From contig JAUIFX010000018.1 in assembly GCA_030429865.1 (NCBI GenBank), positions 1-40,645 on the forward strand: a stretch of 40,645 nt of DNA, written 5' to 3'. The stretch's first letter is position 1, and every line of letters begins with the position of its first letter. The position numbers and the translations under genes were made by a program. The notes beneath the pieces were generated by a model. It saw only the letters and a list, made by a program, of their open reading frames with translations, did no database searches and was not told the DNA's origin. This document shows positions 1 through 40,645 of the stretch, in pieces. This DNA is from Gammaproteobacteria bacterium. GTDB lineage: Bacteria > Pseudomonadota > Gammaproteobacteria > Ga0077536.

Positions 1-1
1 G

Positions 2-367
2 GTGATGATGGGTACGGTCGAGCGTCCCCGCGGCAACCGCCTGCTGACCGCGACGATGCGCAACGTGACCCCGGTCGCGACGGAGGATTTCGCGCTCACG
101 CCGAGCATCTCGCTGAAGATGATCCCTTGCGCGACCGAGACGACGCGGCCGGCGCTGGCGCAGCTCATCGGCAGCGAACTCGCGCTCGTGCCGCACATGG
201 GCGCGAACGGCCTGCCGGATATCTGGACCGGGCCGGGCTCGCTGCACTACGACGCGCCGTCGGCGATCGACCCGTGGTACCGCCTGCCGGTACGCGAGAT
301 GCTCGGCTGCTATTCCGGCACCTTCGACGCGGTGCTCGGCCACGGCCGCATCCTGGCCGAGCTGTGA
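2..367 (+). CDS. Acetoacetate decarboxylase family protein, C-terminal part (5' end outside window)
   Basis: The reading frame is open from the window edge, so this is the last ~120 residues of a longer protein. The tail contains a G-P-G-S-L segment followed some 15 residues later by L-P-V-R-E-M and then an alternating hydrophobic C-terminus. This pattern is typical of the C-terminal half of acetoacetate decarboxylase (ADC, PF06314) family proteins. Family members decarboxylate or otherwise transform beta-keto acids through a Schiff-base lysine; that lysine would lie upstream and cannot be checked here. The M-M-M near the edge is not a convincing start because no ribosome site is visible and the fold would be truncated. 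A strong palindrome follows 7 nt after the stop. The family assignment rests on remembered motifs only. Confidence 0.72.
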   Translation: MMMGTVERPRGNRLLTATMRNVTPVATEDFALTPSISLKMIPCATETTRPALAQLIGSELALVPHMGANGLPDIWTGPGSLHYDAPSAIDPWYRLPVREMLGCYSGTFDAVLGHGRILAEL

Positions 368-374
368 AGTCCCG

Positions 375-406
375 ACCACCGGACGCGCCGCGGCGCGTCC
401 GGTGGT
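375..406. terminator. Perfect 32-bp palindrome between ADC-family and DUF502 genes
   Basis: Positions 375-390 are exactly complementary to 391-406, a 16-bp perfect dyad ending 13 nt before the DUF502 start codon. There is no T tract, so it may be a GC-rich terminator for the upstream gene, an operator, or an mRNA hairpin just ahead of the DUF502 ribosome binding site (gggagg, 409-414). Confidence 0.5.
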
Positions 407-419
407 GCCGGGAGGCGCC

Positions 420-1034
420 ATGAAGTCGCTGGTCAACACCTTCTTCAAGGGGCTGCTCGCCTTCCTGCCGATCTTCCTCACCGTCTACGCGGTGTTCTAC
501 TTCGGTGACTGGCTGAACCGTGTCAGCAACGCGGCCATCCAGTGGTTCGCTCCCGACCTTCCCGACGTGCCGGGGCTCGGCATCGTCATCGGTATCATCG
601 CCATCCTCGCGCTCGGCGTGCTGGTCAGTTCGCGCGTCACGCGCTGGATTTTCACCGTCATCGAAACGCCGCTGCGCCACCTGCCGGTGATCAAGGATCT
701 CTACAGCGCGCTCAAGCAGCTCACGGCGCTCGTCGCGCCCGACGAGGGCGACGACACCGGGCAGGTCGTTGCCGTCGCGCACCCGGACCACGAGATCCGG
801 CTGGTCGGCCTGATGATGCGCAGCGACGTGTCGCGGCTCGACGACGCCGTCGCGCGCGAGGGCATGGTCGGGGTGTATTTCCCGATGAGCTACCAGATCG
901 GCGGCTACACCCTGTTCGTGCCGCGCGAGTGGGTCACGCCGCTCGACATGACGGTGGAAGAGGCGATGCGCAACGCGCTGACCGGTTGGGTGCGCGGCGA
1001 CGATGACGACCGTACCGGGATGCCGTCGCGCTGA
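420..1034 (+). CDS. DUF502 family integral membrane protein
   Basis: This 204-residue protein matches the DUF502 family (PF04367), short inner-membrane proteins of unknown function common in proteobacteria. Two membrane segments are visible: residues ~8-28 and ~53-74. A soluble, mostly beta C-terminal part follows, containing the characteristic Y-F-P-M-S-Y-Q-I-G-G-Y stretch near residues 158-168. I place the start at ATG 420 because a gggagg ribosome site sits 5 nt upstream; an in-frame GTG at 402 would add six residues but has no such site and lies inside the palindrome. The C-terminus is acidic then basic. Its role is unknown; the neighbours give no functional clue. Confidence 0.85.
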   Translation: MKSLVNTFFKGLLAFLPIFLTVYAVFYFGDWLNRVSNAAIQWFAPDLPDVPGLGIVIGIIAILALGVLVSSRVTRWIFTVIETPLRHLPVIKDLYSALKQLTALVAPDEGDDTGQVVAVAHPDHEIRLVGLMMRSDVSRLDDAVAREGMVGVYFPMSYQIGGYTLFVPREWVTPLDMTVEEAMRNALTGWVRGDDDDRTGMPSR

Positions 1035-1102
1035 TTCCGCGGCGGGCCGCGTGGCCACCCGGGCGGCACGACGGCCGGCGCGGCTTGCCACCCGCGGTGC
1101 GT

Positions 1103-1429
1103 TCAGCGATCCCAGATGACGTAGTCGCCCGCGTCGCGCGCGTTGCGCAGCATGTCGATCAGCGGCAGCGCGCGGTGCGCCGTGCTGACGCCGCCGGCCG
1201 GCCGCTCGTCGTCACCGTCTTCGGCCTCGTCGTCGCGATCCGCCTGCAGAGGTCGTTCCGGCGCAGCCTCGACAGCGTGCTCCAGGCGGGCCAGTGCGGC
1301 CGCGATGTCGCCCGCCGCGAGCGAACCCGGCACCGTGCCGCTGTGCCCCATCATGTGCAGCAGCTCGAGCGCCACGGCTTCGAGCATGATGATGTTCGGT
1401 GAATGCTTGCTCTTGAAGGTTATCGGCAT
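1103..1429 (-). CDS. DUF1840 family protein
   Basis: The 108-residue product begins M-P-I-T-F-K-S-K and continues with the M-L-E-x-x-A-x-x-L-L-x-x-M-G region typical of DUF1840 (PF08895), a small cytoplasmic family of unknown function in beta- and gammaproteobacteria. Residues ~60-80 are a charged, low-complexity linker (Asp/Glu-rich), and the C-terminal ~25 residues again match the family pattern (A-x-P-L-I-D-M-L). The start at 1429 gives the family's usual N-terminus; the frame extends 16 codons further upstream without a better site. It is transcribed in the same direction as the LLM oxidoreductase ending at 1496, 66 nt upstream, and could be cotranscribed with it. Confidence 0.82.
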   Translation of the reverse strand: MPITFKSKHSPNIIMLEAVALELLHMMGHSGTVPGSLAAGDIAAALARLEHAVEAAPERPLQADRDDEAEDGDDERPAGGVSTAHRALPLIDMLRNARDAGDYVIWDR

Positions 1430-1495
1430 GGCGCCACCACGTTCGCAGCCGATGCCGGCCGCGTCAAGCGCCGGCATGCGGGCGGCGGCCGCGGC

Positions 1496-2509
1496 TCAGG
1501 CGCGGCGCGCCAGCGTGAGCAGACGGCTATAACTGGCCAGGGCGCGGCCGGGCTGTGGCGGGCAGGCGTTGAGCAGCAGCAGGTCGTCCAGCAGGCCGTC
1601 GTAGGCGGCGAGCCGCGCGCGGCATTCGGCGGGCGTTCCGGCGACGGTCAACGCGTCCACGCAGGCATCGGGGATGGCGGCGCAGGCGGCCTCGAGTTCG
1701 CCTTTCGGCGCGAGTTCGAGCAGGGCGTCGGCAACCGCGCCGAAACCCTGCTCGCGCATGGTGTACTCGTAGTACGGGTGCGGCAGCGGAGCGTAGAGGT
1801 GGCACAAGGCTTCGCGCGCCCAGCGCCGCGCCTGTTCGCGGTCGTCGTCGACCGCGGTGATGGCGACCGCGCACCAGGCGAGGGCGTCGGCGTCGCGGCC
1901 GGCGGCGCGGGCCGCGTGCGCGGCGTGCGGGCGCAGTACGTCGCGCAGGTAGGCCGGCGACAGCGTCGCGCCGCCGGCGATACCGTCGGCGACCGCTGCC
2001 GCGACGCCGAGCATGCGCGGAAAGACCGCCGCCAGGTAGACCGGGAACGGGCGGTCGCCCGGGTCCACGCTCGGCGCCCAGTCCATGCGGTGGATGCGTC
2101 CGCCAAAGCTGAGCTGTTCGCCGAGGCGCGTGCGCGCCATGCGCTGCAGCAGCGTCACGTACTCGCGCATCTTGCTCAGCACGCGGGCGTGCTCGATGCC
2201 CTGCCAGGTCTCGTTGATGATGCGGTTGCCGCCACCGACGCCGAGCAGCAGGCGCCCGCCGCTGAAGTCGTTGAAGTCGATGGCCGACATGCCGGCCAGC
2301 AGCGGGCTGCGGCCGTAGGCGTTGAGCACGTAGGGCGCGAGGCGCACGCGCTCGGTGGCCGCCGCCATCGCCGTCAACGGCACCCAGCCGCTGCGCCAGG
2401 CTTCGGCCACGGCGAGTAGCGACATGCCGGCCGCTTCGGCGGCCTGCGCGATGCGCGTCAGGTCGCCGACCGTCATGCCGCCACCGGTGAAGATGATGCC
2501 GAGCTTCAC
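1496..2509 (-). CDS. LLM class flavin-dependent oxidoreductase (LLM-1)
   Basis: The 337-residue protein is a luciferase-like monooxygenase (PF00296) TIM-barrel enzyme. Visible features are the N-terminal beta strand M-K-L-G-I-I-F, the A-A-x-x-A-G region, and the central G-G-R-L-L-L-G-V-G-G-G segment (residues ~95-107) that lines the FMN/F420 pocket. Members use FMN or F420 with NAD(P)H to oxidise or reduce small organic substrates; the substrate and the cofactor choice cannot be told from sequence. The start is GTG 2509, with ggggaga 7-8 nt upstream; the longer frame reaching 3076 is read through the opposite-strand selenoprotein gene and is not real. The gene is divergent from the UGSC unit with a 91-nt shared promoter region. 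Confidence 0.87.
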   Translation of the reverse strand: MKLGIIFTGGGMTVGDLTRIAQAAEAAGMSLLAVAEAWRSGWVPLTAMAAATERVRLAPYVLNAYGRSPLLAGMSAIDFNDFSGGRLLLGVGGGNRIINETWQGIEHARVLSKMREYVTLLQRMARTRLGEQLSFGGRIHRMDWAPSVDPGDRPFPVYLAAVFPRMLGVAAAVADGIAGGATLSPAYLRDVLRPHAAHAARAAGRDADALAWCAVAITAVDDDREQARRWAREALCHLYAPLPHPYYEYTMREQGFGAVADALLELAPKGELEAACAAIPDACVDALTVAGTPAECRARLAAYDGLLDDLLLLNACPPQPGRALASYSRLLTLARRA

Positions 2510-2528
2510 GTCGTCGTCTCCCCTGGAT

Positions 2529-2563
2529 GATCCCGGGCGCTGGCCAGGGCGGCGCCCGGGATC
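2529..2563. promoter_or_regulatory. 12-bp perfect inverted repeat in the LLM-1/UGSC divergent promoter region
   Basis: Positions 2529-2540 are exactly complementary to 2552-2563, with an 11-nt spacer. The dyad lies 37 nt upstream of the UGSC start and 19 nt upstream of the LLM-1 start codon on the other strand. It could be a regulator binding site for both genes or a leader hairpin in either transcript. There is no T tract. Confidence 0.5.
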
Positions 2564-2600
2564 GACAATACACCCACGAACCGGGGAGAGGTAAGCCAGC

Positions 2601-3260
2601 ATGTCCGAACTCGAGATTCTCGTGCCCGTACCGGCCACGCGCACACCGGCGCATCCGCTCGCGCCCCGGCTCGCCGCGCTCGGCGGGCGCCGCATCGGCT
2701 GGCTCGACAACCGCAAGGCGAACGCTGCCGCCCTCCTCGGTGGTGTTGCCGATAGCCTCGCCGCCGAGGGCCACGCGTTCGCGCGCGAGCTGGCGCAGAA
2801 GAACGCGACCGCGCCCGCACCGGAGGGCGTGATGGCGCACCTGCGCACCTGTGACGCGGTGGTGCTGGCGATCGCCGACTGAGGCTCCTGTACGTCGTGG
2901 AGTGTCCATGACGCGATTGCCCTCGAGCGCGCCGGCATCCCGACCGCGCTGTTGTGCAGTGACGAGTTCGGCCCGCTCGCGCGTGCCGAGGCGCAGGTGC
3001 TCGGTCTCGCCGCGCTGCCGCTCGTGGCGGTGCCGCACCCGCTGGCCGGTAACGACGCCGGCCTGGTCGCGGCCAAGGCGCGCGGTATCGCGGCCGAGGT
3101 GGCGTTCGCGCTGTGTGCTCGCCCTGCCGAGCTGGAAGCACGCTACACCGGCCAGTTCGCTGCCCTGACCGAGCGCCGGCTCGAGGGCGGCGCGGTGTGC
3201 GTCGACGACGTCTGTGCCATCGACCCGGCGGTGGGCGCGGTGCGGGGGCCGGTGTCTTGA
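2601..3260 (+). CDS. UGSC family selenoprotein (in-frame TGA read as selenocysteine, Sec94)
   Basis: The frame starts at ATG 2601, preceded by ggggagagg at a normal distance, and meets TGA at 2880-2882. It continues in the same frame with G-S-C-T-S-W to a real stop at 3258-3260. Read as selenocysteine the product has 219 residues with U94-G95-S96-C97, the hallmark of the UGSC (seleno)protein family. Both sides of the TGA are coherent protein: residues 84-93 run into D-U-G-S-C and then H-D-A-I-A-L-E-R-A-G-I-P. A SECIS-like hairpin lies at 2893-2913. The U-x-x-C followed by an E-x-A-G-I-P segment resembles, from memory, the selenocysteine region of glycine/proline reductase B subunits; that relation is inference. 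Two further cysteines (V-C-V-D-D-V-C) lie near the C-terminus. Reaction and substrate are unknown; a redox or reductive cleavage role is likely. The next gene overlaps the stop codon. Confidence 0.9.
2880..2882 (+). other. Selenocysteine codon (TGA) of the UGSC protein
   Basis: TGA at codon 94 interrupts an otherwise continuous frame and sits exactly where the family motif U/C-G-S-C requires Sec or Cys. It is followed by ggc tcc tgt (G-S-C). Recoding needs SelA, SelB, SelC tRNA and SelD, none of which is encoded in this window. Confidence 0.88.
2893..2913 (+). promoter_or_regulatory. Bacterial SECIS-like stem-loop for Sec94
   Basis: Positions 2893-2901 pair with 2905-2913 (nine pairs, one of them G-U), closing a three-base loop g-t-g at 2902-2904. 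The loop begins 19 nt after the TGA. Established bSECIS rules ask for a stem-loop within the coding region with a G in the first two bases of the apical loop, about 16-37 nt from the UGA; both hold here. SelB would bind this element to deliver Sec-tRNA. Confidence 0.75.
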
Positions 3261-4342
3261 GTACGACGATGCGCGTCGATGCGGCGGCGCTCGACGACGA
3301 GTTCGAGGCGCGCGGTTGGAGCGACGGTCTGCCGGTCGTCGCGCCGACGCGCGCGCGCGTCGATGCCATGCTGGCCTGCTGCGACCGGCCGCGCGACGCC
3401 GAACTCGGCACCATGCCGCCGCGCCACGGCATCGTGACCCCGGAGATCCTGGCGGTCAACGCCGTCATGGCGGGCTGCCGGCCGGCCTATTTCCCCGTCG
3501 TACTGGCGGCGGTGGAAGCGATGCTCGACCCCGCGTTCAATCTCTTCGCCGTGCAGGCGACGACACACCCCTGCGCGCCCTGCGTCATCGTCAACGGCCC
3601 GATTGCCGCCGAGCTCGGCATCAACGGCCGCTACGGCGCGTTCGGCCCCGGGGTGCGCGCGAATGCCACCATCGGGCGCGCGGTGCGCCTGGTCCTGCTC
3701 AACGTCGGCGGTGCCGCGCCCGGCATCCTCGACCGCTCGACGCAGGGCCAGCCGGCCAAGTACGCCTACTGCGTCGCCGAGAACGAGGCCGAGAGCCCGT
3801 GGCCGCCCCTGCACGTCGCACGCGGCTTCGACGCCGCGACCTCGACCGTCACGGTGACCGCGGCCGAGGGGCCGCACAACATCAACGACCACGTGAGCAC
3901 CGACGCGCACGGTATCCTCGCCACGCTGCGCGGCGCGCTGACCGACATGGGCGCGAACAACGCCTACCTCTACGGTCAGCCGACGATTGCCTTCGGTCCC
4001 GAGCACGCCGCCATCCTCGCCGCCGGCGGCTACGATCGTGCCGCACTCGGCCGTTTCGTGTTCGAGCACGTCCGCCTGCCGCGCGAGCTGTGGGCGCAGG
4101 GCGGCATGGCCGGGATGTTCGAGGATCGCTTCCCGGACGCCGAGTGGAAGCCGATCATCGCGTGCCCGCAAGACCTGCTGGTCATCGTCGTCGGTGGCTT
4201 CGGGCGGCATTCCTGCTGGCTGCCGACTTTCGGTGACACCACGCGCGCCGTGACCCGCGCCATCGCCCGTGCCGACGGCACGCCGCTGGCGAGCGTCGCC
4301 GAGCTGGCCGGGAGGGGCGCACGGCCGCCGTCCACCAGCTGA
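3257..4342 (+). CDS. UGSC-associated protein of unknown function with CxxC motif
   Basis: This 361-residue protein is translationally coupled to the selenoprotein: TTG 3257 overlaps the TGA at 3258-3260, and a ggggg tract lies 9 nt upstream. An alternative ATG at 3269 has no suitable ribosome site. The N-terminus carries a G-W-S-D-G-L-P-V-V-A-P-T-R segment (residues 20-32), a pattern I associate with proteins encoded next to UGSC selenoproteins. Residues 104-109 are H-P-C-A-P-C, a C-x-x-C that could exchange electrons with the Sec/Cys pair of its neighbour. A Cys pair also occurs at 41-42. No signal peptide or membrane segment is visible. I infer a two-subunit cytoplasmic enzyme with the UGSC protein; the reaction is not known to me. 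Confidence 0.8.
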   Translation: MSTTMRVDAAALDDEFEARGWSDGLPVVAPTRARVDAMLACCDRPRDAELGTMPPRHGIVTPEILAVNAVMAGCRPAYFPVVLAAVEAMLDPAFNLFAVQATTHPCAPCVIVNGPIAAELGINGRYGAFGPGVRANATIGRAVRLVLLNVGGAAPGILDRSTQGQPAKYAYCVAENEAESPWPPLHVARGFDAATSTVTVTAAEGPHNINDHVSTDAHGILATLRGALTDMGANNAYLYGQPTIAFGPEHAAILAAGGYDRAALGRFVFEHVRLPRELWAQGGMAGMFEDRFPDAEWKPIIACPQDLLVIVVGGFGRHSCWLPTFGDTTRAVTRAIARADGTPLASVAELAGRGARPPSTS

Positions 4343-4369
4343 GCAGGCGGCCATGCGCCGGCGCGCCGT

Positions 4370-5092
4370 TCACCCGGTCAGCGTCAGCAGGATGTCCGCG
4401 TACCAGGCGCAATTGAGGCCGAGGGCCTCGTCGAGGGCGAAGTCGCGCGTGCCGACGTCGAGTCGCGAGGAGTGCACGCCGAGCAGTTTCCAGGGCAGCC
4501 CTTTCGGTGCGCCGCGCGCCGCGCGCATCACCACCGGCGCGCCGCTCGAGCCGCGATGCGTGCGGCCATCGGTGAGGAACAGGCCCTCGCCCTGGAAACG
4601 CAGGCCCCAGGCCGAGGCGAGCACCGCGTGCCGGGCGACCGGGATGTGGTGCAGGGTGTCGTGGAAGCCGAGGGGAAAGCCGATCACGACCAGTGCGCTG
4701 CCGACTTCCACGCGCTCGCGCGCGCTCATCAGGTTGGCCGGCGTGAACGCTTCGTAGACGGCGGTTTCCGGCAGCGCGTCGCGACTGATCTCGAGCGCGG
4801 CGACGTCGATGCCGCCGGCCGCATCCATGCCCTGGCGCCACAGGCTCTTGCCGTCCCGGTACAGCGGCATCGAGAAGCCGGTCGACTCGGCGAGATTGTC
4901 GGCATCCGTGTGCAGCTCGACTTCGAGGCGATCGGGCAGGTGACCGCTGGACTCGTCACGCAGCACGTGCCCGCTGGTGACGACGAACAGCCTCTCGTCG
5001 CGCGCGAAGAAAAAGCTGCTCGCGTTGGTCAACGGCTGCGCGCCGGCGAAGGTGCACACGCGCGCCGTGGTCAGCAAAATGGCATCGATCAT
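4370..5092 (-). CDS. Trypsin-like serine protease without signal peptide
   Basis: The 240-residue product has a complete chymotrypsin-fold catalytic triad: His42 in V-T-S-G-H-V-L, Asp96 in G-I-D-V-A-A-L, and Ser173 in G-S-S-G-A-P-V. It fits the trypsin-like peptidase family PF13365 but lacks a PDZ domain, so it is shorter than HtrA/DegP proteins. The chosen start (ATG 5092) leaves no signal peptide, which suggests a cytoplasmic enzyme; the frame extends to 5155 but that part is basic and uncharacteristic. It may cleave a specific partner or act as a protein-binding pseudo-housekeeping protease. It is convergent with the UGSC partner (27-nt gap) and divergent from the YegP-type gene. No substrate is evident nearby. 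Confidence 0.85.
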   Translation of the reverse strand: MIDAILLTTARVCTFAGAQPLTNASSFFFARDERLFVVTSGHVLRDESSGHLPDRLEVELHTDADNLAESTGFSMPLYRDGKSLWRQGMDAAGGIDVAALEISRDALPETAVYEAFTPANLMSARERVEVGSALVVIGFPLGFHDTLHHIPVARHAVLASAWGLRFQGEGLFLTDGRTHRGSSGAPVVMRAARGAPKGLPWKLLGVHSSRLDVGTRDFALDEALGLNCAWYADILLTLTG

Positions 5093-5194
5093 GTCGAATC
5101 TCGCGTTCCGGGGCGCCCGCCCGGTAGGTACCGTGGTAGATTCTTGCCTGGGCATGGCCCCATTTCATTCACCGGAAACAACAAGGACAAGGAC

Positions 5195-5533
5195 ATGGCT
5201 GGATGGTTCGAACTGAGCAAGAGTTCCGATGGGCAGGTGCGCTTCGTGCTCAAGGCGGGCAACGCGGAGACCATACTCACGAGTGAACTGTACAAGACGC
5301 GCGCGGCGGCCGAGAACGGCATTGCGTCGGTGCAGAAGAACTGCGGCAGCGACGAGCGCTATGAACTGAAGGAGGCGGCCAACGGCAAGTTCTTCTTCAA
5401 TCTCAAGGCGGCCAACCACCAGGTCATCGGAACGAGCCAGATGTACGCGACCACGCAGGCGCGTGATGGCGGTATCGCATCGGTGAAGACCAACGGTGCC
5501 AGCGCGACGGTGAAGGACAAGACCGAGGGCTGA
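5195..5533 (+). CDS. YegP-type DUF1508 protein, two tandem repeats
   Basis: The 112-residue protein consists of two ~50-residue DUF1508 (PF07411) repeats. Each begins with a W/Y-F-E-L-K-like strand followed by an F-x-L-K-A-x-N segment, and then an S-x-x-Y-x-T-x-x-x-x-x-x-G-I-x-S-V-x-x-N helix. The repeats cover residues ~4-52 and ~56-104. E. coli YegP has the same two-repeat build. The function is unknown; the fold is a small alpha/beta domain that often occurs as a dimer. ATG 5195 follows aaggacaagg. The gene is monocistronic: it is divergent from the protease and convergent with mscS. Confidence 0.9.
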   Translation: MAGWFELSKSSDGQVRFVLKAGNAETILTSELYKTRAAAENGIASVQKNCGSDERYELKEAANGKFFFNLKAANHQVIGTSQMYATTQARDGGIASVKTNGASATVKDKTEG

Positions 5534-5539
5534 CGCCGC

Positions 5540-5562
5540 CGGCGGGTGCTACTCGCCCGCCG
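5540..5562. terminator. Hairpin at the YegP/MscS convergent junction
   Basis: Positions 5540-5548 pair with 5554-5562 (nine pairs, one G-U) around a five-base loop. It starts 6 nt after the YegP-type stop and overlaps the last codons of mscS, so it may end transcription from both sides. There is no clear T tract. Confidence 0.5.
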
Positions 5563-7339
5563 CGCCGTCGTGCGCACCACTGCCCGGCATCGCCGCTGCC
5601 GGGGCCAGCGTCGCGGCCACGATCGCCCGCGCTTCGCGGCGTCCCCGCGCCTGCGCGGTGGCATCGCTTTCGGGCATCGCGAACTCGCCGGCCGGCACCG
5701 GCAGCGGGGTGTCCTCGCCCTGGCGCAGGAACAGCGTCTGCGTGGGGAAGGCGTACTCCACGCCGAGGCGCCGGGCCAGGCGCAGCGCGTCGATGAGGAA
5801 ACGATGCCGCTCGCGGAGCTCCGTCGACCAGTCCGGGGTTTTCCAGAACACGTAGACGAGAATCTCCAGCGACGACGCCCCGAGGCCGTTGAGGTAGATG
5901 TGGAAATTGTCCTTGCGCATGTGCGGGTGCTCGAGGACGATTTCGCGCAGACCCGCGCAGAACGCCTCGATGCGTTCGGGCGGGGTGTCGTAGGCGATGC
6001 CGAACTTGCAGCTCAGGCGCCGGTACTCGCGCGCGCCCAGGTTGTCGACATTGGCGGTGATGAGCGTCGAGTTCGGCACCGACACGAGCGAGTTGTAGAA
6101 CGTGCGGATGCGCGTCGAACGAAAACCGATGCGCTCGACCGTGCCCTCGACATCGCCGATCTTGACCCAGTCGCCGACATGGAAGGTCTGGTCGAGCAGC
6201 ACGGTGATCGAGCCGAACAGGTTGCCGGCGACATCCTTGGCGGCGAGCGCGAAGGCGAGGCCGCCGAGGCCGAGGCCGGCAAGCAGGCTGGTGACGTCGA
6301 TGTCGAGGTTGTCGGCGATGAAGACCACGCCCATCACCGTGACGAAGACCTTGATGGTCTTCGTCACCAGCGGCACGAGGGCGTCGTCGAGGCGGCTCGT
6401 GGTTTCGAGCGCCCGGCCCTCAAGGTAGGCGCTGAGGACGTCGACGAGGCGGTAGGCACCCCACACGCCGGCGAGGCAGGCGAGGAACTTGGTCGAGACC
6501 AGCAGTACGACCAGGGCACCGGCCGGCAGGCTCAGGAGATTGAGGCCGCCCCACCACACCAGCGCCATCACCAGCAGGGCGAGGGGGCGCAGCACGCCGT
6601 CGTCGAGCAGGCGGAACGCGCCGTCGCCATAGCGCCGCCGCCACACGCGCACGCCCCCGGCGAGGGCCACGGCGGTGAGCTTGTCCAGCACCAGCCCGGC
6701 CAGGATCACGCCCAGGATGCCGAGCCACTGCCAGTGTTCGAGCACGAGCGTCGCCTCGCGCAGCGGCGCGGGAACGCTCGCGCGCAGGCGCAGCGGCAGT
6801 GGCAGCGTCGCGCGGTCGACGCTCTCGCCAGCTGCTTCGCGGCGTGCGATGAGGCCATCGATGATGTCGGGCAGCGCGGCGACCGTCTCGGCTGCGAAGC
6901 GCCAGCCGACATCCTCCTCGAACGCGATCGCGATGCGCCCTTCGTCGTATTGCTGGAATACGAAGGGTTTGCCGGAGGTGCGCGGCGTGATGCGTTTCGG
7001 CTCGGGTCGGCCGGTGAACTCGAACGCCTCGGCGAGGAGCCAGGCCAGCTCGGCGCCTTTTTCGTCGCGCACCAGCGGGTTGATCGCCTCGAGATCCAGC
7101 GTCGCGATGGCCTTGTCCAGCGCCTCCTGGTCGCCGCCACGGACCGCGTCCATGGCGGCGAGGAAGGTCTGCATCGTCGCACGCGGCGTGCGCAGCATGT
7201 CCGGGATCGGCGGTGGCGCGGGCGCGGGCGCGGCGGCTGGCGTTTCCGGCGCGGTGGCGGGGGCGGCGTTCAGCGCCTGGCACGGCACGAGGCAGGCGCC
7301 CAGCAGTGCAAAGAGCAGGAAGCGGCGGATCGAGATCAT
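5549..7339 (-). CDS. MscS-family mechanosensitive channel with large N-terminal periplasmic domain
   Basis: The 596-residue protein begins with a signal peptide (residues 1-25), then an Ala/Pro-rich linker and a periplasmic domain (~50-195). Membrane segments follow at about 205-228, 250-268, 275-297 and 328-348. The pore helix and its continuation (residues ~351-376) are rich in Gly and Ala (L-L-A-G-L-G-L-G-G-L-A-F-A-L-A-A-K-D), as in MscS TM3. The MscS beta domain follows, with F-H-V-G-D-W-V-K-I and V-P-N-S-T-L-I (~386-428), then the alpha/beta cytoplasmic domain. Such channels open under membrane tension to release solutes during osmotic downshock. At twice the size of E. coli MscS it belongs to the larger YbdG/YnaI/MscM-like variants. 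The C-terminal ~40 residues look disordered. Confidence 0.93.
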   Translation of the reverse strand: MISIRRFLLFALLGACLVPCQALNAAPATAPETPAAAPAPAPPPIPDMLRTPRATMQTFLAAMDAVRGGDQEALDKAIATLDLEAINPLVRDEKGAELAWLLAEAFEFTGRPEPKRITPRTSGKPFVFQQYDEGRIAIAFEEDVGWRFAAETVAALPDIIDGLIARREAAGESVDRATLPLPLRLRASVPAPLREATLVLEHWQWLGILGVILAGLVLDKLTAVALAGGVRVWRRRYGDGAFRLLDDGVLRPLALLVMALVWWGGLNLLSLPAGALVVLLVSTKFLACLAGVWGAYRLVDVLSAYLEGRALETTSRLDDALVPLVTKTIKVFVTVMGVVFIADNLDIDVTSLLAGLGLGGLAFALAAKDVAGNLFGSITVLLDQTFHVGDWVKIGDVEGTVERIGFRSTRIRTFYNSLVSVPNSTLITANVDNLGAREYRRLSCKFGIAYDTPPERIEAFCAGLREIVLEHPHMRKDNFHIYLNGLGASSLEILVYVFWKTPDWSTELRERHRFLIDALRLARRLGVEYAFPTQTLFLRQGEDTPLPVPAGEFAMPESDATAQARGRREARAIVAATLAPAAAMPGSGAHDGAAGE

Positions 7340-7435
7340 GCGAATTCCCTCGAGATTGGCGGCATGTCGGCGGGCGGAGTGTAAACTGCGCGCGGCGCGG
7401 CTCGCGCCGGAAGCGACGAATCACGGGGGGAAAGC

Positions 7436-8209
7436 ATGGACATCAAGGGCAAGATTGCCGTCATTACCGGCGGTGCCAGCGGTATCGGCGCGGCCCTCGC
7501 GCGCCGTTTCCGCGCCGAGGGCGCGCGTGCGGTGGTCGTGGCCGACGTGCAGACCGGGCCGCTCGCGGCGGTCGCGGCCGAGGTCGGCGGCCTGGCGATT
7601 GCGTGCGACGTCGCCAACGAGGCCGAGATCGACGCCCTCGTCACGCGCGTCGAGTCCGAGCTCGGACCGATCGACATCTTCTGCTCCAATGCCGGTATCG
7701 CGCGCCTCGGCGACGAAGATGCTCCGAACGAGGAATGGCAGCTCAACTGGGACATCCACGTCATGGCGCACGTCTATGCCGTGCGCGCGGTGGCGCCGCG
7801 CATGGCGGCCCGTGGCGAAGGCTACCTCGTGCACACCGCGTCCGCTGCCGGCCTGCTGAGCCACATCCAGTCGGCGACCTACTCGGTGACCAAGCACGCC
7901 GCGGTAGCGTTCGCCGAATGGGTCTCGATCAAGTACCGCAACCAGGGCGTGCGGGTGTCGGTGCTCGCGCCCCAGGCGGTGCGTACGCCGATGACGGCGC
8001 GTCCCGACGGCGCCGCGGTCGCCGCGGTCGACGGCATGCTCGAGCCCGAGCAGCTCGCCGAGTGCGTGGTGCGTACGATGGCGCGCGAGGAATTCCTGAT
8101 CCTGCCGCACCCCGAGGTGCGCGACTACCTGCAGCGCAAGGCCGCCGACGTCGACCGCTGGCTCGAGGGCATGAATCGCTGGCGCGTGCGGGCGGGGCCG
8201 GCGCGCTGA
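7436..8209 (+). CDS. SDR family oxidoreductase
   Basis: A 257-residue classical short-chain dehydrogenase/reductase. The NAD(P) binding motif is T11-G-G-A-S-G-I-G18, the N-A-G motif is at 85-87, and the catalytic Ser136, Tyr149 and Lys153 (Y-S-V-T-K) are all present. The Asp at residue 37 after beta strand 2 (V-V-V-A-D-V) favours NAD over NADP. The C-terminus is longer and more charged than in FabG-like enzymes. It probably oxidises a secondary alcohol or reduces a ketone in the surrounding catabolic region; the substrate is unknown. ATG 7436 follows a ggggggaaagc ribosome site. The gene is divergent from mscS and convergent with LLM-2. Confidence 0.92.
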   Translation: MDIKGKIAVITGGASGIGAALARRFRAEGARAVVVADVQTGPLAAVAAEVGGLAIACDVANEAEIDALVTRVESELGPIDIFCSNAGIARLGDEDAPNEEWQLNWDIHVMAHVYAVRAVAPRMAARGEGYLVHTASAAGLLSHIQSATYSVTKHAAVAFAEWVSIKYRNQGVRVSVLAPQAVRTPMTARPDGAAVAAVDGMLEPEQLAECVVRTMAREEFLILPHPEVRDYLQRKAADVDRWLEGMNRWRVRAGPAR

Positions 8210-8243
8210 GCGTGTCGGCAACGCGCGGCGTGCGCCGACGCTC
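8208..8243. terminator. Hairpin at the SDR/LLM-2 convergent junction
   Basis: Positions 8208-8219 pair with 8234-8243 with a two-base bulge on the left arm. The hairpin overlaps both stop codons, so it is placed to end transcripts from both directions. It is GC-rich without a T tract. Confidence 0.45.
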
Positions 8244-9063
8244 AGGCGAGCTGGGCGCGGATCGCCTGCAGGCGTGTGACGAGGGCGTCGAACTCGTGCT
8301 GCGTAGCGTAGCGCGAAGCCTGGACGTAGTGCGTCGCGCCAAGTTCGGCGAGCCGGCCGAGGCGCTCGACGGCCTCGTCGTCGCTGGCCGGCAGGGTGCC
8401 CATGAGGACCACTTCGGGGCAGTGCCGCCCGGCCGCGGCGGCGAGTTCGCCGAGGCGCGCGATGCGCGGGGCGAGCTGCTCGAGGTCGAGTCCGATCGGC
8501 AGCCAGCCGTCGCCTGCCCGTACCGCGCGCGCGAGCGCCGCCTCGCTCATGCCGCCGACGTAGATCGGCGGCCGCGGCGGCCGCGGGCGGAACAGGAAAT
8601 CCTGGCCGTGAGCGCTGACGACGTCATCGCTGCCCGCATCGAAGCACTGGCGCAGGAAATCGAGCGTGTCATCGGTCAGCCGCCCGCGCCGCGCGAAGTC
8701 GATGCCCAGCGCGCGAAACTCGGCAGCCATCCAGCCGGCGGCGACGCCGAGGTGCAGGCGTCCGTCACACAGCTCCTGGATGCTCGCGACCCACTTCGCG
8801 GTCGGCAGGGCGGGACGGTAGGGCAGCACCAGCACCGCGACGCCGAGGCCGATGCGATGCGTCGCGGCGGCAAGGAAGGCGAGCGCGGCGAGCGGGTCGA
8901 TCCAGCGTCCGTCCGAACCCTCGGCGTCGTCAGGCGGGATTGCGAGGTGGTCGACGACCCACGCATGATCGAGGCCGGCGGCCTCTGCCGTCTCCGCCGA
9001 CTGGCGGATGGCGCTCGCGGTCGCGGTCGTACCCATGTTGCGAATCGCCGTGCCTATCTTCAT
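8242..9063 (-). CDS. LLM class oxidoreductase, TIGR03619-like (LLM-2)
   Basis: A 273-residue luciferase-like enzyme of the short type often annotated as F420-dependent (TIGR03619). Recognisable are V-V-D-H-L at residues ~35-40 and V-L-V-L-P-Y-R-P (residues ~77-84). Next come D-G-R-L-H-L-G-V-A-A-G-W (about 100-111), which forms part of the flavin/F420 pocket, and the P-P-I-Y-V-G-G-M-S-E motif near residue 170. Cofactor choice between FMN and F420 is not decidable from the sequence. The enzyme probably works as a monooxygenase or hydride-transfer reductase on a small organic molecule. It is divergent (143 nt) from the spermidine synthase-like/LLM-3 pair. Confidence 0.87.
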   Translation of the reverse strand: MKIGTAIRNMGTTATASAIRQSAETAEAAGLDHAWVVDHLAIPPDDAEGSDGRWIDPLAALAFLAAATHRIGLGVAVLVLPYRPALPTAKWVASIQELCDGRLHLGVAAGWMAAEFRALGIDFARRGRLTDDTLDFLRQCFDAGSDDVVSAHGQDFLFRPRPPRPPIYVGGMSEAALARAVRAGDGWLPIGLDLEQLAPRIARLGELAAAAGRHCPEVVLMGTLPASDDEAVERLGRLAELGATHYVQASRYATQHEFDALVTRLQAIRAQLA

Positions 9064-9206
9064 CTCGCGGTCCTCCCGTGGTCAGTGCGCGCATCGCGCC
9101 CGTCGCCGCCGGCCTGCCGGGCGGGTGTTTGGCGTGCGCAAAGCTTCCCACAACGGCGCGGGCAGGCAAACCGCGGCGCACCTGCCGTAAACGGCGGGAG
9201 ACACCC

Positions 9207-9944
9207 ATGAGCCGGTTGTTCGAAGAGCTCGATTACCAGTCGACGCCCATCGGCGCGGTCAGCCTGCGCCGCCGGCGCGAGCTCACCCTCGACGTCGACG
9301 TCTACGAGATCAAGCTCGACGACGAGTTCCTCATGTCGAGCCTGTACACCGCCTCCGAGGTCGCGCTGGCCGAGCATGCCCTGGCGGCGCTCGGCGCCGG
9401 GCGCGAGACGGCCCTCGACGTCGTCGTCGGTGGCCTCGGCCTCGGCTACACCGCGCAGGCGGTGCTTGGCCATGCGGGCCTCGGCGAGCTGCTCGTCGTC
9501 GAGCTGCTGGCGCCGGTGATCGACTGGCACCGCCGCGGGCTCGTGCCGATCGGCCGCGCCCTGGCCGAAGATCCGCGTTGCCGCCTCGTCGAAGCGGATT
9601 TCTTCGCCTGTGCGGCCTCCGCGGCGGGCTTCGATCCGGCGCGGCACGGCCGCCGGTTCGACGCCATCCTGCTCGATATCGATCACTCGCCCGAGCACTG
9701 GCTGGACCCCCGAAGCGAAGCTTTCTATGGCACGCACGGCTTGCGCGCGCTGGGCCGTCGCCTGCGGCCGGGCGGGGTGTTCGGCCTGTGGTCCAACACC
9801 CCGCCCGACGATGTCTTCGCGGCACGGCTGGCGGCCGTGTTCGCAAGCGCCTGGGTCGAACCGGTGCGCTTTCGCGACGCGCTGCACGACCGCGACTGGG
9901 TCCAGGCGGTATACCTCGCGCGCACGGACGCGAAGGGGACGTGA
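9207..9944 (+). CDS. Spermidine synthase-like SAM-binding protein
   Basis: The 245-residue protein has the Rossmann methyltransferase core seen in polyamine aminopropyltransferases. A glycine-rich V-V-G-G-L-G-L-G-Y-T loop (residues ~71-80) is followed by an acidic residue ending strand 2 (V-V-E-L-L), and D-A-I-L-L-D-I-D-H-S-P marks the region where spermidine synthases carry the catalytic Asp. The N-terminal beta barrel of true aminopropyltransferases is short or absent, so I do not assign polyamine synthesis. It is more likely a fused-domain relative using SAM or decarboxylated SAM on an unknown substrate. Its stop overlaps the LLM-3 start (ATGA at 9942-9946), so the two are translationally coupled and probably act together. 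Confidence 0.75.
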   Translation: MSRLFEELDYQSTPIGAVSLRRRRELTLDVDVYEIKLDDEFLMSSLYTASEVALAEHALAALGAGRETALDVVVGGLGLGYTAQAVLGHAGLGELLVVELLAPVIDWHRRGLVPIGRALAEDPRCRLVEADFFACAASAAGFDPARHGRRFDAILLDIDHSPEHWLDPRSEAFYGTHGLRALGRRLRPGGVFGLWSNTPPDDVFAARLAAVFASAWVEPVRFRDALHDRDWVQAVYLARTDAKGT

Positions 9945-10840
9945 TGAAGATCCGTTTCGCCGTGACGCCGCCGGCAGCCGCACTCGACGGCGCGGTGTTC
10001 GCTGACTACCTCGAGCGCGTCGAGGCGCTCGGCTTCGACACCCTGTGGTTGTCGGACGTGCCGCTCGGGCCGCTCGGCGATCCGCTGCTGTCGCTGACCT
10101 GGGCCGCGGCGCGCACGAAGCGTCTCAAGCTCGGTGTCAACGTCGTGCCGCTGGGGCGCAACCCGTTCCTGCTCGCGCGCCAGCTCGCGCAACTCGATCG
10201 TCTCGCTGGCGGCCGTTTGCTGCTGTCCTTCGTACCCGGGCTGGGTCAGCCTGCCGAACGCGCCGCGCTCGGCTACGCCGGTGGCGATCGCGGCCGGGCG
10301 CTGGAATCGATCATCGAACTGCAGCGGCGCTGGTGGGCCGGAGAGACCGTCACCGCGACGTGCGAGGGCTGCACTTACGACGCCGTCGCACTGGCGCCAC
10401 TGCCGTTACAGCAGCCGCTCGAGATCTGGCTCGGCGGCAAGGGGCCGGCCGCGCTGCGCCGCGTGGCGCGTGCCGGCGACGGCTGGCTGACCTCGGCGGT
10501 GACGCCGGCCGAGGCGCGCGCCGGGCGCCGCACCATTGCCGCGGAGCTCGCACGCTGCGCGCGCCACATCGACGAGGAGCACTACGGCATCAGCATCCCG
10601 GTGTGCGCGACGGAGCCCGGCGAAGCGCTGCTCGCGCCGTTGCGCGCGCGCCGCGCGGATCGCGACCTGACCGACATCGTCGCCGTCGGTGCGGCGCAGC
10701 TGCGCGCGCTGGTCGAGGCCCACCTCGACGCCGGCATCAGCAAGTTCGTCCTGCGTCCGCTCGGCATGCTCGGGAGCGCGACGGCCTGGCGCGAGGATCT
10801 CGACTGGATGGCCGACGCGGTGCTGCCGCTGCAGCGCTGA
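9944..10840 (+). CDS. LLM class flavin-dependent oxidoreductase (LLM-3)
   Basis: A 298-residue luciferase-like enzyme. Typical features are the start M-K-I-R-F-A-V, the F-D-T-L-W-L-S-D-V strand (residues ~27-35), and L-G-V-N-V-V-P-L-G-R-N-P (~62-73). G-G-R-L-L-L-S-F-V-P-G-L-G lines the cofactor pocket, and I-W-L-G-G-K-G-P-A-A-L matches the usual C-terminal phosphate-binding segment. FMN or F420 dependence is undetermined. The start codon ATG overlaps the stop of the spermidine synthase-like gene by one base, which argues for coupled expression. Residues ~210-245 contain two cysteines and several acidic residues with no assigned role. It is convergent with the HCCA isomerase-like gene. Confidence 0.87.
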   Translation: MKIRFAVTPPAAALDGAVFADYLERVEALGFDTLWLSDVPLGPLGDPLLSLTWAAARTKRLKLGVNVVPLGRNPFLLARQLAQLDRLAGGRLLLSFVPGLGQPAERAALGYAGGDRGRALESIIELQRRWWAGETVTATCEGCTYDAVALAPLPLQQPLEIWLGGKGPAALRRVARAGDGWLTSAVTPAEARAGRRTIAAELARCARHIDEEHYGISIPVCATEPGEALLAPLRARRADRDLTDIVAVGAAQLRALVEAHLDAGISKFVLRPLGMLGSATAWREDLDWMADAVLPLQR

Positions 10841-10851
10841 TTCGGCGCGCA

Positions 10852-10866
10852 GCCGCTCTCAGCGGC
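10852..10866. terminator. Small hairpin at LLM-3/DsbA-like convergent junction
   Basis: Positions 10852-10857 pair with 10861-10866 around a three-base loop in the 18-nt gap between the two convergent stop codons. Weak, six pairs only. Confidence 0.35.
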
Positions 10867-11494
10867 GCCGCGTCGCGGCGCTCGGCAGGGCGGCGAGGCG
10901 CTGCATCTCCGGCGTCGCCAGCAGGCCCGGGTCGGCGAGGTAGTCGAGCAGCAGGTCGGTGGTGTCGAAGCCCCAGAAGAGCTCGCCGCCGACGGCCGCC
11001 GTTGGTACGCCGTAGACGCCGCGTGCGATGGCAGCGTCGGTGTTCGCGCGCAGCGTCTGCTTGACGGCCGGTGCCGCGATGCAGGCCTCGACATCGTCGA
11101 CCCCGAGGGTGGCGGCCAACGTCGCGAAAGCGTCGCGGTCGTCGACATCCCCGCCGCGGCCCCAGATGTAGTCGAAGATCGCCGCCACGACCGGCCGGCT
11201 CGCGTCGAGCGCGATGGCGAGCCGCAACGCCGTCAGCGGATTGAACGGGTGCGCCGGCGGCGTGCGGTAGGGCACGCCGAGACGCTGCGCCAGCCAGTGG
11301 CAATAGCGGTAGGTCTGTACGCGCTTGGCCGGGATCTCGGCTGGCCCCTTGTGCTCCCAGTGGCCGAGCAGGCCGGCGAAGAGGACGGGTACGAGACGCA
11401 GTTCGACGTCGCCGGGCAGCCGTTCGAGGTGCGTGAACTGGAGATAGGCAAACGGCGAGATGAAGTCGAAATACCAGTCGATTTGTCGGCTCAC
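10859..11494 (-). CDS. 2-hydroxychromene-2-carboxylate isomerase/DsbA-family protein
   Basis: The 211-residue product has the thioredoxin-like DsbA fold (PF01323) in its glutathione S-transferase kappa/HCCA isomerase form. The N-terminal W-Y-F-D-F-I-S-P-F-A-Y-L has Ser-Pro where DsbA has the C-x-x-C, which is the mark of isomerases that use glutathione. The C-terminal G-V-Y-G-V-P-T-A-A-V (residues ~170-179) is the cis-proline loop, and W-G-F-D is close to the usual F-W-G-x-D ending. HCCA isomerases act in naphthalene and related ring degradation, but relatives isomerise other thiol-reactive substrates. The start is GTG 11494, with gggag 7 nt upstream; the region before it is not conserved. 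Confidence 0.85.
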   Translation of the reverse strand: MSRQIDWYFDFISPFAYLQFTHLERLPGDVELRLVPVLFAGLLGHWEHKGPAEIPAKRVQTYRYCHWLAQRLGVPYRTPPAHPFNPLTALRLAIALDASRPVVAAIFDYIWGRGGDVDDRDAFATLAATLGVDDVEACIAAPAVKQTLRANTDAAIARGVYGVPTAAVGGELFWGFDTTDLLLDYLADPGLLATPEMQRLAALPSAATRRR

Positions 11495-11772
11495 GCGGGT
11501 CTCCCGGGCTTGGTACGGGGGGCACCTGGCACGCGGCTTCGTGGCCACGGCGGCCCGCCATCATCGCAGAAGCGCCGGCGGCGCGGAACGGCGCGACCCA
11601 TTGCGCGGCACTTGCGCTACATCAAGTTCCCGTTACGGGCGCGTGAGAATCTCGAACGATCCGCGCGCGTCCCGATGCCAGGTACGGCGACGCGGTCGGT
11701 GCCATGACCCGGTAACGGCGCGCGGGCGCGCCGCAGCCGCAACGTTCAGACGAATCCAGGGGAGAACCAGCC

Positions 11773-12918
11773 ATGCGAGTAGGCGCGACGATTTTCAACC
11801 AGAACTACACCGATTGGGACCGCTACGAGGCCGAAGAGCGCGGCGAACCGGTGCCGCGGCGGCCGGCCAAGTCGGACCGCGAGGTCTTCAAAGAAGAGCT
11901 CAACCTCGCGCGTATCGCCGACCAGACCGGTTTCGATTCCCTGTGGACGATCGAACACCATTTCACGCCGTACACCATGGTGACCAACCCGCTGCAGTAC
12001 CTGAGCTACGTTGCCGGTGTCACCGAGCGCGTCGACCTTGGCACGATGGTCACGGTGCTGCCGTGGCACAACCCGGTGCGCGTGGCCGAGGACGTCAACA
12101 TGCTCGACGCCTTTCTCGGTGCCGACCGCGAGATCATCTGCGGCGTCGGCCGCGGTCTCGGGCGGCGCGAGTACGACGGCCTCAACATCGACCAGGCCGA
12201 GGCCCGCGAGCGTTTCGACGAGTCGCTGCAGGTGCTGCGTCAGCTGCTCGCGACCGGTGAATGCAATTTCAAGGGGCAGCACTACGACATCTCCGGGCTG
12301 CGCCTGCGTCCGCAGCCGGAGCGCGATCTGAGTGGCAACCTGTGGTGTGCCGGCGGTACCGACGAGACGGTCCAGATCATCGCCAAGCACGATGTGCGGC
12401 CGCTGGTCATTCCGACCACCAGTCTCCCGCTGTCGTTGGAAACGGCGCGCAAGTATGCCCGCCTGCACGCCGAGGCCGGCTACGCGCCGTCGCGTTCCAA
12501 GCTCGCGCTGTGGACCTACGTCGCGGAGACGGAACAGGCGGCACGCGAGGGCGCCGAGCGTTACATGGTCGAGTACGCCGATTCGGCGCTGCGCCACTAC
12601 GAGCTGCGCGGCAGCCATCTCGGCAGCATCAAGGGCTACGAGTCCTACGGCGAGATGCAGAAGGCGCTCGCCGCCGACCCGACGCCGTTCCTGCGCGGCT
12701 TCGTCGATTCCCACCCGTGGGGCACGCCCGAGCAGACCATCCGGCGCGCGACCGAACTCGCCGAACAGTTCGGCTGCGAGGAGATCATGTTCATCTTCAA
12801 GTACGGTTCGATGCCGATCGAGCTGGCGGAGAAGAGCATGCGCCTGTTCGCCAAGGAGGTCATTCCGGCGCTGCGCGAGCTCGATCCGCGGCCGATCGAG
12901 GTGCGCGCCGCGGCCTGA
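11773..12918 (+). CDS. LLM class flavin-dependent oxidoreductase (LLM-4, bacterial luciferase-type)
   Basis: A 381-residue luciferase-like protein, longer than the other three in this window. It contains the W-T-I-E-H-H-F motif (residues ~57-63) typical of alkanal monooxygenase-like members, and L-G-T-M-V-T-V-L-P-W-H-N-P (~89-101) followed by G-V-G-R-G-L-G (~116-122). L-W-C-A-G-G-T-D-E-T and a long C-terminal helical region complete the fold. FMN-dependent oxygenation is the usual chemistry of this subgroup; the substrate is unknown. ATG 11773 follows a ggggag site. The 278-nt region upstream holds no other gene. A long hairpin after the stop suggests a single-gene transcript. Confidence 0.88.
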   Translation: MRVGATIFNQNYTDWDRYEAEERGEPVPRRPAKSDREVFKEELNLARIADQTGFDSLWTIEHHFTPYTMVTNPLQYLSYVAGVTERVDLGTMVTVLPWHNPVRVAEDVNMLDAFLGADREIICGVGRGLGRREYDGLNIDQAEARERFDESLQVLRQLLATGECNFKGQHYDISGLRLRPQPERDLSGNLWCAGGTDETVQIIAKHDVRPLVIPTTSLPLSLETARKYARLHAEAGYAPSRSKLALWTYVAETEQAAREGAERYMVEYADSALRHYELRGSHLGSIKGYESYGEMQKALAADPTPFLRGFVDSHPWGTPEQTIRRATELAEQFGCEEIMFIFKYGSMPIELAEKSMRLFAKEVIPALRELDPRPIEVRAAA

Positions 12919-12926
12919 CGTCCGGC

Positions 12927-12965
12927 GCGCTCACGGCGGGCCGGGGCGCGGCCTGCCGTGAGTGT
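12927..12965 (+). terminator. Strong terminator-like hairpin after LLM-4
   Basis: Positions 12930-12942 pair with 12950-12962 (13 pairs, one G-U) around a seven-base loop, and further G-U/G-C pairs extend the stem to 12927/12965. It begins 9-12 nt after the LLM-4 stop. No T run follows, but the stem is the strongest seen among gene ends here. Confidence 0.6.
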
Positions 12966-13028
12966 CTCCACGCGTCCGGAATCTCGCGATACCATGGCCT
13001 TGACCGATCACTCGCGAGGGGAGACGCC

Positions 13029-13715
13029 ATGATCAAGGGAATCGCGATCGTTACCAGGAAACCCGGCATGCCGGACGCCGAGTTTCACCGCTACTGGCGC
13101 GAGGTGCACGGGCCGATCGCGCTGTCCATCACCGGCCTGCGCCGTTACGTGCAGAGCCATCGCAGCGCGCACGCGTTTCCGGGCTTCACCTGCCCGTACG
13201 ACGGCGTCGCGGAGATCTGGTTCGACGACCTGGAAACGCTCGCGAACCTGCCCAACGACCCGGGTTACGTCAACGGTGCGCAAGCCGACGAGCCCAACTT
13301 CATCGACACCGGGAAACTCGTCTTCCTCGCCACGCGCGAGCACGTATTCATCGAGGGGCCGCCGATCGCCAAGGATACCCCGCTGATCAAGGCCGTGTTC
13401 CTGATCAGGCGGCGCCCCGACCTCAGCGTCGCCGAGTTCCAGGACTACTGGATCAACGGCCATGCACCGCAGATCCCGCGCGACGCCGGCATCCTGCGCT
13501 ACGTGCAATGTCACCAGGCGCCCGAGACCTATGCCGACGGCACGCCGGCCTACGACGGCGTCGCCGAACTCTCGTTCGCCGACCACGCGGCGTTCGAGGC
13601 CTACTGGTCGAGCGATCGCATCCAGGCCATCTTCGCCGCCGACGCGCCGCGTTTTCTCGATGCCGCCAACAGCACCGCCTTCCTCGCCGAGGAAACGCGC
13701 GTGCTGTGGCCGTGA
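13029..13715 (+). CDS. Tandem EthD-domain protein
   Basis: The 228-residue protein holds two EthD (PF07110) dimeric alpha-beta barrel domains. The first covers residues ~1-105, with R-K-P-G-M-P-D-A-E-F-H-R-Y-W and H-G-P-I. The second covers residues ~118-225, with R-R-P-D-L-S-V-A-E-F-Q-D-Y-W and G-H-A-P. EthD domains occur in small degradation-associated proteins first known from ether (ETBE) degradation gene sets; their direct chemistry is unclear. A two-domain chain would form by itself the barrel that single-domain proteins form as dimers. ATG 13029 is preceded by gagggga. Neighbouring LLM, crotonase and cyclase genes fit a role in breakdown of organic compounds. Confidence 0.88.
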   Translation: MIKGIAIVTRKPGMPDAEFHRYWREVHGPIALSITGLRRYVQSHRSAHAFPGFTCPYDGVAEIWFDDLETLANLPNDPGYVNGAQADEPNFIDTGKLVFLATREHVFIEGPPIAKDTPLIKAVFLIRRRPDLSVAEFQDYWINGHAPQIPRDAGILRYVQCHQAPETYADGTPAYDGVAELSFADHAAFEAYWSSDRIQAIFAADAPRFLDAANSTAFLAEETRVLWP

Positions 13716-13858
13716 GCGGTCAGCACGCCGCTCGGGGAAGTTCCCAAGGGGACGCGCCGAACGATTCGTCGTGCTGGCCGGGCGTGCAGCGCCTTGTGGC
13801 CCGCCGCGAACGGCCCGCGTCAGGCGCGGTCCGCGCCGCACCGGCCTGCTAACATCAC

Positions 13859-13884
13859 GCGCGCCGTCGTCCACGGCGGCGCGC
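13859..13884. promoter_or_regulatory. 12-bp hairpin upstream of the crotonase-family gene
   Basis: Positions 13859-13870 pair with 13873-13884 (one G-U). The hairpin ends 27 nt before the GTG start at 13911, ahead of the gggggag ribosome site. A TGC-TAACAT extended -10-like sequence lies at 13847-13855. The hairpin may be a leader structure or the terminator of the EthD transcript. Confidence 0.4.
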
Positions 13885-13910
13885 CGGAATCCACCTCCAG
13901 GGGGAGTAAC

Positions 13911-14702
13911 GTGACCGTACCCGCACAAGCCGACCTCGGCATCAGCATCGACCAGCACGTCGCCACGGTCGAGATCCAGCGTCCGCCGCACAATTTCTTC
14001 GATGTCAGCCTGATCACCCAGATTGCCGATACCTACGAGGCGCTCGACGCCGAGCCCGACTGCCGCGCGATCCTGCTCTGCGCGCAGGGCAAGAACTTCT
14101 GTGCCGGCGCCAATTTCGGCGCGAGCGACACCGGCGGCGTCAAGGATGCCTCGGGCGGCGACCTGCCCAACGAACTCTATCGCCAGGCGGTGCGCATCTT
14201 CCGCTGCCGCAAGCCCGTCGTCGCTGCCGTGCAGGGCGCCGCGATCGGTGGCGGCCTGGGCCTCGCCGTGTCGGCCGATTTCCGCGTGACCAGCCCCGAG
14301 GGGCGCTTCAGCGCGAACTTCACCCGTCTCGGCTTCCACCCCGGGTTCGGCCTCACCGTCACGCTGCCGGCGCTGCTCGGTGCGCAGCGTGCCAGCCTGC
14401 TCATGCTGACCAGCCGCCGCATCAACGGTGAGCAGGCCTGCGAATGGGGACTCGCCGACCAGTGCGTGCCGGCCGAGGAATTGCGCGACACCGCGCTCGC
14501 GCTGGCGCGTGAGCTCGCCGGCTGCGCGCCGCTCGCGGTGATGTCGACCCGCGCGACGCTGCGCCATGGTCTCGCCGATCGCATCGCCATGCAGACCGAC
14601 CACGAACTCGCCGAACAGAACATGCTGCGTCGCACGGCGGACTGGGAAGAAGGCATCAAGGCAACGGCCGAGCGGCGCGAGCCGAAGTTCGCCGGTCGCT
14701 GA
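13911..14702 (+). CDS. Crotonase-superfamily (enoyl-CoA hydratase/isomerase-like) protein lacking both hydratase glutamates
   Basis: A 263-residue crotonase-fold protein (PF00378). The oxyanion-hole segments are visible: F-C-A-G-A-N-F-G-A near residues 63-71 and G-A-A-I-G-G-G-L-G-L at 109-118. In true enoyl-CoA hydratases two glutamates (144 and 164, rat numbering) follow these segments; here the matching positions are Gly117 and Phe137. Water addition by the standard mechanism is therefore unlikely. The F-x-R-L-G-F-H-P-G-F-G stretch (138-147) is typical of a subgroup annotated enoyl-CoA hydratase/isomerase. It may be an isomerase, hydrolase or decarboxylase acting on an acyl-CoA. The start is GTG 13911 after gggggagtaac; the upstream part of the frame is not conserved. 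Confidence 0.85.
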   Translation: MTVPAQADLGISIDQHVATVEIQRPPHNFFDVSLITQIADTYEALDAEPDCRAILLCAQGKNFCAGANFGASDTGGVKDASGGDLPNELYRQAVRIFRCRKPVVAAVQGAAIGGGLGLAVSADFRVTSPEGRFSANFTRLGFHPGFGLTVTLPALLGAQRASLLMLTSRRINGEQACEWGLADQCVPAEELRDTALALARELAGCAPLAVMSTRATLRHGLADRIAMQTDHELAEQNMLRRTADWEEGIKATAERREPKFAGR

Positions 14703-14755
14703 GGGCATCCGCCGCGCGTGGTACGCGCGGCTCGCACGACGGGGAGGGGGAGACG

Positions 14756-15823
14756 ATGCGTGGAAAGACGTTGCTACGCCTGCTTGCGGGCACCTGGCTC
14801 GCGCTGCACCTCGCGCAAGGCATGGCGGACAACAACCCGGTCGACGAGCAGTGGTGGCCGAGCGAGTTCGGCGCGGATGACGAAGCGGGCGCGACGAACT
14901 ACATCACGCCGGCGAAGCGTGTCGCGGCGGCGCAGCTCGTGCGGCGCGGCGAGGTGGCGGCCCTGGGCATGCCCTATCACGCCCGCATTCCGCTCTTTCC
15001 GGGGCGCATCTTCTCGCTTTCCATCCCGGGCGGAGGCACGGCCACGCACGACCTGCCGTGGTCGGGCGAAGCCTACCGCCAGACCTTCATGGACGAACTC
15101 GTCACCGCCCAGATCGGCCAGGTCGGGACCCAGTTCGACTCGCTCGGTCACCCGATGATCCGCATCACCGGCAAGCGCGGCTGGGTCGATGGTGATTACC
15201 TCTATAACGGGCGGCGGCTGCAGGACATCGGCGGGCCGTACGGCTTGCAGAAGAACGGTACCGAGAAGGTCGGCTCGTTCTTCACCCGCGGCATCCTCAT
15301 CGACCTCGTCCGCCTCAAGGGGGGTAACCTGCCGATCGGCTATCCGATCACGATGGCCGACTACGAGGCGGCACTGAAACAGGCCGGTATCGACGATGCG
15401 CGCCAGGGCGACGTGGTGCTGTTCCGCACCGGCTGGAACGACCTGTGGCGTGACAACCTGGACAAGAGTGCCGCGCAGGCCGCCGCCGACAACGCGCGCT
15501 TCAACGCCGGCGGACCCGGCATCTCGCCGGAAGTCTGCGACCACCTCGCCAGCCGCAAAGTGGCCATGGTCGGTGCCGACAACTGGGGCATCGAACCGTA
15601 CGATTTCGAGGGCCAGGGCGAGTGGCCGACCCCGATCGGCGAGCTCGAGGAGTGGGCCTACTGCCACATGAACCTGTCCGCGCGGCGTGGCATCTACCTG
15701 TTCGAGAATCTCGATCTCAAGGAACTCGGCGAGCGCGGCCCCGGCGAGTTCCTGTTCAGCTGGGCACCGCTGAAGCTGGTCGGCGCCACCGGTTCACCGG
15801 GCAATCCGATCGCCGCGTGGTGA
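14756..15823 (+). CDS. Exported cyclase-family (kynurenine formamidase-like) hydrolase with altered metal motif
   Basis: The 355-residue protein has an N-terminal signal peptide (residues 1-24, ending near Gly-Met-Ala) and a cyclase domain (PF04199). The family metal-binding motif H-x-G-T-H-x-D-x-x-x-H appears as Q122-V-G-T-Q126-F-D128-S-L-G-H132, so two of the three histidines are glutamine. The rest of the domain is well kept (Y-L-Y-N-G-R-R-L, R-T-G-W, D-N-W-G-I-E, M-N-L). Family members hydrolyse amide or lactone bonds with bound Zn or Mn; the Gln variant may bind metal differently or be specific to this longer exported subgroup. ATG 14756 follows a ggggaggggg ribosome site. It lies 53 nt after the crotonase gene and may share its transcript. 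Confidence 0.83.
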   Translation: MRGKTLLRLLAGTWLALHLAQGMADNNPVDEQWWPSEFGADDEAGATNYITPAKRVAAAQLVRRGEVAALGMPYHARIPLFPGRIFSLSIPGGGTATHDLPWSGEAYRQTFMDELVTAQIGQVGTQFDSLGHPMIRITGKRGWVDGDYLYNGRRLQDIGGPYGLQKNGTEKVGSFFTRGILIDLVRLKGGNLPIGYPITMADYEAALKQAGIDDARQGDVVLFRTGWNDLWRDNLDKSAAQAAADNARFNAGGPGISPEVCDHLASRKVAMVGADNWGIEPYDFEGQGEWPTPIGELEEWAYCHMNLSARRGIYLFENLDLKELGERGPGEFLFSWAPLKLVGATGSPGNPIAAW

Positions 15824-15860
15824 GACGCCGGCGCGAAGCCCGGCCGCGGTCTCCCTGACC

Positions 15861-15891
15861 CCGGCGGCCCCGGCCGGGCGCAGGCCGCCGG
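15861..15891. terminator. Hairpin between cyclase-family gene and glcB (convergent)
   Basis: Positions 15861-15869 pair exactly with 15883-15891 (9 bp) around a 13-nt loop in the 86-nt gap between convergent genes. A short ctttc/tttc tract lies at 15907-15911. It probably ends transcription from one or both sides. Confidence 0.5.
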
Positions 15892-15909
15892 CCGGATCCG
15901 GGGTGGCTT

Positions 15910-18117
15910 TCAGCGGCCGCGCTCGGCCGCCTTCATCTCGATGCGGCGGCGATGCAGCACCGGTTCGGTGTAGCCGTTGGGGTGATGGACGCCGCCGAAG
16001 ACCAGCTCGCAGGCGGCCTGGAAGGCGATCGACTCGTCGAAGTTGGCCGACATCGGCTTGTAGTCCGGATCGCCCGCGTTCTGGCGGTCGACGACTTCGG
16101 CCATGCGCTTCAAGGTCTCGAGCACGTGCGTACGGCGCACGAAATCATGACGCAGCCAGTTGGCGACGTGCTGCGAGGAGATGCGCAGCGTCGCGCGGTC
16201 CTCCATCAGGCCGACGTCGTTGATGTCGGGCACCTTGGAGCAGCCGATGCCGAGTTCGACCCAGCGCACCACGTAGCCGAGGATGCCCTGGCAGTTGTTG
16301 TCCAGCTCCTGCTGGATGTCGCTCTCGCTGATGTTCTCCTCGCCGAGCAACGGGATGGTCAGGATGTCGTCGAGGCTGGCGCGCTTGCGGTGCTTGAGAC
16401 GATCCTGCACGTCGCTGACGAGCACCTTGTGGTAGTGCGTCGCGTGCAGGGTGGCGGCGGTCGGTGACGGCACCCAGGCAGTATTGGCGCCGGCTTCGAG
16501 ATGGGCCTGTTTGCCCTCGACCATCTCCTTCATGAGGTCGGGCTTGGGCCACATGCCCTTGCCGATCTGCGCCACGCCCTGCAGGCCGCAGGCGAGGCCG
16601 ATGTCGACGTTCCAGTTCTCGTAGGCCTTCATCCAGTTCTCGTGCTTCATCGCTTCCTTGCGCACCATCACGCCGGCTTCCATGGAGGTGTGGATCTCGT
16701 CACCGGTACGGTCGAGGAAGCCGGTGTTGATGAAGATGATGCGTTCGCGGGCCTCGCGGATGCAGGCCTTGAGGTTGACCGTGGTACGGCGCTCTTCGTC
16801 CATGATGCCGATCTTGAGCGTATTGCGCGGCAGCTTGAGCACGTCTTCGACCTTGGCGAACAGTTCGCAGGCGAACGCGACTTCCTCGGGGCCGTGCATC
16901 TTCGGCTTGACGATGTACATCGAGCCCTTGCGCGAGTTGCGCAGCTGGTTGAGTCCCTTCAGGTCGTACAGCGCGATGGTCGCGGTGATGACGGCATCGA
17001 GGATGCCCTCGGGCACTTCCTGGCCCTTGAGCAGCACCGCTTCGTTGGTCATCAGGTGGCCGACGTTGCGCACCAGCAGCAGCGAGCGCCCGTGCAAGGT
17101 CATCGGCTGGCCTTTCGGATCGAGGAAGTGCAGGTCGGGATTGAGCGTGCGCGTCATGCGCTTACCGTTCTTGAGGAACGTGTCGGTGAGATTGCCGCGC
17201 ATCAGTCCGAGCCAGTTGCGGTAGACCTCGGCCTTGTCTTCGCCATCGGCCGCCGCGACCGAGTCCTCGCAGTCCTGGATCGTCGTGACCGCCGATTCCA
17301 GCACGATGTCCTTGACGTGCGCGGGGTCATCCTTGCCGACCGGGTTGCTCGGGTCGATCTGGATGATGGCGTGCAGGTTGTGGTTCTCGAGCAGGATCTC
17401 GGCGGGCGCATCGGCACGGCCGTTGTAGCCGGCGAACTTCTCCGGCGCAGCGAGACCGGTGACGTTGCCGTCGGCGAGCTTCACCGCGAGCTGCGCATCG
17501 CGCACCGAATAGTCCACGGCATCCGCGTGCGAGCCCGTGGCGAGCGGCGCGATGGTATCGAGGAAGGCGCGTCCCCAGGCGATGACGCGGGCGCCGCGCA
17601 CCGGGTTGTAGGCGCCGCCCTTTTCGGCGCCGTCGGCTTCGTCGATGACGTCGGTGCCGTAGAGCGCATCGTAGAGCGAGCCCCAGCGCGCGTTGGTCGC
17701 GTTCAGGGCATAGCGCGCGTTCTTCACCGGCACGACCAGCTGCGGTCCGGCAATGCGTGCGATCTCGTCGTCGACGTTCTCCGTGCTGACGGTGAAATCG
17801 GGTCCCTCGGGCAGCAGGTAGCCGATGCGTTCGAGGAACTTCTTGTACTGCTCGTGATCGTGCGGCTTGTCGCTGCGCGCCTGGTGCCAGGTGTTGATCT
17901 CGGCCTGGATCTGATAGCGCTTCAGCAACAGGATGTTGTTCTTGGGCGCCATCTCGGTGATGACTTCCTCGAGCAGGGCCCAGAAAGCGCGCGCTTCCAT
18001 GCCGAGGTCCGGCAGGATCTCGTTGACCACGAGGTCGTGCAGCGGCACGGAGATTTCCAGGTCGCTGTCGGGGATGGTGATGTGGGACGTTGCCGTGTTG
18101 AGGAGGCCGGAACTCAT
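15910..18117 (-). CDS. glcB: Malate synthase G
   Basis: A 735-residue malate synthase of the G form (E. coli GlcB has 723). It condenses glyoxylate with acetyl-CoA to malate in the glyoxylate bypass and glycolate use. Visible family segments include [10 protein letters not shown] and R-M-T-R-T-L-N-P-D, and [10 protein letters not shown] holds the arginine equivalent to E. coli Arg338. [14 protein letters not shown] and [13 protein letters not shown] follow, the latter with the catalytic aspartate equivalent to Asp631. The start M-S-S-G-L-L at 18117 gives the expected length; the frame extends to 18213 without conservation. No isocitrate lyase gene is in the window. The gene is monocistronic with a 362-nt upstream gap. 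Confidence 0.97.
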
Positions 18118-18238
18118 GATGCGTAAACCTTGCGTTCTTGCTGCGATGGGCACGCCGTCAGGCCGCGACGAGGGTCGCGAGGTCGGCGCGTCGTGTCGTG
18201 GTAGCTGCCGCACCCGGGCGGCAGCGCTGGAGGGCGCT

Positions 18239-18244
18239 ATTTTA
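18239..18244 (-). promoter_or_regulatory. Candidate -10 box (TAAAAT) for glcB
   Basis: On the minus strand the hexamer TAAAAT matches the sigma-70 -10 consensus at five of six positions and is the only AT-rich hexamer close to glcB in this GC-rich gap. No good -35 lies 16-18 nt upstream. It would give a leader of about 115 nt. Confidence 0.3.
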
Positions 18245-18421
18245 GGGCCTGTTGATCGTTCCTGCCTCCGGCGCGCCGTGACCGGGCGTACGCGCCGCCG
18301 CGTCTGCCGGTACTCCGCGGCGGGCTGAGGCAGGCGAGCGTCGACGCGCGCGTGGTGTTGGGCGTTCGCGCGTCGAATTGTGAATGATTGTCAACGCGCC
18401 GCGAAACCGGCGTGCGGGGGG

Positions 18422-18442
18422 CGCGGCGGCCAGGCCGCCGCG
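18422..18442 (-). terminator. Hairpin downstream of the VPLPA-type protein gene
   Basis: Positions 18422-18430 pair with 18434-18442 (9 bp, three-base loop), about 38 nt beyond the stop codon of the minus-strand gene ending at 18480. It is very GC-rich and has no T tract. Confidence 0.45.
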
Positions 18443-18479
18443 GGGCAGCGAAAGCGGGGAGCGCTCGCCGGCGCTTGCG

Positions 18480-19028
18480 TCAGCGCCCCGCGCGGCGTCG
18501 CAGCAGCGCGCCCGCGGCGGGCAGGAAGACCAGCCAGGCCGCCGGCAGCGGGATCGGCGCGGCAGCGACGGTGAATTCCAGGGTGTAGCCGACGCCCTGC
18601 AGGTTGGTCAGGGCGACGGTGTAGTCACCGCCGGCCAGCGCGCCGCTGCTGAACGGGTCGATGCCGTTGAACGGCGAGGCGCCGAGGTTGCCGCTGTTGA
18701 AGAATCCGTCCCCGATCTGCCCGCCGGGCGGCGCGAACTCCTGTGCGTACAGGCCGATGAACGTGTTACCGGCGCCGCTCCAGCCGCTCAGCGTGATCGC
18801 CTCGAGCAGGCCGTCGACGTTGAACGAGAAGAAGTCGTTGTTGTCGCTCGCGCCGAGCTGGCCGCTGACGCTGTGGCTGCCGGGTGCGAAATCGCCGAGC
18901 AGCGTCGGCGTCGCGCCGAGGTTGGAGAAGTCCGCGCCCTCGTTGAACACGGCGGCGGCGGCCCCCGGCGCGATGCTGGCGAGCAGTACAGCGACGAGGA
19001 TGGTCAGCGGCTGGCGGGAGGCTTCCAT
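18480..19028 (-). CDS. Exported protein with VPLPA-type PEP-CTERM-like sorting signal
   Basis: The 182-residue protein has an N-terminal signal peptide (residues 1-25, ending Ala-Ala-Ala-Ala). The middle is rich in Gly, Asn, Asp and Ser, with motifs such as G-A-S-D-N-N-D-F-F-S-F-N-V-D that resemble bacterial pre-peptidase C-terminal-like beta domains. The C-terminal 26 residues read A-P-I-P-L-P-A-A-W, then a hydrophobic stretch, and end in L-R-R-R-A-G-R. This is the tripartite VPLPA variant of PEP-CTERM signals, processed by exosortase/archaeosortase-type enzymes. None is encoded in this window. It is likely a surface or extracellular-matrix protein. ATG 19028 is chosen because it sits directly before the signal peptide; its ribosome site is weak. 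Confidence 0.83.
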   Translation of the reverse strand: MEASRQPLTILVAVLLASIAPGAAAAVFNEGADFSNLGATPTLLGDFAPGSHSVSGQLGASDNNDFFSFNVDGLLEAITLSGWSGAGNTFIGLYAQEFAPPGGQIGDGFFNSGNLGASPFNGIDPFSSGALAGGDYTVALTNLQGVGYTLEFTVAAAPIPLPAAWLVFLPAAGALLRRRAGR

Positions 19029-19116
19029 GGCGGCATGGTGCTCATGAGTAACTGGGTTGCACGAATGCTGGCACAACCTCCCGGTGCTGACAATGACGAC
19101 ATCCTGCCACGGTAGC

Positions 19117-19142
19117 CGCCGGCCGCCGCGCAACGGCCGGCG
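19117..19142. promoter_or_regulatory. 9-bp inverted repeat in the VPLPA/CASTOR divergent region
   Basis: Positions 19117-19125 pair exactly with 19134-19142, with an 8-nt spacer. It lies between the divergent genes starting at 19028 and 19277. It may be an operator or a leader hairpin. The rest of this 248-nt gap shows no clear promoter. Confidence 0.3.
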
Positions 19143-19276
19143 TTCGCGCCACCGTCGCCGTGGCCAGGCGCGCCCGGGGCGTGCTCCGCCGCGTCGCCGG
19201 CCCTGCCCGATCCGGTGTACTCTGGCTGTCCGACGATCGCCAGGCCCTGCGCACCGAGCCGCGTCCTTCCCACCCC

Positions 19277-21289
19277 ATGGCCACTTCCCGCAAGCCGCCA
19301 CCCCGACGCGACGAGCCACCCGCGACGCCCGGCCTCGTGCCCAACCTCGACCAGGGACTCGGCTACCTGCTGCGCGTGCCCGCGCACATCCGGCGCATGA
19401 CCAGCCCCATGCTCAGGGTGCGTCATTTCGTGCAGTTCATGCTCGAACGCCTGATCCTGCGCGGCGCGATCGCGCGGCTGCTGGTCATCGCCGCTGCCAT
19501 CGCCCTGGTCGCCGCGACCGGGGGCGTGCTCGCCTACCTCCTGACCGGCGCCTTCGATTCGCCGCTCGCCTCGATCTGGTGGGCCTTTCTGCGCATCACC
19601 GATCCGGGCTATCTCGGCGACGACGAGGGCACCTGGCTGCGCGTGATCTCGGTGACGATGACCGTCGGCGGCCTGGTGCTGCTGCTCGGCGCGCTGATCG
19701 CGATCATGACCCAGTGGCTCAACCAGACCATCGAGGAACTCGAACAGGGGTTGTCACCCATCGTGATGAAGCATCACGTGCTGGTTCTCGGCTGGTCGCG
19801 GCGTACGCCCGCCATCGTCGAACAGCTGGTCAGCAGCGAGGGACGCGTGCAGCGCTTTCTCGACACCTTCGGCGGACGGCGCCTGAAGATCGTGATCCTC
19901 GTCGAAGCCATCGGCCCGGCGCTGGTGCAGGAACTCAAGGACCGCCTGGGTCCTTACTGGCGCCCGGGGCAGGTCATCCTGCGCTCGGGCAGCGCGGTGC
20001 GCCTGGAACATCTCGAACGCGTCGATTTCCGCCACGCCGCGGTCGTGGTGCTGGCCGCCGAGGCCACGCGCGGCGGCGACGAGACGGTGATCAAGACCCT
20101 GACCACCGCGGCCACGGCGCCGGTCGGCCCATGGCCGCTGGTGGTGGCGGAGATCCTCGAACCGGATCATCTCACGGCCGGCGTGAAGGCTTACCCGGGG
20201 CCCGCGGAGATCATCCCGACAGGCCTGCTCAGCAGCCGCGCGCTGATGCAGACGGCGCGCTACCCGGGCGTCGGACGCGTGGTCGAGGACCTGTTCGACC
20301 AGGACGGCGTCCAGGTCTTCCTGCACGACACCGTGACGCAGACCGGCATCGCGCTCGCCGACCTGATGTATTGCTTCGATTCGGGTGTGCCGCTCGGCGT
20401 GGTGCGCGCCTCGCCGCGCGAGTTCGTGCCGCTGCTCGCCCCCGGCGCGCGCGTCGAGGCGGGCGATCTCGTGGCCGTGCTCGGCCACGATTTCGAATCG
20501 AGCCGTCCGCGCGGCAACCCGGGACCCGACACCGGCACGCCGCGTCCGCCGCCGCGGCCGCGCGCGGCCGTGCCGCGCCGGCGCATGCTCATCGTCGGCT
20601 GGAACAACACCGTGCCGTCGCTGCTCGCCGAATGCGATGGCTATGCCGAGGAGTTCAGCGCCGTCGACGTCGCTTCGCTGATGCCGGCCGCAGAGCGCGA
20701 ACGCGTGCTCGCGCGCAAGAACATTGCACTGACGCATATCGAGCACCGCCAGCTCGAATGCGACATCACCACCCGCGCCGAACTCGAACGGCTCGAACCG
20801 GCTGCCTACGATGTCATCATGCTCGTGCCGAGCGACTGGCGCGGCAGTGCCGAACAGGCCGACGCGCGCAACCTGCTCGGCTACCTCATGCTCGAAGAAC
20901 TGCTCGCACTCGCACCGCGCCGTCCGCATGTCATCGTCGAAGCCATGGACGAAGCGAGTGCGGCGCTGTTCACCGGGCCCGACGTCGAGTTGATGGTCAC
21001 GCCCAAGCTGCGCAGCCACATCCTCGCCCAGGTCGCGCTGAGGCGCGATCTGAATACCGTGTTCGAGCATCTGCTGGGCGTCGGCGGCGCCGAGATCAGC
21101 CTGCGCGAGAGCGGCCCGTTCGCGGCCGTGGCGGACTTCTACGCGTTGCAGCAGCGTCTCGCGCGCGATGGACAGATCGCACTCGGCGTGCTGCGCGCGG
21201 ATGGCGTGTCGGATCTGAATCCGCCCAAGCGTGCGCCGCTCGCGCTCGCGCCGGACGATCGCGTCGTGGTGCTGACGCTCGCGATCTGA
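19277..21289 (+). CDS. CASTOR/POLLUX-related ion channel protein
   Basis: A 670-residue membrane protein with a cytoplasmic N-terminus, a membrane helix at ~66-90, a pore-loop region (S-I-W-W-A-F-L-R-I-T-D-P-G-Y, residues 99-112) and a second helix at ~122-146. Two RCK-like Rossmann regulatory domains follow: the first from residue ~166 (H-H-V-L-V-L-G-W-S), the second from ~435 (R-R-M-L-I-V-G-W-N). A Pro/Arg-rich linker (~415-435) joins them. This is the build of plant CASTOR/POLLUX channels and their bacterial relatives, distinct from Trk/Ktr systems. Ion specificity cannot be read from the filter region, which differs from the K+ channel T-x-G-Y-G. ATG 19277 starts the conserved part. Confidence 0.87.
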   Translation: MATSRKPPPRRDEPPATPGLVPNLDQGLGYLLRVPAHIRRMTSPMLRVRHFVQFMLERLILRGAIARLLVIAAAIALVAATGGVLAYLLTGAFDSPLASIWWAFLRITDPGYLGDDEGTWLRVISVTMTVGGLVLLLGALIAIMTQWLNQTIEELEQGLSPIVMKHHVLVLGWSRRTPAIVEQLVSSEGRVQRFLDTFGGRRLKIVILVEAIGPALVQELKDRLGPYWRPGQVILRSGSAVRLEHLERVDFRHAAVVVLAAEATRGGDETVIKTLTTAATAPVGPWPLVVAEILEPDHLTAGVKAYPGPAEIIPTGLLSSRALMQTARYPGVGRVVEDLFDQDGVQVFLHDTVTQTGIALADLMYCFDSGVPLGVVRASPREFVPLLAPGARVEAGDLVAVLGHDFESSRPRGNPGPDTGTPRPPPRPRAAVPRRRMLIVGWNNTVPSLLAECDGYAEEFSAVDVASLMPAAERERVLARKNIALTHIEHRQLECDITTRAELERLEPAAYDVIMLVPSDWRGSAEQADARNLLGYLMLEELLALAPRRPHVIVEAMDEASAALFTGPDVELMVTPKLRSHILAQVALRRDLNTVFEHLLGVGGAEISLRESGPFAAVADFYALQQRLARDGQIALGVLRADGVSDLNPPKRAPLALAPDDRVVVLTLAI

Positions 21290-21311
21290 GATACGCCGCG
21301 GCCACGCGCGT

Positions 21312-21782
21312 TCACGGGCCGGCCGTTTCCTCGCGCAGCCGTGCACGGATGCGCATCAGCAGCTTGCCGAACGCGTTCTCGCCGCGGCCGTCGCGCCCGC
21401 AACCCCAGAAGAAGTCGAACGTGCTGCACTCGATGATCGGCTGCTCGCCGGTTTCCAACAGGCGCGTCGCCACGGCTTCGTGCGCGCGGCACTTGGTGTA
21501 CATCGCGCGTGTCATGTAGACCACCCGGTTCTTCTTCCAGTCGGCACGGCGGCGGCGCAGCCAGGCATGGCCGAGCTTGCGCGCCGCGTCGGGATGCGCG
21601 GCTTCGCGGATGCGCGCGAAGTGCGCGCCCGGGGGAAACTTCATCGCCTGGTAATAGTGCTCGGCGGACAGCCAGTCGAGTTCGTCGAGCCGGAAGCCAT
21701 GCGGCGAGCTGGTGCCGAGCAGCTCGTAGGGATCGTCGCGCACGATCAGCACCGCGTCTTCGGGTGGTCCGCCGCCGAACAT
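21312..21782 (-). CDS. NADAR family protein (YbiA-like, DUF1768)
   Basis: The 156-residue protein matches the NADAR fold (PF08719). The central S-A-E-H-Y-Y-Q-A-M-K-F segment (residues ~39-49) and the C-terminal F-W-G-C-G-R-D-G-R-G-E-N-A-F-G-K-L-L-M (about 124-142) are family hallmarks. E. coli YbiA is an N-glycosidase linked to removal of reactive riboflavin intermediates, and other members strip ADP-ribose from nucleic acids or proteins. The glutamate in the A-E-H-Y motif and the Trp-Gly-x-Gly loop needed for catalysis are present. ATG 21782 follows a ggggga site. It is convergent with the ion channel gene (22-nt gap) and codirectional with the LysR gene upstream (30 nt), possibly one transcript. 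Confidence 0.88.
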   Translation of the reverse strand: MFGGGPPEDAVLIVRDDPYELLGTSSPHGFRLDELDWLSAEHYYQAMKFPPGAHFARIREAAHPDAARKLGHAWLRRRRADWKKNRVVYMTRAMYTKCRAHEAVATRLLETGEQPIIECSTFDFFWGCGRDGRGENAFGKLLMRIRARLREETAGP

Positions 21783-21812
21783 TGCCGGTTCCCCCGTGCG
21801 CCCCTGCCGCGT

Positions 21813-22748
21813 TCAGCCGGCCGCCGCGGCCGGGCGGCTGCCGAGGACCTCGACGAGGACGTGCTCGAACAACTCGATGACCTGCGTGCGCGGACGGTGC
21901 GGCGCGCGTGCATAGCTCAGGTGATGCGGCGGCATCTGCACGGCATCGCGCAGCAGCGCGAATTCATCGCCGAGGCAGGCGAAGCCCGGATCGGGATGCA
22001 TCATCGGCAGAAAGGCATCGGTCGCGTTCAGCAGCGCCCGGATCAGTTCGATGTTGTTCGTGATGTAGTGCGGCTTGAGGCGCGGCAGGGCATGGCGCGC
22101 GTAGCGCTGCGCAATGTCGGAGTAGGTCGGCTCGACGCTCTCGGGCAGGATCAGCGGGTAGGCGAGCACATCGCGCTCGGAGGGTCGCGGCAACGTGGTC
22201 AGTGGATGATCGCGGCGCACCATGCAAGCGAAGTAGAGCGGGGTGAGCGTCACCAGTTCGAGATCGCGCCAGCGCCCGAGATAGCTCGAGGAACCGATGA
22301 CGAGGTCGATCTCACCGTGCAGCAGGCGTGGGCAGAGGCTCTGGTCGGAGGCGTGGACGGTCTCGATCGCGACGTCCGGGTGGCGCCGCGCGAACGCGAG
22401 CAGCGCGCCCATGGCGTGGGTGCCGGTAGCGGCGACGCCGAGCCGCAGGCGACCGCTGACGCGGTTCGGGCCGGCGGAAATCTCCGACACCATGTCGTCG
22501 ACATCGGCCAGTACGCGCTTGGCCCGCGCCACGAACAGGCGTCCGGCCTCGGTCATTTCGATGCCGCGCGGCAGGCGGTCGAACAGCCGCTGGCCGAGCG
22601 CCCCCTCGACCTCGGCGACGGTGCGCGAGACGGCCGACTGCGTCAGCCCCAGCGTCTGTGCTGCGGTGGTGATGGCCTGGGCGCGCGCAACCTCGACGAC
22701 GGTGCGCATGCGGCGCAGGTCAATGGCGGCGGCGCTGGCGTTGGTCAT
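21813..22748 (-). CDS. LysR family transcriptional regulator
   Basis: A 311-residue LysR-type regulator. The N-terminal winged helix-turn-helix spans residues ~10-70 (A-A-Q-T-L-G-L-T-Q-S-A-V-S-R-T-V-A-E-V-E), and the effector-binding periplasmic-binding-protein-like domain spans ~97-300. Such proteins sense small molecules and usually control a divergent gene. Here the divergent gene encodes a Tat-exported DUF1329 protein, 137 nt away. A T-N11-A sequence with TC/GA ends at 22749-22763 abuts the start codon and is a candidate autoregulatory site. The C-terminus mentions no metal or Fe-S ligand. The inducer is unknown. Confidence 0.92.
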   Translation of the reverse strand: MTNASAAAIDLRRMRTVVEVARAQAITTAAQTLGLTQSAVSRTVAEVEGALGQRLFDRLPRGIEMTEAGRLFVARAKRVLADVDDMVSEISAGPNRVSGRLRLGVAATGTHAMGALLAFARRHPDVAIETVHASDQSLCPRLLHGEIDLVIGSSSYLGRWRDLELVTLTPLYFACMVRRDHPLTTLPRPSERDVLAYPLILPESVEPTYSDIAQRYARHALPRLKPHYITNNIELIRALLNATDAFLPMMHPDPGFACLGDEFALLRDAVQMPPHHLSYARAPHRPRTQVIELFEHVLVEVLGSRPAAAAG

Positions 22749-22763
22749 TCGAAAATTTCATGA
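22749..22763. promoter_or_regulatory. Candidate LysR box (T-N11-A) in the LysR/DUF1329 divergent region
   Basis: The 15-bp sequence has TC and GA ends and contains the small palindrome gaaaatttc (22751-22759). It abuts the LysR start codon. A perfect TTGACA lies at 22783-22788 on the plus strand, a possible -35 for the DUF1329 gene, but no good -10 follows 17 nt later. Confidence 0.35.
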
Positions 22764-22885
22764 TTCCAGAACAAGGCATCGTTTGACATTATGCCAGCAT
22801 CGTCGCAGCGTGGCCCGTGCAGCGCCTGCCTGCGTCGCAGGTCAGCCCGGGCAATCGCCGGCACGTGCCGGACAGGGGAGAAACG

Positions 22886-24271
22886 ATGCATATCCGCAAG
22901 TACGATTTCGATTACAGCCGGCGTCACTTCATCGAGCGGACCGCCCGCGGGCTCGGCGGCGCCGGCGTGCTTGGTGCGCTATGGCCACAGATCTGCCGCG
23001 CCGGCGATGCCGCCGGCGCCTACCCGGACGAACTGCTCGATATCGAGACCTACACCAAGGGCCGGGTCAAGGTCGGCGACGTGATCGACGCCGACAACGC
23101 GATCCTGGTGCAGGACCTGCTCGACCCGATCATCTACCAGGAAATCATCCAGGATCGGCGCAAGATCTTCATCCAGCCCGCCGAGCAGGCTATCGAGACG
23201 ATGTACCCGCCGTACTTCCTCGACGCGACGCTTGCCAACCAGGGCCAGGCCACGTTCGACGAGACCGGCAACGTGCGCACCCGCGATGGCCAGCCGTGGA
23301 CCGGTGGCCTGCCGTTTCCGCAGGTCGACGACGCCAACCAGGCGATCGCCAACATCACGTTGTCCTGGGGGCGGCATGACCGTGCGCTCTACGCGACACC
23401 CGCCGTCACCATCGACGCCGAGGGTACGCAGAAGTACGAGTACGACTGGGTCTGGGCCGAGCAGCAGTGTGCGGGCCTGGTGCACCCGGACGCGCCCGGC
23501 CCCTACCTGCCCGGGCACGAAGATCTCGCACGGCTGCAGGCGATCTGGTTCACCTGGACGCCCGAGATCCGCGGGCACGCGTTTCTCAGCCATTGGCACT
23601 ACGACCAGCGCGAGATCCCGGAGCTGTGGGGCTACCTGCCGAACTTCAAGCGTGTGCGCCGGTTCCCGGCCAATCAGCGCTTCGAGCCCTACATGCCGGG
23701 GATGAATCTCTACCTGTCCGATGCCTGGGCCTCCGGCGACCCGATGCTGACCTGGGGGAACTGGAAGATCATCTACCGCGGTCCGTTCCTGGGCTCGTCG
23801 CATTACCAGTGGACGCCGGACAACGAGAACTGGCGGCCACCGCTGGTCGGCGGCAACCAGGGCCAGAGCTATTTCTACGTCGGCAAGTCGCTCATTCCCG
23901 AAGTCATCGTGTTCGAGGGCGAGCCGGTCGGTTTCCCCACCGCGCCGGTCAGCAAGCGGCGCATCTATCTCGATGTGCGCAACATGGGCGCCGGCATGGC
24001 GGTCACCTACGATCGTGCCGGCGAGATGGCCAAGGGTTTCGAGGGCGGCGGCGGCCAGGCGCTGGCCGACGGCCACGAGTTGCGCACCAGCGACGGCCGC
24101 CCCGAATGGAGCTGGTGGTGGGCCATCAGCCACGACATCAAGCGCAACAACGTGACCCGCTTCCATCATGCGCGAGAATGTCGCGGCGGCTGGGAGTCGG
24201 CGCTCGATCCCGATCTGGATCTCGTCAACCAGTACATGACGCAGCAGGCGCTGCGCCGTCTCGGCATCTGA
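22886..24271 (+). CDS. Tat-exported DUF1329 family protein
   Basis: The 461-residue protein begins with a twin-arginine signal: S-R-R-H-F-I-E near residues 11-17, then a hydrophobic glycine-rich segment ending about residue 37. The mature part matches DUF1329 (PF07044): an outer-membrane or periplasmic lipoprotein-insertion-like fold distantly related to LolA/LolB. Aromatic-rich motifs (F-T-W-T-P-E-I-R, W-W-W-A-I-S-H-D) mark the C-terminal half. DUF1329 proteins often accompany RND transporters or oxidation genes for hydrophobic compounds; none is adjacent here. ATG 22886 follows ggggagaaac. The divergent LysR gene is the likely regulator. Function is unknown. Confidence 0.85.
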   Translation: MHIRKYDFDYSRRHFIERTARGLGGAGVLGALWPQICRAGDAAGAYPDELLDIETYTKGRVKVGDVIDADNAILVQDLLDPIIYQEIIQDRRKIFIQPAEQAIETMYPPYFLDATLANQGQATFDETGNVRTRDGQPWTGGLPFPQVDDANQAIANITLSWGRHDRALYATPAVTIDAEGTQKYEYDWVWAEQQCAGLVHPDAPGPYLPGHEDLARLQAIWFTWTPEIRGHAFLSHWHYDQREIPELWGYLPNFKRVRRFPANQRFEPYMPGMNLYLSDAWASGDPMLTWGNWKIIYRGPFLGSSHYQWTPDNENWRPPLVGGNQGQSYFYVGKSLIPEVIVFEGEPVGFPTAPVSKRRIYLDVRNMGAGMAVTYDRAGEMAKGFEGGGGQALADGHELRTSDGRPEWSWWWAISHDIKRNNVTRFHHARECRGGWESALDPDLDLVNQYMTQQALRRLGI

Positions 24272-24306
24272 ATGGGTGCCCGCGCTTGGCTCGCGGTCCG
24301 CGCGTG

Positions 24307-24843
24307 ATGTCCCGGCTCGCGCTCATCGTGGTGCTGCTCGCCGGCCCGGGCATGGCTGCCGCCGCAGACGATCTGCTCGATCTCTACCAGGCGGTCGAGA
24401 GCGCGCCGGCCGCGTCGCCCGCGCCGGCGCCGGTGCACGATCCGCGGGCGCGGGCAGTACTCGAGGCGCTGGCCATCGTCACGGTGCGCATCGACGGCGT
24501 GCGCAGCGCGCGCGGCAGCGTGCGCGTGCTGGCCTTCGACGATGCCGATACCTGGCGCACGCTCGACCCCGCCGGTGCCGTCGGCTTCGGCTCGGCGGCG
24601 GCGCGCGAGGGGACGGTCGACGTCGCCCTGCGCGCCGACGGCACGGGTCCCTACGCACTGTTCGCGTTTCACGACGAGAACGACGACGAAACCCTCGACC
24701 GTCCGGGAGGGCGGCCGCGCGAGGGTTACGCATTCTCGGGCGCCATCGAGCCGTTCCTCCCGCCGCCCTTCCCGCGTGCCGCCGAAGTCGGCGTCGAGCG
24801 CGGTGTACGGCTGCACTACCCGCCCGATCCGCGGCGCCGCTGA
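24307..24843 (+). CDS. DUF2141 domain secreted protein
   Basis: The 178-residue protein starts with a signal peptide (residues 1-19, ...M-A-A-A-A-D). After an Ala/Pro-rich linker comes the DUF2141 domain (PF09912). Its V-R-I-D-G-V-R-S-x-x-G-S-V-R-V-L-A-F strand pair is followed by Y-A-L-F-A-F-H-D-E-N-D-D-E-T-L-D (about residues 118-133), an Asp-rich loop like a calcium site, and G-Y-A-F-S near residue 143. The family is small, secreted and of unknown role. ATG 24307 is preceded directly by an in-frame GTG (24304); either could serve. It lies 35 nt after the DUF1329 gene and is probably cotranscribed with it. Confidence 0.8.
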   Translation: MSRLALIVVLLAGPGMAAAADDLLDLYQAVESAPAASPAPAPVHDPRARAVLEALAIVTVRIDGVRSARGSVRVLAFDDADTWRTLDPAGAVGFGSAAAREGTVDVALRADGTGPYALFAFHDENDDETLDRPGGRPREGYAFSGAIEPFLPPPFPRAAEVGVERGVRLHYPPDPRRR

Positions 24844-24929
24844 GGCGCACGGCGCGCATGATGCAGGTCAAGTGCGCTGCCGGCACGCCCGGCTACAGTC
24901 GTCCCATCCAGCAGCAGGAGTAGTTCATC

Positions 24930-25151
24930 GTGGCCGGAGAGTTCGACGTCGCACGCCAGTGCATCAGCCAGGCCATGCAGCAGGCCGCGCAGGACCCGGC
25001 GATGAGTCCCGAGGTCATGGACAGTGCCCTGTTGCAGACGTTGCTCGCGGGCATGCTCGCGAGCCGCACGCGCAAGGATCTCGCGAGCCTGATCGAATTC
25101 CAGCTGGAGTCGGTGGGCGAGGACGAGTTCGTCGTCACGCGCGGCTGCTGA
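24930..25151 (+). CDS. Small acidic protein of unknown function
   Basis: A 73-residue product starting at GTG 24930, with caggag 9 nt upstream. It is mostly helical and acidic, with S-P-E-V-M-D-S-A-L-L-Q-T-L-L-A-G-M-L-A (residues ~26-44) as the main hydrophobic face. It ends T-R-G-C. There is no signal peptide. I do not recognise the family. It lies 86 nt after the DUF2141 gene on the same strand and may share its transcript. The good ribosome site and normal codon use suggest a real gene. Confidence 0.6.
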   Translation: MAGEFDVARQCISQAMQQAAQDPAMSPEVMDSALLQTLLAGMLASRTRKDLASLIEFQLESVGEDEFVVTRGC

Positions 25152-25170
25152 CGCGGCGCGCGTACCGGAC

Positions 25171-25206
25171 GCACGGCCCCCGCCCCGGCGGTCAGGGACG
25201 CCGTGC
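25171..25206. terminator. Hairpin at a convergent junction (small protein/MliC-META)
   Basis: Positions 25171-25177 pair exactly with 25200-25206 around a 22-nt GC-rich loop. It lies across the gap between the convergent stops at 25151 and 25192. Moderate strength, no T tract. Confidence 0.35.
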
Positions 25207-25980
25207 AAGCACCAGGCGATCGTCGCTGCCGGTGCCTATCAGCACGAGCGCGCCGCTCGCGTCGATCGCGAAGCGCCGCACCCGCTCGAGGGCGTCGAGA
25301 AACGCCCGTTCCTGGTTCATCAGCGCCGGCGGGCAGGCCATGCGGGTTGCCGCCGCCGGGCCGATGGTCAGCATGTCGTCGTCGCGCGTGTAGCTCGCGG
25401 TGAAACGATTGCACGAGGCATGCCCGCTCACACGCCCGGCGCCGTCGAACGCGAGCGTGACCCGAGAGCGGTCGACGATACCGCGGCCACCGATGTCTTC
25501 GACCACCCACGGCACGCCGCCGAGGGACGCGCGCGGGCCGTCGCCGCAGCGGGCGCCGCCACAGTCCGTGCGCGTGCACTCGGGGTAGGCGTCGCCGTGC
25601 AGCTCGAGCAACGCGCGCTCGCCGTGCGACCAGAACAGGTTGCCGTGCACATCACGGTACTTCGCACCGGAGGCCGCGGGAACGTGCGCTAGCACCAGGC
25701 GTTCGCCGTCGATCGCGAGTTCGAGGGTGGTTGCCGCGACATCGACGGTAACGACGCGCTCGCCGCAGCGATAGGTGTGGGTGGACGTGGCCGTGGAGCC
25801 GTCGCTGTCGCTCGGGCTGGCCCACGGTTCGCTCGCCGGCGCGGTGATGCCGTGGGCGAGCAGCGCCGCGACTACGGCGGGTCGCGCGGCGGCGAGCGTG
25901 CGTGCACGCGGGTTCCGCGGCATCACCGCGGCATCATTGCGCCAGGGGCCGCGGCGGCTGCCAGGGTTCCGGGTCACCAT
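25192..25980 (-). CDS. MliC-like plus META domain exported protein
   Basis: A 262-residue protein with two envelope-type domains. Residues ~70-125 resemble MliC (lysozyme inhibitor): Y-R-C-G, then S-G-A-K-Y-R-D and F-W-S-H-G-E-R-A-L-L-E-L, the conserved S-G-x-x-Y and W-x-x-x-G-x-x-A signature. Residues ~150-260 form a META/HslJ domain (G-R-G-I-V-D-R-S-R-V-T-L-A-F, then A-S-C-N-R-F and M-A-C-P). A hydrophobic signal segment lies at ~29-50 after a long basic n-region. ATG 25980 has a GGAGG site 8 nt upstream and is 3 nt from the cyclase stop, so the two are likely coupled; an internal ATG at 25923 would give a shorter signal peptide. Likely role: protection against host or predator lysozyme and envelope stress. 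Confidence 0.8.
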   Translation of the reverse strand: MVTRNPGSRRGPWRNDAAVMPRNPRARTLAAARPAVVAALLAHGITAPASEPWASPSDSDGSTATSTHTYRCGERVVTVDVAATTLELAIDGERLVLAHVPAASGAKYRDVHGNLFWSHGERALLELHGDAYPECTRTDCGGARCGDGPRASLGGVPWVVEDIGGRGIVDRSRVTLAFDGAGRVSGHASCNRFTASYTRDDDMLTIGPAAATRMACPPALMNQERAFLDALERVRRFAIDASGALVLIGTGSDDRLVLARRP

Positions 25981-25983
25981 CGC

Positions 25984-26760
25984 TCAGGCCTCCAGGATCG
26001 CCACGGCCCGCGTCCAGCCGGCCGAGGCGCCGCGGATCTTGACCGGGAAGCAGCTGACCGAGAAGCCGTCGGCGGGCAGTTGTTCGAGGTTGTGCAGTTT
26101 CTCCAGGTGGCAGTAGCCGATGTCCCGTCCCGCCTTGTGGCCTTCCCAGATGAGGCTCGCGTCGCGGCTCTCGGCGTAGCGCTCGCGGGTGTGCACGAAA
26201 GGCGCGTCCCAGCTCCAGCCGTCGGTGCCGGTCAGGCGCACGCCGCGCTCGAGCAGGTAGAGCGTCGCCTCGCGGCCCATGCCGCAACCGGACGAGACGT
26301 AGTCGTCGCAACCGTAGCGGCTGCCGGCGCGCGTGTTGACGACGACGATCTCGAGCGGGCGGAGTTCGTGCCCGATGCGGGCCAGTTCGGCCTCGACGTC
26401 GTCCGCAGTGACCACGTAGCCGTCGTCGAAATGCCGGAAGTCGAGCTTCACCCCGGGCTGCAGACACCAGTCCAGCGGGACTTCGTCGATGGTGATGGCG
26501 CGTTCGCCGTGGTTCATCGTCGAGTGGAAGTGGTAGGGCGCGTCGAGATGCGTGCCGTTATGCGTCATCAGGCGAATCCATTCGATCGCCCAACCCTCGC
26601 CCTCGGGCAGGTCCTGCTCGCGCATGCCGGGAAAGAACTGCACGACGTCGCGTGCCGAGTCATGGTGGGTCACGTAGTCGATGTGCGGTCCGTAGCCGGG
26701 CGGATCGGAGACGACGTCGTTCTCGAGGTGCATGGAGATGTCGATGAGCTGACGGGGCAT
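25984..26760 (-). CDS. Cyclase-family hydrolase with complete metal motif
   Basis: A 258-residue cyclase (PF04199) with the intact motif H67-N-G-T-H71-L-D73-A-P-Y-H77, unlike the exported paralogue at 14756-15823. Family members such as bacterial kynurenine formamidase (KynB) and isatin hydrolase cleave amide or lactam bonds using a divalent metal. No signal peptide is present, so the enzyme is cytoplasmic. Whether it is a formamidase cannot be decided; the overall length and the Y-G-C-D-D-Y segment fit the broader family. ATG 26760 follows ggaga. It is the first gene of a two-gene unit with the MliC-META gene and is divergent (233 nt) from the thiolase-like gene. Confidence 0.86.
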
Positions 26761-26930
26761 GGGGCTTCTCCGGGGCAGTCGGGCGGCGCGGTCGCGCGCT
26801 GCGACGACCATGGCGCGGATCCGCGCCGTTGACAAGTGGCCCGGCATCGCCGTCAGCGCCGCGGCGGCAGTCACGCGGCGCCGCCGCTGCTGCGCCGCAC
26901 CCCGGGGCGCGCCGTCGCGCACTCCGGCGG

Positions 26931-26936
26931 TATGCT
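26931..26936 (+). promoter_or_regulatory. Candidate -10 box (TATGCT) for the thiolase-like/ACAD genes
   Basis: TATGCT followed by attttc at 26937-26942 is the only AT-rich island in the 233-nt divergent gap. It lies 58 nt before the start at 26994. No matching -35 element is seen 16-18 nt upstream. Confidence 0.3.
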
Positions 26937-26993
26937 ATTTTCTGCGCGCCGTGCCCCGCTGGTGCGGCCCCGGTCACATCCAGGATTTCGAGC

Positions 26994-28541
26994 ATGCAGG
27001 ACTCCACCCCCATCCTGGTCGGCGGTGCGCAGTACGTCGATCGCAAAGCGCCTTCGCCGGCGACCAGCTTGTCGCCGGCCGACATGGCCGCCGAGGTCGC
27101 GCGCCGTGCGCTGGCCGATGCCGGCGCCACCGGCGACCTCGCCGCCCGCGTCGACGTGCTCGCGGTGGCGCGCCTGTTCGAGCATTCCGTGCGTGACACC
27201 GTGATGTGGCCGAATCCCTTCGGCTGTTCGAACAACATGCCGTGGTCGGTCGCCAGGCGTCTCGGTATCCGGCCGCGCCGCGCGGTCTACGCCGAGGTCG
27301 GCGGCGAGACGCCGCAGCGCCTGGTCAACCAGCTCGCCGAGGACATCCACGCGGGCACGGTGCGCGCCGCGGTGCTGACCGGTGCCGAGGCGCTGGCGAC
27401 GATCCGCAACGCCCGCCGCGCCGGGGTCGAGCTCGACTGGCACGAGGAAGTCGACGGCGAGTTCGAAGACCTGTGGCCCGACGACCCGATGGCCAGCGCC
27501 TACGAGACGGCGCACGGCATCACGTTTCCGATCCAGGTCTATTGCCTGTTCGAGCAGGCGCTGCGCGCCGAGCTCGGCCTGTCGCAGGACGCCTACCGGG
27601 AACGCATCGGGCGTATTTTCGCGCCGTTCAGCGCGGCCGCCGCGGCCAATCCCTACGCGCAGTTTCCCGACGCACGCAGTGCCGCGTTCATCGCCACGCC
27701 GTCGGCGGAGAATTTCCTGCTGTGCGAACCCTACACGAAGTGGATGGTCGCGCAGGACGCGGTCAACCAGGCGGCGGCGGTGGTCATGACCTCGGTCGGC
27801 CAGGCGCGCGAGCTCGGCATTCCCGAGCACCACTGGGTCTACCTGCGTGCCTATGCCGACGTCGACGAACTGCCTGTGGTGCGGCGTCCGCGCCTGGCCG
27901 GGTCCCATGCCCAGGGCCTCGCGCTCGGCCGCGCACTGGCCGACGCCGCGATCGAGGTCGACGACATCGCCCACATCGACCTCTACAGCTGCTTCCCGGT
28001 TGCCGTCACCAGCGCCTGCGAGCATCTCGGTATCGATCCCGAGGGCGGCCGCGCGCTGACCCTGACCGGCGGCTTGCCCTACTTCGGCGGACCCGGCAAC
28101 AACTACAGCCTGCACGCGATCGCCGAAGTCGTGGCGCGCCTGCGCGGCGGTGGCGCCGAGCATGCGCTCGTCGCCGCCAACGGCGGCTACCTGTCCAAGC
28201 ACTCGGTCGGCATCTATGCCGCGCAGCCGGGCGCGGCCTGGCAGCCGCGCTCGAGCGCCGCGGAACGCCGCGCGGCGAAGGCCGCCAGCGACATCGTCGT
28301 CGCCGAAGTCGCCGAGGGCGCCGGGCGCATCGAATCCTATGCCGCGGTGTATGCGCGCGGCGAACCTTCGGGCGGCTACATCGTCGGGCGCCTGGCAGCC
28401 GACGAGCGGCGCTTCCTGGCCGTGATGGAACCGGACAGCGAGGCGGCGCGCGCGCTGCTGTTCGGCGAACAGCCGATCGGCATGCCGGTGCAGGTGCGTC
28501 ACGCCGGGGGCATCAACTACTTCGGCGTCGGTACGCCGTAG
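26994..28541 (+). CDS. TLP1-type thiolase-like protein (acetyl-CoA acetyltransferase family)
   Basis: A 515-residue thiolase-superfamily protein. The N-terminal thiolase fold is followed by an extra C-terminal domain (residues ~420-515, A-S-D-I-V-V-A-E-V... to G-G-I-N-Y-F-G-V), as in thiolase-like protein type 1 (PF18313). Around residues 98-110 (A-E-V-G-G-E-T-P-Q-R-L-V) I find no nucleophilic cysteine where degradative thiolases have C-x-S-G. The C-terminal fold segments Y-S-C-F-P-V-A-V and G-G-Y-L-S-K-H-S are kept, with the catalytic-type histidine. TLP1 proteins bind CoA esters but lack normal thiolase activity; the role may be acyl-CoA binding or an unusual condensation. The acyl-CoA dehydrogenase gene follows after 101 nt on the same strand. 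Confidence 0.85.
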   Translation: MQDSTPILVGGAQYVDRKAPSPATSLSPADMAAEVARRALADAGATGDLAARVDVLAVARLFEHSVRDTVMWPNPFGCSNNMPWSVARRLGIRPRRAVYAEVGGETPQRLVNQLAEDIHAGTVRAAVLTGAEALATIRNARRAGVELDWHEEVDGEFEDLWPDDPMASAYETAHGITFPIQVYCLFEQALRAELGLSQDAYRERIGRIFAPFSAAAAANPYAQFPDARSAAFIATPSAENFLLCEPYTKWMVAQDAVNQAAAVVMTSVGQARELGIPEHHWVYLRAYADVDELPVVRRPRLAGSHAQGLALGRALADAAIEVDDIAHIDLYSCFPVAVTSACEHLGIDPEGGRALTLTGGLPYFGGPGNNYSLHAIAEVVARLRGGGAEHALVAANGGYLSKHSVGIYAAQPGAAWQPRSSAAERRAAKAASDIVVAEVAEGAGRIESYAAVYARGEPSGGYIVGRLAADERRFLAVMEPDSEAARALLFGEQPIGMPVQVRHAGGINYFGVGTP

Positions 28542-28642
28542 CCGGGTGCCTCGCCGGCTCGAGCGGGCGGGCGTGGCACCGTTCCTCTCTCCACGCAACT
28601 GAGCATGCCGGCGCCGCGCCGGTCCTGCACGGGACAACACCC

Positions 28643-29836
28643 ATGAGCATTCCCAACCTCGAGTCCTTCGGCTTCGATGCCGACTACCAGGCCGTCTACG
28701 ACCTCGCCTACCGCTACGCGCGCGACGAACTCTACGAACTGTGCGAGCGCATGGACAACGAAGACTGGTTCCCCGAGGCGGCCTTTCGCGGTCTCGCCGA
28801 ACAGGGTCTGCTCGGCGTCACCGTGCCGACCGAGTTCGGCGGCGGCGGCATGGACGTGCTTGCGCAGTGTTTCATCGCCGAGGCGGTGGCTTACTGGAAT
28901 CACTCGATCGCGGCCGGCATGCTGGCCAGTGACAACCTGTGTCTGCACAACCTCGTGCGCAACGCGAACGAGGCACAGAAGCGCGAATACCTGCCGCGCT
29001 TCTGCGACGGCTCGGTGATCGGCGCGCTCGGCATGACCGAGCCCGGCGCGGGCTCCGACGCGCTCGGCTCGATGGCGACCACGGCACGGCGCGACGGCGA
29101 CGACTACGTGCTCAACGGGCGCAAGCTGTTCATCACCAACGGGCCGGTCGCCGACGTGTTGCTGGTCTACGCCAAGACCGCGCCGGAGAAGCGGCAGAAG
29201 GGCATCTCCGCGTTCATCGTCGAAAAAAGTTTCCCCGGTTTCTCGGTCGCGCAGAAGCTCGACAAGATAGGCTGGCGCGGCAGCCCCACCGGCGAGCTCG
29301 TGTTCGACGACTGCCGGGTGCCGGCCGGCAACCTGGTCGGAGAAGAGAACGCGGGTCACATCGTGATGATGAGCGGACTCGACATCGAGCGCGTGATCGG
29401 CGCTTTCTTCGACATCGGCATAGCCCAGCGCGCGTTCGATCTCGCGCTCGATTACGCCGGCCAGCGCAAGCAGTTCGGGCGCGCCATCGGCGAGTTCCAG
29501 ATGGTCCAGGCCATGCTCGCCGACATGTACACCGAGATCGAGGCGATGCGCGCGCTGACCTACCAGGTGGGGCGCGAGATCGTCGATCTGCCCGAAGGCG
29601 AGGGCGGGCGCGGCGTGGTGCACAAGCGCTCCGCCGCCGCGCTGCTCGCCGCCGGGCGTGGCGCGATGCGCGTGCTCGACCAGGCCGTGCAGATCCACGG
29701 GGGTATGGGCTTCATGCGCGAAACCGAGGTCAACCGTCTCTACCGCAGCGGCAAGGTCGGCGAGATCGCTGCCGGCAGCAACCAGATTCGCCAGGTCATC
29801 ATCGCCGGCGAGCTGCTCCGCGAAGCGGGCGCTTAG
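28643..29836 (+). CDS. Acyl-CoA dehydrogenase (isovaleryl-type catalytic Glu)
   Basis: A 397-residue FAD-dependent acyl-CoA dehydrogenase. Family markers are M131-T-E-P-G-A-G-S-D139, the F-I-T-N-G region at 163-167, and G-G-M-G-F near residue 355. The catalytic base is in S-G-L-D-I-E249-R, the position used by isovaleryl-CoA dehydrogenase, rather than the C-terminal Glu of medium- and short-chain enzymes, which suggests a branched or bulky substrate. It is a different enzyme from LiuA at the right end of the window, to which it is only moderately similar. ATG 28643 is the first start of the conserved N-terminus. It follows the thiolase-like gene and probably acts on the same CoA thioesters. 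Confidence 0.92.
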   Translation: MSIPNLESFGFDADYQAVYDLAYRYARDELYELCERMDNEDWFPEAAFRGLAEQGLLGVTVPTEFGGGGMDVLAQCFIAEAVAYWNHSIAAGMLASDNLCLHNLVRNANEAQKREYLPRFCDGSVIGALGMTEPGAGSDALGSMATTARRDGDDYVLNGRKLFITNGPVADVLLVYAKTAPEKRQKGISAFIVEKSFPGFSVAQKLDKIGWRGSPTGELVFDDCRVPAGNLVGEENAGHIVMMSGLDIERVIGAFFDIGIAQRAFDLALDYAGQRKQFGRAIGEFQMVQAMLADMYTEIEAMRALTYQVGREIVDLPEGEGGRGVVHKRSAAALLAAGRGAMRVLDQAVQIHGGMGFMRETEVNRLYRSGKVGEIAAGSNQIRQVIIAGELLREAGA

Positions 29837-29869
29837 CCTCTCGCACCGACGGCCGCTGGCGCAGCCGGT

Positions 29870-31363
29870 TCAGCGCGCCTCCGCCGGAACCAGCAGTCCC
29901 AGATGCAGCAGCCGGCGCACGGCAGCGGGCAGCTGCGGCAGCAGCAGGGACGCCGCGACGCCGCCCTGCGCGGCGACGCGTTCGAGCGCCTCGAAGACGC
30001 TGCGTTTGCCGTCTAGCTGTCCCAGCAGCGCCGTCGCGACCGGGTCCGCCTTGACCGCGAAGCCGAGGCCGCCGGCCAGGCGCAGCTCGGCACCCGCGGC
30101 ACGCCAACCGCTGCCGTCGGGGCGACGGCGCGAGTGGTGTTCGAGGTCCGGCGCAGGGCACAGGCGCGCTTCGAGCAGGGCCGTGTCGTCGTGCAGCCGC
30201 GCCGCCGCATCACGCGCCACGAGCACCCGTGCGATCGACGCGCCTGCCGCGCCGCGCAGCGGCGGCGCGTCGCGCAGCTCGAGCCAGGGCGGGCGCCCGC
30301 TCGAGCGGCGCATGACAACCAGCCCGGTGCCCACGGCCGCGATGTCATGGCCGGCGAGGTGGTCGGTCCATTCCGCCAGCGCTGCGGCCGGTACCGGCTC
30401 GCCGGCATACTCCTGGCCGAGCCAGGCGAGCGCATACTCGAGTGCCGCCTGGGAGCGCAGCCGCAGCACCCAGGCGTCGCAGCCGCAGCCGTCGAACCAG
30501 CTTCGGGGTACCTCGCGCCAGTCGCTCCCCGTCCGCTCGGGCCAGTTGCACAGCATTTGCAGGATGCCGTTCGTGGCGAGGTGGGCGGGCGCTTCACGCA
30601 CGATGCGCGCGCAGATCGGTGCGCCGCCGTCGCGATAGACGAACGTGGCTCGCGGGGCGATGACGAACGGCGGATTGCTGATGATGAGGTCGAAACGCGC
30701 CTCGCCGAGCGGGGCGAAAAGGTCACCCGCGTGCGTCGTCACGTTGCCGCAGCCGTTCAGCGCGGCGTTGAAGCGCGTCAGGGCCACGGCCCGCGGATTG
30801 ACGTCGACGGCCGTGACATGACGTGCGCCTGTCAGCGTGTCGAGGGCGAGCACGCCCGCGCCGCAGCCGAGGTCGAGCGCGCGCTCGACGGGGGTCGGCA
30901 CGGTCAGCGCGCCGAGCAGGCGTGCGACCGGCGACGGTCCGACGACGAAATCCGCCGCGCGGGCATGATGCCGCGCGGGCAGGTCATGGGCATAGAGGTG
31001 CTCGCCGAGCGGCGTGATCTGCACCGTCGCGCGCGCTTCGTCGCCGTCCCGCGCGAGCAGGCCCGCGGCTTCCAGTGCCGCGGATCCGGCGCTGCCGAGC
31101 ACCGCATCGAGCACGCCGGTGTCGACACGGCGTGCGCCGCAGAACAGCTTGACCAGCGTGGTGAGCGGCGTGTCGCGGCCGGCACGCAGCGCGCGTGACG
31201 CCGCTTCGCGGCGCCAGTTCGCCTGCGGCCGGCCGATCAGGGCATCGACGTTATCGGCGCGGTAAGCGGCATCGGCAAAGACGCCCCGTACGCGATTCGC
31301 CAGGCCCGGCTCGTCGAGACACGGCAGCGGAGCATCGACGTCGTCCGCGCAGGGCGCGCTCAC
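29870..31363 (-). CDS. Class I SAM methyltransferase (NPPF motif) coupled to a Nif11-type precursor
   Basis: A 497-residue protein with three parts: an N-terminal winged-helix-like region (~20-130), a SAM-binding methyltransferase core (L-D-L-G-C-G-A-G at 163-170, A-V-D-V-N-P, and N-P-P-F at 230-233), and a C-terminal region ending in a PqqD-like helical segment (L-D-G-K-R-S-V-F-E-A-L and L-L-H-L-G-L-L-V). The NPPF motif is used by enzymes that methylate nitrogen of amides or amino groups, such as PrmC and N6-adenine methylases. The start is taken as GTG 31363, overlapping the upstream TGA (GTGA); GTG 31366 is also possible. Coupling to the RiPP-type precursor suggests it modifies that peptide, but similar DUF7059/DUF7782-type methyltransferases exist without such neighbours, so this remains inference. 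Confidence 0.82.
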   Translation of the reverse strand: MSAPCADDVDAPLPCLDEPGLANRVRGVFADAAYRADNVDALIGRPQANWRREAASRALRAGRDTPLTTLVKLFCGARRVDTGVLDAVLGSAGSAALEAAGLLARDGDEARATVQITPLGEHLYAHDLPARHHARAADFVVGPSPVARLLGALTVPTPVERALDLGCGAGVLALDTLTGARHVTAVDVNPRAVALTRFNAALNGCGNVTTHAGDLFAPLGEARFDLIISNPPFVIAPRATFVYRDGGAPICARIVREAPAHLATNGILQMLCNWPERTGSDWREVPRSWFDGCGCDAWVLRLRSQAALEYALAWLGQEYAGEPVPAAALAEWTDHLAGHDIAAVGTGLVVMRRSSGRPPWLELRDAPPLRGAAGASIARVLVARDAAARLHDDTALLEARLCPAPDLEHHSRRRPDGSGWRAAGAELRLAGGLGFAVKADPVATALLGQLDGKRSVFEALERVAAQGGVAASLLLPQLPAAVRRLLHLGLLVPAEAR

Positions 31364-31671
31364 CACTTGATGATGGTGGACTCCACCTTCGGGAAGACCA
31401 GCGTGCCCGGCGAGTAGAACTTGATCGAGACATCGCCGACGAGCGAGGTGAAGGTGCCGGCGCCGCCCGCGACGGCCTCGAGGTCCTCGTCGCTGAGCTC
31501 GCCCGAGATCTCCTCGAGATCGAACGCGTAGCCTTTCTCAGCGGCAAAGCGTTCGAGATCGGCGGCGGCGATGCCCGCAGCCGGATCGCCGAGCTTTGCG
31601 CGCAATTCCTGCTCGAGCGCGGCGTCCTCCTGGACGCGTTTCATGAAAGCTTCGAATGACTGGTCGCCCAT
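31360..31671 (-). CDS. Nif11-type RiPP precursor peptide
   Basis: A 103-residue peptide with a Nif11-like leader (PF07862 type). S-F-E-A-F-M-K-R-V-Q-E-D is at residues 5-16, a helical region covers ~20-55, and the leader ends in E-L-S-D-E-D-L-E-A-V-A-G-G (58-70), the double-glycine motif cut by C39-type peptidases. The 33-residue core after Gly70 is rich in Ser, Thr, Val and aromatics, has Lys at four positions, and contains no cysteine. It is therefore not a lanthipeptide or sactipeptide substrate of the usual kind. A strong gggaggg site precedes ATG 31671. The stop overlaps the methyltransferase start by 4 nt, so the two genes are coupled. No protease/transporter gene is in the window. Confidence 0.85.
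   Translation of the reverse strand: MGDQSFEAFMKRVQEDAALEQELRAKLGDPAAGIAAADLERFAAEKGYAFDLEEISGELSDEDLEAVAGGAGTFTSLVGDVSIKFYSPGTLVFPKVESTIIKW
31363..31461 (-). other. Predicted core peptide of the Nif11-type precursor (residues 71-103)
   Basis: The segment begins A-G-T-F-T-S after the Gly69-Gly70 cleavage site and ends I-I-K-W. It contains two Pro, four Lys, four Ser, four Thr and two aromatic-rich patches, but no Cys, Asn, Gln or His. If the NPPF methyltransferase acts on it, likely targets are the Lys side chains, the N-terminus or backbone nitrogens, since no Gln or Asn is present. Cleavage at GG is predicted from the leader motif, not shown. Confidence 0.7.
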
Positions 31672-31804
31672 GGCTTGAATCCCTCCCGTGGTTCGGGTCG
31701 GTATGCTTGCGGACGCTCAATCTCGCTTTTCGCGCGAGGCAGCATGCTGACGCGGATCAGGGTTTCGATGCGGCGCCACCAGCGGCATCGAGCGGGCGTA
31801 ACAT

Positions 31805-31828
31805 CGGCGCCCCGAGCGGCCGGCGCCG
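31805..31828 (-). terminator. Hairpin after the lipocalin-like gene
   Basis: Positions 31805-31811 pair exactly with 31822-31828 around a ten-base loop, starting 9 nt beyond the stop of the minus-strand gene ending at 31837. It separates that gene from the Nif11-type precursor gene further along the same strand. Confidence 0.45.
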
Positions 31829-31836
31829 CGCGACGC

Positions 31837-32286
31837 TCAGACGACTTTCTGCCAGACCAGCGTGTGGATGGCCTTCTCGCCGTCGTTGCCGCGCATCGGC
31901 GGCGTCTTGAGCACGAGGCGGTCACCGGAGAATTCATAGAACCGGACCTGGTCCTGCCCGGGCCAGTTGGGTACCGTCGCACCCTGCACGTGATGGGTCA
32001 CGGTGCCGGCTTCGCTGTCGACGGTGTAGGTGCCGAAGTACGCGGTATAGCTCTGGAAGGCGTCGCGATACTCGGCATCGGCCACCTCGCGCGGGTCGCG
32101 CGAGGAGAACGGCTTGCGCCCCTCGCCCATGAGCTGCGCGGCCATGTTGCCGGCGGCGTCGTAGTTGATGCGCCCGACGACGTGCTCGCCGAGTGGGAAG
32201 GCGACACGCCCGGAGGGCTTGTCCGAATAGCTCTCGACGAGCTGCCAGGTGCCAACGAATACCGCGTTGGGAGTGCTGTCGGTCAT
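31837..32286 (-). CDS. Lipocalin-like domain protein
   Basis: The 149-residue protein fits the lipocalin-like family PF13924: V-G-T-W-Q-L-V-E-S-Y near the N-terminus, a G-R-I-N-Y-D-A-A-G-N-M-A-A-Q-L-M hairpin (residues ~40-55), Y-F-G-T-Y-T-V-D (~85-92), and L-V-L-K-T-P-P at the end. No signal peptide is present, so it is probably cytoplasmic. Such proteins may bind small hydrophobic compounds, and some are annotated as heme- or polyketide-binding; the ligand here is unknown. I chose ATG 32286 over 32301 because the latter has its ribosome site at no spacing. It is divergent from the secreted protein gene at 32430 (143 nt). Confidence 0.82.
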   Translation of the reverse strand: MTDSTPNAVFVGTWQLVESYSDKPSGRVAFPLGEHVVGRINYDAAGNMAAQLMGEGRKPFSSRDPREVADAEYRDAFQSYTAYFGTYTVDSEAGTVTHHVQGATVPNWPGQDQVRFYEFSGDRLVLKTPPMRGNDGEKAIHTLVWQKVV

Positions 32287-32429
32287 GGGTAGGTGATCCA
32301 TCCTCTCGTTTGCGGCGCCCTATCCTGATGATTCGGCTGGCGGCTTGCAACCGCACCCCCGTTGTCGCGGCGCCGCGCGGCGTCCACAATGAACGCCGCC
32401 CACCCGTTTCTCCCCGCCCGGAGTCCCGC

Positions 32430-32873
32430 ATGAGAATTCCCGTCTTCGCCGCGCTGCTGTCGGCTGCGCTGCCACTCCTCGCCCAGGAAGCCGAACCCGA
32501 CGCACGCACCATGCTCAAACGCGCGTTCGACGGCGCTATGACCTGCTCGGCGCTGACGGCCATGGAGGCCGACCGGGCGCTCGGCGACATGCAGCAGACC
32601 TGGGCCAACCGCTCGTTCGCCTTCGGCATGCTGGCGGTGCGCTTCTACACCGACCTCTCCGGCGGCGGGATGAGCAATGACGAGATGAACGACGCGCTCA
32701 ACCAGTACGCCGATGCGCTGACGGCAATGAGCGAAGCGCAGATCGCGCCGTTTCGCGAAGGCTGCGAGGCCAAGTATGCCAACGTCGACGAACTGTGCGA
32801 ACAGAACGACTGCGTGTTCCCGCGTGCGGGCGGTGCGCGAGCCGAGCCGCCGGCACCTCCGGGCGCGGACTGA
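32430..32873 (+). CDS. Secreted protein of unknown function
   Basis: A 147-residue protein with a clear signal peptide (residues 1-18, ...L-L-A-Q). The mature part is helical, with four cysteines (M-T-C-S, E-G-C-E, and L-C-E-Q-N-D-C near the end), which could form two disulfide bonds in the periplasm. The C-terminal 17 residues are rich in Pro, Ala and Gly. I do not recognise the family. It stands alone on this strand, convergent with the prepilin gene and divergent from the lipocalin-like gene. Confidence 0.72.
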   Translation: MRIPVFAALLSAALPLLAQEAEPDARTMLKRAFDGAMTCSALTAMEADRALGDMQQTWANRSFAFGMLAVRFYTDLSGGGMSNDEMNDALNQYADALTAMSEAQIAPFREGCEAKYANVDELCEQNDCVFPRAGGARAEPPAPPGAD

Positions 32874-32899
32874 CCTGACCGCCTCGCGCGCCCGGCAGC

Positions 32900-33445
32900 T
32901 CAGCGCGTGTCGTAATCTTCGTGGTCGGCAACGAGGCGGCCACTGACAGCATCGTACTTCCAACCGCCGTCGGTGCGCGTAGAGGCGAGGTTCAGCGAAC
33001 CTTCCGTGACGATGTCGACGGCCGCTGATTGCGTGAGCGGGTTGCGCGGCAATGTTTGCGTGCGCAGGTACGGTCCGTGTACGAAAGCGCCGCCGCGCTT
33101 GCTGCACGCATGGCCGGCATCGTTGGTGTAGCGGGTCAGCTGCTCGAGCAGAGCCGTCGCGGAGTTCGCGCTGCCCGAGCCCGGGACGCCCCCGGTTTGC
33201 GCGGCGCAGTTGGCACCGCCGCCCGAGGGGCGGCGCCCGGGCCAGGCGCCGTGATCGTGCTGATAGCGCTCGATCGCGCCGCGCAGGCGCGCCAGGGTGG
33301 CGTCGAGCGCGGCGAGCGTGGCGTCGTCGCGCGCGTTGCCGAACAGTGGTATGACGACGGCCGCGAGCGCTGCCATGATGACCACGACAACGAGGAGTTC
33401 GATCAGCGTAAAGCCCCGTGCGGGCGCCATGGCGCAGCGATTCAT
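32900..33445 (-). CDS. Type IV prepilin-like (GspG-like) protein
   Basis: A 181-residue protein with a type III signal: a short basic leader ending at Gly11, then F12-T-L-I-E16-L and a hydrophobic helix (~12-35). Glu16 is the conserved Glu5 of mature pilins, so a prepilin peptidase should cut after Gly11 and methylate Phe12. The rest resembles pseudopilins: a long helix to residue ~65, then a variable region with two cysteines and a C-terminal W-K-Y-D-A-V-S-G-R. It may be a minor pilin or pseudopilin of a secretion system, but no other pilus gene is nearby. I chose ATG 33445; ATG 33430 gives a 6-residue leader and is also possible. Confidence 0.82.
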   Translation of the reverse strand: MNRCAMAPARGFTLIELLVVVVIMAALAAVVIPLFGNARDDATLAALDATLARLRGAIERYQHDHGAWPGRRPSGGGANCAAQTGGVPGSGSANSATALLEQLTRYTNDAGHACSKRGGAFVHGPYLRTQTLPRNPLTQSAAVDIVTEGSLNLASTRTDGGWKYDAVSGRLVADHEDYDTR

Positions 33446-33486
33446 GGGGCCTGGTCCGTAGGCGGGGGGCTGTCCTGGCACGTGGC

Positions 33487-34722
33487 TCAGTTGCCGAGGT
33501 CCAGGATCAGTTCATCGATGACGCGGAAGCGCGAGCGGTGCGGCCGTGCCGCCGCGCCGACGCGGCTGAAGCGCGGGAAGCGCTCGAGCAGCTTGGCGAA
33601 AGCGATGCGCGCCTCGATGCGCGCGACCGAGTTGCCGGCACAGGTATGGATGCCATGGGCGAAGGCGAGATGCTTGTTGGGAGTGCGCGCGACGTCGAAC
33701 GTCTCGGCGTCGGGGAACTGCGCCGGGTCGCGGTTGGCCGCGGCGATGCCGAGGTGCAGGAAGGTGCCGGGGGCGAGTTCCACGCCGCCGATCTCGCACG
33801 CCGCGGTGGTCTTGCGGTTGCCGATCTGCAGCGGACTTTCGAAACGCAGCATCTCCTCCACGGCCGGCTTGATCAGCGCCGGGTCGTCGAGCAGGCGCTC
33901 GCGCTGCTCGGGATAACGGCACAACAGGTCGATGCCATTGGCAATCAGGCTACCGGTGGTGTCGTGGCCGGCGTTGAGCATGAAGATCGAGTTGTGCAGG
34001 ATCTCGAGTTCGCTCAGCCGCTCGTCGTCGGCACGCTGCTCGTCGGCCGCCTCGATCAGCGCCCACAACACGTCCATGGCTTCGTCGCCCGGTGGCCGGG
34101 CACGCTTGTTCGCGATCAGCGCGCGCAGGTAGGCCTTGAAGTCCTCGACGGCCTGGTTGCCGGCAGCCAGCTCGGCCGGCGTGCGCACGGGTTCCAGGGC
34201 GCCGAGGATCGCGTTGGCCCAGCCGCGCAGCGGCGCGCGTTCCCCGTAGGGCACGCCGAGGAGCTCGCCGATGAGGTTGAGCGGTACGACGAGCGCGAAA
34301 TCGCGGACCACGTCGATGCGGCCATGCGCGGCGGCGCGGTCGAGCAGCGAGTCGACCATCGCCGCGATGCTCGCCTCCATCTGCCGCAGCACGCGCGCAG
34401 CGAAGAACGGCGCGAGCAGCTGCCGTACGCGGGTGTGGTAGGGCGGGTCGTTGAATACGATCGACGTCGTGTGATGCTCGTAGAGCGGCGAGTCGCCGAA
34501 GCGTGGATAGAAGTCGACGCGCTTGTCGGAGCTGAACAGCGCCGGATCGCCGAACGCCGTGAGCACGTCGGCATAGCGCGTCAGGAGGACCGAGCCGTCG
34601 GGCTGGCGACAGACCGGGGCGTGCTCGCGCAGCATGGCGTAATCGGCGTACGGGTCTCGTGCGAACGCGTGATCGCTGGTCGCCAGCACGAAGTCGGCAG
34701 CGGTACCCGGCGTGAGACGCAT
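33487..34722 (-). CDS. Cytochrome P450
   Basis: A 411-residue soluble bacterial P450. The I-helix oxygen-activation motif is A251-G-H-D-T-T256, the K-helix is E290-M-L-R293, and the heme-binding loop is F354-A-H-G-I-H-T-C361-A-G, with Cys361 the proximal ligand. The protein has no membrane anchor, as is usual for class I P450s that take electrons from a ferredoxin and reductase; neither is encoded in the window. It is 19 nt downstream of the FAH-family gene, and the two are probably cotranscribed. It likely hydroxylates a small organic substrate such as a terpenoid, fatty acid or ring compound. ATG 34722 is chosen as the first start of the conserved N-terminus. Confidence 0.94.
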   Translation of the reverse strand: MRLTPGTAADFVLATSDHAFARDPYADYAMLREHAPVCRQPDGSVLLTRYADVLTAFGDPALFSSDKRVDFYPRFGDSPLYEHHTTSIVFNDPPYHTRVRQLLAPFFAARVLRQMEASIAAMVDSLLDRAAAHGRIDVVRDFALVVPLNLIGELLGVPYGERAPLRGWANAILGALEPVRTPAELAAGNQAVEDFKAYLRALIANKRARPPGDEAMDVLWALIEAADEQRADDERLSELEILHNSIFMLNAGHDTTGSLIANGIDLLCRYPEQRERLLDDPALIKPAVEEMLRFESPLQIGNRKTTAACEIGGVELAPGTFLHLGIAAANRDPAQFPDAETFDVARTPNKHLAFAHGIHTCAGNSVARIEARIAFAKLLERFPRFSRVGAAARPHRSRFRVIDELILDLGN

Positions 34723-34741
34723 CGGCGCTCGGCGACCCCGT

Positions 34742-35722
34742 TCAGGCTGCCACGACCGGCTGCTCGATGGCGCCGAAAATCGAGCGCCCGCCGGCGTCGC
34801 GCATCTCGATGCGTACGACATCACCGAAGCGCAACCAGGGCGTGGCCGCCTGGCCGGTCGTCATCTCTTCGTCCACGCGCGCTTCGGCCAGGCAGCCATG
34901 GCCGGTCGCCGGGTCACGGTTGGAGACGGCCCCGGCGGCGATGATGGTGCCGGCGCCGAGGCGGCGCGTGCGCGCGGCATGGGCGATCAGCCGCGGATAG
35001 GTGAAGAACATGTCGGCGGCGGCGTCGGGGGTGCCGACGGCGCGCCCGTTGACCCAGGAGCAGAGGGTGCCGGCGAGGCGCTCGCCGTTCCACGCGGCGC
35101 CCAGGGCGTCGGGCGTGACGGCGACCGGGGAAAACGAGCTGGTGGGCTTGGACTGGAGGAAGCCGAAACCCTTCGGCAGTTCGGTGCGGGTCAATGCACG
35201 GCAGGTAAAGTCGTTCATCAGCATCAGCAGGCGGATGTGCCCGGCGGCCGCCTCGACGCTGACGCCCATCGGCACATCGTCGACGACGACCGCGATCTCG
35301 GCTTCGAAGTCGATGTCGAGATCTTCCGAGGGCAGGGGCATCGGCTCGGTCGGGCCGCGAAAGCCGTCGGACACGCCCTGGTACATCAGCGGTTCGGTCT
35401 CGTAATCGGGCGGCATCGCGACGCCGCGCGCGCGGCGTGCCCGCGCCATGTGGTGCAGGTAGACCGAACCGTCGAGGAACTGGTAACTGCGCGGTAGCGG
35501 ACTGGCCAGGGAGTCGGGATCGAGCGCGAAGTCACCGCGGACAGCGCCGGCACCGAGCGCCGTCGCGGCGGCGCGCAGCGGCGCTTCGACGGCGTCCCAG
35601 TTCTCGAGCGCGGCCTGCAGGGTAGGCGCGATCTCCGCGACGACGAGGCCGCGCGTGAGGGCATCGTCGACGACAATCAGCGTGCCGTCGCGGCCACCCG
35701 CGCGCAGGCTCGCCAGTTTCAC
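34742..35722 (-). CDS. Fumarylacetoacetate hydrolase family protein
   Basis: A 326-residue FAH-family enzyme (PF01557) with an N-terminal FAH_N_2-like part. The metal-binding E140-x-E142 of D-F-E-A-E-I-A-V-V-V matches Glu199/Glu201 of mouse FAH, and the downstream aspartate lies in L-M-N-D-F-T. S-K-P-T-S-S-F-S-P and S-N-R-D-P further match the family. Members hydrolyse C-C bonds in tyrosine and aromatic ring breakdown products, or decarboxylate and isomerise similar acids. The exact substrate is unknown. The start is GTG 35722, with gagga 7 nt upstream and the previous gene's stop only 2 nt away. It forms a unit with the P450 gene downstream. Confidence 0.9.
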   Translation of the reverse strand: MKLASLRAGGRDGTLIVVDDALTRGLVVAEIAPTLQAALENWDAVEAPLRAAATALGAGAVRGDFALDPDSLASPLPRSYQFLDGSVYLHHMARARRARGVAMPPDYETEPLMYQGVSDGFRGPTEPMPLPSEDLDIDFEAEIAVVVDDVPMGVSVEAAAGHIRLLMLMNDFTCRALTRTELPKGFGFLQSKPTSSFSPVAVTPDALGAAWNGERLAGTLCSWVNGRAVGTPDAAADMFFTYPRLIAHAARTRRLGAGTIIAAGAVSNRDPATGHGCLAEARVDEEMTTGQAATPWLRFGDVVRIEMRDAGGRSIFGAIEQPVVAA

Positions 35723-35724
35723 CG

Positions 35725-36327
35725 CTAGTCCTCGATCTCGACGTTCTGCGGGCAGTTGTCGAGCGCCGGGTCGCACACCGTGAGGTAAGCGAGGTAGCCG
35801 AGCCAGAACTTGCGGTCCTCGAGCGCGACGGGTGGGTCGGCATCGACATCGAACGGCGCCACGCGCCAGGCTTTCTGCAGGATGTAGAAGCTCTCCTTGC
35901 CGGCGATGCCACGCACGAGGATGAAGTCGCCCTTGCCGCTGTCCGGGTTCTTCGGACACATCATCATCACCGCGAGCGTGGGGTACTCCTCGCCCACGCC
36001 GCCGAGTTCAATCGGCTGCGAGCTGAAACCGGGGCAGCCTTCGGCAAGGTGGTGCGCGATGCGCGCGAGCAGCGCGTTCGGATCGGCCTCCGACATACCG
36101 AGCACGATTTGCACCGTGACCATCTCCTCCCAGTCATCGCCCGTCTGCCCTTCGGGCACGTACTCGTTGGTGGTCAGGTTTTCCTCGACCTCGGAGAAGA
36201 CTTCGTGCCAGCCTTCAGGCTTGGCGAACAGCAGCTGTTCGCCTTCGGGCTGGGCCGCACCGGCGGATAGCGTAGCCAGCAGCGTGGCGAGCGGCGCGGC
36301 GCGCGCGAGTAGTTGACGCAATGACAT
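35725..36327 (-). CDS. Secreted protein of unknown function
   Basis: A 200-residue protein with a signal peptide (residues 1-23, ending A-G-A-A-Q). The mature part is acidic and carries four cysteines, including E-G-C-P near residue 96, M-M-M-C-P near 122, and V-C-D-P with C-P-Q at the C-terminus, which may form disulfides. I do not recognise the family. It ends 2 nt before the FAH-family start, so it is probably transcribed with the FAH and P450 genes. ATG 36339 would add four residues and is an equally possible start. It lies 91 nt downstream of the liuD stop on the same strand, so it might also be read from the liu operon. Confidence 0.7.
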   Translation of the reverse strand: MSLRQLLARAAPLATLLATLSAGAAQPEGEQLLFAKPEGWHEVFSEVEENLTTNEYVPEGQTGDDWEEMVTVQIVLGMSEADPNALLARIAHHLAEGCPGFSSQPIELGGVGEEYPTLAVMMMCPKNPDSGKGDFILVRGIAGKESFYILQKAWRVAPFDVDADPPVALEDRKFWLGYLAYLTVCDPALDNCPQNVEIED

Positions 36328-36418
36328 AGTCGACGACATTCCGGCGGATGGATTCAGGGCCGCTAGCGTAGCGCCAAGGTGGTCGCCGTGCACGCATGCC
36401 GGCGCCGGGGGCGCGCTT

Positions 36419-38416
<1,998 letters not shown>

Positions 38417-38427
38417 CGTGCGGCTCC

Positions 38428-40035
38428 TCACATGCGGAACAGGCCGAAGCGGGTCTCGGGAATCGGCGCGTTGAGCGTCGACCACAGCGAGAGTCCGAGC
38501 ATGCGGCGCGTCTGGGCCGGGTCGACGATGCCGTCGTCCCACAGGCGGGCGGTGGCGTAGTAGGGATGGCCCTGGGTTTCGTACTGGTCGCGGATCGGCG
38601 CCTTGAAGGCTTCCTCCTCCTCGGCCGCCCAGGCGCCGCCACGCGCCTCGATACCGTCGCGGCGCACGGTGGCGAGCACGGCCGCGGCCTGTTCGCCGCC
38701 CATCACGCTGATGCGCGCGTTCGGCCACATCCACAGGTAGCGCGGCGAGTAGGCGCGGCCGCACATGCCGTAGTTGCCGGCGCCGAAGCTGCCGCCGATG
38801 ATCAGCGTAATCTTGGGCACCTGCGCGGTCGCCACCGCGGTGACCAGCTTCGCGCCGTCCTTCGCGATACCGCCGTTTTCGTACTTGCGCCCGACCATGA
38901 AGCCGGTGATGTTCTGCAGGAACAGCAGCGGCACCTTGCGCTGTGCGCACAGCTCGATGAAATGCGCGCCCTTCTGTGCCGATTCGCTGAACAGGATGCC
39001 GTTATTGGCAATGATGCCGACGGGCACGCCGTAGAGATGCGCGAAGCCGGTCACGAGCGTCGAGCCGTAGCGCGCCTTGAACTCGTCGAAGCGCGAGCCG
39101 TCGACGACACGCGCGATGATTTCGCGCACGTCGTAGGGCGTACGCGTGTCGCGCGGCAGCACGCCGTAGATCTCCTCGGGATCGTAGAGCGGCTCCTCGA
39201 CCGGCTGCACGACCACCGACTGCGGCCGCCGGCGATTCAGGTTGCGCACGATCGAGCGCGCGATGGCGAGTGCGTGGCTGTCGTTCTCGGCGAGATGATC
39301 GGCCACGCCGGACAGGCGCGTGTGCACGTCACCGCCGCCGAGGTCCTCGGCGCTGACCACCTCGCCCGTCGCCGCCTTCACCAGCGGCGGCCCGCCGAGG
39401 AAGATGGTGCCCTGGTTCTTGACGATGACGGTGTCGTCGCTCATCGCCGGCACGTAGGCGCCGCCGGCCGTGCACGAGCCCATGACGACCGCGATCTGGG
39501 GAATGCCCATGGCGCTCATGTTGGCCTGGTTGTAGAAGATGCGGCCGAAATGTTCGCGGTCGGGAAAGACCTCGTCCTGGCGCGGCAGGAAGGCGCCGCC
39601 CGAATCGACCAGGTAGAGGCAGGGCAGGTGGTTCTCGCGTGCGATCTCCTGCGCGCGCAGGTGCTTCTTGACCGTCATCGGGTAGTAGGTGCCGCCCTTG
39701 ACGGTGGCGTCGTTGGCGATGATCAGGCACTCGGTGCCCTCGACCCGGCCGACCCCGGCGATCATGCCGGCTGCCGGCGCCTCGCCGTCGTACATGCCGT
39801 AGGCGGCAAGCTGCCCGATCTCGAGAAACGGCGTGCCCGGATCGAGCAGCTGGTCGACGCGCTCGCGTGGCAGCAGCTTGCCGCGCGCGACGTGCTTCTC
39901 GCGTGCGCGCTCGCCGCCGCCGGCGGCGACTTCTGCGGCTTTTGCACGCAGGTCCTCGACGAGGGTGCGCATGTGCGCGGCATTGGCGCGGAATTCCTCC
40001 GCGCGCGGGTTGATGGCGGATTTGATCGCGTGCAT
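38428..40035 (-). CDS. liuB: Methylcrotonoyl-CoA carboxylase carboxyltransferase subunit (MCC beta)
   Basis: A 535-residue carboxyltransferase. It carries the [20 protein letters not shown] segment near residues 57-76, [12 protein letters not shown] (~187-198) and [21 protein letters not shown] (~214-234), all typical of MCC beta rather than PCC beta. The C-terminal half repeats the crotonase fold ([11 protein letters not shown] and [11 protein letters not shown]). It transfers the carboxyl group from biotin on LiuD to the gamma carbon of 3-methylcrotonyl-CoA. ATG 40035 is 39 nt after the liuA stop. No liuC hydratase gene lies between liuB and liuD, unlike common liu operons. Confidence 0.96.
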
Positions 40036-40074
40036 GGGCGTCTTTCTCCCCTGCGTGCCGCGGCTGCGGCGCTA

Positions 40075-40645
40075 TTACTTGGTGTCGCTGAACAGTTCGC
40101 GGCCGATCAGCATGCGGCGAATCTCCGAGGTGCCGGCGCCGATCTCGTAGAGCTTGGCATCGCGCCACAGGCGGCCGGTCGCGTACTCGTTGATGTAGCC
40201 GTTGCCGCCCAGCGTCTGGATTGCCTCGCCCGCCATCCAGGTCGCCTTCTCGGCCGCGTAGAGGATCGCGCCGGCCGCGTCCTTGCGCAGGTTGCGGCTG
40301 TGGTCGCCGGCGTCACAGGCGCGTCCGACGGCATAGACGTAGGCACGGCAGGCCTGCCAGGTGGTGTACATGTCGGCGAGCTTGCCCTGCATGAGCTGGA
40401 ATTCGCCGATCGGCTGGCCGAACTGTTCGCGCTCGTGCACGTAGGGCAGGACCACGTCCATGCAGGCGTCCATGATGCCGAGCGGGCCGGCCGCGAGCAC
40501 GGCGCGCTCGTAGTCGAGGCCCGACATCAGCACGCGCACACCGTCACCGACCGCGCCGAGGACGTTCTCCACCGGCACCTCGCAGTCGTCGAAGAAGATC
40601 GGGTAGGTGTTCGAGCCGCGCATGCCGAGCTTGTCGAGCTTGGTA
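40075..40645 (-). CDS. liuA: Isovaleryl-CoA dehydrogenase, C-terminal part (5' end outside window)
   Basis: The frame is open to the right window edge, so about 190 C-terminal residues are seen of a protein normally near 390. [16 protein letters not shown] (catalytic Glu of isovaleryl-CoA dehydrogenase), [14 protein letters not shown] and G-G-N-G-Y-I-N-E-Y identify it clearly. The enzyme oxidises isovaleryl-CoA to 3-methylcrotonyl-CoA with FAD and passes electrons to ETF. It is the first visible gene of the operon reading liuA, liuB, liuD, and supplies the substrate for the carboxylase encoded by the next two genes. Any regulator (LiuR type) would be beyond the edge. Confidence 0.95.

Follow-up and report, generated by a model that had tools for sequence, protein, structure and literature searches.

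Positions 2601-3260 of the window (the whole stretch of DNA analysed, 40,645 nucleotides) comprise a single gene of 219 codons on the forward strand, which starts at ATG 2601, continues through an in-frame TGA (2880-2882) into Gly-Ser-Cys, and terminates at a second TGA (3258-3260). The product is an ordinary member of the published UGSC selenoprotein family, not a new type of gene, and comparison with its homologues makes it near certain that the internal TGA is read as selenocysteine (Sec94, the U of U-G-S-C). Beyond the original prediction, which concerned the UGSC gene, the analysis brought to light an accompanying partner gene and a relationship to the D-proline and glycine reductase proteins PrdB and GrdB. 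The literature found on the UGSC family assigns it no function (PMC2398784), and the near-obligate partner together with the PrdB/GrdB link provides a testable two-subunit enzyme hypothesis for the family.

Selenocysteine at the in-frame TGA

Both available family models match the read-through product across the TGA. The Pfam model UGSC (PF24696, cut-off 25 bits) covers residues 5-171 without a break at this codon (163.4 bits, E = 7.3e-48), while the NCBIfam model UGSC_fam (NF041046) gives 128 bits, barely above its equivalog cut-off of 125. The coherent frame from TGA 2880 through G-S-C to 3260, and the family membership, both of which had been claimed from the letters of the DNA, are thus borne out. 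A standard gene caller applied to the frame opening at 2601 halts at 2882 and, as foreseen, yields a protein of only 93 residues (2601-2882); the original prediction therefore correctly rescued a gene that is liable to mis-annotation.

The codon at the Sec column is TGA in 85 of the 88 homologous loci fetched and TGC in the other three; seven of these loci were fetched twice, giving 81 distinct loci, 78 with TGA and three with TGC. The column holds U or C only, and the Cys homologues that were to be sought at residue 94 do exist, in L147, L151 and L152. One of these, L151, contains an extra in-frame TGA and a split match, and may be a broken locus. The residue three positions beyond the Sec column is Cys in all 88 aligned homologues; in the window protein it is Cys97 (codon 2889-2891, forward strand), the second residue of the UxxC motif, so that the U/C-x-x-C pair consists of U94 and C97. 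In the nearest relative, which is 95% identical, 15 of the 18 base changes located after the TGA fall at third codon positions, and the codon changes comprise 14 synonymous and 4 non-synonymous, compared with 7 and 5, respectively, before the TGA. By this comparison the region 3' of the TGA is under purifying selection.

The genome assembly, 291 contigs totalling 4.6 Mb with a completeness of 95.7% and a contamination of 4.6%, contains all of the machinery required by the prediction, namely selA, selB, selD and selC, the last a tRNA-Sec with the anticodon TCA. All four score above their family cut-offs and lie at 19-26 kb on a single contig (C237). Two more UGSC genes, each with one TGA, are present in the same genome (contigs C33 and C126), and 8 of the 38 genomes have selA and selB within the fetched neighbourhood of a UGSC gene.

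Directly 3' of the motif, the computed fold displays a hairpin resembling a bacterial SECIS element (2893-2913, forward strand), in which CGUCGUGGA (2893-2901) and UCCAUGACG (2905-2913) form a 9-bp stem capped by a three-base GUG loop (2902-2904) that starts 19 nt after the TGA. A bacterial SECIS element is a hairpin that immediately follows the UGA and carries a G in its small apical loop (PMC1088965), a description that fits the stem and GUG loop found here. A scan of the window with Rfam returned zero matches above the gathering score. Many Sec-type loci contain a hairpin at the matching position with a small, G-bearing loop; the structure is missing in the Cys-type loci L152 and L147, equivocal in L151, and folds weakly in one subclade (z near 0). 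In an alignment of 25 sequences, 93.5% of the stem cells are paired, and at one pair C-G is swapped for G-C in six sequences. Covariation in the stem is 0.129 compared with 0.061 in shuffled alignments, a value reached by 0 of 500 shuffles and exceeding all slid controls, and a signal to which coding constraint and relatedness can add.

TGA is ordinarily a stop codon, and the alternative to selenocysteine is that TGA 2880-2882 is a true stop, a sequencing error or the mark of a pseudogene, with the downstream frame a relic. The chance of this is close to nil. The same TGA recurs throughout the distinct loci apart from the three that have Cys, the downstream region appears to be under purifying selection and carries the SECIS-like hairpin, and the sel machinery is complete; neither an absence of sel genes nor homologues with a normal stop or a different sequence at this position were found. 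The selenocysteine reading of the TGA is preferred because of the family match across the codon, the sel genes, the restriction of the column to TGA and TGC, and the hairpin.

A partner gene adjoins UGSC

The gene immediately downstream of UGSC (3257-4342, forward strand) encodes a partner protein of 361 amino acids, and its TTG start overlaps the UGSC stop as TTGA. In 80 of the 81 distinct loci, UGSC has a homologue of the partner next to it in the same orientation: the partner follows UGSC in 25 loci, precedes it in 32, and is fused behind it in one frame in 23. In the one remaining locus, L131, a contig end interrupts the sequence. The two families also occur in the same genomes. When genomes were searched independently with the partner profile, the class sample (6 of 369) and the phylum sample (5 of 398) each yielded the very genomes that contain UGSC; within the order the partner was present in 32 of 36 genomes versus 31 for UGSC, the difference being due to one genome with a truncated partner gene at the start of a contig. 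Each UGSC match listed in the order contains one TGA. A metagenome paper from 2008 described UGSC fused to a domain termed 'Unknown_1' as an occasional fusion (PMC2398784), and this domain is probably the partner. No statement of the near-universal pairing was found in the literature.

The partner belongs to a family of ∼315-residue proteins. Neither the window protein alone nor a family of 25 diverse members has a credible match in Pfam, NCBIfam or the PDB, and the predicted structure (pLDDT 42) provides no usable fold. In the family alignment, D, P, A, G, R and E are among the invariant residues and Cys is not, a pattern more suggestive of a role in binding a substrate or cofactor than of thiol chemistry. 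As the family has neither an invariant Cys nor likeness to an NCBIfam model, any GrdE/PrdA-type models in that collection included, a pyruvoyl or thiol role is unsupported. The single UGSC gene of one locus (L149:7618-11647, genome G523) is accompanied by two partner paralogues arranged in tandem, and a thioredoxin-reductase-like flavoprotein is encoded directly upstream; it is possible that the flavoprotein is the reductant and that the paralogues form a heteromeric partner.

Copy number varies considerably, with nine UGSC copies in genome G364 (L138-L145) and 13 in G021 (L128-L137), mostly fused to the partner. Such expansion is unusual for a selenoprotein family, and the presence of up to 13 copies in one genome suggests substrate diversification.

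Genomic neighbourhood

The window genes around UGSC encode three luciferase-like (LLM class) monooxygenases, all within 10 kb (1527-2509 and 8242-9063 on the reverse strand, 9578-10840 on the forward strand), together with an SDR, an EthD protein, a putative cyclase, malate synthase, and DUF1329, acyl-CoA dehydrogenase and thiolase-like proteins. A DUF1508-domain protein is encoded downstream of the partner (4472-5533, forward strand), and a bacterial Castor/Pollux ion-channel-like protein further along (19160-21289, forward strand; PF06241, E = 2e-10). The neighbours that recur in other UGSC loci are CoA-transferase III, amidohydrolases, SDRs, thiolases and PQQ proteins. An LLM-like gene was also observed directly upstream of a UGSC paralogue in L002. 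A conserved wider operon was ruled out, the partner alone being common to all 38 clustered genomes. As the neighbours of the various copies are catabolic enzymes, these data suggest that the UGSC-partner pairs are catabolic, with different copies serving different substrates.

Predicted fold and relation to PrdB and GrdB

The AlphaFold model of UGSC, built from eight sequences, has a pLDDT of 81, rising beyond 90 over most of the stretch from residue 20 to 180. The model displays five strands that alternate with helices in an α/β sandwich, in which Sec94 lies where a helix begins, in the loop that follows strand 3. Flavodoxin-like, response-regulator-like and other Rossmann-like sandwiches are its nearest folds, with middling scores, and no thioredoxin is among the Foldseek or VIA matches listed, although one could lie outside those lists. 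UGSC thus models as a flavodoxin-like α/β domain, and the nearest folds of this model lend no support to the published 'Trx-like' label. Searches of PDB sequences with the UGSC, partner and PrdB-like profiles revealed no credible match.

The NCBIfam models for GrdB, GrdF, GrdH and PrdB match 4-7 of 16 diverse UGSC members weakly, and in the window protein these matches fall at the Sec region; the scores against TIGR01917, TIGR01918 and TIGR04483 are 22, 18 and 12 bits, compared with cut-offs of 602, 65 and 300, respectively. Alignment of the UGSC profile with that of PrdB-like selenoproteins from the same order gave an hhalign probability of 96.2 (E = 2.4e-9) and placed Sec column on Sec column, over about 70 columns and with a PrdB-like profile of six sequences. 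The partner profile, used as a control, returned a probability of 0.1, ruling out the partner as a relative of the PrdB-like proteins. Judged from these profile comparisons, UGSC is a distant relative of the C-terminal, Sec-bearing half of PrdB/GrdB and not a member of that family.

In the window's own genome (G000), the GrdB family (PF07355) is matched twice, at C50:915-1115 and C112:1294-1671. Relatives in the order (L153-L159, L161 and L162) carry TGA at the V-U-x-x-C motif, and these two matches are therefore probably further mis-annotatable PrdB-like selenoproteins.

A proposed two-component selenoenzyme

In the glycine and D-proline reductases, a Sec nucleophile attacks a substrate that the protein complex has polarised. 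Given that UGSC has a homologous Sec domain and a near-obligate second protein, we propose that it and its partner work in a similar manner. During synthesis, SelB would deliver Sec-tRNA(Sec) to UGA 2880, aided by the downstream hairpin. UGSC and the translationally coupled product of 3257-4342 would then act as one enzyme, as the near-invariable adjacency, identical distribution and fusions suggest. The partner would bind and polarise the substrate, and the Sec selenolate would attack it, resulting in reductive cleavage of a carbon-heteroatom bond as in glycine reductase protein B or PrdB; for GrdB, nucleophilic attack by Sec on a substrate that the complex polarises has been described (PMC10838667). 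Cys97 could subsequently resolve the selenenyl-sulfide, with a cellular thiol reductase resetting UGSC. Complex formation, bond cleavage and the catabolic role are what we infer for the pair, and that it constitutes a protein B-like selenoenzyme acting on a catabolic substrate is, in our assessment, an even chance.

Two other roles have to be weighed against this model. Many selenoproteins are antioxidants, and the scattered copies and variable neighbours of UGSC would suit a detoxification or stress enzyme, reducing for example peroxides, metals or electrophiles, rather than a catabolic one. The peroxidase-type TxxU motif is absent, however, catabolic enzymes recur as neighbours, and the high copy number points to diversified substrates, which together make this role unlikely. 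The UxxC motif is also compatible with a general thiol oxidoreductase of thioredoxin-like fold, the partner being its protein substrate, and such a fold for UGSC is a published guess (PMC13188914). This proposal must be regarded as quite improbable: in the predicted structure UxxC follows strand 3 of a five-stranded α/β sandwich, the Foldseek matches listed include no thioredoxin, the UGSC sequence is homologous to PrdB/GrdB, and the partner offers no conserved Cys as a thiol substrate.

Comparison with known systems

The window gene shares with the UGSC family (PF24696/NF041046; the 'UGSC-containing' selenoprotein of the literature) its sequence, the U-G-S-C motif, the predominance of Sec with rare Cys, and the SECIS-like hairpin, and differs from it in no essential respect. 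The two-component selenoenzyme proposed above finds its closest parallel in PrdB and the GrdB/GrdF/GrdH protein B family (TIGR04483, TIGR01917, PF07355), with which UGSC shares a homologous Sec domain and a UxxC motif at the matching place; a second subunit acts, or seems to act, together with the Sec protein in both systems. In contrast to GrdB, UGSC lacks the N-terminal half, its partner bears no likeness to known subunits, and UGSC, found here in Pseudomonadota, scores far below the PrdB/GrdB family cut-offs. The PrdB-like selenoproteins of the same order (L153-L162), the first-listed member of which matches PrdB at 5e-40, have a Sec domain that aligns with UGSC but differ in their V-U-P-x-C motif and longer N-terminal region, and form a separate family. 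It is a tentative proposal, a little short of an even chance, that UGSC and its partner represent a new obligate two-component class, in which a Sec domain of PrdB/GrdB ancestry is combined with an unrelated substrate-activating subunit, and which has expanded in some Gammaproteobacteria to roughly a dozen copies that reduce varied catabolic substrates.

What the first reader, a model, noticed from the sequence alone, without database searches (positions are those of the whole stretch)
2601..4342. Two-gene selenoenzyme unit: UGSC protein plus a coupled CxxC partner
The second gene starts at TTG overlapping the selenoprotein stop and encodes a 361-residue protein with H-P-C-A-P-C. Stop-start overlap and possible thiol partner chemistry suggest one enzyme with two subunits. 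The UGSC motif context (U-x-x-C then E-x-A-G-I-P) resembles the Sec region of glycine/proline reductase B subunits, hinting at reductive cleavage of a C-N or C-X bond.
Basis: inference. Interest (0 to 1): 0.8.

Follow-up and report, generated by a model that had tools for sequence, protein, structure and literature searches.

The report
Two-part selenium enzyme, partner unnamed
Two neighbouring genes, one using the rare selenium amino acid and one from an unnamed family, are found side by side in distant bacteria and archaea and look like the two halves of one reducing enzyme that is related in its selenium site to a proline-degrading enzyme.

Summary
Window 2601-3260 encodes a UGSC-family selenoprotein (PF24696, E 7e-48 across the in-frame TGA), and 3257-4342 encodes a 361-aa protein that overlaps it by TTGA and matches no Pfam or NCBIfam family. 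The UGSC family is known but functionally unassigned; the partner is annotated only as hypothetical protein. The pair holds together tightly: UGSC and partner occur in the same 6 of 369 genomes of the class sample and the same 5 of 398 of the phylum sample; all 68 UGSC hits examined have a partner within 270 nt on the same strand; both are often one fused ORF; their divergence is correlated (r 0.88). The CxxC idea fails: HPCAPC is confined to the window's close relatives. Thioredoxin-reductase-like genes lie beside the pair in 12 of 69 loci, and three partners carry a thioredoxin-like domain. Best reading: a two-subunit, thioredoxin-fed selenoreductase in which the partner binds an organic acid and the UGSC selenolate attacks it. 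Substrate and reaction are unproven.

The parts
2601..3260 (+). UGSC-family selenoprotein gene, 219 aa with TGA read as Sec (stop TGA 3258-3260)
   Evidence: PF24696 E 7.2e-48 across the TGA; NF041046; translation
2880..2882 (+). in-frame TGA read as selenocysteine (Sec94); C97 is the presumed resolving cysteine
   Evidence: 50 U, 16 C, 2 M at this column in 68 UGSC hits; C97 column C in 66 of 68; Sec machinery in the genome
2894..2912 (+). SECIS-like hairpin, 8 bp with a 3-base loop starting with G, 11 bases after the Sec codon
   Evidence: 89.2% of cells paired against 19-47% when slid; one pair changes G-C to C-G in 6 of 30 distinct rows; the window fold z -2.5. The stretch also encodes a conserved peptide, so this is supporting, not decisive
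3257..3260 (+). TTGA overlap of the UGSC stop and the partner start
   Evidence: sequence
3257..4342 (+). partner subunit gene, 361 aa, TTG start; no Pfam or NCBIfam match
   Evidence: present next to UGSC in all 68 UGSC hits examined
3566..3583 (+). H-P-C-A-P-C of the partner, a feature of the window's close relatives only
   Evidence: 12 of 79 partner hits

Best explanation
The two genes encode the two subunits of one selenium-dependent reductase. Shown here: they are a tightly linked, often fused pair, and the Sec site is homologous to that of PrdB/GrdB. Inferred: the partner holds a carboxylate-bearing substrate (its invariant or near-invariant polar residues are D23, T31, N136, R141 and E175, with no conserved thiol); the Sec94 selenolate of UGSC attacks the substrate and displaces or reduces a group on it; C97 of the UxxC motif then resolves the selenium adduct to a selenenylsulfide; and the thioredoxin / thioredoxin-reductase system regenerates the selenolate. 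So it works like D-proline or glycine reductase at the selenium, but with a different substrate subunit. The three copies in this genome, and at least eleven in one relative, would be paralogues for different substrates.
For: Co-occurrence in the same 6 of 369 and the same 5 of 398 genomes. 68 of 68 UGSC hits have a partner within 270 nt on the same strand. 18 single-ORF fusions, 11 of them from one genome (L035 dropped). Correlated divergence r 0.88 against a permutation maximum of 0.20, 64 of 67 pairs kept. Sec module homologous to PrdB: hhalign E 8.3e-6 with Sec on Sec, and 19 of 29 rows match the GrdB model. Electron supply: TrxB-like genes in 12 of 69 loci, 7 of them within 500 nt on the same strand; trxB-trxA-partner-UGSC in Arthrobacter; partner-UGSC-trxB in Roseovarius; a thioredoxin-like domain fused to the partner in three loci, one in this very genome. 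Sec use: 50 of 68 UGSC hits carry TGA. Two fused copies in G332 lie beside selB and selA. Anion-uptake genes (TRAP, TAXI or TTT binding proteins) near 7 of 14 annotated plasmid loci.
Against: No substrate or activity is known. No thioredoxin gene lies near the window's own pair, and no operon partner beyond the two genes was seen. The UGSC similarity to PrdB covers about 75 residues around the Sec motif, not the whole protein. Two fusions (Sporomusa, Vibrio) have Met in place of Sec and Ser in place of C97, so some members cannot use this chemistry. One plasmid (Haladaptatus) has a partner and no UGSC anywhere on the record.
Confidence: 0.6

Rival explanations
1. UGSC plus partner is a thiol-disulfide or peroxide-type oxidoreductase (antioxidant), not a catabolic substrate reductase; Sec serves ordinary redox exchange with thioredoxin.
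For: UxxC motif, thioredoxin neighbours; the GOS paper grouped UGSC with proteins likely to have a Trx-like fold (passages).
Against: The predicted UGSC domain is a flavodoxin- or Rossmann-like alpha/beta fold in the matches seen, the closest Sec-site relatives found are PrdB/GrdB, and the neighbourhoods look catabolic (CoA transferases, TRAP/TTT uptake, PQQ dehydrogenases).
Confidence: 0.2
2. The partner contributes a redox-active dithiol (C106-A-P-C109).
For: The motif is real in the window and in 12 of 79 partner hits.
Against: The two cysteines are not both present in the other 67 hits, including the two paralogues in the same genome (THCIAP and TTWFSGP).
Confidence: 0.05
3. The unit is a lyase, isomerase or hydrolase in which the selenol is a nucleophile or base and no net reduction takes place.
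For: The Met/Ser variants in Sporomusa and Vibrio sit near aconitase X genes; the best Foldseek rows of the partner are class I fumarate hydratases (E 9e-4), though VIA Z is at most 5.5.
Against: Thioredoxin and thioredoxin-reductase linkage and a conserved resolving cysteine in 66 of 68 point to reduction.
Confidence: 0.13
4. The TGA is an ordinary stop and 2601-2882 and the following frame are not one protein.
For: Nothing beyond the stop codon itself.
Against: Profile match across the TGA, Cys at the same column in 16 relatives, selA, selB, selD and tRNA-Sec in the genome, conserved hairpin.
Confidence: 0.02

Closest known systems
UGSC family (seleno)protein, PF24696 / NF041046
   Same: The window protein passes both curated cut-offs. 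The family has been in print as UGSC-containing protein since at least 2008 (PMC2398784, passages seen).
   Different: Listed in print without an assigned function in the passages seen (PMC2398784, PMC9312934, PMC13188914); what is added here is the partner subunit, the thioredoxin link and the PrdB relationship.
UGSC/Unknown_1 fusion of the GOS selenoproteome (PMC2398784, Figure S1A)
   Same: A UGSC protein fused to a conserved domain of unknown function; probably our partner.
   Different: Only the legend and text passages could be seen, not the alignment, so identity with our partner is not tested. [quoted passage not shown]
D-proline reductase PrdB (with PrdA)
   Same: Small Sec subunit of similar size; Sec motif and the following E-x-A-G-I-P-T align; second, larger subunit encoded nearby.
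   Different: Below the curated PrdB/GrdB cut-offs; partner not similar to PrdA and without a conserved cysteine that could become a pyruvoyl group.
Glycine reductase protein B (GrdB) and the fluoroacetate reductase FarB/FarE
   Same: 19 of 29 UGSC rows give weak matches to TIGR01917 at the Sec region. The far operon shows that GrdB-type pairs can be turned to other substrates, down to a C-F bond (PMC10838667, abstract and passages).
   Different: Window protein is about half the length of the model; 22.1 bits against a cut-off of 602; no GrdA or GrdC was looked for.

Membership tests
UGSC family (PF24696 / NF041046) | score above curated cut-off | tested here: met
   163.4 against 25 bits; 128 against 125 bits
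UGSC family (PF24696 / NF041046) | U/C-G-S-C motif with Sec encoded by TGA | tested here: met
   genome holds selA, selB, selD, tRNA-Sec
GrdB/PrdB selenoprotein B | score above curated cut-off of TIGR01917, TIGR01918 or PF07355 | tested here: not met
   22.1 against 602.2 and 17.3 against 65.45 bits; no PF07355 match at E 1
GrdB/PrdB selenoprotein B | homologous Sec module | tested here: met
   hhalign A1 against the PrdB-type alignment A10, prob 83.5, E 8.3e-6, Sec on Sec; partner against PrdB and UGSC against PrdA give prob under 1
D-proline reductase complex | second subunit homologous to the PrdA proprotein | tested here: not met
   hhalign A2 against two PrdA sequences, prob 0.1; only two PrdA sequences were at hand
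D-proline / glycine reductase complex | cysteine of the second subunit that becomes a pyruvoyl group | tested here: not met
   no fully conserved Cys in 79 partner hits; C74 is C in 58 of 74 and A in 14
Glycine reductase complex | GrdA and GrdC/GrdD components | not tested
   not searched in this genome
Thioredoxin-fold selenoproteins | Trx fold of the UGSC domain | tested here: inconclusive
   matches listed are flavodoxin-like, periplasmic-binding-protein and receiver folds, VIA Z about 9-10; absence from a list does not exclude a fold
Class I fumarate hydratase (partner) | conserved Cys ligands of the iron-sulphur cluster (ligands recalled, from no call) | tested here: not met
   no conserved cysteines in the partner; fold match weak: Foldseek E 9e-4, VIA Z at most 5.5

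The most novel reading that the evidence does not exclude
UGSC plus partner is a third class of PrdB/GrdB-type selenium reductase, beside glycine/betaine/sarcosine reductase and D-proline reductase. It is found well outside the strict anaerobes, in proteobacteria, actinobacteria and, with Cys, haloarchaea. Its substrate subunit is a new, cofactor-free family instead of a pyruvoyl proprotein, and it has radiated into many substrate-specific copies (three here, at least eleven in one relative) that reductively cleave C-X bonds of imported organic acids.
Probability: 0.35. Interest if true: 0.85.

Novelty: new variant of a known kind. Interest (0 to 1): 0.62.

Why it matters
UGSC proteins were among the most abundant selenoprotein families of the GOS survey and the most used one in its non-marine samples (PMC2398784, passages), yet no function was given in the papers seen. 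Showing that UGSC did not stand alone in our samples, but came with a second subunit, explains why the selenoprotein by itself is hard to interpret. It gives a concrete complex to purify and a reductant system to assay it with, and it ties the family to the PrdB/GrdB chemistry of selenium-carbon bonds.

Tried and rejected
CxxC partner chemistry: rejected. Partner as PrdA/GrdE: no similarity to PrdA; GrdE itself was not at hand. Partner fold: no confident relative; class I fumarate hydratase and chorismate-mutase/YjgF-like rows are weak. PDB sequence searches with the UGSC and partner profiles: nothing at E under 0.05. Relatives of the partner in viral contigs: none of 46 pattern matches confirmed. 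PF07355 in 274 genomes of the class sample: 5 with short or weak matches; those rows, except L078 and through it the PrdB-type records, were not pursued. Rfam: no match in the window at gathering scores and only a chance-level row near the Sec codon; bacterial SECIS elements may not be covered there. Pooled Pfam counts of neighbours: no family next to most pairs (114 families for 135 proteins, 144 for 102); seven long distant ORFs were left out of the first pool and three of the second to fit the residue limit. First MAFFT alignment of fragments to the fusion (A4) misaligned UGSC rows to the partner and was not used. Literature: searches found no paper that names a partner of UGSC beyond the GOS Unknown_1 fusion; supplementary files could not be opened.

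Limits of the counts: loci are not independent. Loci were fetched with the partner as bait, so for them only partner-to-UGSC adjacency is informative; UGSC-to-partner comes. In one search only up to 5 candidates per genome were scored. The TrxB profile was built from 5 of the 12 loci it then found (L049, L052, L053, L061, L089); the other 7 did not enter it. L061 scores 264 bits for TIGR01292, below its cut-off of 343, so TrxB-like is the right word. Masked residues of L035 were read as Ala in the scripts, and L035 was dropped from the fusion count.

Full report
What is there. Window 2601-3260 is an ORF of 219 residues if the in-frame TGA at 2880-2882 is read as selenocysteine. PF24696 matches residues 5-171 with E 7.2e-48, on both sides of the TGA, and NF041046 just passes its cut-off. 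The next gene starts at TTG 3257, shares TTGA with the UGSC stop, and encodes 361 residues without any Pfam or NCBIfam match at E 1. In 11 of 17 relatives inspected the same stop-start overlap is kept. Substitutions against relatives fall mostly at third codon positions in both genes. The genome, a 4.6-Mb assembly of 291 contigs, carries selD, tRNA-Sec, selB and selA within about 6.5 kb of contig C237. A hairpin of eight pairs with a three-base loop starts 11 bases after the TGA; over 30 distinct rows 89.2% of cells pair, against 19-47% when slid, and one pair changes G-C to C-G in six rows. As this stretch also encodes a conserved peptide, the hairpin is support rather than proof.

The pair is a unit. 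The same genome has two more UGSC genes, both with TGA, each beside a partner paralogue. With PF24696, 6 of 369 genomes of the class sample and 5 of 398 of the phylum sample are positive; with the partner profile the same 6 and the same 5 are positive, and no others. The window genome is in both samples. Over all 69 loci that hold a hit, 68 UGSC hits and 79 partner hits were found; every UGSC hit has a partner on the same strand within 270 nt between profile edges, 56 with UGSC first and 12 with the partner first. Three loci have a partner and no UGSC: L027 and L047, where the contig ends in the partner, and L086 (Haladaptatus), where the whole 816-kb plasmid has none. After leaving out L035, 18 places are single-ORF fusions, 11 of them in G332. 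Identity matrices of the two proteins correlate at r 0.88 over 64 non-redundant of 67 pairs, with a maximum of 0.20 in 2,000 permutations; common descent of whole loci contributes to this. Some loci have partner-UGSC-partner or two partners per UGSC (L055, L072, L085, L090, and Conexibacter L039 with two of each), which suggests a heteromeric enzyme.

The Sec module is PrdB-like, the partner is not PrdA-like. Each of 29 UGSC rows was scanned against NCBIfam: 19 give a match at E 1 or better to the GrdB model, 15 to the broader selenoprotein B model and 9 to PrdB, best E 3.7e-6. hhalign of the UGSC alignment against these five gives prob 83.5, E 8.3e-6 over 75 columns, with Sec on Sec and the following E-x-A-G-I-P-T aligned. 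Controls, partner against PrdB and UGSC against PrdA, give prob below 1, as does partner against PrdA.

The CxxC motif is not the point of the partner. C-A-P-C occurs in 12 of 79 partner hits, all from the window's near relatives; its two paralogues in the same genome have THCIAP and TTWFSGP. The best conserved cysteine, C74, is Ala in 14 of 74. Nothing in the partner can therefore be a family-wide dithiol or a cysteine-derived pyruvoyl group. Invariant or near-invariant polar residues are D23 (73 of 73), T31 (74 of 74), N136 (73 of 74), R141 (74 of 74) and E175 (74 of 75) (window numbering), which would suit an acidic substrate; that is inference.

Structures. The natural fusion of locus L037 was predicted with 46 rows, mean pLDDT 82.6 and pTM 0.85; the window partner alone gave 85.6 and 0.89. 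The UGSC domain resembles flavodoxin-like and Rossmann-like alpha/beta proteins at VIA Z 9-10, a common arrangement. The GOS paper called a Trx-like fold likely; our model does not show one among the matches listed. The partner has no confident match: Foldseek's best rows are class I fumarate hydratases at E 9e-4, with VIA Z at most 5.5.

Who feeds it. Thioredoxin-reductase-like genes lie in 12 of 69 loci, 7 of them within 500 nt and on the same strand (L052, L053, L061, L069, L072, L089, L091). Annotated examples are trxB-trxA-partner-UGSC in Arthrobacter and partner-UGSC-trxB in Roseovarius. In three loci, one of them contig C126 of the window genome, the partner has an extra N-terminal domain with CxxC; a profile of the three finds thioredoxins in the PDB (best E 1.4e-5, 94 chain sequences at E 1 or better, 60 shown), although single-sequence Pfam matches are below cut-off. 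The 14 annotated plasmid loci have TRAP, TAXI or TTT binding proteins nearby in 7, CoA transferases in 6 and LLM flavin monooxygenases in 3 (flanks of 7 or 9 kb). The window's own pair has an LLM monooxygenase divergently upstream and no thioredoxin gene beside it.

Sec, Cys and neither. At the Sec column 68 UGSC hits have 50 U, 16 C and 2 M; the C97 column is C in 66 and S in the two M cases. The Cys forms include the haloarchaeal plasmids. The M/S forms are fusions in Sporomusa termitida and Vibrio europaeus near aconitase X genes, a branch that must work differently.

How it most likely works. By analogy with D-proline and glycine reductase, in which a selenolate is thought to make and break a selenium-carbon bond with a dithiol as reductant (PMC10298544, passages; GrdB and PrdB roles in PMC13188914, passages), the partner would present the substrate, Sec94 would attack it, C97 would release the product, and thioredoxin would reset the Se-S bond. 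The fluoroacetate reductase operon suggests that a GrdB-type pair can be recruited for a C-F bond (PMC10838667, abstract and passages). Steps shown: linkage, Sec site homology, thioredoxin association. Steps inferred: complex, substrate class, chemistry.

Known and new. The UGSC family, its Sec and a fusion with an Unknown_1 domain are in print (PMC2398784). In the searches made no paper defines the partner, its linkage, or the PrdB relationship; subscription papers and supplements were outside reach.

Noticed in passing
L056-L065 (genome G332, class relative): At least eleven UGSC-partner fusions in one 3.5-Mb genome, all with TGA, several with U-S-[ST]-C instead of U-G-S-C; PQQ dehydrogenases and FAD oxidoreductases among the neighbours.
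   Followed up: partly
L060 4656-9999: selB and selA flank a UGSC-partner fusion, with a second fusion next door, so the Sec machinery and its client genes share a locus in this genome.
   Followed up: partly
L050 8308-10032 and L054 8344-10029: Fusions in Sporomusa termitida and Vibrio europaeus with Met for Sec and Ser for the resolving Cys, near aconitase X and DUF126 genes.
   Followed up: partly
L086 6977-7984: Haladaptatus halobius plasmid with a partner gene but no UGSC on the whole record.
   Followed up: partly
L055, L072, L085, L090, L039: Loci with two partner genes per UGSC, or two of each, which suggests heteromeric versions.
   Followed up: no
window 1499-2509 (-): Luciferase-like (LLM) monooxygenase divergent from the pair; an ORF that reads like an LLM (by eye, not scanned) also lies directly upstream of the C33 paralogue, and annotated LLM genes lie near three haloarchaeal pairs.
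   Followed up: partly
L025 and L027: Contigs labelled Klebsiella pneumoniae MAG carry partners 80-83% identical to the window's; the label looks wrong.
   Followed up: no
L074 (genome G627): UGSC hit split into two frames, either a frameshift or an assembly error; the Sec column reads Cys.
   Followed up: no
L051 (Acidovorax sp. T1, IncP conjugative plasmid): A Sec-type UGSC-partner fusion on a conjugative plasmid with IS1071 nearby, so the unit looks mobile even in its Sec form.
   Followed up: no
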